Positions 1 through 64,000 of a DNA stretch of 64,000 bases are shown one piece after another. Source of the stretch: Aurantiacibacter gangjinensis (GTDB lineage Bacteria; Pseudomonadota; Alphaproteobacteria; Sphingomonadales; Sphingomonadaceae); contig NZ_CP018097.1 in the NCBI RefSeq assembly GCF_001886695.1, positions 2,065,001 through 2,129,000 on the forward strand, given 5' to 3'. The notes under the pieces are model-generated. The model was given only the letters and a program-made list of their open reading frames with translations, did no database searches and was not told the origin of the DNA. Each line of letters begins with the position of its first letter. Positions within the stretch are counted from its first letter, which is position 1. Both the position numbers and the translations under genes were made by a program.

Positions 1-27
1 GCTGAGATACTTCGGTATTGAAGAAAT

Positions 28-58
28 GGGGCGGCGCGGAAACGGGCCGCCCCTTTTT
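28..58 (+). terminator. Rho-independent terminator
   Basis: An 8-bp GC-only stem (GGGGCGGC at 28-35 pairing with GCCGCCCC at 46-53) encloses a 10-nt loop and is followed by five T at 54-58. It follows a possible reading-frame end: frame 1 reads AEILRY then TGA at 19-21, which could be the tail of a gene lying off the left edge. The leftward SH3 gene stops at 66, so the hairpin separates convergent units; on the minus strand its T tract is much weaker. Confidence 0.85.
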
Positions 59-65
59 GTTGTCG

Positions 66-548
66 TCAGGGCTCGCCCGCACCCCAGAGTCGCGACTGCT
101 CGACCCAGCCCTTGTGGCCATCGACGTCGAGCTCGCACCACCCCTCTGCGCAATCGCCGAGTTCGCCGATTACACCCGGCTCCAGGTTCCAGCGCAGCGG
201 CGCAGAGTCTGCTGGATCCGCGCGCATGGCCACGATGCCTTCGCCCGTCACGATGGCCGTGCGGCGTCGGCTGAGCAGGCCCTCATACATCCAGCCCATA
301 GTGCCGTCGGGTTCTTCCACATAGCGCCAGCCTTGGATCAGGCGCACTACCCGCACAGGTAGGCCCTCGCGCGTATAGACCCAGTCGATCGGGAATTGCT
401 CACCCGCGCCTCGGCGAAGATAGGCTTCTTCCGCATCGATGCTGGCCCAATATGGCAGCTCTGCATCCTGAGCGAGGGCAGCAGGCGCGATGAGGGCGCA
501 GGCACCGGCGGAGAATGTTAGCAAAGCGAGTCGGATCATTGATGGCAT
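66..548 (-). CDS. Secreted SH3-domain protein
   Basis: About 160 aa with an N-terminal signal peptide (hydrophobic stretch ending in APAALAQ-D). The rest looks like two bacterial SH3-like modules: the first around YLRRGAGEQFPIDWVYTREG and WRYVEEPDGTMGWMYEGLLS, the second around MRADPADSAPLRWNLEPG and WCELDVDGHKGWVEQSRLWG. Proteins of this SH3_4/DUF1058 type are periplasmic and are thought to contact peptidoglycan or other proteins; the partner here is unknown. No clear ribosome binding site decides between ATG at 548 and ATG at 539. I chose 548; an in-frame ATG at 590 would put extra residues before the signal peptide and is less likely. It is divergent from the Amt gene across about 130 bp. 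Confidence 0.75.
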   Translation of the reverse strand: MPSMIRLALLTFSAGACALIAPAALAQDAELPYWASIDAEEAYLRRGAGEQFPIDWVYTREGLPVRVVRLIQGWRYVEEPDGTMGWMYEGLLSRRRTAIVTGEGIVAMRADPADSAPLRWNLEPGVIGELGDCAEGWCELDVDGHKGWVEQSRLWGAGEP

Positions 549-678
549 CAGCGCATGATAGGGGATGTGCAGAGCCCACCGCAATCGCACCGTGCATGCT
601 TGCCGAAAAAGGCGCCATGCGATTTAACGATAAACCAAGGGACGGCGCGCTATGGGCGCGGTCATGAGGGGGACTGCC

Positions 679-1977
679 ATGCTGCGCATGATGATTGCTG
701 CTGCGACTTTGCTGGCCATTCCGGCACCTGCCCTGGCGCAGGAAGCATCGCGCGCTGCGCTCAACAATTCGGGCGACACCGCCATGGTCATCATGGCGAC
801 GCCCTTGGTGCTGCTGATCGCATTGCCGGGACTGGCGCTGTTCTATGCAGGCCTCGTGCGGGCAAGAAATGTCCTGTCCGTAATGTTGCAGATCGGCGCG
901 GTCGTCGGAGTCGTGTCCGTCCTCTGGATCGCGGTCGGTTACACGCTGGCTTTCGGTAATACGACGAGCGGGTTCATCGGCGATGGATCGCGCTGGATGA
1001 TGATCGACCTCGCCTCCCTGCGCGCCGGGATGACCTTGCCGGAAAGCACCTTTGCGATGTTCCAGCTCGCATTTGCGGTACTGGCACCGGCCTTGATGGT
1101 GGGCGCATGGGTCGGGCGGGCACGCTTTGGCTGGGTTCTGGTATTCGCCGGTGTATGGAGCTTGCTTGTCTACGCGCCCGTGGCGCACTGGATCTGGGGC
1201 GGCGGATGGCTCGGGCGGCTCGGCGTGACCGATTTCGCAGGCGGCCTTGTGGTGCATATGACGGCCGGTGTGTCCGCGCTTGTTGTGGCACTGTTGATCG
1301 GCAAGCGCGAAGGTTTTTCCGCCACGCCAGGCACGCCGCACGCGTCTGCGCTAACCTTGCTGGGCACGATGCTGATCTGGGTGGGCTGGCTCGGGCGCAA
1401 TGGCGGCAGCGCGCTCCTCGCAACGGACGATGCCTCCATGGCAATCGTCAATACGCATATGGCGGCAGCCGCAGCGGCGCTGACCTGGCTCGGGATCGAG
1501 AAATGGAAGACGGGCAAGGCCAGCGCCTTTGGCTTTGGAGGCGGCGCATTGGCCGGTCTCGTCGCCATCACCCCAGCTGCAGGATTGGTGACGCCGGGCG
1601 CGGCGCTGGTGTTCGGCATCGTGGCGGGGCTGGTTTGCTCTTTCGCTGCTCAGGCGGTCCGTACAAGGCTCGCGATCGACGACACGCTAAGCGTATTCGC
1701 CATCAATGGCGTTGGCGGCATGCTGGGCGCCTTGCTGGTCGGCGTGTTCCTGCATCCCGATCTTGGCGGGACCGGATATCCCGGCGAGATGGGGCTGATC
1801 GCAATGCTCGGCACACAGGCCCTCGGTGTCGCAGTCGTCGCCGCTTACTCGGCGATCATGACGGCCATCATCGCCATCGCGGTCTCGCTCTTCATCCCGA
1901 TGCGCGTGGAAGAAAGCGAAGAGATCGAAGGGCTGGACGCGAGCAGCCATGGTGGCCGCGCATGGGATTTCGACTAG
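679..1977 (+). CDS. amt: Amt-family ammonium transporter-like protein with altered pore residues
   Basis: 432 aa with a signal peptide (ending APALAQ) and about eleven membrane helices typical of Amt/MEP/Rh channels. ATG 679 is preferred over 652 because AGGGGG lies about 8 nt upstream and the signal peptide then starts cleanly. Family marks are GLVRARNVLSVMLQ, HWIWGGGW, DFAGGLVVH and AINGVGGMLG. By alignment with E. coli AmtB from memory, the outer Phe of the gate (F107, here about residue 132), the Trp of the recruitment site and the first twin-His (H168, here about 193) are kept. However F215 is Arg (about 240, in WLGRNGGS) and H318 is Asn (about 343, in FAINGVGG). These residues line the conduction path, so normal ammonium transport is doubtful. 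No glnK/glnB gene is adjacent. Confidence 0.88.
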   Translation: MLRMMIAAATLLAIPAPALAQEASRAALNNSGDTAMVIMATPLVLLIALPGLALFYAGLVRARNVLSVMLQIGAVVGVVSVLWIAVGYTLAFGNTTSGFIGDGSRWMMIDLASLRAGMTLPESTFAMFQLAFAVLAPALMVGAWVGRARFGWVLVFAGVWSLLVYAPVAHWIWGGGWLGRLGVTDFAGGLVVHMTAGVSALVVALLIGKREGFSATPGTPHASALTLLGTMLIWVGWLGRNGGSALLATDDASMAIVNTHMAAAAAALTWLGIEKWKTGKASAFGFGGGALAGLVAITPAAGLVTPGAALVFGIVAGLVCSFAAQAVRTRLAIDDTLSVFAINGVGGMLGALLVGVFLHPDLGGTGYPGEMGLIAMLGTQALGVAVVAAYSAIMTAIIAIAVSLFIPMRVEESEEIEGLDASSHGGRAWDFD

Positions 1978-2065
1978 GCAAACACCCCTAGCATCGCCCT
2001 ACCCGGGCTTAACGCGGCATCCCCTTAAGTGCAGATCCATAAGGTCGCACAATCAAGGATTTGCC

Positions 2066-2395
2066 ATGTCACTGGGACGCGCGCTGATGCGCCTTCGCGA
2101 GAAACGCCAACGGGTCGAGTTTCGGGCCGGAATGATCGCCAGCGGCGCTTGCGACCAGATCGTGATGGTATGCGATGTGTCGGCCAAGGGGCTGGGCGGC
2201 ATCACCACGGGCGACGCGGTTAATGCGGGCGACCGCGTGCTGTTCGTCATGCCCGATATGCTGGAGATGACCGCTACCGTGCGCTGGTCCATCGCCAACC
2301 AGTTCGGCGCGCAATTCGACGAGATGCAGGATGTGAAGCGGCTCTCCGCTTACGACATGCATGGAGCCGAAGACACGCTGCCCCGATCAGCCTGA
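2066..2395 (+). CDS. PilZ-domain protein
   Basis: 109 aa. Start chosen at ATG 2066, preceded by AAGGA at 2055-2059; the longer frame from 1949 overlaps amt and has no PilZ homology. The N-terminal RLREKRQRVEFR and the later CDVSAKGLGGIT match the RxxxR...(D/N)xSxxG layout of PilZ domains, which bind cyclic di-GMP. The second half (DRVLFVMPD, TATVRWSIANQFGAQF) fits the PilZ beta-barrel. It is a single-domain protein, so it probably acts as an adaptor. The 3' end overlaps the convergent hydrolase gene by 9 nt. Confidence 0.7.
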   Translation: MSLGRALMRLREKRQRVEFRAGMIASGACDQIVMVCDVSAKGLGGITTGDAVNAGDRVLFVMPDMLEMTATVRWSIANQFGAQFDEMQDVKRLSAYDMHGAEDTLPRSA

Positions 2396-3088
2396 CGCCT
2401 GCTCGGCATCGACTTCGGCGATTTTCGCGAGGATCGTCTCCATGGACGCCCGCGATGTGCCGAGCTTGAAATGCGGGGCATCGACCTGCAGCCGATAGTC
2501 GCTTTCTTCGTCAGAACCGCGTGTGCATTCCGGCGCGATCACGCCATCCACCGCAGACCACACGGCTATCGTCGGAACAGGCGGTTTCTGCGCCATCTGT
2601 TCGGCAAAAGGCGGATTGTCGACCGAATGATCGTTGATCGCCTCGTACAATTTCCACGCACGATTGGCGTGGCGGTCGCCGGAGAACGGACTTGCCACTG
2701 TCACCACCATATCGAGCGCGTGCGGCACACGGTGCGCCAGTACGCGCGCATATAGCCCGCCAAGGCTCCACCCGATCAGCACCGCATTCTTTCCGCTATC
2801 GCGCACAAGCTGCTCGATACGCGCCTGCACCGCCTCCAGCTTCGCCGCGTCGGCGCCGATATTCAGGCCCTGCCCCCAGCCCTCCGCCGCGAAGCCGCGC
2901 GCATTGAGCGTGCGGCGCAGCAGCGTGGTCGAGACATCGCCGGTCATCAGGCCGGGAATGACGATGGCGGGCCGCCCCTTGCCGATATCCGCGCCCTTTC
3001 TAGGCAGACGCAACGGATTGAGCAGCACGCGCGGAAGGGACAGCCCCTCGCGCAAGGTGTTGCGCAGCGGAGGCGGGGCATTGCTCAT
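2387..3088 (-). CDS. Alpha/beta-hydrolase, lipase/esterase-like
   Basis: About 233 aa. The nucleophile elbow GWSLGG, preceded by a beta strand (NAVLIGWSLGGLYARVLAHR), marks an alpha/beta-hydrolase of the lipase/PGAP1-like type. VIPGLMTGD near residue 45 resembles the oxyanion-hole loop, and DAPHF near the C terminus could supply the catalytic His. No signal peptide, so cytoplasmic or loosely membrane-associated. Three consecutive ATGs (3094, 3091, 3088) follow GGAGA; 3088 has the best spacing. A 7-bp palindrome (3106-3123) lies just upstream. The substrate is not predictable. Confidence 0.75.
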   Translation of the reverse strand: MSNAPPPLRNTLREGLSLPRVLLNPLRLPRKGADIGKGRPAIVIPGLMTGDVSTTLLRRTLNARGFAAEGWGQGLNIGADAAKLEAVQARIEQLVRDSGKNAVLIGWSLGGLYARVLAHRVPHALDMVVTVASPFSGDRHANRAWKLYEAINDHSVDNPPFAEQMAQKPPVPTIAVWSAVDGVIAPECTRGSDEESDYRLQVDAPHFKLGTSRASMETILAKIAEVDAEQASG

Positions 3089-3105
3089 CATCATTCTCCA
3101 ACGCC

Positions 3106-3123
3106 CTAGGTGACGACACCTAG
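3106..3123. promoter_or_regulatory. Palindrome upstream of the hydrolase gene
   Basis: CTAGGTG (3106-3112), spacer ACGA, CACCTAG (3117-3123): a perfect 7-bp inverted repeat about 18-35 nt before the hydrolase start and about 80 nt before the divergent PilZ gene. It has no T tract, so it is more likely an operator or an mRNA leader hairpin than a terminator. Confidence 0.4.
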
Positions 3124-3204
3124 CAGCTCGATATCGGCGCTTTTACCACGATCGCAATAGCGTCCCTATCGCAGCAAGGCTTCGCAATCGGCAGGAGAGA
3201 TCGC

Positions 3205-3627
3205 ATGAAAACCAATCTCGGCAACATCGCGCAAAAGCGTTTGCCACGCGAAATCGTGCCGCGTGATGAGCGCGAAGCGACCATGATCGGTGCCGTGATG
3301 GTCGGTGAATTTACCCCGCGCGTAACGGTGACCGTGCGCAATCTCTCGCAATTCGGCGTCGGTGTATCATCGCATGGCGTGGTGCCGGACATCGGCGAAC
3401 GGGTGCGGCTCACCCTCGTCACGGGTGACGAAATTGCAGGCGAGGTGCGCTGGACCGATGGCTGCGATTTCGGCCTGCGTATGGCACACGCATTCGACCT
3501 GCGTCGCCTTCGCGCTATCAATCGCCTGCGCGACCGGTTGACCGGGCAGGTAATCGCCGCGGTGAACGACGATACCGCCGCGCCGTCCACAATACGGGGC
3601 ACGACTCAACTGCGCCCCGTCTGCTAA
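3205..3627 (+). CDS. PilZ-domain protein
   Basis: 140 aa. ATG 3205 is preceded by AGGAGAG. LPREIVPRDERE near residue 13 and RNLSQFGVGVSSHG near residue 45 are the two conserved PilZ stretches, followed by IGERVRLTLVTGDEIAGEVRWTDG, the strand pair of the barrel. The predicted role is cyclic di-GMP binding. The C-terminal part (LRAINRLRDRLTGQVIAA) is a short basic helix that may contact a target. It is the second PilZ gene within 1.3 kb. The stop is 1 nt from the convergent flavoprotein stop. Confidence 0.72.
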   Translation: MKTNLGNIAQKRLPREIVPRDEREATMIGAVMVGEFTPRVTVTVRNLSQFGVGVSSHGVVPDIGERVRLTLVTGDEIAGEVRWTDGCDFGLRMAHAFDLRRLRAINRLRDRLTGQVIAAVNDDTAAPSTIRGTTQLRPVC

Positions 3628-3628
3628 A

Positions 3629-5035
3629 TCAATCCCCGGTCAGGATGCGATCGACCAACTGCTTTACCGATGGCGTGAACTTGTTGGAATAAAATGGATC
3701 TTCGCGGAAGCGATAGGCCGCGTGGCCGGCGAACATCAGGTTCTGGTTTACATCGTCGCCATGGGCGATGTCCTGCAAGGTTTTCTGGATGCAGAAGCTA
3801 CGCGGATCGGCGAGGCGGCCGGTAGTGTAATCGTCATGGTCCTTCCATGACGAGAAACCGCAATGCGATAGGCAGCCCATGCAATCGGCCTGGTCCTTGC
3901 GGATTTCGGCGCGCTTTTCGGGCGTGACGAACACTACGGTGCCGTCTGGCGTCTTCAATGCTTCCGTATGTCCCTGCGCCACCCATTCGCGCGCGGAGAC
4001 GAGGTCTTCCGGGCGGACCCAGAAGTTCTTGCCTTTCACACCGACATCCAGCTGCGCGGTCATTTCGCCTTCAGCCGTTTTGGCAAAAGCGATTTGGCGC
4101 TGGGAACGGTAAATCAGGTCGTAGAGGAAATCGTTCTTCACCGCGCTGGAATAGAAGCCGGTCGGGCTGAACTTGTGCAGCAGCACATCGCCCGGCTCGA
4201 TGTCGCGCAGCGCGTCCTTCCAGCCCTGGGGGATCGGGCTTTCCTCCGTCAAAAGCGGTCGGGTGCCGAACTGGAAGGCAATCTGGCCCAGCTCGTCATT
4301 GTCGATCCAGTTTTCCCACTCGCGCAGATACCACACACCGCCCGCCATCACGATCGGCACGCTTTCGGCAACGCCTTCCTTGCGCATTGTTTCGCGCAGA
4401 GCGGCGACGCGCGGATACGGGTCTTCGGGCTTCTTCGGGTCTTCGGCGTTGGACAAACCGTTATGCCCGCCCGCCAGCCACGGATCTTCATAGACCACCG
4501 CAGCCATCAGGTCGGACACCTTGTGATAGCTGCGCTTCCAAAGCGCGCGGAATGCGCGCGCAGAGCTGATGATGGGCAGGTAGCTGACATCGAAACGCGC
4601 CGCGATCTCGGCGAGCTTGTAGGGCATCCCTGCTCCGCAGGTAACGCCTGTGACCATGCCCTTTGTACGTTCCAGCACGCCTTCGAGCACGGCCTGCGCC
4701 CCGCCCATTTCCCACAGCACGTTGATGTTGATAGCGCCGTTGCCGCCGGCCATTTCATAAGCGCGCTCCACCTGCGTGGCAGCGCCATCGATGGCGTAGC
4801 GGATAAGCTGTTCGTGCCGTTCCTTGCGGGTCAGCTGATCGTAGACCTGCGGCACGATCTTGCCTTCCGCATCGTAGCTGTCGGCGTTCACCGCGCTCAC
4901 AGTACCGATGCCGCCCGCGGCTGCCCAAGCGCCGCTGCTCATGCCGTTGGTGGCGGATACGCCCTTGCCCCCCTCGATCAGCGGCCAAACCTCGCGGCCA
5001 CCGTAAGAAATCGGCGTAAGTCCCTTAAAGCTCAT
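3629..5035 (-). CDS. Nitronate monooxygenase family flavoprotein
   Basis: 468 aa from ATG 5035. The sequence shows an NMO/2-nitropropane dioxygenase-type TIM barrel: NGMSSGAWAAAGGIGTVS near the N terminus, GVTCGAGMPYKLAEIA and then IVMAGGVW and FGTRPLLTEES for the FMN phosphate site. It is about 100 residues longer than usual NMOs and carries a C-terminal Cys cluster (DCMGCLSHCGF, around residue 385). This may bind metal or an Fe-S centre, which is unusual for NMO. Related long forms exist among PfaD/FabK-like enzymes. The start lies inside the last codons of the upstream methyltransferase (11-nt overlap), so the two are almost certainly co-translated. The substrate is unknown. Confidence 0.78.
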   Translation of the reverse strand: MSFKGLTPISYGGREVWPLIEGGKGVSATNGMSSGAWAAAGGIGTVSAVNADSYDAEGKIVPQVYDQLTRKERHEQLIRYAIDGAATQVERAYEMAGGNGAININVLWEMGGAQAVLEGVLERTKGMVTGVTCGAGMPYKLAEIAARFDVSYLPIISSARAFRALWKRSYHKVSDLMAAVVYEDPWLAGGHNGLSNAEDPKKPEDPYPRVAALRETMRKEGVAESVPIVMAGGVWYLREWENWIDNDELGQIAFQFGTRPLLTEESPIPQGWKDALRDIEPGDVLLHKFSPTGFYSSAVKNDFLYDLIYRSQRQIAFAKTAEGEMTAQLDVGVKGKNFWVRPEDLVSAREWVAQGHTEALKTPDGTVVFVTPEKRAEIRKDQADCMGCLSHCGFSSWKDHDDYTTGRLADPRSFCIQKTLQDIAHGDDVNQNLMFAGHAAYRFREDPFYSNKFTPSVKQLVDRILTGD

Positions 5036-5810
5036 TAGTTTCCTCAGGAGCAATCTCGTCTGCAATCGAGATTTCTGTAGCGGTTTCGCCCGGCTGCAAA
5101 CAGGGCTCTATATCGCGTGGTTCGGGCCGTTCGCCCGCCACTTCGAATTGTGCGTAATAGCCGGCGATCTGCGGCTTGCGCACAAATTCCACGAGCCGAT
5201 AGCCGACCCGTTCGAATTCGCAAAACAGCAATTGCGGATTGATGCCGTGCTGGTCCGCCGGGCGGTCCACGTCCACCACGATCACTTGCCCACCTTCGCG
5301 CAGCGCCGGATGCATCCGCCAAAGCAGCGCGTAAGGCTCTGTAATTTCGTGATACATATGCACCATGAAGATGCGGTCGAAGCTGTTGGCAGGCAGGCCG
5401 GGATCGTCCACCCCGCCCAGCGCAATGCTGACATTGTCGAGCCGTTCGCGCTCCACACGCGCGCCCAGTCGTCGCAGCGCGTCTTCGTCGATATCCTGCG
5501 CCAGCACGCGGCCCGATGCGCCCACCCGGTCGGCGAGGCGTACGGTGTAGTACCCCTCGCCCGCGCCGATATCGGCGACGGTCATGCCTTCGGTGATGTC
5601 GGCCTGGTCCATCACGGTGACAGCCTCGCGGCGGTCGTCGCGGATCTGCTCGGTAGAAAACTGGTTGCTGCCGAGGTCGGACACCGGACGATAGGGCCGC
5701 GGGAAGTCGCGCGATGTTTCCGGACGGTTGTCGTCGGCCGTGTCGCAGGCAGGCATCGCCAGGCACAGGCCCAGCGCGCCGGCAGCTTTCAAGACGACCC
5801 CTCTTCTCAT
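5025..5810 (-). CDS. Class I SAM-dependent methyltransferase with lipoprotein signal
   Basis: 261 aa. Residues 5-22 form a hydrophobic signal ending in a lipobox-like LAMPAC, with the Cys at 22. After it comes a Rossmann methyltransferase: motif I VADIGAGEGYYT (about 78-89), acidic loop QDIDEDAL, and FDRIFMVHMYHEI (motif IV region). SAM is not expected in the periplasm, so either the signal is not used as it appears or the enzyme has another role. This architecture is known to me from other sphingomonads, but its function is not. It overlaps the downstream NMO-like gene by 11 nt. The predicted location is the inner face of the outer membrane. Confidence 0.75.
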   Translation of the reverse strand: MRRGVVLKAAGALGLCLAMPACDTADDNRPETSRDFPRPYRPVSDLGSNQFSTEQIRDDRREAVTVMDQADITEGMTVADIGAGEGYYTVRLADRVGASGRVLAQDIDEDALRRLGARVERERLDNVSIALGGVDDPGLPANSFDRIFMVHMYHEITEPYALLWRMHPALREGGQVIVVDVDRPADQHGINPQLLFCEFERVGYRLVEFVRKPQIAGYYAQFEVAGERPEPRDIEPCLQPGETATEISIADEIAPEETNEL

Positions 5811-5874
5811 GGCGAAGGCTCTAGCGATTGTGCGCCCTCACGCAAAGCCCAAAGCAGGCGCGCAAGATGCCGCG

Positions 5875-7968
5875 TCAATCCGCGTCCACAGCTTTCGTCA
5901 GGTCGAGACGGCGCAGCACCTGCACCCGATCATTTGCGATACCGGTCTCGACGATCTCCGTGCCCATTAGCGCAAAGATGGATCGCTCGATAAAGATTGG
6001 CCGCGCATTGCCGTACCAGTCGACGCAGGAAACCTCGCAATCATAGCCCTCGATCTCGTCCTCCTCAGGTACGACGGAGCGCACGGCATCAAGGTCTGTC
6101 AGGCGACCTTCCGGCGAGAAGCGCAGGAACGAGATGTCGGACTGGTCGGAATTCCAGGGATATCGGCCCGATTCCTCCTCGGCTGCCACCGTGGGCAGGC
6201 CCATCAGGCCCTCCCCTTCGGGATAGAGCGCAGCATTGAAGGCATGGCTTCGGCTCTCGCTTTCGTAGCGATTTTGCAGCTTTACCGAGTCCGCGACATT
6301 CGCCGTCTGCGAGAGGTTGATATAGCTGATCCGCAGGCCGGTATCGTCGCGATAGCCCGTCACGATGGCATCCTGCCCCAGCGATTCGATACGCGTCACT
6401 TCATGGTCCAGCGCTACGGGGGCGACATCCTGCGGCGATGCTACCGGCACCGCGAAGAGATTGGCCGTCAAAGCGGTCTCGTCATCCTCGGGCGGTCGGC
6501 CATATCGACTGCGCGAACCGTATAGCAGCCAGTCGCCGATGAAACGGTTCTCCATCTCGCCCTCAGGCGAGGGCGGCAGGGTAGTGAAACGGAAATCGGG
6601 CGCTTCGCGATAGGTGTCGGAAAAGGCATTGCGCGAAGCATTGACCAGCTCCAGGTCGCCCGGAATGGTGCGTGCGCGCCACCAGTCATCCTGGCACTCG
6701 AAGCTGTCCCAATTGAGCAGCATGCGGAAGCGTCCGTCATACTCGTCCATGGAGAACTGGTTGAAAACCTCGCCGCGTATCGACAGCACTTCGACATCGC
6801 TCAGACGGCGCATCGGCATCCGGAACACCGCGCCCGGCGGCGGACTGTTACTGCTGACAAACCCTGCCTCGCGCGAGCGGCACACCCGCCAGCTGCTCTG
6901 GTCGTTATAGTCGGCGGCATTGGTGGCGAGGTAGATATTTTCGGGCGAGACATACATCTCGGCCTCGCTGCCAGCGATGAAGCCGGTGGAATCGCAACGC
7001 AATTCGTCTTCGTCCAGATCGCCGAGGTCGCAGATCGAAATGGTGTGAACGACAGGGTCGTAAACGCCGAAGACAGGCCGATAGATACCGCGCGCATTCA
7101 GCATCTGGTCGCCTGCCTCGTCCTCGAAATCCTCTACAGGCGACCAGCGCCGCACCACCGGACGATTGCGCCGGTTCTCCAGATCGTTGAGTTCGTATGG
7201 CGTGTAGATCACAAGCCGGTCGCCGATTACGCGCGTCGCGTAATTGTCGACGTCGTAATAATCCTCGGAGGAGATCAGGAAAACGCCGCGCCGCTCGATC
7301 CGGCCTGTTTCGCGGTCGAGGCGGAAAACCGACAACTCGCTGGCGTCGTCGTAATAGGAATAGGCGGTGACGAGGATGTGGTCGCCCTGCACCAGCATTT
7401 CGTCATACCAGTCCGCGCCGATGGGATCGCCATCTTCGTCGCGCCGGTACACGTCGATGCGGTCGGTCAGTTCCATGGTGCGGAAATTGGCGGCAAAGAT
7501 GCGCCCGTCCTGCAGCACCAGCAGATAGTCGCCGATGCGCTTAACGATATCGCCTTCATCGACGCCGGCGGACTGGTTGTTGGTGATGGATTCGCTGTCG
7601 ACCACCGCGACCGGGGCGGCGCTGGTCATGCTGGACGACTGGACGCGCGTTCCCGTCACGGTGATCATCGCTTCATCGCTGCCATCGTCCTCAACCGGAC
7701 AATTGGCAAACAGCGGGTCGCAATCTTCCGGATCGACCTGCGCCTGCGCGACGAGGATATCGGGCACCAGTCCCGCTTGTTGCTGACGAGTGAGGTTGCG
7801 CTTGATGCGCCGCACCTCGCGGATGTAGCGGCGGAACTCGGCCTCGCTTTCGAAGCGTTGCCATTCCGGCCAAGCGAGCCGCTCTACCTGGCGGTTTTCC
7901 CACGTTTGTGCCTGCACCGATGAAAGCGGCACCACCGCCGCTGCGAAAGCCAGCAATATCAGTCGCAT
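5875..7968 (-). CDS. Secreted beta-propeller domain protein
   Basis: 697 aa with signal peptide (ending SSVQA-Q) and a strong ribosome binding site (AGGAGGG) before ATG 7968. From about residue 134 the sequence GVDEGDIVKRIGDYLLVLQDGRIF matches the start of the secreted Beta_propel family (PF09826), followed by repeated strand patterns (IYLATNAADYN, VEVLSIRGEVFNQFSMDEYDG, IGDWLLYGS). Between signal and propeller lies a Gln/Arg-rich helix and a segment (residues 100-128, ITVTGTRVQ ... APVAVVDSESI) that closely resembles the N-terminal plug start of TonB-dependent receptors. The role is unknown; it stands alone between two leftward units. Confidence 0.8.
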   Translation of the reverse strand: MRLILLAFAAAVVPLSSVQAQTWENRQVERLAWPEWQRFESEAEFRRYIREVRRIKRNLTRQQQAGLVPDILVAQAQVDPEDCDPLFANCPVEDDGSDEAMITVTGTRVQSSSMTSAAPVAVVDSESITNNQSAGVDEGDIVKRIGDYLLVLQDGRIFAANFRTMELTDRIDVYRRDEDGDPIGADWYDEMLVQGDHILVTAYSYYDDASELSVFRLDRETGRIERRGVFLISSEDYYDVDNYATRVIGDRLVIYTPYELNDLENRRNRPVVRRWSPVEDFEDEAGDQMLNARGIYRPVFGVYDPVVHTISICDLGDLDEDELRCDSTGFIAGSEAEMYVSPENIYLATNAADYNDQSSWRVCRSREAGFVSSNSPPPGAVFRMPMRRLSDVEVLSIRGEVFNQFSMDEYDGRFRMLLNWDSFECQDDWWRARTIPGDLELVNASRNAFSDTYREAPDFRFTTLPPSPEGEMENRFIGDWLLYGSRSRYGRPPEDDETALTANLFAVPVASPQDVAPVALDHEVTRIESLGQDAIVTGYRDDTGLRISYINLSQTANVADSVKLQNRYESESRSHAFNAALYPEGEGLMGLPTVAAEEESGRYPWNSDQSDISFLRFSPEGRLTDLDAVRSVVPEEDEIEGYDCEVSCVDWYGNARPIFIERSIFALMGTEIVETGIANDRVQVLRRLDLTKAVDAD

Positions 7969-8021
7969 CCCCGTCCCTCCTGTGGAGCCGAGGCTAATGC
8001 GCGATCAATGCGGCTGCAAGC

Positions 8022-9149
8022 CTACTCGACGTCTTCCACATCGACGGTTTCGCCCGTGACGCGCTGCGCCAGTGCAGCGGCGATGAAATCGTCGATGGCA
8101 CCGTCCAGCACATCGCCCGGCGCGGTGGAGGTGGTTCCGGTGCGAAGGTCTTTCACCATCTGATATGGCTGCAAGACGTAGGAGCGGATCTGGTGGCCCC
8201 ACCCGATCTCGGTCTTTTCCTGATATTCGCCCGCAGCTACTGCTTCCCGCTCGGCCATTTCACGCTCGAACAGCCGCGCCTTGAGCATATTCATGGCGGT
8301 GGCGCGGTTCTTGTGCTGGCTGCGGTCGTTCTGGCTGGCGACGACGATGCCGGTCGGTTTGTGCGTGATGCGAACGGCGGAATCGGTAGTGTTCACATGC
8401 TGCCCGCCAGCACCTGATGCGCGATAGGTGTCGATCTTCAGATCGCCCTCGTTGATCTCGATATTAATGTCGTCGTCGATGACCGGATAGACCCATACGC
8501 TGCAAAACGACGTATGGCGGCGGGCGGAGCTGTCATAGGGGCTGATGCGCACAAGCCGATGCACGCCGCTTTCGGTCTTGGCGTAGCCATAGGCGTTCTC
8601 GCCCTTGATCAGCAGAGTGGCGGACTTGATGCCTGCCTGTTCGCCCGCGGCATATTCCACCGTCTCGACCTTGAAGCCGCGACGCTCCGCCCATCGAGCA
8701 TACATGCGCATGAGCATTTCGGCCCAGTCCTGGCTTTCCGTGCCGCCTGCGCCCGCATTGATCTGGAGGTAGGTGTCGTAGGCATCCGCCTCGCCCGACA
8801 GCAACGCGTTCACCTTGTCGCGGTCTGCGCGCTTGGCCAATTTTTCCAGCGATGTCAGGCCTTCATTGACGATATCCTCGTCGCCCTCATCCTCGCCCAT
8901 TTGGACGAATTCCACGGCGTCGGACATTTCGGACGAGATCTCGTTCACCGTGCCGACCGCGTCCTTCAGCTGTTTGTGCTCGCGGCTGATGGCCTGCGCC
9001 TGCTTGGGATCGTTCCACAGGTCCGGATCCTGCACGCGCGCTTCCAGCTCGTCGAGGCGGCGCAGGGCGTGTTCCCAGTCCAGCGACTTTCGCACCAGCG
9101 CCAGCGCGGCTTCGATCCGGTCGATATGGGCCTGCCCCTCGGCACGCAT
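8022..9149 (-). CDS. prfB: Peptide chain release factor 2
   Basis: 375 aa, full length. RF2 recognises UAA and UGA and triggers peptide release through the GGQ loop, seen here as SGAGGQHVNTTDS around residue 248. The codon-recognition tripeptide reads SPY (203-205) where E. coli has SPF. The reading frame is continuous: there is no in-frame TGA or CTTTGA slippage site near codon 25, so the autoregulatory frameshift of many prfB genes is absent. ATG 9149 has GGAGAG about 8 nt upstream. It lies 75 nt downstream of the PBP1A gene. Confidence 0.97.
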   Translation of the reverse strand: MRAEGQAHIDRIEAALALVRKSLDWEHALRRLDELEARVQDPDLWNDPKQAQAISREHKQLKDAVGTVNEISSEMSDAVEFVQMGEDEGDEDIVNEGLTSLEKLAKRADRDKVNALLSGEADAYDTYLQINAGAGGTESQDWAEMLMRMYARWAERRGFKVETVEYAAGEQAGIKSATLLIKGENAYGYAKTESGVHRLVRISPYDSSARRHTSFCSVWVYPVIDDDINIEINEGDLKIDTYRASGAGGQHVNTTDSAVRITHKPTGIVVASQNDRSQHKNRATAMNMLKARLFEREMAEREAVAAGEYQEKTEIGWGHQIRSYVLQPYQMVKDLRTGTTSTAPGDVLDGAIDDFIAAALAQRVTGETVDVEDVE

Positions 9150-9224
9150 GATGGTCTCTCCAGAATGTGAGCGGCGCGCCTAGCGCAGCATGGCGGGAAG
9201 GGAAAGCCTCGCAGCGTAGCAAGG

Positions 9225-11750
9225 CTAGTAGATACCGCCCTGCTCTTCGGCGAAATCTTCCTGTTCGCTGGTATTGCGAGAGCTTTGGGCGGGGCCCTGC
9301 TGCTGGCGGCGCAACTGGGCGAGGATGAGGTTGCGCATGGCATCGATCTCGTCCTGCCGCTGGCTGCGGCGCGGTTCGGTATCGGGCTTGAACGCTTCCC
9401 ATATCACCCCTGCCGTCGGCTCGCCCGTTGGCCAGCCATCGAATACGCGGCGTCCGGTACGGCGGTCGATACGCACCATGCGCACGCCCTCGGGCGCAAT
9501 GAAAGGTCGCCCGCTCCAGTGCTCGCGCGTCTCCTGCACGAATTGCCGCATGATCGGCGCGGCGGTGTTCCCGCCCTGGATATAGCCGCCCATATTGCGC
9601 GGCTGGTCGAAGCCGAGATAGGTGCCCGCCACGATGTCGGGCGATCCGCCCACGAACCATGCATTGGTCGGGCCGGTACTGGTGCCCGTCTTGCCGAACA
9701 TCGGGATGTCGAGATCGCGCAGGCGTGTGGCAGTGCCGCGCTCTACGACGCCCGTCAGCATGTGGACGGTCTGGAACGCAGTGCGCGCGTCCATCACCTG
9801 ACGGCCCCGCCTGCCGAAGCGCGGCATAGGCTCGCCGTCCCATTCTTCCATATTGCAGCGTACGCATTCCCGCTCATCCGCGCGCCAGATCACGCGGCCA
9901 TCGCGGTCCTGCACATAGTCGATCACGGTCGGCTCGATCAGGCGGCCATGGTTCACCATCATGGCATAGGCAGCCGTGATGCGCTCGACAGTGGTGTCGC
10001 CTGCGCCCAGCGAGAAAGCGGGGTACGGTTGATAGTCGACGCCGTCGGGCTCAAGCCCGGCATCCCGGAAGGTGTCGATCACGTTTTCCATGCCCGATTC
10101 CATCGCGATGTGGACGGTCATCAGATTCTTCGACTGCTCCAGCCCGTAGCGCATGGGATACTCACCGCCGCCACGCCCGCCGCCGAAATTGGTGAAGCAT
10201 TTCTCGCCCAGATTGGCGCCCTGGTAATAGCAATACTGGCTATCGGGGATCATGCTGGCGGGTGTCATTCCCGCGTCCAACCCGGTGGCGTAGACGAACG
10301 GCTTCACGGTAGAGCCGGGCTGGCGATTGGCCTGCGTTGCGCGGTTGAAATCGCCCAGGCGCGAGTCGAACCCGCCCTGCATGGCAAGCACGCGGCCGGT
10401 ATCGGGAGCCATGGCAAGGAACCCGCCCGATACTCCGGGAATCGTGCGTAGCCGCCAGCTGTTCCCGCTCGGCTGCGCGACCACGACATCGCCGACTTCG
10501 GCAGCACTCGGAACGCCGGAGATCGGCGCTTCCTCGCCATCGCTGAAACCGATCGTGGCAGAGCCACCGCCATTCGCGGTGATGACCCCGACGCGCCAAT
10601 CCTCGTAATTGACCGAGAGATAGCTGCTCGCCAGCTGGCTGGTCAGGCTGCCATTATCGGGATTGAGTGTTGCAATCGCGCCTGCCCATCCGCGATTGCC
10701 ATGGTAACGCATCATGGCGGAGCGCAGGGCATTGCGCGCGCCGTCCTGCAATTCGGTGTCGAGCGAGGTGCGCACCCACAGCCCGCCCGCGTAGACGCTG
10801 TTCTCGCCGTCTTCGGCCTGCTCGCCATAGCGCTCGATCAGCTGGCGGCGTACTTCCTCGAGAAAGTAGCCCGCATCGGCGCTGCGCTGCTGGCGCTGGC
10901 CCTGCACCAGGCCGAGAGGCTGGCTCTGTGCGGACTGCATCTGCTGCGCCGTGATGAAGCCATTGTCCTCCATCTGCGTCAGCACCATGTCGCGGCGCCG
11001 CTTCGCCGTGTCGAAATTGGCAGAGCGACTATACACTTCGGGCGCGCGCGGAAGGATGGCGAGATAGGCCATCTCGTGCAGTTCCAGCTCGTCCACATCC
11101 TTGTCGAAATAGGCGCGCGCTGCCGCCTGTACGCCGTAGGAACGGCGGCCCAGCGGTATCTCGTTGAGGTAGAGCGTGATGATCTCTTCTTTCGAGAGAA
11201 CATCCTCGATGCGCGTGGCCAGCACCATTTCGCGCAGCTTGCGCGTCACCGAATACTCATTGCCTACGAGAATGTTCTTGGCGACCTGTTGGGTGATGGT
11301 GGAGCCGCCCACCGCACGTTCGCCCGATCCCATCTTGGAAAGGTAATCGAAAGTCGCATTCACGAAGCCGCCGGCATCGATACCGTTATGCGTCCAGAAT
11401 GTCTCGTCCTCAGCGGAGATATAGGCGTTGAGTAATTGCTCCGGCATGTCGCGGAATTGCAGCTCCACGCGCCGCTCCCGCTCATAGCGATGCACGATCT
11501 CGCCATCGATGCCGCGCACCACGGTGGGCAGGTTGGGCTCGTAATCCAGCAGCGTTTCCGCATCGGGCAGGTCACGCGTCAGCCAGACATAGCCGATCAT
11601 CAGCACAGCCAGCGCGGCCACCAGAAGCCAGGTCGCCCAGCGCACAAGGCGCCTTTCGCGGTAGAGACGAGCGACGGGCGCCCATGCACGGGCCGCCGCA
11701 TCGCCGATGCGGCTGAAAACGCCGCCGAATTGTTGTGCAGTGTCAGACAT
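9225..11750 (-). CDS. mrcA: Penicillin-binding protein 1A (glycosyltransferase/transpeptidase)
   Basis: 841 aa. Class A PBP that polymerises and cross-links peptidoglycan. Layout: cytoplasmic tail, one membrane helix (WATWLLVAALAVLMIGYVWL), GT51 domain (SAEDETFWTHNGID, GGSTITQQVAKN, with Glu in EDETFW), an OB-like middle domain, then the transpeptidase with SxxK (PGSTVKPF, about residue 480), SxN (EQSKN) and KTGTS (about 685). The C-terminal tail is Gln/Arg-rich. It is preceded by the amidase gene and followed by prfB. Confidence 0.96.
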   Translation of the reverse strand: MSDTAQQFGGVFSRIGDAAARAWAPVARLYRERRLVRWATWLLVAALAVLMIGYVWLTRDLPDAETLLDYEPNLPTVVRGIDGEIVHRYERERRVELQFRDMPEQLLNAYISAEDETFWTHNGIDAGGFVNATFDYLSKMGSGERAVGGSTITQQVAKNILVGNEYSVTRKLREMVLATRIEDVLSKEEIITLYLNEIPLGRRSYGVQAAARAYFDKDVDELELHEMAYLAILPRAPEVYSRSANFDTAKRRRDMVLTQMEDNGFITAQQMQSAQSQPLGLVQGQRQQRSADAGYFLEEVRRQLIERYGEQAEDGENSVYAGGLWVRTSLDTELQDGARNALRSAMMRYHGNRGWAGAIATLNPDNGSLTSQLASSYLSVNYEDWRVGVITANGGGSATIGFSDGEEAPISGVPSAAEVGDVVVAQPSGNSWRLRTIPGVSGGFLAMAPDTGRVLAMQGGFDSRLGDFNRATQANRQPGSTVKPFVYATGLDAGMTPASMIPDSQYCYYQGANLGEKCFTNFGGGRGGGEYPMRYGLEQSKNLMTVHIAMESGMENVIDTFRDAGLEPDGVDYQPYPAFSLGAGDTTVERITAAYAMMVNHGRLIEPTVIDYVQDRDGRVIWRADERECVRCNMEEWDGEPMPRFGRRGRQVMDARTAFQTVHMLTGVVERGTATRLRDLDIPMFGKTGTSTGPTNAWFVGGSPDIVAGTYLGFDQPRNMGGYIQGGNTAAPIMRQFVQETREHWSGRPFIAPEGVRMVRIDRRTGRRVFDGWPTGEPTAGVIWEAFKPDTEPRRSQRQDEIDAMRNLILAQLRRQQQGPAQSSRNTSEQEDFAEEQGGIY

Positions 11751-11838
11751 GGCTTGGAGTTCGCCTTACATGCCTTGTTCAGATGGCGCTAGAATGAATG
11801 CGCCGCATTCCGCCGCAAAAAACATCGTCGGCGCGATA

Positions 11839-12711
11839 CTATTGCGCGTTGGATTGGCGGGCGAAGTAGATACGGATCGCGCGCGCCATCACTTCTGCGA
11901 ATTGTGCTTGTCCTTCGGCACTGGCGAGCAGCGCCGCGTCCTCCCGATTGGTGATAAAGCCGGATTCGAACAGAACCGAAGGCACATCCGGCGCGCGCAA
12001 TACCGCCAGCGCGGCACTGCGCTGCGCCTGCGGATGGAAGCGCAGCACGCCTTCGCCTTCCCGCTCTATAAGCGCGGCGAACTCTGCGGATTGGCTCGAG
12101 GTGCGGCGCTGGGAAAGCTCGACAAGGATGGCGTTTACCTCCTCGTCCTGTCCGGAAAGGTCCACGCCATTGATGATGTCCGCCTCGTTCTCGCGCTCGG
12201 CAAAGCGCGCGGCGGCTTCGGACGATGCCGTCTCCGACAAGGTGTAGATGCTGGCACCCGCCACGCCTTCACGCTCACCGGCGCTATCGGCATGGATCGA
12301 GAGAAACAGGTCCGCGCCCAGATCGCGGGCAATCACTGCGCGTTCCTGCAAGACGATCAGCGTATCGTCATCACGCGTCATGGCGACGCGGATGCCACCT
12401 TCTTCCAGCAGACGATCGCGCAATTCACGCGCCAGCCCCAGCACGATCTGTTTTTCCAGATAGCCATTGCTGGTTGCGCCAAGGTCCGGTCCTCCATGGC
12501 CGGCGTCGATCACCACGAGCGGTCTGCTTGGGTCGCTCGGCCCCTCGATCTCCGGCAGGTCGAGCCGGTCGCTCGCCTGCGGCAGGTCCACCCGCACCAC
12601 ATAGTCGCGGCCCAGCACCGGTACGGGGATAGCCGCACCCACCGCATAAAGCGCGCCCACCAGCAACACCGGCAGGGCGAAGAGCAGCGCGATTTGGATC
12701 CTGTAGGACAT
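11839..12711 (-). CDS. N-acetylmuramoyl-L-alanine amidase (Amidase_3)
   Basis: 290 aa. An N-terminal membrane anchor or signal (IQIALLFALPVLLVGALYAVGA) is followed by a zinc amidase domain: VVIDAGHGGPDLGA supplies the first His, YLEKQIVLGLA the Glu, LFLSIHADS the second His, and SVLFESGFI the catalytic Glu. It cleaves the bond between MurNAc and the stem peptide during cell separation. No AMIN domain is visible, unlike E. coli AmiC. It is first in the leftward unit amidase - PBP1A - prfB, and divergent from rne. Confidence 0.92.
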   Translation of the reverse strand: MSYRIQIALLFALPVLLVGALYAVGAAIPVPVLGRDYVVRVDLPQASDRLDLPEIEGPSDPSRPLVVIDAGHGGPDLGATSNGYLEKQIVLGLARELRDRLLEEGGIRVAMTRDDDTLIVLQERAVIARDLGADLFLSIHADSAGEREGVAGASIYTLSETASSEAAARFAERENEADIINGVDLSGQDEEVNAILVELSQRRTSSQSAEFAALIEREGEGVLRFHPQAQRSAALAVLRAPDVPSVLFESGFITNREDAALLASAEGQAQFAEVMARAIRIYFARQSNAQ

Positions 12712-13179
12712 GCGCGGTGCATATCTCTCCGGCGGGGCACCCGTTGAAAGGCGCTGGTTTGGTTAAAACGACATCAAGGGAAATTTACACAGCCGCGCAA
12801 CATGGTTGCGGTGCCTTTCCCCGGATGCTAGCAAATGAACAGCCGATCCACATCCGTGTGTCCGGCCCACCGATGGCGGTGATTGTTCCGCTTCGGTTAT
12901 GATTACAGGTTGATGCCGCGATGCAATGCTATAGCCACCATGCCGATATGTGCCCTGCGGGCCGTATCCCGGCTGGTGACGTTTTTGCGCAGATGCAAAC
13001 CGTGCGCCTTTGCACCCCGACAGACACGTTTCGCATGTCCGCCCGCCATATCGGCGGCGGCATGATGATTTCTGAACTCCGCGCGACTCGCGGAACCCAC
13101 ACATATCGGCAGCCCTCTCCACCCGGCGTGGGTCCCCACGACCCCGCCAGCGCAAAGCGGGCTGCCCGGAGAATACTAC
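12712..13179 (+). promoter_or_regulatory. rne upstream region / long 5' leader
   Basis: 468 bp without a supportable gene, between the amidase start and rne. It must carry the divergent promoters. Several potential hairpins are visible: CGCAAC-ATG-GTTGCG at 12796-12810, TCCGCG-CGACT-CGCGGA at 13078-13094, and CGTGG-GTCC-CCACG at 13127-13140, the last about 40 nt before the rne start. RNase E mRNAs of other bacteria have long structured leaders through which the enzyme represses itself; that role here is inference. The rne ribosome binding site is GGAGAA at 13168-13173. Confidence 0.55.
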
Positions 13180-15840
13180 ATGGCAACGCGCATGCTTATC
13201 GATGCGCGCCACTCGGAAGAAACCCGGGTGGCGGTACTCAAGGGAAACCGCATTGAGGAATTCGACTTTGAATCTGCCGAACACAAGCAGATCAAGGGCA
13301 ACATATATCTCGCCAAGGTAACGAGGGTCGAGCCCTCGCTGCAGGCGGCTTTCGTCGATTTCGGTGGCAATCGCCACGGCTTCCTCGCCTTCAGCGAAAT
13401 CCATCCCGACTATTACCAGATCCCCGCATCCGACCGCGAGGCGCTGCTGGCCGAAGAACAGGCTGCGGCAGAGGAAGAGGCGGCCCTCCGCGAGGAGGAG
13501 GACGAAGACGAGGACAGCGAAGTCACCGACGACGGTGACGAGGATGAAGACGAGGACGAGGACGAAGCCGGCGTCGAGGAAATCGACACCAGCGAGAAGG
13601 ACGATGTTTCCGTCATCGAGGAAGGCCATGTCGACGGCTCTTCCGAAGATCCCGACGATAGCGATGGCGATGAGACTGCCGAAGACGATGCGGATGAAAA
13701 GCCCGCCCGTCGCGGTCGTGGCCGTGGTCGCAACCGTCGCCAGGGCAAGGGCAATGGCGGCCAGCGCCGCCGTGGCAGCCGCGCCAAGGAAATCGACGAA
13801 GCGCGCGCCAAGCGCCAGGCGCTGCGTCGCCGCTACAAGATCCAGGACGTTATCCAGCGCCGCCAGGTGCTGCTCGTGCAGGTTGCCAAGGAAGAGCGCG
13901 GCAATAAGGGCGCCGCGCTGACCACCTATCTCAGCCTTGCGGGCCGCTACTGTGTGCTGATGCCCAATTCCAGCCATGGCGGCGGCATTTCGCGCAAGAT
14001 CAGCAACGGTTCGGACCGCAAGCGCCTGAAAACGATCGTCAGCGACCTGTCCCTGCCCAAGAGCATGGGGCTTATCGTCCGCACTGCCGGCCTTTCGCGC
14101 ACGAAGACCGAGATCAAGCGCGATTTCGATTACCTCGCCCGCCTGTGGGACGAGATTCGCGAACGCACGCTGGGCTCCAGCGCGCCGAGCATGATCCATT
14201 CGGACTCCGACCTCATCAAGCGCGCCATCCGCGACATCTATAATCGCGAAATCGAAGAGGTGATGGTCGAGGGCGAGGAAGGCTACAAAGCCGCCAAGCA
14301 GTTCATGAAGCTGCTGATGCCCAGCCACGCCCGCCGGGTGAAGCATTACAACGACCCCGTGCCGCTGTTCCAGCGCTATGGGGCCGAAGACCAGCTCTCG
14401 GCGATGTACGATCCGATGGTGCAGCTGAAATCGGGCGGATACCTGATCATTAACCCGACCGAAGCGCTTGTCTCCATCGACATCAACTCGGGCCGCTCCA
14501 CCAAGGAGCACGGGATCGAGCAGACCGCGCTGCACACCAATCTGGAAGCGGCGAAGGAAATTGCCCGCCAGCTGCGCCTGCGCGACATGGCCGGCCTTGT
14601 GGTCATCGACTTCATCGACATGGAGCACAATTCCAACGTGCGTAAGGTCGAGCGGTGCATGAAGGAATCGCTCAAGAACGACCGCGCGCGCATCCAGGTG
14701 GGCCGCATCTCCGGCTTCGGTCTGATGGAAATGAGCCGCCAGCGCCTGCGGACCGGCGTGCTGGAAGCCTCCACGCGCGAATGCCCGCATTGCGACGGCA
14801 CGGGCCTTGTCCGCACGGCCAGCTCGAGCGGCCTTGCCGCGCTGCGTCTGATCGAGGACGAGGCCGCCAAGGGCAAGGGTTCGGTCATCACGCTTTATGC
14901 TTCGACCGAAGCGGCGGTGTACCTGCTGAATACGAAGCGCGCCGATCTCACCGAGATCGAGGAGCGCTATCACGTCACCGTGGAAGTGCAGCCAGAGGGC
15001 GAGGATGAAGGCGCGAAGATGCGCGTCACCTCTTCCGGTCCGAAACCGACCGAAGCGCCGAAATTCGACACCATCGTCGATGATGACGATGATGAGGACG
15101 AAGACATCGTCGACGAGGACGAGGGTGAAGAGGATGATGGTCCGCCGCGGAAGCGTCGCCGTCGCCGCCGTGGCGGTCGCGGTCGCAACAAGGCCCGCCA
15201 GCAGGACGAGGATTCGTCCGACGACGACAGCGATTCCGATGCCGGTGACAGCGGGGATGCGAGCGAGGAAACCTCCGACGACAGCGACGACGACGACAAG
15301 CCCAAGCGCCGTCGTGGACGCCGCGGCGGCCGTGGTCGCGGCCGGAAGAAGCAGGCCGAGGACAATGGCGAGAATGAAAACGACGCCGTAGAAGCGCCCG
15401 CCGAAGCCGAAGCCGAAGCCGAAGCTCCTGCCGAGGAAGAGAAGCCCAAGCCCAAGCGTCGCACCCGCAAGAAGAAGGCCGACGCCGAAGCGCCTGCTGA
15501 TGAAGCGGCCGTCGAAGCTGAAGCACCGGCCGAAGAGGAAAAGCCCAAGCCGAAGCGCCGTACGCGCAAGAAGAAGGTCGAGGATGACGCTCCGGCAGAA
15601 GCGGAGGCGGAAGCCAAGGCCGAAACCGAAGATAAGCCCAAGCCCAAGCGCACCCGTCGCAAAAAGGCCGATGCTGCCAGCGAAGACGCGCCGGGCGACA
15701 GCCCTGCCCTCGCGAAGGTCATCACCGAAGGCGAAGCGGAATCCACCAGCGGCGAGGCACAGGCTGGCGACGCGGATGGCGGAACCAATGCCGACGGTTC
15801 TCCGCGCCGCGGATGGTGGCAACGCACCTTCGGTAACTGA
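13180..15840 (+). CDS. rne: Ribonuclease E (RNase E/G family)
   Basis: 886 aa. Endonuclease that processes rRNA/tRNA and degrades mRNA, and organises the degradosome. The S1 domain (GNIYLAKVTRVEPSLQAAFVDFGG) is interrupted after HPDYYQIP by about 110 residues of acidic then Arg/Gly-rich sequence (about 95-210), and resumes at RRRYKIQDVIQRR; this insertion is typical of alphaproteobacterial RNase E. Metal-binding Asp434 (SIDINSGR) and Asp480 (VIDFIDM) match E. coli D303/D346. The zinc-link is CPHC (535-538). From about residue 620 the C terminus alternates acidic and Arg-rich blocks with three KPKPKRRTRKKK-like repeats, a disordered RNA and protein scaffold. Confidence 0.96.
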   Translation: MATRMLIDARHSEETRVAVLKGNRIEEFDFESAEHKQIKGNIYLAKVTRVEPSLQAAFVDFGGNRHGFLAFSEIHPDYYQIPASDREALLAEEQAAAEEEAALREEEDEDEDSEVTDDGDEDEDEDEDEAGVEEIDTSEKDDVSVIEEGHVDGSSEDPDDSDGDETAEDDADEKPARRGRGRGRNRRQGKGNGGQRRRGSRAKEIDEARAKRQALRRRYKIQDVIQRRQVLLVQVAKEERGNKGAALTTYLSLAGRYCVLMPNSSHGGGISRKISNGSDRKRLKTIVSDLSLPKSMGLIVRTAGLSRTKTEIKRDFDYLARLWDEIRERTLGSSAPSMIHSDSDLIKRAIRDIYNREIEEVMVEGEEGYKAAKQFMKLLMPSHARRVKHYNDPVPLFQRYGAEDQLSAMYDPMVQLKSGGYLIINPTEALVSIDINSGRSTKEHGIEQTALHTNLEAAKEIARQLRLRDMAGLVVIDFIDMEHNSNVRKVERCMKESLKNDRARIQVGRISGFGLMEMSRQRLRTGVLEASTRECPHCDGTGLVRTASSSGLAALRLIEDEAAKGKGSVITLYASTEAAVYLLNTKRADLTEIEERYHVTVEVQPEGEDEGAKMRVTSSGPKPTEAPKFDTIVDDDDDEDEDIVDEDEGEEDDGPPRKRRRRRRGGRGRNKARQQDEDSSDDDSDSDAGDSGDASEETSDDSDDDDKPKRRRGRRGGRGRGRKKQAEDNGENENDAVEAPAEAEAEAEAPAEEEKPKPKRRTRKKKADAEAPADEAAVEAEAPAEEEKPKPKRRTRKKKVEDDAPAEAEAEAKAETEDKPKPKRTRRKKADAASEDAPGDSPALAKVITEGEAESTSGEAQAGDADGGTNADGSPRRGWWQRTFGN
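15384..15669 (+). repeat. rne: In-gene tandem repeats in the rne scaffold
   Basis: Three copies of a unit encoding an Ala/Glu-rich stretch followed by EEKPKPKRRTRKKK-type basic blocks, spaced about 35-40 residues apart. The copies are close at protein level and similar at DNA level (AAGCCCAAGC-type runs), indicating tandem duplication inside the C-terminal RNA-binding region. Confidence 0.75.
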
Positions 15841-15855
15841 TCGGGAGGCCGAAGC

Positions 15856-16692
15856 ATGGCTGGCAGCCCCGCACCCGTTACCGTGATCCTGCTGGCCGCC
15901 CAGCGCACCGGCGTGGTCAATCCGTTGGCGGAGCGTGCCGGGGTAAGCCATAAATGCCTCGTCCCGATTTGCGGTAAACCGTTGATATCCCACGTGCTGG
16001 ACGTGCTCATTGCGCGTCCGGCCGTGGATGCCATCAGGGTCGTGCTGGAACCGGACGGACAGGCCGCCGTGTCCCCGATCCTGAATGAATATCGCCAGCG
16101 CGGCGCGACGATCGACACGATCGATTCCGACACCAACATCGTCGAAAGCGTGATCGCGGCCACCAAGGGCGAGGACAAGCCCTTCATCATCACCACGGCG
16201 GACAATGTGCTGCTGACGCCCGAAGGCTTCGAGCAGGCACGCGAAACGCTGCTATCCTGCGACGGAATGATCAGCCTGACCACGCGCGAAGCGGTGTGGT
16301 CGGTTCACCGGCAGGGCCAGCGCGGCTTCTACGATTTCAAGGATGCAGGCTATGCCAGCTGCAACCTGTTCGGCATCAATGGGCAGAAGAGCCTGCGCGC
16401 TGCCGAGGTCTTCCGCGAAGGCGGCCAGTTCATGTCGAACAAGGGTCGGATGATCCGCGCCTTCGGCCTGTTCAACATCATCCTGATGGCGCTCAAACTG
16501 GTTACGGTTGAACGGGGCATGCAGCGGCTGGGAAAGCGTTTCGGGCTGGACCTGAGGCCGAATATCTTCGCCAATGGCGAACTGGCCATCGATGTCGACA
16601 ATGCGCGCACTTACACGATTGCCGAATGGATTTTGGGCCAGCGGCTGGGAATGGATATTCCCAAGCCGGTGATCGATCCGGCGTCCGGCTAG
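15856..16692 (+). CDS. Nucleotidyltransferase-fold (MobA-like) protein
   Basis: 278 aa, 15 nt after rne, with GGGAGG before ATG. The N terminus VTVILLAAQRTGVVNPLAE ... HKCLVPICGKPLISHVLD is the nucleotide-binding start of the NTP-transferase family, but the usual G-x-G-T-R loop is altered to AAQRTG. TTADNVLLTPEGF holds the metal-binding Asp. The C-terminal half has a long hydrophobic helix (FGLFNIILMALKLVTVERGM) followed by basic residues, so the protein may sit on the membrane. Such enzymes activate a sugar or alcohol phosphate as an NDP derivative; the substrate is unknown. It precedes an ATP-grasp gene on the same strand. Confidence 0.7.
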   Translation: MAGSPAPVTVILLAAQRTGVVNPLAERAGVSHKCLVPICGKPLISHVLDVLIARPAVDAIRVVLEPDGQAAVSPILNEYRQRGATIDTIDSDTNIVESVIAATKGEDKPFIITTADNVLLTPEGFEQARETLLSCDGMISLTTREAVWSVHRQGQRGFYDFKDAGYASCNLFGINGQKSLRAAEVFREGGQFMSNKGRMIRAFGLFNIILMALKLVTVERGMQRLGKRFGLDLRPNIFANGELAIDVDNARTYTIAEWILGQRLGMDIPKPVIDPASG

Positions 16693-16766
16693 CGATCGCG
16701 ATTGCACACCTCCGCAACAGCGCCTAATCGCGCTGGCTGACAGCGCCATTCGCAAAGGCCCATCGC

Positions 16767-17783
16767 ATGAGCACCGACATTTCCCCACTTCGTATTCCGG
16801 ATGAGGCGAAGGAGCGCATCCGCATCTTGTTCATGGCCAAGCACGCGCTTTGGGGCGGCGGCATGCATCCTGAGGATGGCAACCACGCCATCTATCACCA
16901 TGAAGTGCGCACTTCGCTGGAAGAGCTCGGCCTCAACCTGCAATTCGCCAATAGCTACGATGTGCTGTTTACGCGCCCGCAGGTGGATTTCGTGTTCCCG
17001 CTGCTCAATCGCGGCGGCTTCGTGAATTCGGAAATGCTGGTGCCCACGCTCTGCAACATGCATCGCCTTCCCTATGTCGGTGCCATGCCGTTCCTGCGCG
17101 GATTGGGCGACGATAAGTCGGTGTCGAAGCTGGTGTGCGACCATGCCGGCGTGCCGACCGCACCATGGTTCTGCTATCGCCGTGGTGCGCCCGTGCTGGA
17201 GAAAGACCTTCCGCCATCCGATGCAGGCCGCTGGGTCATCAAGCCCAATGCCTCCTCCGCCAGCTGGGGCATTTCGGACGCGCATGAGTGGCAGGGCGTG
17301 GTGAACGCCGTTGCCGATATCCACGGTCAGGGCCACGACGCCATCGTGGAGCCCTATCTCGATGGATATGACGTGCAATGTGCCTTCATCACCATCGACG
17401 GCGAGCCCGTGGCGCTGCCCATGCTGTGGTATGAGCGCGAGGACACGCAGAAGCTGTGGACCTATTACGAGAAGCGCGATCTTGTGCAAAACACCGAGAA
17501 GGCAGCGCTGAAAGCATTCGATCACCCTGACTTCGCGCCGAAGATCGAAGAGATGGCCAAGCGGGTCGCACAGGAATTCGTGCCGTTCGATTACGGTCGC
17601 ATCGAATTCCGCGTCGACCTGAATAAGGGCGACATCAATTTCATCGAGATCAATCTCAACTGCAATCTTTGGTCGGAAAAGGTGATGGCGAAATCTGCGG
17701 CGAAAGCCGGTTTCAGCCATGGCGATCTGCTCGAGACGATCCTCGCCGAAGCGTGGCGACGCAACGGGTTGATCGCTGCCTAG
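16767..17783 (+). CDS. ATP-grasp ligase, D-Ala-D-Ala ligase-like
   Basis: 338 aa. Typical ATP-grasp order: N-terminal pre-ATP fold with VDFVFPLLNRGGFVNSE (compare the DxVFxxLHG of Ddl), central GRWVIKPNASSASWGISD and AIVEPYLDGYDVQCAFI, and C-terminal IEFRVDLNKGDINFIEINLNCNL, where E and N bind magnesium. The motif differs from genuine Ddl enzymes, which have KP...GSSxGV and NTxPG. It therefore probably joins another carboxylate to an amine, for example an amino-acid conjugate. No partner is obvious apart from the preceding nucleotidyltransferase. Confidence 0.72.
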   Translation: MSTDISPLRIPDEAKERIRILFMAKHALWGGGMHPEDGNHAIYHHEVRTSLEELGLNLQFANSYDVLFTRPQVDFVFPLLNRGGFVNSEMLVPTLCNMHRLPYVGAMPFLRGLGDDKSVSKLVCDHAGVPTAPWFCYRRGAPVLEKDLPPSDAGRWVIKPNASSASWGISDAHEWQGVVNAVADIHGQGHDAIVEPYLDGYDVQCAFITIDGEPVALPMLWYEREDTQKLWTYYEKRDLVQNTEKAALKAFDHPDFAPKIEEMAKRVAQEFVPFDYGRIEFRVDLNKGDINFIEINLNCNLWSEKVMAKSAAKAGFSHGDLLETILAEAWRRNGLIAA

Positions 17784-17811
17784 AGGCTTCGGCCCCGGGA
17801 TAGGCTGCGCG

Positions 17812-18525
17812 CTAATCCGGTATGCGCTCGCCCTTCCAGTCGAAGACGTTGCCACTGTCCTGTGGTGTCAGTCCGCCCAGAACTCCGATTAGGTTCGCCG
17901 CCGCATCCTCCGGCTCGGTCAGCTGGCCGTAAGGTAGGCTGGACTGGAAAGGCTTCGACAATTCGCTGTCCACTGTGCCCGGATGAAGCCCCACGATCAC
18001 GGATTGCTTGTGCGTACGGCCCATTTCGATGGCGAAATTGCGGATCAGCATGTTGAGCGCCGCCTTGCTGGCACGATAGCTGTGCCATCCGCCGAGGCGA
18101 TTGTCGCCGATGGAGCCGACGCGCGCAGAGAGCGCGGCGAAGGTCGATGGCTTGTCGCGCGGCATGATGGGCAGCATATGTTTTGCGATGAGCGCAGGGC
18201 CGATGGTGTTGAGATACAGCACGCGGGCCATGGCTTCGGCGTCGATCTGCTTGAGGCTGCGCTCCGGCCCGGTGCCGTCCGCCAGCGTCAGCACGCCGGT
18301 TGCGGCGATAACCAGTTCGGGCGGATCGTCGCGCATCGTTTCGGCGGCGGCGGCGATGGAGGCCTCGTCGTCCAGATCGAACCGGAACCCGCTTATCTGA
18401 TCGTGCGAAGGATGCTCGCCGGAACGCGAACCTGCGCGCACCTGCCAGCCCTCGCCCGCCAGATGCCGGACCAGCGCCGCGCCGATCCCGCCACTCGCGC
18501 CGAAAATTGCCGCTTTCCTAATCAT
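17812..18525 (-). CDS. Short-chain dehydrogenase/reductase
   Basis: 237 aa. Rossmann start KAAIFGASGGIGAALVRHL gives the GxxxGxG cofactor loop. RAGSRSGEH following beta2 favours NADP(H). Catalytic residues are Ser near FAALSARVGSIGDN and YRASK (YxxxK). GLHPGTVDSELSKPF is the usual post-catalytic loop. Two adjacent ATGs (18528, 18525) follow GAGAGGCGG; 18525 has better spacing. The substrate cannot be called. It resembles the small csgA/YciK-like SDRs. Convergent with the ATP-grasp gene. Confidence 0.85.
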   Translation of the reverse strand: MIRKAAIFGASGGIGAALVRHLAGEGWQVRAGSRSGEHPSHDQISGFRFDLDDEASIAAAAETMRDDPPELVIAATGVLTLADGTGPERSLKQIDAEAMARVLYLNTIGPALIAKHMLPIMPRDKPSTFAALSARVGSIGDNRLGGWHSYRASKAALNMLIRNFAIEMGRTHKQSVIVGLHPGTVDSELSKPFQSSLPYGQLTEPEDAAANLIGVLGGLTPQDSGNVFDWKGERIPD

Positions 18526-18740
18526 CATCCGCCTCTCTAGGCCGCTCGAATGACGACCGGAACCCGCCTTTTCGACCACCTTTCCAGCACCGCCAAGCGC
18601 GCTCGCAGCTTTTCCTCGTCAGGACAGTGCTCCAGGTGCTCCAGGTTAGCGCCGATTTGCGCACCTTCGCCCAAGGTCTGCCTTGCCCTTGCGCACAGGG
18701 GCGCTAGATAGGCTGCAAACGCTTACAGGAACTCCGCATC

Positions 18741-19523
18741 ATGGCCACCTTCACGCTTCCCAAGAACAGCCGCATCCGCAAGGACGGGCAGGTCCACAAG
18801 GCTGAAGGCGCGGCGCGGACCAAGACGTTCCGTATCTATCGCTACGATCCCGATAGCGGCGCCAATCCGCGCTACGACACGTTCGAGATCGACCTCGACG
18901 CTTGCGGCCCGATGGTGCTGGATGCCCTGTTCAAGATCAAGAACGAGATCGACCCGACGCTGACCTTCCGCCGCTCGTGCCGGGAGGGGATTTGCGGGTC
19001 GTGCTCCATGAACCTCAACGGCAAGAACGGCCTCGCCTGCACCACCGCCATCGAAGACCTGTCGGGCGACATTCGCATCACGCCGCTGCCGCATATGGAG
19101 GTCATCAAGGACCTGGTGCCGGACTTCACGCACTTCTACGCGCAATATGCCAGCATCCGCCCCTGGCTGCAGACCGTCTCCACCACGCCATCGGGCAAGG
19201 AGCGGCTGCAATCGCCGGAGCAGCGCGAGAAGCTGGATGGTCTCTACGAATGCATCCTGTGCGCCTGCTGCTCCACCGCCTGCCCCAGCTATTGGTGGAA
19301 TAGCGACAAGTTCCTCGGCCCTGCCATCCTGCTGCAGGCCTATCGCTGGCTGGCCGACAGCCGCGACGAGATGACGGGTGAGCGGCTGGACGATCTGGAA
19401 GATCCCTTCCGCCTCTATCGCTGCCATACGATCATGAACTGCGCCAATGTCTGCCCCAAGGGCCTCTCGCCCGCCAAGGCCATTGCCGAGATCAAGAAGA
19501 TGCAGGTGGAGAAAGCCATCTGA
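18741..19523 (+). CDS. sdhB: Succinate dehydrogenase iron-sulfur subunit
   Basis: 260 aa. Electron-transfer subunit of complex II, on the cytoplasmic face of the inner membrane. The 2Fe-2S ligands are in [20 protein letters not shown] with a later Cys (LACTT). The 4Fe-4S and 3Fe-4S ligands are in [16 protein letters not shown] and [19 protein letters not shown] at 18727-18730 precedes ATG 18741. No sdhA, sdhC or sdhD is adjacent; the upstream 215 bp is gene-free. zapE follows with an apparent overlap at the stop codon. Confidence 0.97.
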
Positions 19524-20635
19524 CGGGGCTTCTCGCCCGCTACGAGCGGCTGATCGCCGCCGGAGAGCTACGTCCAGATCCCGACCAGCGCCGCGCGGCA
19601 GAACGGCTCGACGGCTTGCAGCGCGAGCTGGAGGCCGAGGAAGGCGGCGGCCTGCTTGGCCAGCTCTTCGGTCGCAAGAAGGCGCGGCCGCAGGGCGTTT
19701 ACATGTGGGGCGGCGTGGGCCGGGGAAAGTCCATGCTGATGGACCTCTTCCACGCCTCGCTCGGCATAGAGGAAAAGCGCCGAGCGCACTTCCACGCTTT
19801 CATGCAGGATGTCCACGCCCGGCTGCGCGATGCGAGGAAGAGCGAGAGCGGCGATCCCATCCCGGTGGTGGCGGAAGCGATTGCAGGCAACCTGAAGGTG
19901 CTCGCCTTCGACGAGATGGTGGTAAACAACTCCGCCGATGCCATGATCATGAGCCGGCTGTTCACCCAGCTGATCTGCGAACACGGCATTGCCGTCGTCA
20001 CCACCAGCAACCGCCCTCCCCGCGATCTCTACAAGGACGGGCTGAGCCGCGACCTGTTCATGCCCTTCATCGAGTTGATCGAAGCCGAGATGGATGTCGT
20101 GCCGCTGGATGGCCCGACCGATTACCGCATGGAGCGCATTGGCGGGCTGGACACCTGGCACACCCCCCTAGGCGATGCAGCGACGCAGGAAGTGACCGAA
20201 GCCTTCTTCCGCCTGACGGACTACCCGCCCGAAGACCGCGAGCATGTGCCGAGCGCCGAACTGGATGTGGGCGGCGGGCGTACGCTGCATGTGCCCAAGG
20301 CGCTGAAAGGCGTCGCCGTGTTCAGCTTCAAGCGGCTCTGCGGCCAGCCTCGCGGCGCGCCGGACTATCTCGCCATCGCGCACGCCTATCACACCGTCAT
20401 CCTCGTCGGCGTTCCGAAAATGGGCAAGGATATGCGTAACGAGGCGGCGCGCTTCATCACGCTGATCGATGCCCTGTACGAGAACCGCGTAAAGCTGTTC
20501 GCCACCGCCGATGCAGAGCCGGAAGAGCTGTATCCCGCAGGCGACGGATCGTTCGAATTCCAGCGCACCGTCAGCCGCCTGAAGGAAATGCAGAGCAGCG
20601 AATACATGGCGCTGGGCCATGGCGCCGATGGCTAG
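19520..20635 (+). CDS. zapE: Cell division protein ZapE / AFG1-like ATPase, apparent CTG start
   Basis: 371 aa if it starts at CTG 19520. AFG1/LACE1-type P-loop ATPase: Walker [17 protein letters not shown], Walker [17 protein letters not shown], sensor VVTTSNRPP. The first ATG/GTG/TTG in frame is TTG 19616, but 32 codons before it already read like the family N terminus ([20 protein letters not shown]). The only usable initiator before that is CTG 19520, which overlaps the sdhB stop as CTGA and has GGTGGAG about 10 nt upstream. The stop TAG shares the palindrome CTAG with the convergent amidotransferase stop. In E. coli ZapE supports division; the mitochondrial homologue acts on respiratory-complex turnover, which suits the sdhB linkage. 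Confidence 0.85.
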
Positions 20636-22527
20636 GTAATGCCGAGCCGCGCCAGCGAGCGGTCGAGCATCACAAGCTGCCAGAGCAGCCTGCCATGGTC
20701 GGACCGGCCCGCAATATGCGCTTCCGCCAGCTCGGCCAGACGGGCGTTGTCAAACCATCCGGTCCGCGCCAGCATAGCGCTTTTCGCAATACCGCGCGCC
20801 TTGCCCGCCAGCGGCCCGCGCAGCCATTCCGATACCGGCGTGACGAAACCTTGCTTGGGCCTGTAGAGGATGTCGTTCGGTAGATAGCGCCCCATGGCCG
20901 TCTTCAGCAGCCACTTGCCCTGCATCCCCTTCACCCGCAGGCCTTCCGGCAGGCAGGCGGCGAATTCGACGAGGCGATGATCCAGCAGCGGCTCGCGCGC
21001 TTCGAGGCTGACGGCCATGCTGGTGCGATCCACCTTGGTGAGGATATCGCCCGGAAGCCAGAACTTGAGGTCGGCATATTGCGCCCGGTCCAGGCCGGAG
21101 CGCGCAGGTGCCTTCGCCATCAGCTCCACAAAAGGATCCTCGGCGCGGTACTCGCCAAGCTGCGCCGCAAAGGCATTGCTATAGAGCGCGCCGCGCCATT
21201 CGGACGGTACAACGGCGAGCGCGCGGGCATAGCCATGCGCTCCCGATCCGGCGAGCGATTGCAATGTGGTCTTGGCGCGGAGCGGGCGCGGCGCCCAGTC
21301 GGCCTTGGGATAGACCCGCCCGAGCGGCCCCAGTACCTTCTCTCGCACCGCATTCGGAATGAGCCGCCGCGCTTGCTCCTCGCGGTGGTGGAAGACCTGT
21401 CGCCGGTAGCCCGCCATGGCTTCGTCCGCCCCATCACCGGAGAGCGCGATGGTCACATTCTCGCGCGCCAACTGGCACACGCGCCATGTCGGCAGTGCGG
21501 AGGCATCGGCAAAGGGCTCGTCGAACATGCCCGCGACCGTGTCGATGGCGTCGAACTGGTCAGCGCTGACGGTGTGCGCGCTGTGATCGGTGCCGAATAG
21601 CGCCGCGACCTTCTCGGCGTGACTCGTCTCGTCCGCTTCGGCCACATCGAAACCGATGGAGAAGGTGCTGACCGGTCGGCGGCTGGCCTCGGCCATGAAA
21701 GCGACAACTGTGGAACTGTCGACGCCGCCCGAAAGGAACGCGCCCAACGGCACGTCGGCGACCATCCGGCTGGTCACTGCCTCTTGCAAATGGTGCAGCA
21801 GTTCCGCTTCCAGATCGCGCGGCTTGGCAGCACTGCGTTCCGCAAACGACACATCCCAATATTGCTGCGGCTCGGGCACGCCGCCGTCATGGCGCAGGGT
21901 GAGCGTATGCCCCGCCGGTAGCTTCTTCACCCCGCGCAATATCGAGCGATGGTCGGGCACATAGCCCCACGCCAGGTAATCCTCGATGGCCTTGGGATCG
22001 ACTTCCCGCCGCATCAGCGGATGGGCGAGCAAGCCCTTCAACTCGGATGCGAACGCCACCGATCCATCGGACAGTTCGCAATAGAACAGCGGCTTTACGC
22101 CCAGTCTGTCCCGCGCGAGGAAAAGCTCGCGGCGGCCCTGGTCGTAAATGGCGAAGGCAAACATGCCGTTCAGCCGGCGGACGCAATCAGGCCCCCACCG
22201 CTCCCACGCTTCGAGGATGACTTCGGTGTCGCCTTCGGTCTGGAAGGTCGCGCCGTATTCGGTCAGCTCGCGGCGTAGTTCACGATAATTGTAAATCTCG
22301 CCATTGAAGATGACGATGCTGCGCCCGCTGAAGGATGCCATGGGCTGCGGTGAGCCTTCGACATCGATCACCGAAAGTCGGCGGTGGCCCAGCCCCACAC
22401 CCGGCCCTGTCCAGACCCCTGCGCCGTCCGGCCCGCGATGGGCGAGCACGCCGGTCATCCGTTCGACCCGCAAAGGATCGACCGGCTTGATGGTGCCGCA
22501 ATGGAAAAGTCCCGCAATCCCGCACAT
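20632..22527 (-). CDS. asnB: XrtA-associated amidotransferase (asparagine synthase type)
   Basis: 631 aa from ATG 22527. The N terminus MCGIAGLF places catalytic Cys2 of the class II glutaminase at the mature end, so the longer open frame to 22845 is not used. HRGPDGAG and FNGEIYNYRELR belong to the glutaminase; LSGGVDSSTV (about residue 265) is the ATP pyrophosphatase loop of asparagine synthase. This matches the exosortase A amidotransferase 1 family (TIGR03108), which probably adds an amino group to a sugar or acid of the exopolysaccharide. Last gene of the leftward XrtA unit, 11 nt after xrtA. Confidence 0.9.
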   Translation of the reverse strand: MCGIAGLFHCGTIKPVDPLRVERMTGVLAHRGPDGAGVWTGPGVGLGHRRLSVIDVEGSPQPMASFSGRSIVIFNGEIYNYRELRRELTEYGATFQTEGDTEVILEAWERWGPDCVRRLNGMFAFAIYDQGRRELFLARDRLGVKPLFYCELSDGSVAFASELKGLLAHPLMRREVDPKAIEDYLAWGYVPDHRSILRGVKKLPAGHTLTLRHDGGVPEPQQYWDVSFAERSAAKPRDLEAELLHHLQEAVTSRMVADVPLGAFLSGGVDSSTVVAFMAEASRRPVSTFSIGFDVAEADETSHAEKVAALFGTDHSAHTVSADQFDAIDTVAGMFDEPFADASALPTWRVCQLARENVTIALSGDGADEAMAGYRRQVFHHREEQARRLIPNAVREKVLGPLGRVYPKADWAPRPLRAKTTLQSLAGSGAHGYARALAVVPSEWRGALYSNAFAAQLGEYRAEDPFVELMAKAPARSGLDRAQYADLKFWLPGDILTKVDRTSMAVSLEAREPLLDHRLVEFAACLPEGLRVKGMQGKWLLKTAMGRYLPNDILYRPKQGFVTPVSEWLRGPLAGKARGIAKSAMLARTGWFDNARLAELAEAHIAGRSDHGRLLWQLVMLDRSLARLGIT

Positions 22528-22538
22528 GCGCGCTGGCG

Positions 22539-24098
22539 TTAATCCAGCCCGGCGATGGCGTCCATCCATTCCGGAAGAGGCGCGGTGGATTGGCGGAAAT
22601 CGGCGAGCACCGCCTCGGCTTCCTGCGTAGGCGTATCCTCGGCGGAAAGGATCAGCATGGCGGTGGGTTGCGGCGTGCCGAGGAGGCGATCGGCCATGTT
22701 GCGCAGCTTCAACTGTGCGCGGCTGCGGCCTGTCCAGTCGCCATGCCGGAACATCGTTTGCGCCACGCGCTGCTGCGTGCCGAGTGCCTGCAATCGTTCG
22801 CCAATGCTGCCCTCGGGCGCGGAGGCGTCGGATAGCCAGCGCCATTCGGTATCGGGCGGCAGGGCGCCTTCACCGAATGCACCGGCCTCGCGTCCATCCT
22901 CCTGCGCGCCGTAGAGCGCGTATAACACATCGATCACCCTGCCCTCGACATCCGTATAGCTGCCGATCACTGTTTGATCGGCACCTGCGATGGCCGGACG
23001 CCACGGGTAAGTCTGGACCGGGCCGGACCTTTGCCATCCTTCGACTTGTGGCAGGTCGATAGATGGCGGCAATTCCGCCTCGACGCTGCGGGCGCGGTCG
23101 GACCACAGGACGAATAGCAGCGCTATGCCAGCGATGGCGGCGACGATCGGCCACGAATTGCCATTCGCCCGCTCCATCGCGGTGGGCCAGCGGAGAGCAG
23201 CGATCTCATCGGCGTCGATGAAGTCGTCCTCCACCCCGCGGTCGAAAAAGCGCCAGCCCAGTGCCAGCAATGCCGCCATCACCAGTGCGAAGAATATCCA
23301 GCCATAGAAGATGTGATCGAAACCTGCCGCAAAGGCGATCCCCTGCGATTGCGCGATATAGATCGTGCCCCAAGCGCGCACGCCATTGGCGAGGATCGGC
23401 AGCGCGATGGCCACCGCCATGAAAGCGATCCTCCGCACCCATGATCGGAAGCAGACATGCGCTACCAGTGTGCCAAGCGCGACCATCGCAATAAGGAACT
23501 TCACGCCGGAACAGGCCTCCGCGACCTCGAACAGCCCGGCAGGCGTATCGATGAACACGCCGTCGATCAGCGCCGGGATGCCGCTCCATTCGGTCAGCGC
23601 GATGGTGATATGCGCGGTGATCATTTGCAGCGCGGGCACCAATTCGTCGCCCAGCGGAACGAGGAAGAAGCCGTACGCCAATGGGAACAGCAGCGCCCAT
23701 GCGATGCGGGGGCCCAGCAGCGTCACGACCGCGCTCTGCATGGCTGCGATCACGCCCAGCTGGCTTGCCGTCGCTGTGCCGGAGATGTCGCCAAGCAACC
23801 AGAGGAAGAGGCTGCCCGTGAGTGGTACCAGACCAGGCCTCCACGCCTGCGGCGTCAGTTTCGCCAGCTGCGGCGCGCGCTGCCAGACAAGCCAGGCGAG
23901 CATCGCCGGGACCAGCAGGATGTGGTTATAGGTGGAACTGTCCCACCACTGCTCCGCCATAGCCGCCCAGTCCGCAGCAAACAGCGCAAACATGCCCGCC
24001 CAAACCAGCGCCAGCTGCGCCAAGGGCAAGCGCCATTGCGGCGCGATCCGCTCCGTGACTGAGGCACGGCGCAAGGTCGCGACGTCAGGCTGCATCAC
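22539..24098 (-). CDS. xrtA: Exosortase A with C-terminal EpsI domain
   Basis: 519 aa. Integral membrane transpeptidase-like enzyme that cleaves and transfers PEP-CTERM proteins. About eight helices, with the catalytic triad visible as Cys196 (EACSGVKF), Arg241 (NGVRAWG) and His262 (FDHIFYGW). After a further helix (IVAAIAGIALLFVLW) the C-terminal 200 residues form a soluble EpsI domain (VEGWQRSGPVQTYPWRPAIAG...), a fusion usual for XrtA. It overlaps the upstream glycosyltransferase gene by 14 nt. No protein with a PEP-CTERM tail is encoded in this window. Confidence 0.95.
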   Translation of the reverse strand: MMQPDVATLRRASVTERIAPQWRLPLAQLALVWAGMFALFAADWAAMAEQWWDSSTYNHILLVPAMLAWLVWQRAPQLAKLTPQAWRPGLVPLTGSLFLWLLGDISGTATASQLGVIAAMQSAVVTLLGPRIAWALLFPLAYGFFLVPLGDELVPALQMITAHITIALTEWSGIPALIDGVFIDTPAGLFEVAEACSGVKFLIAMVALGTLVAHVCFRSWVRRIAFMAVAIALPILANGVRAWGTIYIAQSQGIAFAAGFDHIFYGWIFFALVMAALLALGWRFFDRGVEDDFIDADEIAALRWPTAMERANGNSWPIVAAIAGIALLFVLWSDRARSVEAELPPSIDLPQVEGWQRSGPVQTYPWRPAIAGADQTVIGSYTDVEGRVIDVLYALYGAQEDGREAGAFGEGALPPDTEWRWLSDASAPEGSIGERLQALGTQQRVAQTMFRHGDWTGRSRAQLKLRNMADRLLGTPQPTAMLILSAEDTPTQEAEAVLADFRQSTAPLPEWMDAIAGLD

Positions 24099-25311
24099 GC
24101 TCGGCGGGCGTTCCCGCGCCCGATATGATTTGCGGCAGGTCGGCCAGCATTGCCGGCCAGCTCATCGTCTGGAAGACATGGCTGCGTGCCAACGAACCGA
24201 GGGCTTTCGCCTTTGCCGGGTTATTGGCGAGATCGACGATAGCCGCGGCAAAGGCGGCGTCGTCGCCGGCGATGCAGATGTGTTTATTATGCTGCGCGTC
24301 GATCCCCGTGGCAGCTTCCGGCGAGACGATAGTCGGGCGCTCCATCGCGATGGCCTCCAGCACCTTGTTCTGGACACCGCGCGCGATGGTGAGCGGAGCG
24401 ACGACCATATCCGCCGCTGCGAGCCACGGCTTTACGTCGGCAACTTCGCCTACGACCTGCGTACCGTTGACGCCATGGAGTGCTTGGACAGCGCTCGTCG
24501 GCGCGCGTCCTACGATGTGGAACTGCACGCCGGGAAGGCTCTTTCGCACAAGCGGCATGATCCGGCGCGTCATGCGCTCGACCGCTTGAATGTTGGGTGC
24601 GTAATCCATCTGTCCGGTAAAGACGAGATGGGGGCGGTCGTCTGCATCCAGTGCAATTGGCGTCAACGCAGCCGGGTCGAACGCTTCGCAATCGATGCCG
24701 TTGCGAAGCGCGCGAATGTCGCCGAAAGCGTCGGTCCGCCCTCGCAAGAGGTCTGCCTCGGCTTCGCTGACCAAAAGAGTCACGTCGGCTCTGCGCACTA
24801 AGTCGCTTTCCACCGCGCGCAAGAGACGCCCCTCGCGTCGGTCGATCCAGCTGCGTGGCCCTCTGCGCTCCGAGCCATAGGCTTCGAACTTCGCACTATC
24901 GACATCGACGAGGTCCACGATCAGACGGCCCGGCCAGTCCGTTGGCACATATTGCGCCATCTGGCCCGAGAACACGTAGATCGCAGCGATATCGTGCGCG
25001 GCGAGCACTTCCCGCACCCAGTCGGAAAGCCGCGTCGAATGGAACGCGGCCACGCTCACCGGCACGCCGCGCAACATCGCTTCTGCTCCGGACAGCGGCA
25101 GCGGCTTGCTGCGCTTCGGCATGCAGATGGACGCGGCGAACTGTTCAAGCTTTGGCAGCTGCGCGACATCGTCATCGGTCTCGGCAAGGCACCCGACATG
25201 GACCGGCGCTAGTTCCGAGAGAGCCTCCAGGATGTTGAACGAGCGGATTTTGTCACCGCGATCGGGCGGAAAAGGCGTGCGATGGCACAGGAAGAGGATG
25301 TCCCCTTTCAT
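24085..25311 (-). CDS. XrtA-system glycosyltransferase (TIGR03087-like)
   Basis: 408 aa from ATG 25311 (MKGDILFLCHRTPFPPDRGD). GT-B glycosyltransferase: N-terminal PPDRGDKIRSF loop, C-terminal HLVFTGQMDYAPNIQAVE, and the donor-site segment APLTIARGVQNKVLEAIAME with EA..PTIVSPEAATGI. The pattern fits the TIGR03087 family found only in exosortase A loci. It should add one sugar to the lipid-linked repeat in the cytoplasm. The ATG overlaps the FemAB-gene stop as ATGA. Confidence 0.9.
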   Translation of the reverse strand: MKGDILFLCHRTPFPPDRGDKIRSFNILEALSELAPVHVGCLAETDDDVAQLPKLEQFAASICMPKRSKPLPLSGAEAMLRGVPVSVAAFHSTRLSDWVREVLAAHDIAAIYVFSGQMAQYVPTDWPGRLIVDLVDVDSAKFEAYGSERRGPRSWIDRREGRLLRAVESDLVRRADVTLLVSEAEADLLRGRTDAFGDIRALRNGIDCEAFDPAALTPIALDADDRPHLVFTGQMDYAPNIQAVERMTRRIMPLVRKSLPGVQFHIVGRAPTSAVQALHGVNGTQVVGEVADVKPWLAAADMVVAPLTIARGVQNKVLEAIAMERPTIVSPEAATGIDAQHNKHICIAGDDAAFAAAIVDLANNPAKAKALGSLARSHVFQTMSWPAMLADLPQIISGAGTPAERDAA

Positions 25312-26366
25312 CCCAGCCCCCGCGCGATGATCGGGCCGAGCCGGTTGGCGACTGGCAGAGGCAGCTTCTTCCATAGCGCGACGCGCGATTGGTGCGCGGC
25401 GCTGGTCGGATCGGCATCGCGTGCCTCGTGCCCGGGCGCAGTCCAGCTGGCATAGGAGAGCGGCTGCGGGTCGAAACCCCAGTTCTTCTTGAAATGATAC
25501 GCGCCGCTGCCGGTTTTGCTGCGCCCGAAATCGAAGCGATCGCAGCCGCGCCCTCGGGCATGTCGCATCAGCTCGAAATACATGCGGTCATTCGCGCGAA
25601 GGTTTCGCGCTGCCCATGTCCCGCCGCCCCAATAGGGCATGACGGCGCCATCGTGGTATAGTGACAGCACGCTCGCCACTGGGTCTTCGCCATCCCACAC
25701 GGTCAGGATATCGCTGTCGAGCGCGTCGAGCACCGCGTCGAAAAGGCTGCGCGGGAAGACTGGCGTGCCCAGATTGCGAACGCTTGCGGCGTAAACATCG
25801 TAATGTGCGAACCTGTCGCGCTCCGTTGTGCCGGTCGTGACCACCACATCGGCGCGCAGCCCCTTGCGGATTTCGGCGCGCTGCTTGCGCGGGATTGCCT
25901 GTAATTGCGCTTCATCGTCGGCCTGCAGTGGAGCCACGAAACCGCAATGGCTGTCTTGGCGCACATGCCAGTCCTCGCCAGCCTCTCCGCCGCGCAGTTC
26001 GACTGTGGGGCAGGAAAGCCGAATGGCGAGTTCCTTCGCCGCATCGGTAAGCTCACGTGCGACCGCTATATCGCCGGCAAGCACGCCGCCTTCCACGGCA
26101 AAGCCGGTAGATGCCAGCATTCGTCCGAAAATCGGGGAATGGACTTCGGTAAGCGGAAGCCATCCGATAATCGCGCCCGCTTTCTCCGCCAGCAGCCCGC
26201 GCGCTTTCTGCCCGGTGCCGGTCTCTACCGCGCGTAGCCAGGCCGGACGATGGAACACGCTGCCCTTGCGCTGGGTCACGAATGCCTCGATCCGCGCCGC
26301 CTCGTCCGGTTCGCGCAAATCGACCATCCGCACCTGCTTGCTCAACAGGGCGAAAGGTGCGTTCAC
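25308..26366 (-). CDS. FemAB-family XrtA-associated protein (TIGR03019-like)
   Basis: 352 aa from GTG 26366, which overlaps the deacetylase stop as GTGA; the longer frame to 26762 reads through the deacetylase and is rejected. Two GNAT-like halves are seen: VFHRPAWLRAVETGTGQKARGLLAEKAGAIIGWLPL, and the second with SVLSLYHDGAVMPYWGGGTWAARNLRANDRMYFELMRHA and FDFGRSKTGSGAYHFKKNWGF. FemAB enzymes transfer aminoacyl groups; in exosortase loci they probably decorate the polysaccharide or its carrier. Cytoplasmic. Confidence 0.9.
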   Translation of the reverse strand: MNAPFALLSKQVRMVDLREPDEAARIEAFVTQRKGSVFHRPAWLRAVETGTGQKARGLLAEKAGAIIGWLPLTEVHSPIFGRMLASTGFAVEGGVLAGDIAVARELTDAAKELAIRLSCPTVELRGGEAGEDWHVRQDSHCGFVAPLQADDEAQLQAIPRKQRAEIRKGLRADVVVTTGTTERDRFAHYDVYAASVRNLGTPVFPRSLFDAVLDALDSDILTVWDGEDPVASVLSLYHDGAVMPYWGGGTWAARNLRANDRMYFELMRHARGRGCDRFDFGRSKTGSGAYHFKKNWGFDPQPLSYASWTAPGHEARDADPTSAAHQSRVALWKKLPLPVANRLGPIIARGLG

Positions 26367-27274
26367 GGCTGGAGCGCCTTTTCCGCCCGCAATCGCATCG
26401 CCTCTCGCTGGGCGATCACATCCATGCGGCCCCAGCGAAACTCGCCCAGCAACTGCGCGAGCTTGCCGCCCATGCGGCTGAGATTGGTGTAATGGCGCAG
26501 GCGCGATTTGAGCGGCGCCCCCGCCACGCGCGGCTGGCCGGGATCGACTTCCCACGGGTGGAAATAGAAGACGGCAGGGCGCTCGTCGGTGCGGTTGACC
26601 TGCCGGATCGCCCAGCGGCTGAAGGCATAGGGCAGCACGCGGAAGAACCCGCCGCCACCTGCTGCCAAGCGCTTGCCGCGGAACATCGCGGTGGTGACGG
26701 GCAATTCGATCAGATCGCTTTGCAGCAGCGGCTTGAAAGCGAAGCGCGGCGCCTCCTCCCAACCGTAATGGTCATGCGCAATCGGCGCGACGCTGGAGGA
26801 ATAGGCATAGCCCTGCTCTGCCAGCACGTCGAAGGCCCATGGTGTGCGGGCGTCGATGGAAAAGCTGGGTGCGCGATAGCCGATCACTTGTGCGCCGGTC
26901 GCATCTTCCAAGGTCTTGCGGGTGCGGGCAATGTCCTCGGCAAACGCAGCGGCATCCATTCGGAAGACGCGCTCATGGTCCCAGCCATGGCTGGCAATTT
27001 CGTGGCCGCGATTGGCGATCTCGCGGAGCAGGCCGCCATGCCGCTTTGCCACCCAGCCCAGTGTGAAGAAGGTCGCCTTGCAGCGCGCTTCGTCGAACAT
27101 ATCGAGGATGGTGTGGACATTGTGATGGACGCGGTCGTCCAGCATGCCCCACTGGTCACGCTCGATCACATCCTCGAACGCGCCGACATGGAACCAGTCT
27201 TCCACATCGACGGAAAGACCGTTGATGATCGGCGCGGTGCGCTGCTCCATCGGCTGGTGGTTGATCGCATTCAC
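26363..27274 (-). CDS. XrtA-system polysaccharide deacetylase (TIGR03006-like)
   Basis: 303 aa. NodB-fold carbohydrate esterase: SVDVEDWFHVG gives the Asp pair, ATFFTLGWVAKRHGGLLREIANRGHEIASHGWDH the metal His pair, YRAPSFSI the Arg loop, and YFHPWEVDPGQPR the closing His. VDVEDW is the mark of the exosortase-associated subfamily. No signal peptide, so it acts in the cytoplasm, presumably removing N-acetyl groups from the nascent polymer. It follows the ATPase by 14 nt. Confidence 0.93.
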   Translation of the reverse strand: MNAINHQPMEQRTAPIINGLSVDVEDWFHVGAFEDVIERDQWGMLDDRVHHNVHTILDMFDEARCKATFFTLGWVAKRHGGLLREIANRGHEIASHGWDHERVFRMDAAAFAEDIARTRKTLEDATGAQVIGYRAPSFSIDARTPWAFDVLAEQGYAYSSSVAPIAHDHYGWEEAPRFAFKPLLQSDLIELPVTTAMFRGKRLAAGGGGFFRVLPYAFSRWAIRQVNRTDERPAVFYFHPWEVDPGQPRVAGAPLKSRLRHYTNLSRMGGKLAQLLGEFRWGRMDVIAQREAMRLRAEKALQP

Positions 27275-27288
27275 CGCGAGAAGCCTCC

Positions 27289-28443
27289 TCAGGCAGCCTT
27301 GCTGGAATCCATCTCGCTTTCGATCCAGTCGATCAGCATGGTCAGCGTCTGGCGAATGGAGCGTTCCTGCTCGAAGCTCTTGGCTTCGACCCGCGCCAGC
27401 TGGGCGCGTAGGGTCTCGATTTCAGGATTGACGGCATCGGCAATGGCGGCATCGCGCTGCTCGGCAATCTCGACGATGGCCTGCTGCAATTCTGCGATCT
27501 GCGCGTCACGCTCGGCCAGCGCATCCTTCAGCATGTCCACATCGACGCGCGGCGTGGTGGGTATGGCCTTCACCGGCTCATATTCCCGCTCCGTCTTCGG
27601 CATGGGCTTGGGCGCCGCTTCGGGGAAGGCGCGCTCCGCATCCATTTCGGCGAGCACGTTTTGCAGCATTGCGGCATCGATCCGCGTGCGTTCTTCGACC
27701 GCTCCCAGCAACAGCAAGCGATTGGCTATTTGGTTGACACGGCGCGGAATGCCGCCGCTGGCTTCGAACAGTTCGGCGAATACGCGCTGGTCGAATGCCG
27801 GATTGCCATCCCAGCCCACTTTTTTCAGGCGGTGCGTGATGTAAGGCTCGATCTCGCCCTTCTGCATTGGCTCCAGATGGTGCGCAGCAATCACGCGCTG
27901 GCGCAGCTGTTCCAGGCCTTCATGGCCTTGCAGGGTGGCGCGGAATTCCGGCTGGCCCAGCAGTAGCGTCTGCAGCAGCGGGTGATTGCCGAGCTGGAAG
28001 TTCGACAGCATCCGCAGCTCTTCCAGCGCCTCGACAGAGAGATTTTGCGATTCGTCCACCACCAGCAGGCAGCGGCGGCCTTCGCGCGCTTCGTCATGCA
28101 GGAAGCTTTCGATCTCGGTCAGCGCGGTGGCCTTGTCATGGCCCTCGATATCGATGCCGAAAGCGCCGGCGACGACGTGGATAATCTCTTCCTCGTCCAG
28201 CTTGCTGGTCACGATCTGGGCGACGGTCACCTGATCGACGCTCAGGCTCTGCATCATGTGCGCTACCAGCGTGGATTTGCCCGCGCCCACCTCGCCCGTG
28301 ATGACGATGAAGCCCTCTCCCTGCGCGAGGCCATAACCAAGGTATGACAGCGCCTTGCGGTGAGTGATCGAGCGGAAATAGAATTCCGGATCGGGGGTGA
28401 GCTGGAAGGGTTTACCCGTCAGGCCGTAGAAATTGTCGAACAT
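27289..28443 (-). CDS. XrtA-system AAA ATPase (TIGR03015-like)
   Basis: 384 aa. Starts MFDNFYGLTGKPFQLTPDPEFYF, typical of ExeA/GspA-like ATPases. Walker A GEVGAGKST, Walker B CLLVVDESQNLSVEALEELRML, sensor region QLGNHPLLQTLLLGQPEFR and a GIPRRVNQIANRLLLLG arginine-finger segment. The C-terminal 90 residues (LKDALAERDAQIAELQQAIVEIAEQRDA ...) form a coiled coil. It probably drives assembly or polymer secretion at the membrane. GGAGACC precedes ATG 28443. Confidence 0.92.
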   Translation of the reverse strand: MFDNFYGLTGKPFQLTPDPEFYFRSITHRKALSYLGYGLAQGEGFIVITGEVGAGKSTLVAHMMQSLSVDQVTVAQIVTSKLDEEEIIHVVAGAFGIDIEGHDKATALTEIESFLHDEAREGRRCLLVVDESQNLSVEALEELRMLSNFQLGNHPLLQTLLLGQPEFRATLQGHEGLEQLRQRVIAAHHLEPMQKGEIEPYITHRLKKVGWDGNPAFDQRVFAELFEASGGIPRRVNQIANRLLLLGAVEERTRIDAAMLQNVLAEMDAERAFPEAAPKPMPKTEREYEPVKAIPTTPRVDVDMLKDALAERDAQIAELQQAIVEIAEQRDAAIADAVNPEIETLRAQLARVEAKSFEQERSIRQTLTMLIDWIESEMDSSKAA

Positions 28444-28470
28444 GGTTCTCAGGTCTCCTGTCTGACCGGA

Positions 28471-30126
28471 TCAGTCGAAAGTGTAGCGCAGGCCCAACAG
28501 GGCGGATGCGGCAGTGTAATCGGGAAGAAGGTCGCGGCTGATGCCGTCGAGCCCGACGGCCGCGGTGCCGGTGAGGCCGCGCCAGATATTGCGGTTGTAT
28601 GCGAGCGAGGCGGAATAACCCATGCCGTCGCCAAGATCGCCCTCGGTGTCGTACCAGCTGGCCGATGCACCGAGGAAAAGCGAGCTCTGGCGGTCGAGTT
28701 CGCGCGCGACATTGCCCGCGAGGTAGAAGGTCTCGTCGATCGTGCCGTCGACGTCTGCGAGGATCGTGTCAGCCCCGCCAAGGAAGCTGCGCCGGTCATA
28801 TCCTGCGCCAAAGCCAAACGAGGTGCGACCGCGCGAAAGCGCGTAGCTGGCTGCCACCCCGCGATTGCGGAAAACGGCGGAACGCAGCGAACTTAGACGC
28901 GCGAGCGCGCAATTGTTGTCGCCATCGGTGCCGATCACGCAGCCGCCCAGATCGCCGGAAATGGGATTGCGCACGCCCACGAAATCGGTGCCGAGATCGG
29001 CGATGGCACCCGTCAGCTGGCCGCCGAAAGCGTTGATGTTGTCGTAGACGTTTACGCCGAGGCTGGAATTGGGCGACGGCGCGTAGCTGAAGGTGCCGTA
29101 ATAGGTCGTCGACCCGTAGCGGCGACCTACGACGGCTGTCAGCGATGTGCGACGGCTGGGCCGCCACATCACGCCTGCATCCCAGATGAGGCCGTCGGTG
29201 TCATAAGACAGGGTGCGCGGGGCGCTGTCATCAGTGACGAAACGCCCGTCATCGCCGCGAACAGGCTCGCCGTTCACGTCGCGCAGCACATCGCGGTTGG
29301 ACACCTCGACATCCTCGTAACCGACGCCGCCGACCAGCGCGAGCGTGGGCGATACCGGCACGGTTACATCGGCGCGCACGAAGCGATCATCCACCCGCTG
29401 GTCGAGATTGGAAATGTCCTGACGGTTCCATCCGACGCCGACGCCAAGGCCGACCGGGGCCACGGTGTTCGGCGCTAAGCCTACCCGTGCGCCCAAGCGG
29501 TGGGTTGTGCTCTCGTCGAAGATATCGACGGGTTCCTCACCCGGAGCGAGCACCAGCGCATCGGGCGATTCCACGCGGGTATAGCCAAGCTGGTAGGAGC
29601 CGCTGATCTGCACCGGGCCTTCGCGCGTTTGCACGGATGGGCCGGCATAGATTGAATAGATCTGGCTGGTCGCATCGTCATCCGCGCCGAATGCGCCGAT
29701 GGAGGCAAAACCGTTTCCTTCGACGCGGGTGCGGGCTGCAAGAGCACCCGCTTCCAGCGTCACGCTGTTGCGCGCCAGCGCCAGCGATCCGCGCGCAATG
29801 CCTGAAATCGTATCGGCATCGACGGAGTCGCCATAACCGATGCGCCGCTCGTATCGTACGGATACCGAGCCCTGGCTGTAACGGCCACTGGCGAAGGCAT
29901 CGACGCCTGCGGCCAGCTGGGTGTAGGTCACCACATCGTCGAGCGGCTCGAACTGCGCGGTGACGACCTGCGCGGCTTCGAGATAGGGCGCGATCAGCGT
30001 GCCGCTGCGGCCTTCCGAACGCTCGGTCTCGTCATCCCGCTCAGGGCCGCCTGCTTGCGCGAGCGCGTGCGAAGGCAACAGCATGGCCGCCATGGCAAAG
30101 GTGGCTGTCAAGCTAAGTCGGCGCAT
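28471..30126 (-). CDS. XrtA-system outer-membrane beta-barrel protein (TIGR03016-like)
   Basis: 551 aa with signal peptide (ending SHALAQ-A). The body is alternating polar/hydrophobic strands with aromatic girdles (GRYSQGSVSVRYERRIGYGDS, TSFGFGAGYDRRSFLGGADT, SLFLGASASWYDTEGDLGDG) and ends in LLGLRYTFD, a beta-barrel C-terminal Phe-type signal. This matches the PEP-CTERM-associated outer-membrane family and the CapK/BcsC-like idea of an export pore. GGAGGAGG precedes ATG 30126. It is 3 nt after the kinase gene. Confidence 0.88.
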   Translation of the reverse strand: MRRLSLTATFAMAAMLLPSHALAQAGGPERDDETERSEGRSGTLIAPYLEAAQVVTAQFEPLDDVVTYTQLAAGVDAFASGRYSQGSVSVRYERRIGYGDSVDADTISGIARGSLALARNSVTLEAGALAARTRVEGNGFASIGAFGADDDATSQIYSIYAGPSVQTREGPVQISGSYQLGYTRVESPDALVLAPGEEPVDIFDESTTHRLGARVGLAPNTVAPVGLGVGVGWNRQDISNLDQRVDDRFVRADVTVPVSPTLALVGGVGYEDVEVSNRDVLRDVNGEPVRGDDGRFVTDDSAPRTLSYDTDGLIWDAGVMWRPSRRTSLTAVVGRRYGSTTYYGTFSYAPSPNSSLGVNVYDNINAFGGQLTGAIADLGTDFVGVRNPISGDLGGCVIGTDGDNNCALARLSSLRSAVFRNRGVAASYALSRGRTSFGFGAGYDRRSFLGGADTILADVDGTIDETFYLAGNVARELDRQSSLFLGASASWYDTEGDLGDGMGYSASLAYNRNIWRGLTGTAAVGLDGISRDLLPDYTAASALLGLRYTFD

Positions 30127-30128
30127 GG

Positions 30129-31109
30129 TCAGGCCTCCTCCCCGTAATAGGCGCCGAAGCGGCGGCCGCTGGGGCTGAAATGCGCTGCGTTGAGCAGCAG
30201 TTTGAGATCGGGGCAGGCCGAAAGCAGCGTCAGCGCATCTTCCAGCGCGGTCTGTCCGGTGCGGTCGGCACGGGCGACGACGATGGCCTGACCCACGTGG
30301 TTGGCGAGCTCTGCCGCAGGCGATGCAGCAAGCGCAGGCGGGCTGTCGAAAATGACGATGCGATTGGGCGCAGCGCGCGTCAGACGGTCCAGCACCTCTG
30401 CCGTGCGATGGCTGGCGAGGAACTCGCTGTCGGCTGTCGTGTGGTCACCGGCGGGAAGCACGTAAAGGCCCGCAACATCGGTTTTCAGAACGCAATCCTC
30501 GACATTAAGGTCGTCGCGGGCGAGCACATCCATGAAGCCCGGCCCCTTGGGCAGACCGAGCATGCGCAGCAAGCTCGGCTTGGCGAAATCGGCGTCGACC
30601 AGCAGCACTTCGCTGTCGCGTTCCGCTGCGAGGGCGAGCGCGAGGTTGGCCGCGCAATAGCTCTTGCCTTCATTGGGCAGCGGCGAGCTGACGAGCACAC
30701 GCTGCGCCATCGCGCCGGAGCCTTTTTCGCGCGCCTTGCGCACCGAGGCCAGCACGCGGCGCTTCACGATGCGGAATTCTTCCAGCAGCGCGGTGACCTG
30801 TCCTTCGGGCTGGATCAGGCCGTGGGCGGTCAGCATGTCGCGGTCGATTTCGTGAATGTCGTCAGAAAAGGCGACATCTTCGTAGACCGGTTCGGCCTGT
30901 TCCTCGCGCACAGCAGCCGGGACCGCATTGTCGGCACCGGCGGCAGGCGGAGGCGGCATGTCCTTCACACGCTTCTTGCAGCGGCGATTGGTTGGCGGGG
31001 AAAGCTCGCTCGGCACCGGCGCAGGCGTATATCCGCCAAGCCCGAACATGCTCTCCGCACGCTCCAGCAGCGTCTTGGGCGGATCGGGAAGTTTGCGATG
31101 CTCTGTCAT
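30129..31109 (-). CDS. XrtA-associated tyrosine autokinase (TIGR03018-like)
   Basis: 326 aa. BY-kinase cytoplasmic domain: Walker A SSPLPNEGKSYCAANLALAL, Walker A' LLVDADFAKPS, Walker B RIVIFDSPPALAASP. The N-terminal 120 residues are proline- and charge-rich linker with one Cys-Lys-Arg patch. The C terminus has only two Tyr (GAYYGEEA) instead of the Tyr cluster of Wzc/CpsD, as in other exosortase-type kinases. It would work with the Wzz-like membrane protein encoded just upstream to control polymer length. Confidence 0.9.
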   Translation of the reverse strand: MTEHRKLPDPPKTLLERAESMFGLGGYTPAPVPSELSPPTNRRCKKRVKDMPPPPAAGADNAVPAAVREEQAEPVYEDVAFSDDIHEIDRDMLTAHGLIQPEGQVTALLEEFRIVKRRVLASVRKAREKGSGAMAQRVLVSSPLPNEGKSYCAANLALALAAERDSEVLLVDADFAKPSLLRMLGLPKGPGFMDVLARDDLNVEDCVLKTDVAGLYVLPAGDHTTADSEFLASHRTAEVLDRLTRAAPNRIVIFDSPPALAASPAAELANHVGQAIVVARADRTGQTALEDALTLLSACPDLKLLLNAAHFSPSGRRFGAYYGEEA

Positions 31110-31119
31110 GCCGATCCCC

Positions 31120-32646
31120 TCATGCCACCGAGGTGCGCTGGAAAATTTCCACGCCCATCAGGATGACGAACATCACGCCAAGGCCCCCGACCCCGGCTGC
31201 GAAATATTTGAGGCGCTTGGCGCGCAGCTCGCGGCCTGCCTCGGTAAAGGTGTGCGAAATTGTGCCGATCACCGGCAGGCCGAAATTGCGCTCCAGCTGG
31301 CTGGCTGTCGCATAGGTGGATCCCAGCTTGCTCAGCGCAAAAGCAACGCCTGCGCCGGTGCCAAGGCCCAGAAGCAGTACACCAAACAGCAGGATCGGAC
31401 GGTTGGGCGCGGCGGGCAAGCGCGGCGTAGCCGGCGGATCGATCACCTCGAACTGGATGGCGCTGTTCTCGTTCTCCAGCTGCCCGCGCAGGCGAAGCTG
31501 CTCGCGGTCTTGCAGCAATTCGTCATATTGCTCGCGCAGAACTTCGTAGTCGCGGCTGATACGCTGGGCCTCGGCAGCAACGCCGGGCTCCTGCGCCTGG
31601 CTTGCCGTGATCGAGGCAATCTCGGAGCGCAGGGCCGCCGCGCGCGATTGCAGCGATTGCACGTTCGATTGCCGCTCGAGCCGCATGGACTGGAGCGAGG
31701 TGTAGGCTGGATTGGGCTGGCCGCCCATTTCCGCACCGCCGCCTGCCTGCACTTGCTCCCGCAACGCTGCCACGGTGCGCTGTGCCGCCACGACATCGGG
31801 ATGCTCTGACGTGAGACCACGCGCACGCATGGCCGAAAGATTCGCCTCGGCCTGCGCCAGCGAAGCGCGCGGGTTTCCGCCGGCGCCCGGCACAATGATG
31901 GTGCGCGGCGTGCTCTGGATCTGGCCATCGAGGCCAGCGAGCGCATTCTGCGCCGCGGCCAAGTCCGCTTCCACGCTACGCAATTCGGACCGCGTTGCGG
32001 CAAGCTGCGATGCGATCGCCTGCGCCCCGCCAATCAGTTCGGGATACTCGGCCTCGAAGGCGAGACGACGTTCTTCGGCAGTGGCCAGTTCACCCTCCCG
32101 GTCCGCCAGCTGCTGGTTGAGGAACTCGATGGAGCCCTGCATTTCCTCGCGAGCACCGCCGAGGTTTTCCTCCCGGAAAATATCAATCATCCGCTGCGCG
32201 ATGGTTTGCGCCAGCTCCGCGTTCTCGCCATCCGAAAGGTCGCCTCGCGCACTGGTAGCGGTAATCTCGAAGATATTCTCGCCCTCGCTGACGACGGCGA
32301 TGTCTTCGCTCAGCCGCTCGACGGCAGCTTCCATGTCGGTGGGCGTGCTGACGGTGTCGCCGATACGCGTCGAGCGTACGATGCTCTGGAGGTTGTCGAA
32401 GCTGACCAGCGTCTGCCGGATACGGTCGATATCACGGGCGCGGCTGCCTGCGCCGATACCCAGCTGCTCGGAAAGCACATCGTCGAGCTGCACGAAAATG
32501 CGGGTCTCGCTCTGGTAGCTGTTCGGAATGAGTGCCACCACAAGCCAGCCCAGCAGGCAGGTCGCCCAGGCGACGCCCAGCGCCAGCCAGCGACGGTTCC
32601 AGACCGCCCAGACTCCCGCCCGGATTTCTTCGAGAAGCTGGTTCAA
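31120..32646 (-). CDS. XrtA-system polysaccharide chain-length determinant (Wzz-like)
   Basis: 508 aa. N-terminal helix (WLALGVAWATCLLGWLVVALI) followed by a Wzz domain (SYQSETRIFVQLDDVL), a long periplasmic coiled coil (about 170-400; REGELATAEERRLAFEAEYPEL..., LRSEIASITASQAQ), the Pro-rich IDPPATPRLPAAPNRPILL loop and a second helix (LLFGVLLLGLGTGAGVAFAL). A third hydrophobic segment near the C terminus (YFAAGVGGLGVMFVILMGVEIF) is also present. TIGR03007 family. Partner of the autokinase gene 10 nt downstream. Confidence 0.93.
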   Translation of the reverse strand: MNQLLEEIRAGVWAVWNRRWLALGVAWATCLLGWLVVALIPNSYQSETRIFVQLDDVLSEQLGIGAGSRARDIDRIRQTLVSFDNLQSIVRSTRIGDTVSTPTDMEAAVERLSEDIAVVSEGENIFEITATSARGDLSDGENAELAQTIAQRMIDIFREENLGGAREEMQGSIEFLNQQLADREGELATAEERRLAFEAEYPELIGGAQAIASQLAATRSELRSVEADLAAAQNALAGLDGQIQSTPRTIIVPGAGGNPRASLAQAEANLSAMRARGLTSEHPDVVAAQRTVAALREQVQAGGGAEMGGQPNPAYTSLQSMRLERQSNVQSLQSRAAALRSEIASITASQAQEPGVAAEAQRISRDYEVLREQYDELLQDREQLRLRGQLENENSAIQFEVIDPPATPRLPAAPNRPILLFGVLLLGLGTGAGVAFALSKLGSTYATASQLERNFGLPVIGTISHTFTEAGRELRAKRLKYFAAGVGGLGVMFVILMGVEIFQRTSVA

Positions 32647-32661
32647 TGCGCCGCCCCTGCC

Positions 32662-33303
32662 CTAGAACATGCTCTCAGGGATGATGATGACATCGCCCGG
32701 GCTCAGCATGACATTCGCATCGCTGTCTCCGCGGCGCAGCAGGTCGTTCAGGCGCAGCGAATATTCGCGCTGCGAGCCGCTCTGGCGATCGAAGCGGATG
32801 AGCTTGGCACGATTTCCTGCGGCAAATTCGGACAGGCCGCCCACCGCGATCATCGCATCCAGCACAGTCATGTTTGCGCGGTACGGCAGGGAAGCGGGCT
32901 GCTCGGTCGCTCCGACGATACGGATTTGCTGGCTGAAAGTGCCGTTGAACTCGTTCACGATAACCGTGACGAGCGGCTCCTCGATATATTGCGACAGCTG
33001 CAGGCGAATGTCCTCCGCCAGCATGGTCGGCGTCTTGCCGACGGCGGGCATGTCGGACACCAGCGGCGTGGTGATGCGGCCATCCGGGCGCACCTGTACG
33101 GACGCACCGAGCTCGTCATTGCGCCAGACATGGATGGTCAGCTGGTCGAGCGGTCCGATAATATATTCCTCGCCCGGCTCTTCCTGCATGGCGACGAAGC
33201 GTGCCGGCTCCAGCTGCGGCCCTGTGCTGCCCGCGCAGGCGGACACGGCTAGGGCAAGGCCTGCCGCAGCAAGCAATTTTCGGGCTGGCAATTTGATACG
33301 CAT
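32662..33303 (-). CDS. XrtA-system exopolysaccharide export lipoprotein
   Basis: 213 aa. Signal with lipobox LAVSAC-A, so anchored in the outer membrane. Polysaccharide export domain (YIIGPLDQLTIHVWRNDELGASVQVRPDGRITTPL) and a SLBB-like segment (GTFSQQIRIVGATEQPASLPYRANMTVLDAMIAVGG) ending LSPGDVIIIPESMF. Wza/TIGR03027-like export component. First gene of the segment after the 195-bp gap at 33304-33498, which should contain its promoter. Confidence 0.93.
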   Translation of the reverse strand: MRIKLPARKLLAAAGLALAVSACAGSTGPQLEPARFVAMQEEPGEEYIIGPLDQLTIHVWRNDELGASVQVRPDGRITTPLVSDMPAVGKTPTMLAEDIRLQLSQYIEEPLVTVIVNEFNGTFSQQIRIVGATEQPASLPYRANMTVLDAMIAVGGLSEFAAGNRAKLIRFDRQSGSQREYSLRLNDLLRRGDSDANVMLSPGDVIIIPESMF

Positions 33304-33429
33304 TCATGCGTCCTTCGCGAATGGTCGGGCGGTCGCTGCCGCAGCCTCATTTGCCGCAGATGCAATCCACCCTTTGGATCCGAAGTGGCTTCTCGCGAAA
33401 AAGGGTGAACAATGCGTTAGTCTTGACCT

Positions 33430-33447
33430 CCAAAACCGCTGTTTTGG
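33430..33447. promoter_or_regulatory. Inverted repeat in the XrtA promoter gap
   Basis: CCAAAAC (33430-33436), CGCT, GTTTTGG (33441-33447), a perfect 7-bp inverted repeat that extends outward past one mismatch with CC/GG. It lies about 130 nt upstream of the export lipoprotein start. No T tract follows on either strand, so it looks more like a protein-binding site than a terminator. Confidence 0.45.
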
Positions 33448-33465
33448 TGGGTTTTGTGAAGTGCT

Positions 33466-33480
33466 GTCCCGGAACGGGAC
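33466..33480 (-). terminator. Possible hairpin after the decarboxylase gene
   Basis: GTCCCG-GAA-CGGGAC, a 6-bp GC-rich stem about 20 nt beyond the decarboxylase stop. It may attenuate read-through from the ligase-decarboxylase pair, but the following bases (minus strand AGCACTTCAC) contain no T run, so a terminator role is weakly supported. Confidence 0.3.
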
Positions 33481-33498
33481 GGAAAGCTGCGTCTTATG

Positions 33499-34725
33499 TC
33501 AGACCAGCATTTCCAGCGCCGGGCCTTGCCCAAGGAAGGCAGCGGGCGACGCGCTGGCGCCATAGGCTCCGGCGCAGAAGACCGCCACCAGATCGCCGAT
33601 CTCTGCGCGCGGCAGGTGCGCGTCATCCGCCAGACGGTCGAGCGGGGTGCACAGGCAGCCGACGACATTCACCACTTCCTCCGGCTCCGCATCGAAGCGG
33701 TTGGCAATGGCCACGGGGTAATTCCTGCGCACCACCGTGCCGAAATTCCCCGATGCAGCCAGTTGGTGATGCAAGCCGCCATCGGTGACGAGATAGGTCG
33801 TGCCATGGCTCACCTTCCGGTCGACGATGCGGGTGAGATAAACCCCTGCCTCGCCGACGAGGTAACGGCCCAGCTCCATGGCGAATTGGGTTTCGGCAAG
33901 ATTGGCGGGAAGGCTGGTGAATCGCTCGCGCAGCGCAGCGCCGACCGCTTCGATCTCCAGCGGCGTGTCTTTGGCGAAATACGGTATGCCAAATCCGCCG
34001 CCCATATTTAGATGCGAGAGGTCTATACCGACTTCGCCAGCCAGTCGCGACGCAAGATCGAGTGTCTGCGCCTGGGATTCGATGATGGCATCGGCGTCCA
34101 GGGCCTGGCTGCCGGAATAGATATGGAAACCGCGCCAATCGGCACCCGCCTCCAGCAATCTTCGGGTCAGCGCCGGAACGCGCTCTGCATCCACGCCAAA
34201 CGGCTTTGCGCCGCCGCCCATTTTCATGCCGGAACCGCGAAGCTCGAAATCCGGATTGACCCGAATGGCGAGGCGCGGCGTGACCTTAAGCAGGCGTGCC
34301 GCCTCCAGCGCCCTTTCCGCCTCGCCTTCGGATTCAAGGTTCAGCGTCACGCCTGCGCGGATGGCAGCACGCAATTCCTCGTCTCGCTTGCCGGGACCGG
34401 CGAAACTGATTTCTCGCGGCAGATAGCCAGCTTCGCGCGCCTGCTGCAATTCGCCCTGCGATGCGATATCCAACCCGTCGACGAGATCTGCGATGAATTC
34501 GAGAAGCGGTCCGTAAGGGTTTGCCTTCATGGCGTAATGTATCGAAAGACGCTCCGGCATGGCAGCGCGCAATGCCTCGATCCGTTCAGCGATCATGTCG
34601 CGCGAATACACGAATAGCGGGGTGTCGTCCGCTTGGTCGATAAGCGCGCTGGCGGTGCTACCGCCGATAACGAGCTCGCCATCGCGCGCCGTGAAACCGG
34701 CAGGGATTGGACCGAGGGGTTTCAC
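33499..34725 (-). CDS. PLP-dependent decarboxylase, exosortase A-associated
   Basis: 408 aa from GTG 34725, overlapping the ligase stop as GTGA; the longer frame to 34794 runs into the ligase. Alanine-racemase/ornithine-decarboxylase fold: Lys in SIHYAMKANPYGPLLEF binds PLP; HLNMGGGFGIPY is the glycine-rich phosphate loop; GCLCTPLDRLADD carries the second-subunit Cys. TIGR03099 family. It probably makes an amine or modified amino acid used by the adjacent ligase and ACP. Confidence 0.92.
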   Translation of the reverse strand: MKPLGPIPAGFTARDGELVIGGSTASALIDQADDTPLFVYSRDMIAERIEALRAAMPERLSIHYAMKANPYGPLLEFIADLVDGLDIASQGELQQAREAGYLPREISFAGPGKRDEELRAAIRAGVTLNLESEGEAERALEAARLLKVTPRLAIRVNPDFELRGSGMKMGGGAKPFGVDAERVPALTRRLLEAGADWRGFHIYSGSQALDADAIIESQAQTLDLASRLAGEVGIDLSHLNMGGGFGIPYFAKDTPLEIEAVGAALRERFTSLPANLAETQFAMELGRYLVGEAGVYLTRIVDRKVSHGTTYLVTDGGLHHQLAASGNFGTVVRRNYPVAIANRFDAEPEEVVNVVGCLCTPLDRLADDAHLPRAEIGDLVAVFCAGAYGASASPAAFLGQGPALEMLV

Positions 34726-36218
34726 GAAGCTTCCCTCACCAGTTTGCTGCGGTCGATCTTTCCATTGGGGTTGAGCGGCATGGCGTCTACCCATCGCACA
34801 TCCTGCGGTTGCATGAAATTGGGCAAGTCGCGGCGCAAGGCGGCGCGCAAAGCCTCGTCATCACCCTCCCCGCACACGACAAGGTGGATGGCGTGGCCGA
34901 GCCGCGCATCGGGAACGCCGAAAGCAACGGCCTGCTCCACCAGACCGGTGGCGAGTACAACCTCCTCGATCTCCTGCGGGCTGATGCGATTGCCCGCGCT
35001 CTTGATCATCGCGTCGCTGCGTCCGACGAAATAGAGCAGGCCATCATCGGCACGGCGGACGGTATCGCCCGACCAGACCGCCGTTCCACCAAATTCAGAT
35101 GCTGCGGGTGCTGGCTTGAAGCGCTCTGCTGTGCGTTCTGCGTCCTGCCAGTAGCCCTGTGCGACCAAAGGTCCGCAGTGGACGAGCTCTCCTTGGGGCG
35201 CGACCTCGCCGCCTTCATCGACCACCAAGATTTCCGCGAACGGTATGGCGCGGCCAATCGATGTCGGATGCGTATCGATCAACGCCGGATCGAGATAGGT
35301 CGAGCGGAACGCCTCGGTCAGGCCGTACATGGCAAAAAGCCGAGCATCCGGGAAAAGTCCACGCAGATCGCGGACAAGATCGGTGGTGAGCGCGCCGCCG
35401 CTATTGGTCAGCCGCCGCATGGAAGCGGTCGCCTCTTCCGGCCATTCCTGGTCGACCAATTGCACCCAGAGCGGCGGCACGGCAGCGAGGGTGGTGATTT
35501 CATGCCTGCCACACGCTTTGATGACGTCGCGCGGCGTCAAATAATCCAGCGGCACCACGCTGCCCCCGGCATACCAGGTCGAGAGAAGCTGGTTCTGGCC
35601 GTAATCGAAGCTGAGCGGCAGCACGGCAAGCGCCACGTCGTCGCTCTCGAGGCCGAGATAATGCGCCACGCTGACCGCGCCCAGCCACAGATTGGCGTGG
35701 CTGAGCATCACGCCTTTCGGCCTGCCGGTGGAACCGCTGGTGTAGAGAATGGCGCTCAGCGCATCGGGATCGGCCTGCGACGAGGTATCTAGCGGTTCGG
35801 CATTGCGCGCGGCCGCCAGCATTTCGCTTTCGTCAATCACCGGGCAGGACGCGTCGCCCTCCTTCAGCGAAGCGACACGGCCTGCATTGGCCACAAGCAG
35901 GCTCGCGCCGCTATCGTCCAGAATGTGCTTCACCTGCCCCCGCTTCAGCAGCGGATTGACCGGCACATGCACCAGACCGGCGCGCGCAGCGGCGAGCGGC
36001 ATGAGGCAGGTCAGCTCGCCCTTCCCCGCCCAGCTTGCCACGCGCGAACCTCTCTCGGGCACATTTGCGGCCAGCCACCCCGCCATTTGCGCCACACGCG
36101 ATCTTAAGTCCTTCCAGCTAAGCGTTTCGCCGCGTAGGACGAGCGCCGCATCCTCGTCAGCCCCGCGCATGGCGAGGTGATCGAGCGGATAGGGCGTGGG
36201 GTCTGGCGAAACGGGCAT
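34722..36218 (-). CDS. Acyl-CoA ligase (AMP-forming), exosortase A-associated
   Basis: 498 aa. ANL superfamily: P-loop AILYTSGSTGRPKGVMLSH, A5 motif MYGLTEAFRSTYLD, and the A7/A8 region WSGDTVRRADDGLLYFVGRSDAMIKSAGNRISPQEIEE, with a catalytic Lys in NPNGKIDRSKL. TIGR03098 family. It would activate a carboxylic acid onto the nearby acyl carrier protein or CoA. GGAG precedes ATG 36218. First gene of the leftward arm, 38 bp from the divergent acetyltransferase. Confidence 0.93.
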   Translation of the reverse strand: MPVSPDPTPYPLDHLAMRGADEDAALVLRGETLSWKDLRSRVAQMAGWLAANVPERGSRVASWAGKGELTCLMPLAAARAGLVHVPVNPLLKRGQVKHILDDSGASLLVANAGRVASLKEGDASCPVIDESEMLAAARNAEPLDTSSQADPDALSAILYTSGSTGRPKGVMLSHANLWLGAVSVAHYLGLESDDVALAVLPLSFDYGQNQLLSTWYAGGSVVPLDYLTPRDVIKACGRHEITTLAAVPPLWVQLVDQEWPEEATASMRRLTNSGGALTTDLVRDLRGLFPDARLFAMYGLTEAFRSTYLDPALIDTHPTSIGRAIPFAEILVVDEGGEVAPQGELVHCGPLVAQGYWQDAERTAERFKPAPAASEFGGTAVWSGDTVRRADDGLLYFVGRSDAMIKSAGNRISPQEIEEVVLATGLVEQAVAFGVPDARLGHAIHLVVCGEGDDEALRAALRRDLPNFMQPQDVRWVDAMPLNPNGKIDRSKLVREAS

Positions 36219-36256
36219 CGTGCTCCGGCAGGGGCAAAGGCAAGGACAGGGCGGCA
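36219..36256. promoter_or_regulatory. Short divergent intergenic region of the XrtA locus
   Basis: Only 38 bp separate the divergent ligase (leftward) and acetyltransferase (rightward) starts. Both arms need promoters, so these must overlap each other or lie inside the coding starts. No clear -35/-10 pair is visible; the run of AGGGGCAAAGGCAAGGACAGGG is purine-rich. Confidence 0.4.
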
Positions 36257-37228
36257 GTGACGGCGATCAGCTATCACGACACGGTTAAGGATTGCACTGA
36301 CCCTGTCTATTGGGGCGATGGCCCATTTTCCAGACATGGCTGGTTCGAATTGCTGGAAAAGGCGGGGCATCTGCCATTCCTCGCAATGGTGCGCGACGAT
36401 GAGGATACACTCCTCCTCCCACTTGAGCGCGAAGACGATACTCTCGCTCCGCTCACAAACTGGTACGTCTTCACCTGGTCACCGATTGGCGAAATACGGC
36501 TGATCGCGCCGCTGGTCCAGGACCTTGTCGGTCGGGCAGATCGCTTCGCGTTTCGCAAATTGCCCGAAGAGGACGGCGTGACGAAGCTGCTGGCCGAGGC
36601 GTTCGCCGATGCAGGCTGGTTCACCGATCTGCGCCGCGATGACGTGAACCATATCCTTCCCCTGGCTGGCCGCAACTACGACGAATATCTCGCCTCACGT
36701 CCCGGCCCACTCCGCAGCACCATCAAGCGCAAGGCGGCCCGGTTGGATGTCACTGTTTGCGACCGGTTCAATGCGGAGGACTGGGCTGCGTACGAAGTGA
36801 TATACTCCGCCAGCTGGAAGCCTCACGAAGGTGACCCCGCTCTACTGCGTGCTTTCGCCATTATGGAAAGCGATGCCGGCCGCTACCGCTTCGCTATCGC
36901 TCGCCATGAGGGCAGGCCCGTCGCCGCGCAATTCTGGACGGTCGACGGTGGCACCGCATACATCCACAAGCTCGCGCACCGTCGCGACGCGGATAGCCTG
37001 TCTCCCGGCACGGTGCTGACAGCAGCGCTGATGAAGCAGGTCATCGACCTAGATGCCGTAGAAATGGTGGATTTCGGCACCGGCGACGATGCCTATAAGC
37101 GCGACTGGATGGAGCAGACCCGCACCCGCTGGTCGCTCACCTGTGTTAACCCGCGGGCGCCGCGCAATTGGCCGCGCATTGCCAAGGCGCGCGCCGCCAA
37201 GCTTGTCTACGGAACGCGCGATGGCTAG
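36257..37228 (+). CDS. GNAT/FemAB-like acyltransferase (CelD/BcsL type)
   Basis: 323 aa from GTG 36257. N-terminal half GDGPFSRHGWFELLEKAGHLPFLAMVRDDE, and the GNAT-like core YDEYLASRPGPLRSTIKRKAARL ... AYIHKLAHRRDADSLSPGTVLTAALMKQVIDLDAVEMVDFGTGDDAYKRDWM, the signature of Acetyltransf_6 (BcsL/CelD) proteins in polysaccharide loci. It probably N- or O-acylates a sugar precursor, likely using the ACP encoded 9 nt downstream. Cytoplasmic. First gene of the short rightward arm. Confidence 0.85.
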   Translation: MTAISYHDTVKDCTDPVYWGDGPFSRHGWFELLEKAGHLPFLAMVRDDEDTLLLPLEREDDTLAPLTNWYVFTWSPIGEIRLIAPLVQDLVGRADRFAFRKLPEEDGVTKLLAEAFADAGWFTDLRRDDVNHILPLAGRNYDEYLASRPGPLRSTIKRKAARLDVTVCDRFNAEDWAAYEVIYSASWKPHEGDPALLRAFAIMESDAGRYRFAIARHEGRPVAAQFWTVDGGTAYIHKLAHRRDADSLSPGTVLTAALMKQVIDLDAVEMVDFGTGDDAYKRDWMEQTRTRWSLTCVNPRAPRNWPRIAKARAAKLVYGTRDG

Positions 37229-37237
37229 GGGGCGGCT

Positions 37238-37540
37238 ATGGAGACCAATCTTCCCGCCACCACCGAGCAGGCGAGCGAGACCGATCTCGTGCTGCGGCAA
37301 GTCCTCTCCGACGTGCTGGGCCTCTCGCCCGACCGCGTGGCTGCACTGGGGAGCGACACCGGCCTGTTCGGCCACCTGCCCGAACTGGACTCCATGGCCG
37401 TCGCCGGATTGCTCACCGAACTGGAAGACCGGCTCGACATCCTTATCGAGGACGACGATGTCGATGGTGAAATGCTGGAAACCTATGGCGGCCTGCTGTC
37501 CTTCCTCAACGAAAAGCGTGCAGAGACCCCTGCCGGCTGA
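37238..37540 (+). CDS. Acyl carrier protein
   Basis: 100 aa, strongly acidic. Phosphopantetheine attachment Ser in PELDSMAVAGLLTELE (DSM motif). It has a longer N terminus than AcpP. Sits between the acyltransferase and the two exosortase-associated hydrolases and faces the acyl-CoA ligase, so it is probably the carrier for the acyl or amino-acyl group added to the exopolysaccharide rather than for fatty-acid synthesis. Confidence 0.9.
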   Translation: METNLPATTEQASETDLVLRQVLSDVLGLSPDRVAALGSDTGLFGHLPELDSMAVAGLLTELEDRLDILIEDDDVDGEMLETYGGLLSFLNEKRAETPAG

Positions 37541-37546
37541 CGCTGC

Positions 37547-38206
37547 ATGCTGACCGGTACATGGCCAGCACCATCGGGCACGCAGGAATACGCCGTGTGG
37601 TTCGACGAGGATCGCGAGAAACGCCTGCTGATCGTGCCCGCCCTCTTCGACGAGGCGAACAAGCTGCGGCGTTTCACCGTCGACACGATGCGCGCGCTCG
37701 ATGGGCTTGGGGTGGACAGTTTCCTGCCCGATTTGCCGGGCACAAATGAGAGCCTCGCAGCGCTTGCGAAGCAAGATCTGGAAAGCTGGCGAGCGGCAAT
37801 GTCTGCGTCGGCAGAGCATTTTCGCGCCACGCATGTGCTGGCATTGAGGGGCGGAGCGCTTTGCGTCGATACCTCCCTGCCCAGCGCGCACTACGCGCCG
37901 GTGGCGGGCAGCAAGATTGCGCGAAACCTGCTGCGCGGGCATCTGATAGGAGAGCGCGAGGCGGGGCGGGACATGGGTCAGGATGAGGCCGTACAACAGG
38001 CGTTTACTGATGGCCTGCGGATGGGTGGGTACGATTGTTCTGCCAGCATGTGGCGCGGTATCGACGCCGCCTTGCCCGGCAACGCGCAGAGGATCTTCGA
38101 ACAAGCGGAGCTGGACGGCCCTGCCCTTTGGCTTAGATCGGAACCCGAGGCAGCGCCGAGCCAGTCCGCGCGCCTTGCCAAGCTTGTAGCAGAATGGCTC
38201 GCATGA
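37547..38206 (+). CDS. Exosortase A-associated hydrolase 2-like protein, degenerate nucleophile
   Basis: 219 aa, 6 nt after the ACP gene. RRLLIVPALFDEANKLRRF-type N terminus (here EKRLLIVPALFDEANKLRRF) and DGLGVDSFLPDLPGTNES match the hydrolase 2 family (TIGR03101-like). The expected nucleophile elbow reads LALRGGALC, with no Ser at the usual place, and I see no clear GxSxG. It may be inactive as a hydrolase, use another residue, or bind the acyl-ACP. Family assignment is moderately sure. Confidence 0.7.
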   Translation: MLTGTWPAPSGTQEYAVWFDEDREKRLLIVPALFDEANKLRRFTVDTMRALDGLGVDSFLPDLPGTNESLAALAKQDLESWRAAMSASAEHFRATHVLALRGGALCVDTSLPSAHYAPVAGSKIARNLLRGHLIGEREAGRDMGQDEAVQQAFTDGLRMGGYDCSASMWRGIDAALPGNAQRIFEQAELDGPALWLRSEPEAAPSQSARLAKLVAEWLA

Positions 38207-39000
38207 CCCGTCGCTTCCTCTCTTTCACCTGCGAAGGCGCCATCTTACAGGCGACGCTAGACGAAGCGCCCGGACCTGTCGGGTTGCTTATCGTCAGCGG
38301 CGGTAACGAGATACGCAGCGGGGCATTTGGCGGCCAAGCCGATCTTGCCAAGGCAATGCAGGCGTGCGGCTACAGCGTCATGCGCTTCGACAGGCGCGGG
38401 ATCGGGGATAGCGGCGGAGAGAATGGCGGGTTCCAAGGCTCCGCGCCCGACATTCGTGCCGCCATCGCAGCTTTTCGCGACGAGTGTCCCGCCCTCAGTC
38501 GCGTCGTAGCCTACGGCAATTGCGATGCTGCGAGCGCGCTGATGCTATCGGGCGGAGCAGGCTGCGACGGCGTTGTGCTGAGCAATCCGTGGCCCTTCGA
38601 GGCCGATGGAGAAACTGGCACTCCGCCAGCAGTGGCGCGTGCGCGCTATGCCGAACGGTTTCGGCAACCCCGCGCGCTAGGTCGCTTCGCATCGGGCGGC
38701 AAAATTTTGGCCCGCCTCTTCAAGGCCCTCCGCGCCTCGGTAGGTTCGGCACCTGCGCCATCACGGTTGATGCGCGACATGGAAAGCGCGCTGGACGATT
38801 TCGGAGGTGAGACAACAATCTTAATCTCGAGCCTCGACCGCACGGGACAGGCTTTCAATGCAGACTGGCGCGGCGATGGCCATATTGTGACGGTCGACGG
38901 AGCGGATCATGCCTTTTCGGGTCGCGAAGCACGCGCCCAACTCTACGACGCTATCGGGTCAGCCCTTCACGAACAGGCTCGCCAACTCGACATGGGTTGA
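38203..39000 (+). CDS. Exosortase A-associated hydrolase 1
   Basis: 265 aa from ATG 38203 (ATGA overlap with the preceding stop). Alpha/beta-hydrolase: LLIVSGGNEIRSGAFGGQADLA, MRFDRRGIGDSGGENGGF and the elbow VVAYGNCDAASALML, where Cys stands at the nucleophile position, as in TIGR03100 proteins. VDGADHAFSG holds the His. Perhaps a thioesterase editing acyl-ACP. Its 3' end overlaps the convergent RNA methyltransferase by 42 nt. Confidence 0.85.
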   Translation: MTRRFLSFTCEGAILQATLDEAPGPVGLLIVSGGNEIRSGAFGGQADLAKAMQACGYSVMRFDRRGIGDSGGENGGFQGSAPDIRAAIAAFRDECPALSRVVAYGNCDAASALMLSGGAGCDGVVLSNPWPFEADGETGTPPAVARARYAERFRQPRALGRFASGGKILARLFKALRASVGSAPAPSRLMRDMESALDDFGGETTILISSLDRTGQAFNADWRGDGHIVTVDGADHAFSGREARAQLYDAIGSALHEQARQLDMG

Positions 39001-40158
39001 CCAGCGGAACTGGCCGACGGGCCGCAGCTCTTCCAGCGAATAGCCCGCCTCTTTCAATTGCACGCAGTCGCGCGCCCAGCTGGATGGGTTGCAGCTGATA
39101 TAGACGACGCGCGCAACCTCGCTTTTCGCGACCTGCTCTACCTGTGTCCGCGCACCCGCACGTGGCGGATCGAGTACCACGCCATCGAAGCCCGCCAATT
39201 CCTCTGCGCGAACAGGGTTGCGGAACAGATCGCGATGGCTTGCTTCCACCGGCAATCCGGCGCGCGAGGCTGCGGCGCGGCATGCATTGATCGCGGCGGC
39301 GTCGGCCTCCGCAGCAAGAACCTGGCTGTTTCCGACCAGTGAGAGCGCAAAGGTGCCGAGGCCGGAAAACAGGTCGGCAACGCGGGCGCTGCCAGAAAGC
39401 CATTCGCGCGCCGCCCCCACCAGCGCGGCTTCGCCGTGATCGGTCGCTTGCAGGAAAGCGCCTGATGGGAAAGAAACGGGCGCGCCGCCCAGCGTGACGG
39501 TGACCGGCTCCGGCTCCCAAAACCCCTCCGCGCCGTAGCCTGCGTCCATGGTTAGCCGGGCAAGGCCCTGTTCGCGGGCGAAATCCAGCAGGCCCTCGGT
39601 TTCCTCCAGTCCATCCGGCATGAAACCCGACAGGCCAAGATCGACACCCTGATCGACCTTCGTCATCTCAATACCGATCGCGTACTTGCCGCGCAGACGC
39701 TTCAGGTAATCGCGCAGCGGCTGAACCAGCGCGAAAAGGTCCGGATGCAAGACAGGGCACTCCTGCATGTCCACCACGCGATGCGAACCGCCTTCGGTGA
39801 AGCCGGTCAGCGGGCGTCCGCCGCCATTGATGGCCTTGAGCGATGCCCGGCGACGCGACCGGGGCGGCGACATGGCAGGTTCCGCGACTTTCGCCGGTTC
39901 CAGCCCGTGCGACTGTGCCGCATGCACGACGCGACCCCGCACGAAGTCCGACAGCGCGGCGTCATCGACATGCTGCAACTGGCAGGCACCGCATTTGCCG
40001 AAGTGGCGGCACGGTGGCTGCTGATAGTGCGATCCGCGCTGGAGTGTGCCGTCCGCGAGCAGCATATCGCCCGGCGCAGCGCCTTTCACGTGCTGGCCGT
40101 CAGCCGTAATGCCATCGCCCTTTGCGGCGAGGCGGACGATTTCTCTGGGTTCGCTCAC
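38959..40158 (-). CDS. RNA (uracil-C5) methyltransferase, RumA/TrmA-like
   Basis: 399 aa. Fe-S ligands CRHFGKCGACQLQH plus ECP (C-x5-C-x2-C ... C). SAM domain with VADLFSGLGTFALSL, VVLDPPRAGA and the catalytic Cys in VVYISCNPSSWARD. It methylates U in 23S rRNA or tRNA. A short TRAM-like N terminus (EIVRLAAKGDGITADGQHVKGAAPGD) is present. The stop region overlaps hydrolase 1; the start is 4 nt into the Nnr stop region. Confidence 0.93.
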   Translation of the reverse strand: MSEPREIVRLAAKGDGITADGQHVKGAAPGDMLLADGTLQRGSHYQQPPCRHFGKCGACQLQHVDDAALSDFVRGRVVHAAQSHGLEPAKVAEPAMSPPRSRRRASLKAINGGGRPLTGFTEGGSHRVVDMQECPVLHPDLFALVQPLRDYLKRLRGKYAIGIEMTKVDQGVDLGLSGFMPDGLEETEGLLDFAREQGLARLTMDAGYGAEGFWEPEPVTVTLGGAPVSFPSGAFLQATDHGEAALVGAAREWLSGSARVADLFSGLGTFALSLVGNSQVLAAEADAAAINACRAAASRAGLPVEASHRDLFRNPVRAEELAGFDGVVLDPPRAGARTQVEQVAKSEVARVVYISCNPSSWARDCVQLKEAGYSLEELRPVGQFRWSTHVELASLFVKG

Positions 40159-41543
40159 AGGAAGCGCGCGTAGGCGAGCGATACATGGTGGGCAAGGTCG
40201 CTTGCCGAGAAAGCTGGTCCGGCGAGGCGCGCGGCCTCGGAATGGATATGCACCGCCTGCTGTGCGGCACTCGCAGCACTTTCACTTGTCGCCATGCGGC
40301 TTGCGGCGATGCCGGCCAGGACATCGCCTGTGCCTGCCGTACTGAGCCAGGCGGAGGCAGGAGGGAAGAAACGGATGCCATCGTCGCCGACGAGGATATT
40401 GTCAGCGCCCTTTGCGAGGATAGTCATGCCGGATTTCTCATGCAGCGCCCTCGCCCGAGACAGTTTGTCGTTTTCCTTGACGCCGAAGGTATCGCAAAGC
40501 GTTGCCAGCTCGCCCTCATGCGGAGTGCAAAGCAGCCGCGACGCGTCGCCTTCCAGCATTTCAGGCGTCAGAAGCGTCAGCGCATCCGCATCCAGGATCG
40601 TCGGGAGGTTTCGCCGCAGGACCGCGCGCAACAGTCGCTCGGCATCGTCCGACCGGCCCAGTCCGGGTCCGACCAGTATGGCATCGATCCGCTCGTCCGC
40701 CATTGCCGCATCGAGGCCTTCGCTGCGATGCACGACTTCGATGGGCAGCCCTTCCGGTCGCTTATTGCTGGACAGCGCCACATAGCCGGCCCCCGCGTGA
40801 AGCGCGGCCTGCCCCGCCAACACCGTCGCACCGGGCATTGCGCCGCCGACGATCAGTACCATGCCGCGCGAATATTTATGCGCGTCCGATACCGGGGCGG
40901 TGAGCGAAATGCGCTCCGACAGACGCGCCGCCGCGTCGGCCTCACCAATGCCAATATCCACCAGGACGCGGCGCCCCATCTTGGCCGAGGACGGCATCAG
41001 CCAATGCGACGGTTTCCACGCCCCCAAAGCGATCGTGCAACCATAATTCGGCAGCCCGTCATTCAGAGGCTGGCCGCTATCGCTTTCCACACCGCTTGGC
41101 ATGTCCACCGCGACGCGTTTGTCGTACTGCCCTGCCAAGTGCGCCAGCTGTGCCGCTAAATCATCGGAAAGCGGGCGCGACAGGCCCGTTCCGAACAGGC
41201 AATCGACCAATACGTGCCCATGCGCATTTGCAACCGGCGACCCGCCCCATGCCTTCGCCGCGGCGATGGCAGCTTCGGTCGCAGGCTCCATGGGCGCGAC
41301 CACGGACACGTCCACGCCGCGCTCCGCCAGTGAGCGGGCGATGACATAACCGTCGCCGCCATTATTCCCCGGGCCGCATAGAACGGTGACGCTGCGCCCG
41401 CCCGACAGCCGCCACACCCAGTCCGCGGCGCCAACTCCGGCGCGCGCCATCAGGCTGTGTTCCGTTTCGCCGCGCTCCATCAACCGCTGCTCGGCAGCGC
41501 GCATTTGCGCTGCGGTGAGGACCTGACTGCCCGGCGCCGGCAC
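40155..41543 (-). CDS. nnr: Bifunctional NAD(P)H-hydrate epimerase/dehydratase
   Basis: 462 aa from GTG 41543, which overlaps the preceding lipoprotein stop (TAGTG); the longer frame to 41834 is a shadow. The N-terminal epimerase has VTVLCGPGNNGGDGYVIARSL and VDCLFGTGLSRPLSDD. The C-terminal dehydratase has DAHKYSRGMVLIVGGAMPGA, ILVGPGLGRSDDA, TPHEGELATLC and LSTAGTGDVLAGIAA. It repairs hydrated NAD(P)H. Length is normal for the fused form. Confidence 0.95.
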   Translation of the reverse strand: MPAPGSQVLTAAQMRAAEQRLMERGETEHSLMARAGVGAADWVWRLSGGRSVTVLCGPGNNGGDGYVIARSLAERGVDVSVVAPMEPATEAAIAAAKAWGGSPVANAHGHVLVDCLFGTGLSRPLSDDLAAQLAHLAGQYDKRVAVDMPSGVESDSGQPLNDGLPNYGCTIALGAWKPSHWLMPSSAKMGRRVLVDIGIGEADAAARLSERISLTAPVSDAHKYSRGMVLIVGGAMPGATVLAGQAALHAGAGYVALSSNKRPEGLPIEVVHRSEGLDAAMADERIDAILVGPGLGRSDDAERLLRAVLRRNLPTILDADALTLLTPEMLEGDASRLLCTPHEGELATLCDTFGVKENDKLSRARALHEKSGMTILAKGADNILVGDDGIRFFPPASAWLSTAGTGDVLAGIAASRMATSESAASAAQQAVHIHSEAARLAGPAFSASDLAHHVSLAYARFL

Positions 41544-41878
41544 TACTCGGCGACCGGCAGGCGGTATCGATCCGATCCCACGCGGATTTCGACATAGCCA
41601 TCGTGATTGGTGACATCCGCCACCTGCGCGCCGTCGGCGGTCACGATACCGCGCCCCGGCACGCCGAGGTCGAAACGGCGAAACGCACCGTCGGGATGGC
41701 GGACAATCACCGTATTGCCGTCCTCGCTGCGGTGCCGCTCCATCGTGCATTCGGGTGCGAAGCCAGCGCCGCCATTCAGCGCGCATTCCACCGCGGGACC
41801 ATCGGGCGGAAGGCCGTCGCCCGGCTCCCCGCAAGCGGCAAGCGAGGCGGTGAGAAGTAACGCACTAAATATCCGCAT
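41543..41878 (-). CDS. Small lipoprotein
   Basis: 111 aa. Signal with lipobox SLAAC-G, then two Cys (VECALN, PECTME) and a short beta-rich segment ([31 protein letters not shown]). Not recognised by name; similar short lipoproteins occur next to nnr in related genomes as far as I recall. It overlaps ilvD by 14 nt and nnr by 1 nt, so it is part of that leftward unit. Confidence 0.65.
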
Positions 41879-43583
41879 AGATGTGGGTCTCGCTGGCAGC
41901 GCCGGGATGGGTCGTCGCGCCTTTTAGGGCCGGACCGACATTTTGCGCAAATCGCCACAGCGCGCCGGACTGGTAATCGTGCTGGCGCGCTTTCCATTTC
42001 GTCCGGCGCTGGTCGAGCACGCTCTGGTCTACTTCGAGGTCGATTGACCCGCGCTCGGCGTCGATCGCAATCGTATCGCCATCCTCTACCAGCGCGATTG
42101 GCCCGCCCGCTGCCGCCTCGGGCCCGACATGGCCGATGCAAAAGCCCCGCGTCGCGCCGGAGAAGCGGCCATCGGTGATCAGCGCCACCTTCTCGCCCAT
42201 GCCCTGCCCATACAGTGCGGCGGTGGTGGAGAGCATCTCACGCATGCCGGGGCCGCCTTTCGGCCCTTCATAGCGGATCACAATGACGCTGCCCTCGGCG
42301 ATATCGCGCGCTTCGACAGCGGCGAAAGCATCTTCCTCGCAGTCGAAAACACGCGCCTTTCCAGTGAATTGCAACCGCTTCATGCCAGCGACTTTCACGA
42401 TTGCTCCATCCGGCGCGAGTGAACCTTTCAGTCCGACGACGCCGCCCGTCGGGGTGATTGGCGTCCTGATATCGTAGATGACCTTTTGGTCCGGGTTCCA
42501 CGTGATCTCGTCGATATTCTCGCCCAGCGTTTTGCCCGTCACCGTCATCGGTTCGGGATCGAGGAAGCCGCCATCCAGCATCGTTTTCATCAGCATATAA
42601 ACGCCGCCTGCCTCATGCATGTCCTTGGCGACATACTTCCCACCGGGCTTCAGGTCCGCAATGTAAGGTGTTGATTTAAATATCTCCGCGACGGCAAACA
42701 GGTCGAAATCGATCCCACATTCACTGGCCATGGCCGGCAAATGCAGCGCGGCATTGGTCGAGCCGCCCGTCGCCGCCACGACGCGCGCGGCATTCTCGAA
42801 TGCGGCGCGCGTGCAGATATCGCGCGGGCGGATATTGCTGGCGAGCAATTCCATCACCTGCTTGCCTGCGGACACGGCGATTTCCTCCCGGCTGCGATAA
42901 GGCGCAGGGGCCATATTTGAATTTGGCAGGGAGAGACCGATCGCCTCGCCTACGCAAGCCATGGTGTTGGCGGTGAACTGCCCGCCGCATGCGCCGTGAC
43001 CGGGGCAGGCGACCTTCTCCAGAGCAATCAATTCCTGCAAAGGACAGTTTCCCGCTGCGTGCTGCCCTACGGCCTCGAACACGTCGACGACCGTCACATC
43101 CTCTCCTTTGTAGGTGCCCGGCAGGATCGACCCGCCATAGACGAAGATTGAAGGGACATTCAGGCGCAGCATCGCCATCATCATGCCAGGCAGGCTCTTG
43201 TCGCATCCGGCAAAGGTGACGAGCGCATCATAGCAATGCCCGCGCACGGAAAGCTCAACGCAGTCAGCGATCACCTCCCGGCTGACGAGCGAGCTTTTCA
43301 TGCCCTGATGGCCCATGGCGATGCCATCGGTCACGGTGATTGTGTTAAAACGGCGCGGCATGCCGCCGCCTTCCTCCACGCCGCGGCGACATATATCGGC
43401 CTGCGCATTCAGCGTGGTGTTGCAGGGCGCGCTGTCATTCCCCGCCGAGGCGATGCCGACGAACGGGCGAGCGATATCCTCCTCGGACAGGCCCATTGCG
43501 TAATAATATGACCGATGTGGCGCTCTTTCGGGTCCAACCGAAACGTGGCGGCTGGGCAATTTGGACTTATCGAACCGATTCAT
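41865..43583 (-). CDS. ilvD: Dihydroxy-acid dehydratase
   Basis: 572 aa from ATG 43583 ([26 protein letters not shown]). Fe-S dehydratase of branched-chain amino-acid synthesis. Motifs: [33 protein letters not shown] and [15 protein letters not shown] supply the cluster Cys; [27 protein letters not shown] is the C-terminal signature. [21 protein letters not shown] is intact. Length is right for the family. Confidence 0.97.
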
Positions 43584-43628
43584 GCGAAAATCCCTTCGCA
43601 AACCGCTTGGCGGCAGCGCGCGTGGGAA

Positions 43629-44360
43629 TCAAGCAGCGCTTTCCAAAGCCAGCTTCACGCGGCCCGCCACATCGGCGATAATCGCAGCCCAGCGTGCCTG
43701 CCCGGTTTCGGTCGCGATCAGGTCGTTGCGGATCTCTATTGCGCAATAGGGACGCCCATGCGCTTCAGCATGGCGGTTCATCGCCGCGTTCAATTGCTTG
43801 CCCGAATAGGGTTCGTTGTCACCGACGGTGACGCCCAACTCGCTGAAAAGGCGAATGGCATGCTGGGCGGCGCTATCGTCCTGATTATACAGCAGTCCGA
43901 TCTCCCACGGCCGGTCGGCGGCGGGATCGCTTTCCAGCACAGGTGTGAAGGAATGGATGGAGAGGATGAGGCCCGGCTGGACGGCGTCGAGCCAGCTCTC
44001 CAGCGCATCGTGGTAGGGCCGGTAATAGCGTTCCAGCCGCGCCTCGCGATCCGCGCCGATATTGCCAGCGATCAGGATACCGTCGCTCGATGTCGGCACG
44101 AGGCCATCCGCATCCTCTTCACGATGCATATCAATCACCAGGCGGCTGATATCCGACAGCATGGCCGGGATGTTGTGGCGTCGTGCCAAGCGCTCGCACA
44201 CGCCGCCCGCGCCGATATCGTAGGCGACATGCTTGTCCAGCGTGTCGGGTGACACGCCAAGCTCGATGCCCTCGGGCACGCGGTTGGACGCGTGATCGCA
44301 AACGGCGACGATACCCCCTCTGCCGGCCTCGCCAATCAGGCGCACGACCTGCTCGCTCAT
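43629..44360 (-). CDS. N-formylglutamate amidohydrolase
   Basis: 243 aa from ATG 44360, which overlaps the ispE stop as ATGA. GIVAVCDHASNRVPEGI, DIGAGGVCERLARRH, SRLVIDMHREED and LSIHSFTPVLE are the FGase-family stretches with metal-binding Asp/His. The family releases formate from N-formylglutamate or deformylates other N-formyl amino acids. No hut genes are near, so the exact substrate is open. Confidence 0.85.
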   Translation of the reverse strand: MSEQVVRLIGEAGRGGIVAVCDHASNRVPEGIELGVSPDTLDKHVAYDIGAGGVCERLARRHNIPAMLSDISRLVIDMHREEDADGLVPTSSDGILIAGNIGADREARLERYYRPYHDALESWLDAVQPGLILSIHSFTPVLESDPAADRPWEIGLLYNQDDSAAQHAIRLFSELGVTVGDNEPYSGKQLNAAMNRHAEAHGRPYCAIEIRNDLIATETGQARWAAIIADVAGRVKLALESAA

Positions 44361-45166
44361 CGCAGTAATCCTTTCATCTGCCACCAGTTCGGGCGCTTGG
44401 CAGCGATCCGTGTGGCAGCATCATCCCTGTCGTCTGCAGTGTTGAATAGAGCAAAACAAGTTGCGCCGGAACCCGACATTCGGGCCAGTATGGCGTCGGT
44501 CGCATTCAGCTGTTCGAGAATGTCCGCAATTGGCTCGCAGAGATTGATGGCTGAAAGCTCGAGGCTGTTCGTGCCGAATAGCGCGATGTCGCGGGCAGAG
44601 CCTTCGGGCAGCGGCCCATCGTCATGCCCCCACCAGCCGGCGAACACCGGTCCGGTGGGCAGCGGCTCGCGTGGATTGACGAGCAGGACCGGCGTTCCAG
44701 CCAGGTCGTTTTCGATCGGTTCGAGCTCCGTTCCAGTGCCGCGACCAATCGCCATCTCGCTGCGGACACAGGCCGGGACATCGGCGCCGAGCCGTGCGGC
44801 GCGCTCGTGCCAGTCATCCGGAAGGCCATGCATCTGTTCCACCAGCCGGAACACCGCGCCAGCATCGGCAGACCCTCCGCCAAGCCCTGCGGCGACCGGC
44901 ACGTTTTTCTCCAGGGTGATTTCCAGCCCATCGGGACGAGGCAGAGCGCCGAGGGCCTGCATAACGATATTGTCGAGCGGGTTCTCCAGCGCAGCCCCGA
45001 ATTCGCCGACCGTGTCCAGGCTGTCGGCAGGAGCGCCGTGCGCGGTCAGCACGTCCCCGGCGTCGACAAACGCGAACAGCGTCTCAAGCTCGTGATAACC
45101 GTCGTCCCGTCGCTTGCGAACATGCAGCGCGAGGTTGATCTTGGCGTAGGCTGTCTCTCTGGCCAA
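44357..45166 (-). CDS. ispE: 4-diphosphocytidyl-2-C-methyl-D-erythritol kinase
   Basis: 269 aa. GHMP kinase of the MEP isoprenoid pathway. TAYAKINLALHVRKRRDDGYHELETLF gives the substrate Lys and His, NVPVAAGLGGGSADAGAVFRLV the ATP loop, and ARMSGSGATCFALF the third GHMP motif. The 208-bp region before it carries the first copy of an intergenic element shared with 60416-60515. Confidence 0.95.
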   Translation of the reverse strand: MARETAYAKINLALHVRKRRDDGYHELETLFAFVDAGDVLTAHGAPADSLDTVGEFGAALENPLDNIVMQALGALPRPDGLEITLEKNVPVAAGLGGGSADAGAVFRLVEQMHGLPDDWHERAARLGADVPACVRSEMAIGRGTGTELEPIENDLAGTPVLLVNPREPLPTGPVFAGWWGHDDGPLPEGSARDIALFGTNSLELSAINLCEPIADILEQLNATDAILARMSGSGATCFALFNTADDRDDAATRIAAKRPNWWQMKGLLR

Positions 45167-45256
45167 TTTCGTTTTCCTACTCGATTGCGGCCTGTCAGCA
45201 TGCGCTCGGCTCTTTCACATCGATGTTACCATACTGCGCGAAAGGCAATTTCCTGA

Positions 45257-45347
45257 CGCCAAGTGTCAATTTTGACCATAGCGGCATTTTCGGCAGATAG
45301 GCGCGGCTTTCGGCACGAATTCTCGCCTTTCGGCCTTGTCAACTTCG
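45257..45347 (-). repeat. Shared intergenic element, copy A (upstream of ispE)
   Basis: Read on the minus strand, three blocks occur in order: CGAAGTTGACAA (45347-45336), AAGGCGAGA about 19 nt from the start, and AAATTGACACTTGGCG (45272-45257). The same blocks in the same order and nearly the same spacing occur at 60416-60515 (plus strand). Each copy is bounded by a direct repeat AARTTGACA. Oriented this way it points toward ispE, whose start is 90 nt further. Confidence 0.6.
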
Positions 45348-45374
45348 TCATCTTATCCGGGAGCAGCCGCTCGC

Positions 45375-45686
45375 CTACAATTCAGGATCGGCGGCAATCA
45401 TGCGATTGGGATCGGGTTCGCCATCCACCTTCACAAAATCGCAAGTTTGCGCGCGTTCTCTGGATCGGGTGCCGTCCTCATTTTCCACGGTATACATGAT
45501 GCCGACTTGCCAGAATTGTCCTGCATCCAGTGAAACGTGATCGAGGCGGTCATAGCTTTGCGGGTTTTCGAGGTTGGTTTTCACATACCGTTCGCAAGAA
45601 TCAACTTCGGGCGGATCTATAAGAACGCCGCATCCTGTTACCGACGCAACTGCCAGCGCGGCGATGACGGATGGAGCGCGTCGCAT
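45375..45686 (-). CDS. Small lipoprotein, hypothetical
   Basis: 103 aa from ATG 45686, whose A is the last base of the ETF-QO stop (TGATG). Signal with lipobox SVTGC-G, then SCERYVKTNLENPQSYDRLDH ... VGIMYTVENEDGTRSRERAQTCDFVKVDGEPD. The VKxNLxNPxSYD pattern is known from small uncharacterised proteins with periplasmic or phage-like contexts. The two remaining Cys may form a disulfide. No function assigned. Confidence 0.7.
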   Translation of the reverse strand: MRRAPSVIAALAVASVTGCGVLIDPPEVDSCERYVKTNLENPQSYDRLDHVSLDAGQFWQVGIMYTVENEDGTRSRERAQTCDFVKVDGEPDPNRMIAADPEL

Positions 45687-47341
45687 CACATATTCGGATA
45701 GTTTGGCCCGCCGCCGCCTTCGGGCGTGGTCCATTCAATGTTCTGGTTCGGGTCCTTGATATCGCAAGTCTTGCAGTGGACGCAGTTTTGCGAGTTGATC
45801 TGGAATTTCGGCTCCTGCCCTTCCTCGATCAGCCACTCGTAAACGCCTGCCGGACAATACCGGGTCGAAGGCCCGCCGAAAACTTCCAGTTCGCTTTCAC
45901 GCTGCAATTCCAGGTCCTGCACCTTCAGGTGATTGGGCTGGTCTTCGGCATGGTTGGTGAAGGAGTAGGAGACGCTCGTCAGCCGGTCGAAGCTGATGAC
46001 GCCATCCGGCTTGGGATAGTCGATCGGCTTGTAAAGGTCGGCCCGCTGCAGCGCCTCATGATCGCGGTGGTGGCCCATTTCCGGCACGATGGCGAGTTTC
46101 AGCGTGCGTGCCCACATATCGGCCCCGGCGAGCACGGTGCCAACATCGCCGCCGAACTTGGCGACCAGCGGCTGGGCGTTCTTCACTTTCTTCAGCTCGG
46201 TGGCGATCCAGCTGTCGCGCAAATTCGCGTCGTAATCAGCAAGCTCGGTATGCTCCTTGCCATCGGCAATCGCAGCCGCGACGCTCTCGGCGCAGAGCAT
46301 CCCGCTCTTCATCGCGGTGTGGCTGCCCTTGATGCGGGGCACGTTGACGAAACCTGCCGCACAGCCAATCAAAGCTCCGCCGGGGAAAGCGAGCTTTGGC
46401 ACGCTCTGCCAACCACCTTCATTGATGGCCCGCGCGCCGTAGGCCACGCGGGTGCCTCCCTCCAGATATTCGCGGATGGCCGGGTGCTGCTTCCAGCGCT
46501 GGAATTCCTGGAAAGGCGAGACGTAAGGGTTCTTGTAGTCCAGCGCCGTCACGAAGCCGAGCGCGACCTGGTTGTTCGACTGATGATACAGGAAGCCGCC
46601 GCCCCACGTGTCGCTTTCGGAAAGCGGCCAGCCCTGCGTATGGATCACGCGGCCCGGCACGTGCTTCTCGGGATCGATATCCCAAAGCTCTTTCACGCCA
46701 AGACCGTAAACCTGCGGCTGGCAATCGGCTTCGAGGTCGAAGCGCTGCTTCATCTTCTTGGTCAAATTGCCGCGCACGCCCTCTGCAAAGAGCGTGTATT
46801 TCGCGTGGATTTCCATGCCCGGCTGGTAGTCGCCCTTGTGCGAGCCATCGGCAGCGACACCCATATCCTGCGTGATGACGCCGGTGACCGCGCCATCCTC
46901 GCCGAACATCACTTCTGATGCAGGAAATCCGGGGAACACCATCACGCCCAGAGCCTCGGCCTGCTCTGCCATCCAGCGGCACAGATTGCCCAGCGAGCCG
47001 GTGTAACAACCATTATTGCTCATCAGAGGCGGCATGACGGCATGCGGCATATTGGTCTTGCCGCCCTTGCTCATCGCCCAGTGCCAGTTATCGGTGACTG
47101 GCGTTTCGGCCATCGGGCAATCCATGGTGCGCCAGTCGGGCAGCAATTCGTCCAGCGCCTTGGGATCGACGACCGCGCCTGAAAGGATGTGCGCGCCGAT
47201 CTCGCTGCCCTTTTCCAGCAGCACGACTTCGAGCTCCTCATTGACCTGCTTTAGCCGGATCGCCGCGGCGAGGCCGGCTACGCCCCCGCCCACGATCACG
47301 ACGTCGGTTGGCATGGATTCGCGTTCACTCATCATGGTCAC
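45686..47341 (-). CDS. Electron transfer flavoprotein-ubiquinone oxidoreductase
   Basis: 551 aa. Passes electrons from ETF (fatty-acid and amino-acid oxidation) to ubiquinone. FAD site DVVIVGGGVAGLAAAIRL near residue 13; GCAAGFVNVPRIKGSHTAMKSGMLCAE second FAD motif; C-terminal 4Fe-4S site with YCPAGVYEW and NCVHCKTCDIKDPNQNIEW. Membrane associated. Three near-adjacent ATGs begin the frame and no strong ribosome site decides among them. No etfAB nearby. Confidence 0.96.
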   Translation of the reverse strand: MTMMSERESMPTDVVIVGGGVAGLAAAIRLKQVNEELEVVLLEKGSEIGAHILSGAVVDPKALDELLPDWRTMDCPMAETPVTDNWHWAMSKGGKTNMPHAVMPPLMSNNGCYTGSLGNLCRWMAEQAEALGVMVFPGFPASEVMFGEDGAVTGVITQDMGVAADGSHKGDYQPGMEIHAKYTLFAEGVRGNLTKKMKQRFDLEADCQPQVYGLGVKELWDIDPEKHVPGRVIHTQGWPLSESDTWGGGFLYHQSNNQVALGFVTALDYKNPYVSPFQEFQRWKQHPAIREYLEGGTRVAYGARAINEGGWQSVPKLAFPGGALIGCAAGFVNVPRIKGSHTAMKSGMLCAESVAAAIADGKEHTELADYDANLRDSWIATELKKVKNAQPLVAKFGGDVGTVLAGADMWARTLKLAIVPEMGHHRDHEALQRADLYKPIDYPKPDGVISFDRLTSVSYSFTNHAEDQPNHLKVQDLELQRESELEVFGGPSTRYCPAGVYEWLIEEGQEPKFQINSQNCVHCKTCDIKDPNQNIEWTTPEGGGGPNYPNM

Positions 47342-47429
47342 TCATCGTTTTGGCCCGTAAATCGGCTGTTTTGTCCGTGGGGACTTGATCGCTGGCACGG
47401 GGCAGGTCAAGACCGGCGCAAGTCCACCC

Positions 47430-48161
47430 ATGAATAATCACACAGACAAATCGCTCGCAGAGCAGTTTTCCGCCGCACAAGACTGGTGGCGCGATGCCGG
47501 CGTGGATTACGATTTTTCCGACGATGTGCAGGTCATGCTGGCGGATGAGGAGCCGGAGGCCGAGCCGGAGCGTCGGGCACCGCCGCCTGCTGCCAAAGCA
47601 GAGCCGGAAAAGCGTCCCGCCATCGAATCCATCGAACTGCCGGGCGATCTGGCCGCTTTTTGCGATTGGTGGGCAGGCCCGGCCAATCCTTTTGCACGGG
47701 CGGGTGGCACTTCGGTCGCTGCGCGCGGCGAGGCGGGCGCGCCTGTCATGGTGATCGCCGCCATGCCCGAGAGCGGCGATAGCGACGTGCTGCTCTCAGG
47801 CCCCCATGGCAAATTGCTGGGCAATATCCTGCGAGCACTGGATATCGATCCGGAGCAGGCCTATTTCGCAAGCGCCCTTCCCACGCATACACCGCTACCC
47901 GATTGGGAGGAACTGGCGTTCGACGGTCTCGGCCAGGCGCTGTCCCACCATGTCACCCTCGCCAAGCCGCAGCGCATCCTCTGCTTCGGCAGCAAGATCC
48001 CGACCCTGTTTGGCCACGATCCCGCTTCATCGGCAGACAAGTTCTCCAACATTGCCGGTATTCCGACTCTCGCCACTTTTGCCCCCGACCGCCTGCTAGA
48101 TCATGCGCGCCAGCGTGCGCGCCTGTGGCAGCGGCTGCTGGAATGGACCAAGCCTGCATGA
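47430..48161 (+). CDS. Uracil-DNA glycosylase-family protein
   Basis: 243 aa from ATG 47430. An acidic, proline/alanine-rich N-terminal extension (about 25-65) precedes a UDG fold: VMVIAAMPESGDSDVLLSGPHGKLLGNILRAL (water-activating loop region and GRAGQLL-like motif) and RILCFGS ... IPTLATFAPDRLLDHARQR (leucine-loop region). Type 4 UDGs bind 4Fe-4S through four Cys; only two Cys exist here (FCDWW and RILCF), so a normal cluster is unlikely. The stop overlaps the transglycosylase start. Confidence 0.75.
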   Translation: MNNHTDKSLAEQFSAAQDWWRDAGVDYDFSDDVQVMLADEEPEAEPERRAPPPAAKAEPEKRPAIESIELPGDLAAFCDWWAGPANPFARAGGTSVAARGEAGAPVMVIAAMPESGDSDVLLSGPHGKLLGNILRALDIDPEQAYFASALPTHTPLPDWEELAFDGLGQALSHHVTLAKPQRILCFGSKIPTLFGHDPASSADKFSNIAGIPTLATFAPDRLLDHARQRARLWQRLLEWTKPA

Positions 48162-49909
48162 AAAAGCTCGCCGCGCTCGCCATCGCGCTCGCACCTCTTC
48201 CCGCCGTGCCTGCCGCTGCGCAGGATGAATCGCGCGCCTACTTCACCGCCCGAATTTCCGAGCGCGTGACGCCGCAGCAATTGTCGCAGAGCGACCGCGC
48301 TTACTACAGCGAGCTGTTCACCGCGATAGAACGCGGAGAATGGAGACGGGTCGAAGAGCTTTTTGCCCAGCGCCGCAGCGGGCCGCTGCACAATGTCGCG
48401 CGGGCAGAGTATTACACCGCCCCCAATTCGCCGCGTGTCGAGGCAGGACAGATCGCCGACTGGCTGCAATCGGGCACCAACCTGCCGCAGGCCGAACAGC
48501 TGGTCCGCCTCGGCGAAACGCGCGGCCTTGAGGGTGAATACCGGCTTCCTTATGCGCGCAATTTCCAGTCCCAGCGCGCTATGCCGCGCCGTACGCGGCC
48601 CCGCACCGTCCGCGATGGTACGATGCCCGATGCGATCCGCTCGGACATTATCGAACATATCTCCAATGACGATCCGACCGGCGCGCGCATCCTGCTCGAC
48701 GGGATCGACGCGCAACTGAGCAGCGAAGCGCGCGCGGAATGGCGCCAGCGCGTGGCGTGGAGCTATTTCATCGAGAACCGTGATGCCGAGGCGCTGGCCA
48801 TGGCGCAGACGGTTGCAGCCGGCAGCGGCGCATGGGTGGCAGAGGGCGACTTCTCCATTGGTCTCGCGTCCTTCCGCCTCGGCGATTGCCGCACCGCGAG
48901 CGGCGGATTCCAGCGCGCGGCGCAAGGTGCGATCAATCCCTCGCTCCGGTCAGCGGCGTTGTTCTGGGGATCGCGAGCAGCCCTGCGCTGCCGACAGCCC
49001 GAGCTCAGCCAACAGCTTTTAAGCGACGCCGCGCTAATGGACGATACGATGTATGGCATGCTTGCTGTAGAGCAATTGGGTCGCGACCTGCCGGACCGGA
49101 TGGAAAGTGCCGATTTCACCGCCGAGGATTGGCAGCGGGTCGGCGGCTATGAAAATGTTCGCACGGCTGTCGCGCTGGACGAGATCGGCCGCGATATCCT
49201 GGCCAGCCAGGTGCTGTTGCACCAAGCTCGCATCGGCGATCCGGGCGATTACGAAGCGCTGTCGCGGCTGGCGCGCGAACTCGGCTTCCCGCGCACGCAG
49301 ATCTATATGGCGCTCAATGCCCCGAATGGCGGGCGTGCCGATCCCGCCTCGCACTTTCCCGCGCCAAAGATCGCGCCGGAGGGCGGTTGGGAAATCGATC
49401 CCGGACTCGCCTTCGCGCATATCCTGCAGGAAAGCGTTTTCATCGCCGATGCCGTGAGCCCCGCCAATGCGCAGGGTCTAATGCAAATTACTCCGCCCAC
49501 GCTGCGGCAGCACGCCGGATGCGTCGGGCGTCCGGCAGGCGCGATCAATGTGTTTGATCCCGAGATGAACCTCGCTCTCGGACAGTGCAATCTCCAGATG
49601 GTGGCCAACCACCCTGCAACGCAGGGGCGCCTGCCGCAGGTCATGGCAGCCTATAATGCCGGCCTCACCCCGATCACCCGCTGGGTGCGCGAGGTGAACG
49701 ACCAGAACGATCCGCTGCTCTACATGGAAGCGATCCCCTATTGGGAAACGCGCGGTTATGTCTCCATCGTGATGCGCAATTACTGGATGTATGAGCGACA
49801 GGCGAATGCCGCGTCGCCAAGCCGCGTGGCGCTGGCGCAGAATGCGTGGCCTATGTTCCCGGATGCCGGCGCGGGCAGCGGGCGTATCTACATGTCCGGA
49901 GAGCGATAG
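48158..49909 (+). CDS. Soluble lytic murein transglycosylase
   Basis: 583 aa from ATG 48158 (ATGA overlap with the UDG-family stop). Signal peptide ending VPAAAQ-D. A long superhelical region (about 40-400) with repeated helices, as in Slt70, then the SLT domain: LAFAHILQESVFIADAVSPANAQGLMQITPPTLRQHAG, with catalytic Glu in LQES, and VMAAYNAGLTPITRW. It cleaves peptidoglycan to anhydromuropeptides in the periplasm. Confidence 0.93.
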   Translation: MKKLAALAIALAPLPAVPAAAQDESRAYFTARISERVTPQQLSQSDRAYYSELFTAIERGEWRRVEELFAQRRSGPLHNVARAEYYTAPNSPRVEAGQIADWLQSGTNLPQAEQLVRLGETRGLEGEYRLPYARNFQSQRAMPRRTRPRTVRDGTMPDAIRSDIIEHISNDDPTGARILLDGIDAQLSSEARAEWRQRVAWSYFIENRDAEALAMAQTVAAGSGAWVAEGDFSIGLASFRLGDCRTASGGFQRAAQGAINPSLRSAALFWGSRAALRCRQPELSQQLLSDAALMDDTMYGMLAVEQLGRDLPDRMESADFTAEDWQRVGGYENVRTAVALDEIGRDILASQVLLHQARIGDPGDYEALSRLARELGFPRTQIYMALNAPNGGRADPASHFPAPKIAPEGGWEIDPGLAFAHILQESVFIADAVSPANAQGLMQITPPTLRQHAGCVGRPAGAINVFDPEMNLALGQCNLQMVANHPATQGRLPQVMAAYNAGLTPITRWVREVNDQNDPLLYMEAIPYWETRGYVSIVMRNYWMYERQANAASPSRVALAQNAWPMFPDAGAGSGRIYMSGER

Positions 49910-50436
49910 TGGCGATCGACGAACGCCTCGATTTCCGGCCGATCAATATCGCAGTGCTCACTGTCTCAGACACGCGCACGAGCGCCGACGATAACTCGGG
50001 CGACATCCTTGCCGAACGGATCAAGTCGGCGGGTCATTCCGTCGCCCAGCGCGCTATCGTGAGAGACGATGCCGATAAGCTGGTCGAGCAGCTTTACCAA
50101 TGGATCTCCGATGATGGCATCGATGCGATCATCAGCACCGGAGGAACCGGGCTGACAGGTCGCGACGTCACGCCCGAGGCACTGGACCGCATCATGGACA
50201 AGGACATCCCCGGTTTCGGAGAGTTGTTTCGCTGGGTAAGTTACGGAACTATCGGGACATCGACCATCCAGTCACGCGCATGTGCGGTCCTGGCCGGAGG
50301 AACCTACATCTTCGCGCTGCCCGGTTCGAACGGAGCGGTGAAGGATGGGTGGGACAAGATTCTCGCCGAACAGCTGGATAGCCGAAATCGCCCCTGCAAC
50401 TTCGTCGACCTTATGCCGCGCCTGCGCGAAAGCTGA
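49909..50436 (+). CDS. moaB: Molybdenum cofactor biosynthesis protein MoaB
   Basis: 175 aa from GTG 49909, overlapping the transglycosylase stop (TAGTG) with GGAGAG upstream. MoCF-binding fold: [58 protein letters not shown]. MoaB adenylates molybdopterin or has a related role. No other moa/moe genes are in the window. Co-translated with the two preceding genes, which have unrelated roles. Confidence 0.94.
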
Positions 50437-50451
50437 CTTCGCGATAGCGGC

Positions 50452-50486
50452 TTGCGATCGCCACATCTTTGTTCTACAAATGTTCC
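50452..50486 (+). promoter_or_regulatory. Promoter with LexA (SOS) box over the -10
   Basis: GTTC (50471-50474), seven bases TACAAAT, GTTC (50482-50485): an exact match to the alphaproteobacterial LexA site GTTC-N7-GTTC. A promoter fits over it: -35 TTGCGA (50452-50457), 17-bp spacer, -10 TACAAA (50475-50480), which places the start of transcription at about 50487, the A of the radical SAM gene's ATG. LexA bound here would block the -10. Confidence 0.7.
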
Positions 50487-51569
50487 ATGCCTCTTGGAGC
50501 CAGTCCCCAGCGCGGTCGCGGCGCGCAATCGGCGACCGTGCCGGACCGGTTCGGCCTTCCCACGCGAGAGATGGATGGCGATTGGCGCGATGCCATGGAG
50601 GCGCTGGACGGTCCGCCGGTCAAGCTGCGCACCACCGTCACCGAGGAGCACCCTAAGACGATCCTGTCTTTCAACCAGTCGCCCGACATCTTCTTCGACA
50701 GATCAGTCAATGCCTATCGCGGATGCGAGCATGGCTGCGTCTACTGTTTCGCGCGGCCTACCCATGCCTATCATGACCTTTCACCGGGCCTCGATTTCGA
50801 GACGAAGCTCTACGCCAAACCCAATGCGGCGCAGCTGCTGAAGGAGACTCTGGCGCGGCGAAAATATCGTCCTCGGCCCATAGCCATGGGCACCAATACC
50901 GATCCCTACCAGCCCATCGAAGGCGATTACCGGATCACCCGGCAATTGCTGGAAGTCTGCCTCGACGCGCGCCATCCGGTCACGATTACGACCAAGTCCG
51001 ACCGGGTCCTGCAGGATCTGGATCTGCTGGCGGAGATGGCGCGGCGAAACCTGGTGGCGGTGGCGATCTCGGTCACCAGTCTCAACCCTGTCCTGTCCGG
51101 AAAACTGGAACCGCGTGCGGCAGCGCCTGCAAAGCGGATGGCGGCGCTGGCGAAGCTTGCCGAGGCGGGCGTACCGACGCACTGCTCTATCGCCCCGGTG
51201 ATCCCGGCCATCACGGACGAGTTCATGGAAAGTATTGTCGCAGAAGCGGCCGGGGCAGGCGTGAAAAGCTGTGGATGGATTCCGCTGCGACTGCCCCATG
51301 AGGTCTCGCCACTGTTTCGCGAATGGCTCGATGTCCACTTTCCCGACCGTGCGCGAAAGGTGATGGGAATCGTGAAGTCCATTCGCGGCGGCAGAGATAA
51401 TGATCCTAGTTTTTTCAGTAGATTGCGCCCCACCGGCGTGTGGGTGGAACTTTTTCGCGCGCGGTTCCTTGTTGCCTGCAGGCGCAACGCTATCCGTAAA
51501 ACGCATTTCGAACTCGATTGTGACGCATTTCGGCAACCCGAAACGGGCGATCAGCTAAGATTGTTATGA
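50487..51569 (+). CDS. PA0069-family radical SAM protein
   Basis: 360 aa. Radical SAM Cys triad CEHGCVYCFARP (C-x3-C-x2-C), then IAMGTNTDPYQPIE and VTITTKSDRVLQDLDLLAEMA, as in the spore photoproduct lyase (SplB)-like family. The N-terminal RGRGAQSATVPDRF supports ATG 50487 rather than the upstream TTG 50469. No ribosome binding site is present, and the predicted transcript starts at the ATG, so it may be leaderless. A LexA box overlaps its promoter, suggesting a DNA-damage role. Confidence 0.9.
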   Translation: MPLGASPQRGRGAQSATVPDRFGLPTREMDGDWRDAMEALDGPPVKLRTTVTEEHPKTILSFNQSPDIFFDRSVNAYRGCEHGCVYCFARPTHAYHDLSPGLDFETKLYAKPNAAQLLKETLARRKYRPRPIAMGTNTDPYQPIEGDYRITRQLLEVCLDARHPVTITTKSDRVLQDLDLLAEMARRNLVAVAISVTSLNPVLSGKLEPRAAAPAKRMAALAKLAEAGVPTHCSIAPVIPAITDEFMESIVAEAAGAGVKSCGWIPLRLPHEVSPLFREWLDVHFPDRARKVMGIVKSIRGGRDNDPSFFSRLRPTGVWVELFRARFLVACRRNAIRKTHFELDCDAFRQPETGDQLRLL

Positions 51570-51689
51570 AAAGCTGTGCATTCGTGTGAGTTTGCGTTAA
51601 CAGGCAAATCAGCTTTGTCGCTAAGATGGATGAACCATCGTGCGGCGCTGCGCAAAGTTTCGCAGTCCTTTGATATGGGGGATTACAAG

Positions 51690-52847
51690 ATGAAGAAGTT
51701 TACAGTCGGTTTGATGACGGCCACGGCCTTCGTCGCAACGCCGGCGATGGCCGGCGACGGCGAGTTTTATATTGGACTTGGTGGCGGTGTCAGCAGCGCC
51801 GAAGATATCGAGTTCGATCTCGTTGACGACATCCCAAGCAATAATGATGAAATTCTCGTTTTCGAAATGGATTACGGTTGGGAAGGCGAGGCCGTCATCG
51901 GCTACGACGCCGGCCCGCTGCGTTTCGAGATCGAAGGCGCCTATCGCGAATTCGACATCGACCGCGTACTAGACGAAAACCTGGTCGGTCTGCCCTTCAT
52001 CTTCGATGCCCCCGTCGGTTTCGACCAGGAAGTGTTTGAGCCGATTGCCGGTGATTTCAACACTTGGAGCGGCATGTTCAACGTGTTGCTCGACTTCGGC
52101 GATGATGATGGCATCTCCGTTTCCGCCGGTGGTGGTATCGGCATCTCGAATACCAGCTTCAACGAAGTGACCGCCTTCACTCGCAGTGATGGCATCGTCG
52201 ACGACAGCGACACTCGTTTTGCATGGCAGGCAATCGCGCAAGTCCGCGCTCCGCTGACCCGCAATATCGACGCCTCCATCAAGTACAAATACCACAACGT
52301 CACCGACCCGACCTTTGTCGATCAGGCCGGTCGTCCGTTCGGTGCGAATGTGAACAGCCACTCTCTGCTTGGCACGTTCATCTTCAACTTCGGTCGCGAG
52401 GAAGAAGTTATTCTGCCTCCTCCTCCGCCGCCGCCCCCGCCGCCGCCTCCTCCACCCCCGCCGCCTCCGCCGCCGCCTCCGCCGCCGGAAGCAGTGTGTG
52501 AAAGCGGTCCGTATATCGTGTTCTTCGACTGGGATCAGTCGGACATCACGCCGGAAGCTGCTTCGGTACTGAACAGCGCAATCACCGCTTATGGCGATTG
52601 CGGCACGGCCTCCATCATGCTGGCCGGTCACACCGATACCTCGGGCACCATGGCCTACAATGAAGGCCTCGCCATGCGCCGTAACGAATCGGTGTATGAC
52701 TACCTGACCGCTCGCGGTATCCCGGGTGGCCGCATTTCCAGCGAAGCCTTCGGCGAAACGGACCTGCGTGTCCCGACTGCCGACGGTGTCCGCGAACTGC
52801 AGAACCGCCGCGTGGAAGTCACCTACGGCCCCAACGCGGGCATGTAA
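51690..52847 (+). CDS. OmpA-family outer-membrane protein with 24-proline linker
   Basis: 385 aa. Signal peptide ending PAMA-G. N-terminal eight-stranded-type beta-barrel (residues 20-240; FYIGLGGGVSSAED, FNVLLDFGDDDGISVSAGGGIG, LLGTFIFNFGR). Residues 243-266 are 24 consecutive Pro. The C-terminal OmpA domain (YIVFFDWDQSDITPEAASVL, GHTDTSGTMAYNEGLAMRRNE, LQNRRVEV) keeps the Asp and Arg that bind diaminopimelate, so it links outer membrane and peptidoglycan. ATG 51690 follows TGGGGG at 51676-51681; 5' leader has a TTTGC/GCAAA hairpin. Confidence 0.94.
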   Translation: MKKFTVGLMTATAFVATPAMAGDGEFYIGLGGGVSSAEDIEFDLVDDIPSNNDEILVFEMDYGWEGEAVIGYDAGPLRFEIEGAYREFDIDRVLDENLVGLPFIFDAPVGFDQEVFEPIAGDFNTWSGMFNVLLDFGDDDGISVSAGGGIGISNTSFNEVTAFTRSDGIVDDSDTRFAWQAIAQVRAPLTRNIDASIKYKYHNVTDPTFVDQAGRPFGANVNSHSLLGTFIFNFGREEEVILPPPPPPPPPPPPPPPPPPPPPPPPEAVCESGPYIVFFDWDQSDITPEAASVLNSAITAYGDCGTASIMLAGHTDTSGTMAYNEGLAMRRNESVYDYLTARGIPGGRISSEAFGETDLRVPTADGVRELQNRRVEVTYGPNAGM

Positions 52848-52874
52848 GCGACTGCCTCAATGGCAAAACAAATC

Positions 52875-52905
52875 GGGCCGGAGCAGCAATGCTCCGGCCC
52901 TTTTT
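52875..52905 (+). terminator. Strong Rho-independent terminator after ompA-like gene
   Basis: An 11-bp perfect stem GGGCCGGAGCA (52875-52885) / TGCTCCGGCCC (52890-52900) with tetraloop GCAA and five T (52901-52905). It ends the OmpA transcript 28 nt after its stop codon. Confidence 0.95.
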
Positions 52906-52947
52906 GTTTGCGATTAGAGTCTCTTCGCTAAGTCTTGACGCTATGGA

Positions 52948-53841
52948 TCAGTCGCAATCGCCTGCTTCGCTGAGATCGTAATCAGCGACCATCCAGCGCC
53001 CGTCGATCCGGTGCATGACGAGCACTTCCTGCGCGCCCGGACTGTTCGAAAAATCGGTTTCGAAAATGAGCACCTCGATTTCGCTGGCTGCGCTGCCGGC
53101 AGGGGCCGCCCGGCGATTGACCGCGAGAAGATCCCGCTCAAGCACGACACCGTAATTGTTGTTGCGCAGCGCCATGCCGATTGCCCACAGGCCATCTGAA
53201 TGACGATCGCGCATGACCGGTGCGGCGGCCTGCCGGCTTACCTCTGCCTCCTCATTCTCGATCAGTCCGAGCCATGCCACTGCGGCACTTTCCGATTCGG
53301 CGCTTGCGACAGCCGGCGATGGCTGAAAATTGCTTTGCGCGGCTGTCTGCATCGGTGTGACAGCTATCGTCTCTGTCGCCGTGACTGTCGGTACCGGCGA
53401 TGCCGGCGCATTGGCGGCGCTATCGTTCGCTGGCGGCGCAGCTTCGGTGAATGTGCCGCTGGATATGGCGAGAGCGCCGGCTGCGATTATGAGCGAAAGG
53501 ATCATGACGGTGGCTCCTGTTTTCCACCGCGCCGGTCCGGCGGGTACCGAACCTTCGTGCGCCGTGGTGCCACCAACGTCCGCATCACCACTGCCTTCCG
53601 CGACCCCAAACGGTTTGTGTGCAGGGTTTTGGGGTGCCCTCTCCTCCGTATCCCCCAATATTCTTGCGGCCTCTCGGCTGCTTGTCACATCCAGTTTGCG
53701 GCGTGCATTGCGCAGCCTGTCGTTGATCGTATGAACGGACAAGCCCAATTCCGACGCGCTGGATTTGGCATCGTGGCCCGCCAGCAGCAGGCGTAGCGCC
53801 TCCTTCTCCTTTTCGGTCAGGCTGTCGACCGCATGCGTCAT
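52948..53841 (-). CDS. LuxR-type HTH / transmembrane / DUF4019 regulator
   Basis: 297 aa. Residues 1-65 are a LuxR/GerE-type helix-turn-helix (LTEKEKEALRLLLAGHDAKSSASELGLSVHTINDRLRNARRKL). A Pro/Gly-rich linker leads to one membrane helix (about 109-128, TGATVMILSLIIAAGALAI), and residues 185-297 look like a periplasmic DUF4019 domain (VAWLGLIENEEAEVSRQAAAPVM ... VLVMHRIDGRWMVADYDL). DNA-binding inside and sensor outside make this a one-component transmembrane regulator. ATG 53841 overlaps the dnaE stop as ATGA, so the two are co-translated. Confidence 0.85.
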   Translation of the reverse strand: MTHAVDSLTEKEKEALRLLLAGHDAKSSASELGLSVHTINDRLRNARRKLDVTSSREAARILGDTEERAPQNPAHKPFGVAEGSGDADVGGTTAHEGSVPAGPARWKTGATVMILSLIIAAGALAISSGTFTEAAPPANDSAANAPASPVPTVTATETIAVTPMQTAAQSNFQPSPAVASAESESAAVAWLGLIENEEAEVSRQAAAPVMRDRHSDGLWAIGMALRNNNYGVVLERDLLAVNRRAAPAGSAASEIEVLIFETDFSNSPGAQEVLVMHRIDGRWMVADYDLSEAGDCD

Positions 53842-56800
53842 GCAACAAGCCGCAAATGGCCCACGCCCTTTATCGGAGACAGCGCCACATTAGTGATGCC
53901 CGGAATGGCCGAGAGCCGATCCACCAGATCGCCCCCCAGCGCATAATCCGTGCCTATCAGCACCTGTGGCTCGTAATCTTCGCCGGTTCGCAAATGCAGA
54001 ACGACTTCGCCGTGGCCCGCCCTGCCCGGCTCGAGCGATTGCTTCAGCGTTTCGAGAGCTGCAACATCGTGCACGTCTGCCGTCAACTGCATCTTGGCCG
54101 TGCTTTTGACCTCTGCCAGCGGGCGCGCACCGCGCACGGTAACACGCGGCGGATCGTCCGGATTGGGCGAATCCAGCTCGACATTCAGCAGCACGCAGGT
54201 GCCATCCTCGGCCCAGCGCAGAAATTCGTCGACCAGCGATTCCTCGAAGCAGGCGGCGCTGAATTGACCGGACGCATCTGAAAAGTCTGCACGGATGAAC
54301 TCCGCGCCCCGCTTGGTGCGGCCCTTGTTCACGCTCTCCACCATCGCCGCCATCACCGCGGGCTGGCGTCCGCCGCCGAAGCCGCCGTCCATCAGAGATG
54401 CATAGGTCCGAGCGCCCTGCGCGTCGGCAACCTGGCGGAATTCCTGCACCGGATGCGCTGCGAAGTAGAAGCCGAAGACGTCGCGCTCCATCGCCATCTG
54501 GTCAGCGCGCGGCCAAGAGTCGGCATCGACCAGGCGCAGCGTCGGCTCCGCGTGATCCTCACCGCCGAACAGTCCTGCCTGCCCGCTGGCCTTTTCGCGA
54601 TTGGCTGCATCGGACACCGCCAGCAGCATATCGGCGTTGGCAAGCACCTTCGCGCGGTTCGGCTCGAAACTGTCGAACGCGCCAGCGCCGGCCAAACCTT
54701 CCAACTGTTTGCGGTTCATCGAGCCGGCCGGCAGGCGCTTGAAGATGTCTTCCAGCGTTTCGAAAGGCCCATGCGCCTCCCGCTCGGCCACGACCTGCTC
54801 CATTGCCTTTTCGCCGACATTGCGAATACCTGCGAGCGCGTAGCGAACGGCCCAGCCATCCTCGCTCTGTTGCACGCAGAATTCCGCTTCCGATGCGCCG
54901 ATATCGGGGCCGAGAAGCTGCACGCCGTTGCGCCGCAGATCGTCGACGAACACCGCCAGCTTTTCGGACTGGTGCATGTCGAAGCACATGGATGCGGCGT
55001 AAAATTCTTCCGGGTAGTGCGCTTTCAGCCAAGCCGTCTGGTAAGATAGCAGCGCGTAAGCAGCCGCGTGCGACTTGTTGAAGCCGTAGCCTGCGAACTT
55101 GTCGATCAAGTCGAACAGGCGGTTCGCCTCGTCCTTCTCGATGCCACTGACTTCGAGGCAACCTTCGCAAAACCTTCCGCGCTGCTTGTCCATCTCCGCC
55201 TGGACCTTCTTGCCCATGGCGCGGCGCAGCAAGTCGGCATCGCCGAGCGAATACCCGGCAAGGATCTGCGCGGCCTGCATCACCTGCTCCTGATAGACGA
55301 AGATGCCGTAGGTCTCGGCCAGGATGCCTTCTAGCTTGGGGTGCGGGTAGACGATCTCTTCTTCGCCCGCCTTGCGCTTACCGAAGCTGGGGATGTTGTC
55401 CATCGGACCCGGGCGATAGAGCGAAACGAGCGCGATGATGTCTTCGAACTTGGTCGGCTTCACCGCTGTCAGCGTGCGGCGCATGCCTTCCGATTCCAGC
55501 TGGAACACACCGACCGTGTCGCCGCGTTTCAGCAGGTCGAACACGCCCTCATCGTCCCAAGCCAGTCCGTCGAGATCGACCGTGATCCCGCGCCGCTTCA
55601 GCAGGTCGACGGCTTTCCGCAGTACGGAAAGGGTCTTTAGGCCGAGAAAGTCGAACTTTACGAGCCCGGAATCTTCGACATGCTTCATGTCGAACTGCGT
55701 CACCGGCATGTCGGATCGCGGATCGCGGTAGAGCGGAACGAGTTGGCTCAATGGCCTGTCGCCGATCACCACACCGGCGGCGTGGGTGGAGGAATTGCGC
55801 GGGAAGCCCTCCAGCTGCATGGCGAGATCGACGAGGCGCTTTACTTCATTATCGTTCGAATATTCGCGCTTGAAGTCGGCAGCACCGTTCAGCGTACGTG
55901 GCAAGGTCCACGGGTCGGTCGGGTGGTTGGGCACCATCTTGGTAAGACGGTCCACCTGGCCATAGGGCATTTGCAGGATGCGTCCCGTATCGCGCAGCAC
56001 GGCGCGCGCCTTCATCTTGCCGAAGGTGATGATCTGCGCGACCTTATCCTTGCCGTACCGATCCTGCACATAGCGGATCACTTCGCCGCGCCGCGTTTCG
56101 CAAAAGTCGATATCGAAGTCGGGCATGGACACGCGTTCGGGATTAAGGAAGCGTTCGAACAGCAGGCCGAGCCGGATCGGGTCGAGATCGGTAATGGTCA
56201 GTGCCCAGGCGACAAGGCTGCCCGCACCCGACCCGCGCCCCGGCCCCACCGGGATGCCCTGTGCTTTTGCCCATTTGATGAAATCGGCAACAATCAGGAA
56301 GTAACCGGGAAAACCCATATTGCGGATCACCCCGACTTCATAATCGAGGCGATCGACGTAGACTTTCAGCTCTTCGTCCGACATCTCGCCATAGGGTTCG
56401 AGACGCGCGGCGAGGCCCTTGCGCGCATCCTCTTCCAGCATGCGCGCTTCGCCCGCCTGGTCTCCGGCGAGGCTGGGCAGGATCGGCGCACGGCGCGGAG
56501 GTGCGAATGCGCAGCGCTGCGCGATGACGAGCGTGTTGGCGGTCGCTTCCGGCAGGTCGGCAAATAACTCCTCCATCATCCGCGCGGATTTGACGAATGC
56601 CTGCGGGTTGGAGGTCGGCCGGTCGTCGCTATCGATCTGGCTGGAATTGGCGATGCAGAGCATGGCGTCATGCGCGCTGTGCATGTGCGGTTCTGCGAAA
56701 TTGGCGGGATTGGTGGCAACAAGCGGAAGGTTCTGCGTGTAGGCAAGTTCTATCAGGCCCTGCTCCGCCGCTTCCTCTGTCGGATGGCCACGCCGCGCCA

Positions 56801-57305
56801 GTTCGACGTATAGCCGCTCCGGAAAAAGCCTAGCGAGGCGCTCGGCCCGCTCATGCGCGCGCCTCTCCTTGCCATCGGCCAGCAGGCGAGTGACCGCCCC
56901 TTCGCTGGCACCGGTCAGCGCGATCAGCCCATCGGTGTGCCCCTCAAGGTCAGCCATTGCGACATGCGGAGCCATCTCCAGCGGCCTGTCGAGATGGGCG
57001 CGGCTGATAAGGTGACACAGATTGTTCCACCCATCCTCATCCTGCGCGTAGAGCGGCAGGTGATCGACCGTTTTCCCGTCATCCGCAATTACGCCCAGCA
57101 GCGTGCCGATGATCGGCTGGACGCCTTCGCCAAGACACGCTCCTGCGAACATGGACGAGCCGTAGAGCCCGTTGCGATCGCAGATGGCGATGGCGGGAAA
57201 GCCCCGCTCCTTCGCCAGCTTGGCAATGCCCTTCGGGTCGATCGCGCCTTCCAGCATGGAATAGCTCGACAGAACGCGAAGGGGTACGAACTTGGTGAAT
57301 GGCAT
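53838..57305 (-). CDS. dnaE: DNA polymerase III subunit alpha
   Basis: 1155 aa from ATG 57305 (MPFTKFVPLRVLSSYSMLEGAID). Replicative polymerase of the DnaE1 type: PHP domain at the N terminus, catalytic Asp residues in SMPDFDIDFCETRRGEVIRYV and later, GPGRGSGAGSLVAW, the tandem HhH region, an OB domain (VMAAMVESVNKGRTKRGAEFIRADFSD) and the extreme C-terminal tau-binding region. The upstream frame to 57356 has no ribosome site and is not used. The 3' end is coupled to the LuxR-type regulator. Confidence 0.97.
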   Translation of the reverse strand: MPFTKFVPLRVLSSYSMLEGAIDPKGIAKLAKERGFPAIAICDRNGLYGSSMFAGACLGEGVQPIIGTLLGVIADDGKTVDHLPLYAQDEDGWNNLCHLISRAHLDRPLEMAPHVAMADLEGHTDGLIALTGASEGAVTRLLADGKERRAHERAERLARLFPERLYVELARRGHPTEEAAEQGLIELAYTQNLPLVATNPANFAEPHMHSAHDAMLCIANSSQIDSDDRPTSNPQAFVKSARMMEELFADLPEATANTLVIAQRCAFAPPRRAPILPSLAGDQAGEARMLEEDARKGLAARLEPYGEMSDEELKVYVDRLDYEVGVIRNMGFPGYFLIVADFIKWAKAQGIPVGPGRGSGAGSLVAWALTITDLDPIRLGLLFERFLNPERVSMPDFDIDFCETRRGEVIRYVQDRYGKDKVAQIITFGKMKARAVLRDTGRILQMPYGQVDRLTKMVPNHPTDPWTLPRTLNGAADFKREYSNDNEVKRLVDLAMQLEGFPRNSSTHAAGVVIGDRPLSQLVPLYRDPRSDMPVTQFDMKHVEDSGLVKFDFLGLKTLSVLRKAVDLLKRRGITVDLDGLAWDDEGVFDLLKRGDTVGVFQLESEGMRRTLTAVKPTKFEDIIALVSLYRPGPMDNIPSFGKRKAGEEEIVYPHPKLEGILAETYGIFVYQEQVMQAAQILAGYSLGDADLLRRAMGKKVQAEMDKQRGRFCEGCLEVSGIEKDEANRLFDLIDKFAGYGFNKSHAAAYALLSYQTAWLKAHYPEEFYAASMCFDMHQSEKLAVFVDDLRRNGVQLLGPDIGASEAEFCVQQSEDGWAVRYALAGIRNVGEKAMEQVVAEREAHGPFETLEDIFKRLPAGSMNRKQLEGLAGAGAFDSFEPNRAKVLANADMLLAVSDAANREKASGQAGLFGGEDHAEPTLRLVDADSWPRADQMAMERDVFGFYFAAHPVQEFRQVADAQGARTYASLMDGGFGGGRQPAVMAAMVESVNKGRTKRGAEFIRADFSDASGQFSAACFEESLVDEFLRWAEDGTCVLLNVELDSPNPDDPPRVTVRGARPLAEVKSTAKMQLTADVHDVAALETLKQSLEPGRAGHGEVVLHLRTGEDYEPQVLIGTDYALGGDLVDRLSAIPGITNVALSPIKGVGHLRLVA

Positions 57306-57377
57306 ACGCGCAATATGCGAACTTTGCCCCTCTTCGCCAAGGCGTAACCGGCACAAAACGGAGGGAAAGTCTTACCC

Positions 57378-57719
57378 CTAACTTGCCTCTCCGACCGCTT
57401 TTGCCTCGGCGATCTTCTTGCGCGTCTGGCGCACTTGCGACCACGCGCCGTAGACCACCAGCGCCGCTAGGAAGATCCATACCCACACGGGGATGTTCTC
57501 GCCTACAAGCGCTAGGTAGAGATAGGCGGACACGAAGAAAAAGCCCGCCATCATGGTCGGCAGCACGGTCGACTGGCCGGCGCGGGCGCGCTTTACCAGC
57601 CAACCGATGCTGGCGATGAAGAACGGGATCGCGCCGATATAGATCGCGCCGAAAATGTAGGGGTTCACGCCATACTCGGCGCCGAGACCCAATATCCACT
57701 GATTGATTGCTTCGAGCAT
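57378..57719 (-). CDS. Small membrane protein, hypothetical
   Basis: 113 aa with GGAGAG before ATG. Three likely membrane helices (NPYIFGAIYIGAIPFFIASIGW; TVLPTMMAGFFFVSAYLYLALV; VWVWIFLAALVVYGAW) and a basic C-terminal tail (QVRQTRKKIAEAKAVGEAS). I do not recognise the family. It sits 72 nt before dnaE on the same strand. Confidence 0.7.
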   Translation of the reverse strand: MLEAINQWILGLGAEYGVNPYIFGAIYIGAIPFFIASIGWLVKRARAGQSTVLPTMMAGFFFVSAYLYLALVGENIPVWVWIFLAALVVYGAWSQVRQTRKKIAEAKAVGEAS

Positions 57720-57769
57720 GATGCTCTCCTCACTGCTTGCCTACACCTTCGCCGCAAAGCTCGCGAGGG

Positions 57770-58306
57770 TTACTCTGCATCGGCAGCAGGCAGCGGCCTG
57801 TAGATGTAATCGAAGCTGGTCTGCCAGGTGAGGCCGTGATCGGTAGACGTCTCGCCATGCTGGCGGACGTAATCGTCGGCGTCCGGCGTGTAAGTCATGC
57901 GGACCAGAAGGGGATTGCCCTGCGGTCCGCGGCCCCAATAGCCTGCCAGCACCATGGCTTCGCCGGCGCGGCCGCCGGTAAACTCGACCCGCTCGCCGGC
58001 AGAGCCGATCCACACCTGCCGCCATATACCTGTACGCGCATCATAATGGTTGAGGCTGCTCCCGCCCTCGCCGCGGAAAGGCATCCATTGTTCGCGAACG
58101 GCACAGCCACCGTGCAGGCGCTGGATCGAGCTGTTGGCCACCGGCTCCTCCGCGCCGTTTGGCGTGACGCTCCATTCGCCGACCCAGAAGTCAAAGCCGC
58201 CATGGCCATCGCTTTCACAAGGGGGCGTGGGCGATGGCGAGGCGGGTGCGTCTTGCGCAGGCTGCGTTGCCTGCAAAGCGATGGCGAATGCGATGGATGT
58301 CAGCAT
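57770..58306 (-). CDS. Secreted protein, DUF1579-like
   Basis: 178 aa with GGAGGGG before ATG. Short hydrophobic N terminus (LTSIAFAIALQATQPAQDAP) then a lipocalin-like beta-rich domain: FDFWVGEWSVTPNGAEEPVANSSIQRLHGGCAVREQW, HYDARTGIWRQVWIGSAGERVEFTGG. The FDFWVGEWxV start is typical of DUF1579-like proteins of unknown function. Likely periplasmic. Confidence 0.7.
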   Translation of the reverse strand: MLTSIAFAIALQATQPAQDAPASPSPTPPCESDGHGGFDFWVGEWSVTPNGAEEPVANSSIQRLHGGCAVREQWMPFRGEGGSSLNHYDARTGIWRQVWIGSAGERVEFTGGRAGEAMVLAGYWGRGPQGNPLLVRMTYTPDADDYVRQHGETSTDHGLTWQTSFDYIYRPLPAADAE

Positions 58307-58400
58307 GATGTCCCCTCCCGATAGATAGCGGCATCAAGCGATAGCGCGCATCGGTAGGCAACACCAATCGGACCAACGCGCGATTTGCTGCGGCGAGCGG

Positions 58401-59081
58401 CTATTCGATCACGCCGTCATGCAGGCGCACCACGCGGTCCATGCGCGCGGCGAGCCGCTCATTATGCGTGGCGACCAGTGCCGCGCTGCCCTGCCCGCGC
58501 ACGAGCTCAAGGAACTCGCTCAGCACGCGCTCGGACGTCTTCTCATCCAGATTGCCGGTCGGCTCGTCTGCCAGCACCAGCTGCGGCTTGTTCGCCAACG
58601 CACGGGCGACGGCAACACGCTGCTGTTCGCCGCCCGACAGCTTGCTGGGCCGGTGGGTCAGGCGATGCTCCAGCCCCAGCGAGCCGAGCAATTCCTGCGC
58701 CCGTAATTCGGCTTCGGCGCGCTTGGTGCCGAGCAGAAGCTGCGGCAGCACGACGTTCTCCTGCGCTGTGAAATCCGGCAACAGGTGATGGAACTGGTAA
58801 ACGAAACCCAGATGCTCTCGCCGTAGCGATGTGCGCTCTGCGGCATCCAGCTGGCTGGCTTCCTTGCCGGCTATGCGGATGCTGCCGCCGAAACCGCCTT
58901 CCAGAAGACCCACGGCTTGCAGCATGGTCGACTTGCCCGAGCCGGACTGGCCCAGCAGCGCCACGATTTCGCCTGGGCCGACATCCAGATCGACACCGCG
59001 CAGCACATCGATACGGACATCGCCCTGCTGGAAGCTACGGGTGAGATTGCGCAGCGAAACGACGGCTTCGGCGTTACTCAT
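58401..59081 (-). CDS. lolD: Lipoprotein-releasing ABC transporter ATPase
   Basis: 226 aa from ATG 59081, overlapping the permease stop by 8 nt. Walker [18 protein letters not shown], signature [17 protein letters not shown], Walker [16 protein letters not shown], His-loop [11 protein letters not shown]. The MacB/LolD subtype ([20 protein letters not shown]) points to release of lipoproteins from the inner membrane for LolA. Several lipoproteins in the window are potential clients. Confidence 0.94.
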
Positions 59082-60318
59082 AGCGCAGCACCTCAACAGG
59101 ATCGGTGTTCGAGGCGCGGTAGGACGGATAAAGCGTCGCCAGGAAGCTGAGCCCCATGGCCATGCCGGCGATCCACAGCACCTCGACCGGATCGGTGCGG
59201 GCGGGCAGCTCCGTCAGGAAGCGCACCGACGGATCCCATAATTCGACGCCAAAAAGGTTGCTGATGCCGGTCACGATGGGCTGGCGGAATGTTAGCACGA
59301 CAAAGCCCAGCAAAAGTCCGATGCCGGTGCCGAGCACCCCGACGATGGAGCCGGTCGTCACGAAAATCTTGAGCAAGCTGCGCCGCGTCGCGCCCATCGT
59401 GCGCATGATGGCGATGTCGCGCGTCTTGCTGCGCACCAGCATCACAAGGCTGGACAGGATGTTGAACGCCGCGACCAGCACGATGATGCCCAGCGCGAAC
59501 GCCATGGCGACGCGCTCCACTTGCAGGGCTTCGAACAGCGAGGCGTTCATCTCCTGCCAGTTCACGAGGTTGGCACGCGCTTGCAGGCTTTCGGCCAGCG
59601 GCGCGAGGATTTCGCGCGATTGCTGCGGGTCTTTGGTGTGGATGCGGATCATGCCGATGCTGTCACCTGCCATCAGCAGCGTCTGCGCATCGGGAATAGG
59701 CATGATGACGTAGCGCTCGTCAAAATCGTACAGGCCGATCTCGAACACCGCCGTCACCGTATAGCCGATCTGTCGCGGCACCGTGCCGAACGGCGTGGGG
59801 CGCCCCTGCGGATTGACGATCACCAGCGTGTCACCCAGCCGCAGGCCGAGATTGTCGCGCAGGCGAGAGCCGATAGCGATATTGCGCTCACCCTCCGTGC
59901 CTAAGCTGTCGAGCGAGCCTTGCAGTACGTTCGGCTCCATCGCCGCGATATCTTCATCCGTGTTGCCGCGCACGAAAATGCCTTCCGCGCGGCCATTGAA
60001 GGTGGCGAGCAGCGGCTGTTCGATCAGCGGAGAGGCTTCTGTGACGCCCGGCGTGTTGCGGACCTCTTCCAGCACCTCTTCCCAATCGTTCAGCCGCCCG
60101 CCATGCGCCACGACCACCGCGTGGCCGTTCAATCCGGTAATGCGGTCGAGCAATTCATAGCGGAAGCCGTTCATCACGCTCATCACGATCACCAGCATGG
60201 CGACCGAGAGCGCGACCACGGTGATGGAGATACCGGCCACCAGCGCAATGACCGCCTCGCTGCGGCCAGGCAGCATGTATCGCTTGGCGATGGACCATTC
60301 GAATGGAGAGAGGAACAC
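59074..60318 (-). CDS. lolC: Lipoprotein-releasing ABC transporter permease (LolC/E)
   Basis: 414 aa from GTG 60318. N-terminal [47 protein letters not shown], a large periplasmic MacB-type domain, then three C-terminal helices ([66 protein letters not shown]). LolC/LolE fold; one permease here may serve both positions as in many alphaproteobacteria. Upstream 277 bp carry copy B of the shared intergenic element. Confidence 0.94.
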
Positions 60319-60415
60319 GTCAGAAACGCTTTGCAGGTTCAGGCATCGGGGGTGGCATTAAGGAGGCGAACCTTGCCCCGCAATGAAAATTGTCCGCGCG
60401 ACATGCCCCGCCCGC

Positions 60416-60515
60416 CGAAGTTGACAAAGCTGACAAGGCGAGAGGCCATCGTCACGATGCATTTCCCTTCTGTTACAGGGCTTTGCTGCGGAAATGCGAA
60501 ATTGACACTTTGGCG
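60416..60515 (+). repeat. Shared intergenic element, copy B (between lolC and DUF885 gene)
   Basis: Three blocks on the plus strand: CGAAGTTGACAA (60416-60427), AAGGCGAGA (about 60435-60443) and AAATTGACACTTTGGCG (60499-60515). They match copy A at 45257-45347 in order and spacing (last block about 84 vs 76 nt from the first). A local direct repeat TTGACAA-AGC-TGACAA is visible. The plus strand here runs away from lolC and into the 3' end of the DUF885 gene, so the blocks do not simply read as a lolC promoter. Confidence 0.6.
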
Positions 60516-60595
60516 GGAATAAATAGTCATTCATTCGGATGCCTCTCGATTAATGGAGACACCCGCGCTGCACGATTGGCCGGTTGTAGGACAGC

Positions 60596-62425
60596 CTAGC
60601 GAATTTCCTCGTCCACCTGCATAGCGTCGTCCATGGCAGCCTCCTGTCGCACTGCGCGCGCGACCGCCATCTCCCCGATCCAGCGATCGACATGCGCTTC
60701 CAGCACATCGAGCGGCACTGCGCCGTTCTCCAGCAAGGTATCGTGGAACTCGCGCAGGTCGAAATCGGCGCCCAGCCTTTCTTCGGCGCGGGTCCGCAAT
60801 TCGCGGATTTTCAGCTCGCCGACCTTGTAGGCCAGCGCCTGCCCGGGCCAGGTAATGTAGCGATTGACCTCGGCATTGATATTGCCTTCGGAGAGCGCCG
60901 TATTGTCGAGCATGTAGTCGACCGCCTGTTGGCGCGTCCAACCGAACGCATGCAGGCCCGTATCCACGACAAGGCGATTGGCGCGCCACATTTCGTAGCT
61001 CAACCGGCCCATCTCTTTCGCGGGCGTATCGTAAAGCCCCATTTCGATGCCGAGCCGTTCTGCATAGAGGCCCCATCCTTCCACGAACGCCGTGAAAAAG
61101 CTGCCATTGGCGCGCAGTGGATGGATCTCGAGCTCCTGTTGCAAGGCGATCTGGTGATGGTGCCCCGGCACCGCCTCATGCAGGCCAAGCGCGGGCAATT
61201 CCCAGAGCGGGCGCTGGTCCAGTTCGGTCAGGTTCAGGCGATAGATGCCCGGTTGCCCGGTCACGATGGAGCCGCGCTCGTAATAGGCGGTGGTGTTGCC
61301 GGGCGCGACGGCGGCCGGGATCGGCTCCACGCTGTAGGGAAGGCGCGGCAGGGTGCCGAACAGGCGCGGCATCCAGCCGTCGATCTCTTTGGCGAGTGCG
61401 CGCGTATGCTCCAGATAGCTTTCCCCGTCGGTGGGATAATATTGCGGATCGGTTCGCAAATGCTCGATGAATGCTTCGCGGGTGTCGAACCCTGCCTCGG
61501 CGGCGACGGCTTCCATCTCCGCCCGGATGCGCGCGACTTCGGACAGGCCCAGCTCGTGGATCTGCTGCGGCGTCATGTCGGTGGTGGTGAAGCTGCGCAC
61601 ACGGTGGGCGTAATACTCCTGCCCGCCAGGGGTGCCGCCAATTCCGGGCGCTTCATCGGTGCGGCAGGCAGGCGCGAATTCCTGCGTATAGAAATCGCGG
61701 AAGTCCTCTAAGCCTGCGAACGCGCCTTCGGTAATGGCGGTGCGACCGCGTGCCACGATCCGGTCCCATTGCTCTTCGGTGATCGTGGATGGCCGTTCCT
61801 CGAACGCCTGCCACCAGACCGATTCCTCCGGCGTATCGGTGATGAAGCCGCCGATCGAATTCTCGTAACCCTGCATCGGCTCACAAGGCTGCGTCAGCCC
61901 GCGCTCGATCGCGCCTTCGCTGCGGTCGATGAAAGTGGCGATATATTCGGGAAAGCTCTCCAGCCGCGTGAGGTAACTGTCGTAATCGGCGACGGTGAAA
62001 AGCGGGCTGGAATAGGGCAGGCTGGCAATCGCGCCCTGCGGCCCGCCGCGATTGGTGAAGGTCTGGTAGCGGCTATGGTCGAATGTCGCCGCCTCAAGGC
62101 TGTCGGCGAAAGAGCGATGCATCAGCGCATGGTCGATCTGCAGCGTTCCGGGCAGCGCTTCGGCATCGATCGCATCGAGCCGCGCACGGAAGGCGCGCGT
62201 CTCTTCCAGGCGCTGCTCGTACCCTTCCAGCGACGGATCGCCCAGCTGCCCGTCATTGCGCCGGTCGCCGACCTGTTCGGACAGCCAGGGCGACTGGTCC
62301 AGCGTCCACTGCCAAACATCTTCACGGAGCTCGCGGAAATCGGCCTCGGCATCCTGCGCGAAGGCGGGAGCGGGCGCGGCGATGGTGATGGCAAGCGCCG
62401 ATGCGGCGAGAAGGTGGCGGATCAT
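60596..62425 (-). CDS. Secreted DUF885 peptidase-like protein
   Basis: 609 aa. Signal peptide ending APAFAQ-D; GGGAG before ATG 62425. DUF885 proteins are probable zinc carboxypeptidases: [20 protein letters not shown] is the metal motif and [13 protein letters not shown] the downstream signature. [19 protein letters not shown] near the C terminus is typical. Its substrate is unknown. Located between lolC and a small membrane protein, all leftward. Confidence 0.88.
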
Positions 62426-62492
62426 ATGCGGTGTCTCCCGAAATGTTTGCGAGAGAGACTAGTGCCGCGCGTGACTATGGCAAGCGTCGTGA

Positions 62493-63038
62493 CTACAAGC
62501 CCTTGCGACCGAATCCGCCGCCCACCGGCGCAGCGGGCTGCGGCGCTTGCGCAGCGGGGCGCGTGCGGTGGGCGATCTCCGGCGCGGTGTAATTGCCGCT
62601 GGCGCGCGCATGCTGGTTTTCGAGAAATGCGTGAAACACCGTCATCACATCCCGCACATCGCCGTGCTCCTTCTCCAGCAGCTTGACCGAGATGTGGCAG
62701 TTGCCGAAATAGCCCTTGCCGAAATCGAGTTGCAGATGCGTGCTGCCAGAGGCCTGCTGGATATTCATCCCGCGATAGTCGCGCCAAGTTGCGCTCTGGC
62801 GGCCGGTCCATTTGAAGTAGCCGATCTTTCCGTCGGGATGCAGCGTCATCACATCGCGGTTGAGAAGCATGATGAGGCCGCTAATCGAGCAAAACGGCCC
62901 AAGGCCCATCATCATGATGCCCAGGAACCAGCGCTTGCGCTGATAGACATCGCTCATCCAGTCGCCGACGAAATACAGGCCGACGCCCAGCGCGATCAGC
63001 GTCAGCAGTTTGGCGATGCTATAGCGGAATGTATGCAT
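62493..63038 (-). CDS. Membrane protein, hypothetical
   Basis: 181 aa. Two membrane helices at the N terminus (LLTLIALGVGLYFVGDWM; WFLGIMMMGLGPFCSISGLIMLL) followed by a soluble domain (TLHPDGKIGYFKWTGRQSATWRDYRGMNIQ ... FLENQHARASGNYTAPEIAHRTRP) and a Pro/Gly tail. No family recognised. GGGGGA precedes ATG. Follows recG on the same strand. Confidence 0.65.
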   Translation of the reverse strand: MHTFRYSIAKLLTLIALGVGLYFVGDWMSDVYQRKRWFLGIMMMGLGPFCSISGLIMLLNRDVMTLHPDGKIGYFKWTGRQSATWRDYRGMNIQQASGSTHLQLDFGKGYFGNCHISVKLLEKEHGDVRDVMTVFHAFLENQHARASGNYTAPEIAHRTRPAAQAPQPAAPVGGGFGRKGL

Positions 63039-63102
63039 GGGTCCCCCGGCTCCCTCTTACGAGAAGGGATAGCAAGCATCTCAAAACAATCGGTTAAAGC
63101 GG

Positions 63103-64000
63103 TTATCCGCCGCGCAGGGTTTGCACGCCCCAGTCGCGTTCCAGCAGGTAAAGTACCAAACGGGCGGCCTTGCCGCGCTCGCTTTCCAGCCCGCCTTCAT
63201 TGTCCATCAGCAGCTTCGCGTCGGCATTGGCGATGGGCAGCAGGCGAGTGATCTGTTCGAGGCTGGCGATGTTGAACGCCTCGTCCCCCGATTGCCGCGT
63301 GCCGAGCAACTCGCCGCCACCGCGCAGGCGCAAATCTTCCTCCGCCAGTTCGAAACCGTCCTGCGAGGTCTTCATCAATTCGAGACGCTTCTTGCCGGTT
63401 TCGGACAATTCGCCGCCGCGCAGCAACAGGCAAGTCGATTTCTCCGCGCCCCGCCCCACCCGTCCGCGCAACTGGTGCAGCTGCGCCAGGCCGAAGCGCT
63501 CGGCCTGTTCGATCACCATCAGCGTGGCGTTGGGCACATCGACGCCGACCTCGATCACCGTGGTTGCGACGAGGATCTTCGCCTCACCCGCCGCAAATCG
63601 CGCCATGCCAGCATCCTTGAGCTCGGGCGCAAGCTGGCCGTGAACCAGCACCACGTCGTCACCGAACCGCTCTCTCAGCGAAGCATAGCGCGCTTCGGCT
63701 GCGGCAATATCGTCGTCCATCGTCTCGCTGTCGCGCACCATGGGGCAGACCCAGTAGGCCTGCTGGCCGCTGGTTACATGACGGCCCACAGCGGCGGCGA
63801 TGTCATCGATCCGGTCGAGCGGCAGCACGCGCGTGTCGATGGACTGGCGGCCGGGTGGCAGTTCGTCCAGGCGACTGACCTCCATCTCGCCATATTGCGC
63901 CAGCACCAGCGTGCGCGGAATGGGCGTGGCCGTCATGGCCAGCGTGTGCGGCGTCACCTTGCCCTTTTGCGTCAGCATCAGCCGCTGCGAGACACCGAAA
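63103..64000 (-). CDS. recG: ATP-dependent DNA helicase RecG (C-terminal part)
   Basis: At least 299 aa, cut by the window edge at its N-terminal side; the frame is open to 64000 (FGVSQRLMLTQKG). Helicase motifs III to VI: LAMTATPIPRTLVLAQYGEMEVSRLDELPPGRQ, ILVATTVIEVGVDVPNATLMVIEQAERFGLAQLHQLRGRVGRG and the wedge-side ending LLGTRQSGDEAF. RecG remodels stalled replication forks. It ends 65 nt before the small membrane protein gene. Confidence 0.95.
   Translation of the reverse strand, partial: FGVSQRLMLTQKGKVTPHTLAMTATPIPRTLVLAQYGEMEVSRLDELPPGRQSIDTRVLPLDRIDDIAAAVGRHVTSGQQAYWVCPMVRDSETMDDDIAAAEARYASLRERFGDDVVLVHGQLAPELKDAGMARFAAGEAKILVATTVIEVGVDVPNATLMVIEQAERFGLAQLHQLRGRVGRGAEKSTCLLLRGGELSETGKKRLELMKTSQDGFELAEEDLRLRGGGELLGTRQSGDEAFNIASLEQITRLLPIANADAKLLMDNEGGLESERGKAARLVLYLLERDWGVQTLRGG

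Follow-up and report, generated by a model that had tools for sequence, protein, structure and literature searches.

The twin-His pair and the Phe gate have been regarded as essential in nearly all Amt proteins, and replacement of the first His by Glu in fungi has been stated to be the only natural variation within the pair (PMC7447429). In E. coli AmtB, F215A gives no activity for ammonium growth (PMC3647058) and F215H, F215E, F215S and F215W are inactive (PMC10433425); F215L strongly reduces transport, and the inner Phe of plant AMT1;2 can be replaced with full activity (both PMC6856177). AmtB H318A is still active and also passes potassium, H318A and H318D together indicating that a protein with a single twin-His change can still conduct (H318A: PMC7447429), and polar twin-His substitutions convert the transporter to a channel (PMC9040831). 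Precedents for family members with other roles are the non-transporting sensor Amts (PMC5764959; PMC10433425), among them Ks-Amt5, in which F34 is one of three residues closing the pore (PMC5764959), and a dominant-negative AMT subunit (PMC9129087). Our literature search, whose coverage left out many subscription papers, returned no report on Sphingomonadaceae Amt variants. Here we describe several independent natural replacements of these essential residues, under purifying selection, in that family.

The gene of interest (positions 679..1977, + strand, of the window, which is the whole 64,000-nucleotide stretch analysed) has an intact reading frame of 432 codons. By profile and fold its product is a member of the Amt/Mep/Rh family, scoring 364 bits against TIGR00836 (above the curated cut-off of 343.3) and 329 bits against PF00909 (cut-off 23.2, E=4.5e-98). 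The AlphaFold2 monomer model (pLDDT 93.8) has the 11-helix Amt fold and superimposes on AmtB 2ns1_A with an rmsd of 1.2 Å over 402 residues (Z 64.8), pairing residues 27-431 with chain residues 3-406, which fits a numbering offset of +25. The protein starts with a signal-like segment, MLRMMIAAATLLAIPAPALAQ (679..741, +), and relatives begin similarly, for example L036 with MLRKLGAAAALFA. Sequence and profile search found the Amt domain alone, with no fused signalling output domain.

The initial annotation placed an Arg at the F215 position and an Asn at the H318 position, and both assignments were borne out. HMMER alignment to AmtB chains sets WLGRNGGS on WFGFNAGS and FAINGVGG on FGVHGVCG with no gap nearby, so that R240 (CGC, 1396..1398, +) stands for F215 and N343 (AAT, 1705..1707, +) for H318; a MAFFT alignment in AmtB numbering gave the same pairs, and both residues stay at these positions when the model is superimposed on 2ns1_A. 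The Phe gate and the second twin-His are thus lost. The residues that the annotation listed as kept are indeed in place, namely the first twin-His, H193 (= H168; 1255..1257, +), F132 (= F107) and W173 (= W148), and the recruitment site is completed by D185 (= D160; 1231..1233, +) and S244 (= S219). Further changes affect sites near-invariant in relatives: D338S (= D313; AGC, 1690..1692, +), T288G (= S263, Thr in relatives; 1540..1542, +), F238L and G57A (= G33). Both pore mouths are altered, together with the second twin-His; measured against AmtB-type transporters, the protein has the recruitment residues and lacks the twin-His pair and the F215 gate. At AmtB positions 28, 31 and 35 it has L, F and L, not the bulky set that closes the pore of sensor Amts; some relatives, such as L148, have F, Y and Q there. 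Position 35 corresponds to Ks-Amt5 F34 in an alignment with 6eu6.

Pairing of amtB with glnK is common, not universal, among AmtB-type transporters, and no glnK adjoins the window gene, as noted earlier: the PII genes of this complete genome (2.72 Mb, 2 contigs) lie at C1:206442, 822047 and 1906261. A second, canonical amt with glnK, which the initial annotation had suggested looking for elsewhere in the genome, is present at C1:822541-823725 beside the PII gene at 822047-822361; it has GWFGFNG and the second His, and its identity to the window protein is only about 30%. These are the only two Amt genes in the genome. A PII-linked second Amt was likewise present in all 28 genomes examined (22 altered-pore, 2 transitional and 4 canonical controls). 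A scan for sigma-54 promoters gave matches no more frequent than chance. As a separate observation, this glnK-linked Amt (L001, G000:C1:822047-823725; about 30% identity to the window protein) belongs to a different Amt subfamily from its counterpart in G321, a genome from the genus of the window (about 44% identity, with a PII gene on both sides), as if the glnK-linked partner locus had been swapped within the genus.

Profile search and synteny comparison identified the neighbours of the window gene, all on the - strand: a divergent SH3-domain gene (66..590), an alpha/beta hydrolase gene (2387..3094; a frequent neighbour), a nitronate monooxygenase-like (NMO) gene (3629..5065) and a methyltransferase gene (5025..5810), the first and the last two being conserved neighbours. 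In Sphingomonadaceae both canonical and altered copies sit within all or most of the order SH3, amt, hydrolase, NMO and methyltransferase. These copies are therefore orthologues, and a new paralogue or a transferred gene is ruled out by the shared synteny. No partner gene specific to altered-pore variants was found at the compared loci. In pairwise comparison with G326, the window gave 0.68 for amt and 0.77 for NMO, whereas canonical G300 gave 0.80 and 0.78; in both the window and G321 amt has diverged more than its own neighbours, that is, amt has accelerated and the neighbours have not. Some features of the locus are local. Next to the amt in the window are two PilZ-like ORFs, of which 1949-2395 occurs at the locus in only G000 and G314, and 3205-3627 in only G000, G314 and G214, among 21 genus members. 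In another genus, an ORF judged by eye to resemble 2-hydroxyacid dehydrogenase (L239:9356-10354) separates the SH3 gene from amt, unlike the window, where the two adjoin directly. One genome, G029, has both a canonical and an altered-pore copy (L162 and L163), the altered one with the usual SH3 and NMO neighbours. Two canonical orthologues, L187 (G131) and L199 (G142), each contain one in-frame stop, and the locus may be decaying in places.

We then surveyed 299 sampled family genomes, in about 100 of which an orthologue of the window gene was found, and searched 40 genus members in addition. The Arg and the Asn are both found in G321, and about 80% of the orthologues at the locus, including 29/29 of the closest family orthologues, retain F215 and H318. 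Among the Sphingomonadaceae sequences examined, 26 have lost F215, with L, R, M, V, I or Q in its place. Five of these have also lost H318, to N in the window, G321 and L143, to A in L070 and to P in L072, the last two additionally carrying H168F. H168 is thus kept in 24 and H318 in 21 of the 26, which suggests that most variants retain some pore function. D160 is kept in all variants and S219 is missing in more than half, so that ammonium binding is not common to all of them. In comparison, among 209 other Amts F215 and H318 were each kept in 208, the remaining H318 reading X. Besides F215, sites changed repeatedly across the variants are L35 (to R or Q; altered in most of them), I110, T111, N216 and D313. 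L35 to Arg was seen in no other Amt sampled except L184 and L188, two transitional sequences that have L35R and N216T and retain F215; their states hint at an order of the pore changes.

The altered gate probably has at least six independent origins. In a tree of 168 rows the altered label requires no fewer than five changes along supported branches, the separate groups being L157 beside canonical L161, L061 beside L023, L186 among L184/L188, a long-branch clade of 21 rows, and the window together with G321. The full tree unites the last two (SH-aLRT 98), and they come apart once the pore columns are omitted. In an rpoB+polA tree the window species falls in a 100/100 clade of eight, of which the other seven are canonical at the pore, and G321 lies elsewhere, beside canonical G317, G308 and G316, its exact placement having modest support (85/62). 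On the non-pore amt columns a grouping of window and G321 was rejected (p-AU 0.0225) and the species-tree placement was not (p 0.30), which is moderate evidence, as the group to be tested was chosen once a first tree was available and some of the branches are long. Taken together, the species tree and the AU result indicate two separate origins of F215R with H318N in the genus as the likeliest history, which brings the origins of an altered gate to six; a single origin is contradicted by the species tree and finds no support without the pore columns. Nucleotide identity between window and G321 did not point to recent sharing of a pore segment, and the neighbour-gene tree of the genus left the key node unresolved. 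Near-invariant sites changed in both number 11 against 3.3 expected (p=8.7e-06), seven of them to the identical residue, and L061 and L186, from different genera, independently share L35R, I110F, T111A, F215L and N216T; as these lineages were picked by their altered pore or gate, F215 itself should be left out of the tally. Changes were enriched at the sites that we take to line the AmtB pore in 5/5 lineages tested, weakly so for the window (p=0.035). The codon paths would be easy: CTY can bridge TTY and CGY, and it encodes Leu, the residue that the other variants have most often at this site; AAY is one base away from CAY.

The window amt is under strong purifying selection, omega=1 being worse by 133 lnL units in its lineage, where the branch omega is not separable from background owing to saturated synonymous sites. 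Six pairs within variant clades with measurable dS gave omega of 0.069-0.093, and the transitional L184 group 0.073-0.085, compared with 0.015-0.050 for canonical pairs, a two- to threefold rise in the variants. None of the altered-pore variants has an in-frame stop. As omega is far below 1 and stops are missing, the protein is maintained, a pseudogene being ruled out by the omega values and the open frames; judged from these sequences, the variant Amts appear to be kept under somewhat relaxed or changed constraint.

How should these data be interpreted? Repeated rebuilding of the pore under selection suggests a function different from the usual uptake of ammonium. A different substrate or a sensing role, as the initial annotation proposed, would be in line with pore changes that recur in parallel while purifying selection persists, and with the loss of transport published for AmtB F215 mutants. 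We tentatively favour, at somewhat less than an even chance, that the window protein is a conduction-impaired Amt retained for a regulatory or sensing role. It would be the orthologue of an ordinary Sphingomonadaceae Amt, remodelled at the pore in a genome that has another, PII-linked Amt able to take up ammonium. Given the published AmtB and Amt mutant data (F215, H318, AMT1;2), Arg at the gate with Asn at H318 would be expected to impair normal ammonium uptake by deprotonation and proton relay. The protein would persist in the membrane, presumably as a trimer, with the periplasmic ammonium recruitment residues W173, S244 and D185. It would most likely be a pseudo-transporter, a subunit that conducts poorly and has a regulatory or sensing role, and its Arg side chain may serve as a cation tethered where ammonium is recruited and gated. 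It is possible, though doubtful, that this holds for the family, i.e., that Sphingomonadaceae repeatedly and convergently made the orphan Amt a non-transporting pseudo-transporter, an ammonium sensor or a regulatory trimer partner, via stereotyped pore substitutions that removed the Phe gate and, in some of the lineages, the second twin-His as well. Counting against a regulatory or sensing role are the conduction by single twin-His mutants, the tolerance of AMT1;2 to loss of the inner Phe, the retention of H168 and H318 in most variants, the loss of S219 in more than half of them, and the lack of both a fused output domain and a variant-specific partner gene.

The main rival is altered selectivity: the remodelled pore might still transport by another mechanism or with other selectivity, letting ammonium, potassium, methylamine or some other small solute through much as a channel does. 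AmtB H318A, active yet permeable to potassium (PMC7447429), the switch from transporter to channel (PMC9040831), the retention of H168 in most and D160 in all variants, and the concentration of parallel changes at pore-lining sites all fit such a pore; however, a gate Arg should repel cations, AmtB is inactivated by charged or small side chains at F215 (PMC10433425), and a gate residue varying among L, R, M, V, I and Q is unlike one new filter, so that we consider it unlikely. Relaxed constraint alone would mean a redundant transporter on its way to being lost, still moving some ammonium. In its favour are the second Amt present in all genomes examined, the absence of the locus from many family members, the raised omega of the variants and the stops in two canonical copies elsewhere (G131, G142). 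This reading is rather improbable in view of the low omega and stop-free frames of the variants, the identical substitutions recurring across independent lineages beyond chance (F215 itself not being fairly countable), and the gain of charge by L35 to Arg, unseen in other sampled Amts bar L184/L188. An error of sequencing, assembly or alignment at the two codons is scarcely credible, since Phe to Arg requires two base changes, the independent G321 genome has the same residue pair, and the frame is intact with no gaps in the alignments at either site. Whichever role applies, the canonical/altered orthologue pairs L023 and L061, L161 and L157, and L184 and L186 offer ready material on residue roles and on change in the role of a transporter.

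In comparison with known systems, the window Amt resembles E. coli AmtB in fold (Z 64.8, rmsd 1.2 Å), in D160, H168, W148, S219 and F107, and in a C-terminal GLDxxSHG tail, and differs from it by Arg at F215, Asn at H318, Ser at D313 and the lack of an adjacent glnK. With the sensor Amts Ks-Amt5 and Sd-Amt1 it shares the Amt fold, and position 35 (Ks-Amt5 F34) is altered in most variants of the window gene; however, Ks-Amt5 retains the Phe gate and the His pair and has a fused kinase, whereas an output domain is lacking in the window protein, which has retained L/F/L at positions 28/31/35. Rh30 proteins (RhD/RhCE) are likewise Amt/Rh members with reported loss of transport (PMC10433425), but they are distant animal proteins, and a partnering of the bacterial protein would be hypothetical. 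Fungal Mep1/Mep3 also have a natural change within the twin-His motif, though there the first His is replaced by Glu, while in the window the second His is replaced by Asn and the gate Phe is lost. Natural H318N, and H168F with H318A or H318P, thus go beyond the statement that such variation is confined to Glu at the first His in fungi (PMC7447429).
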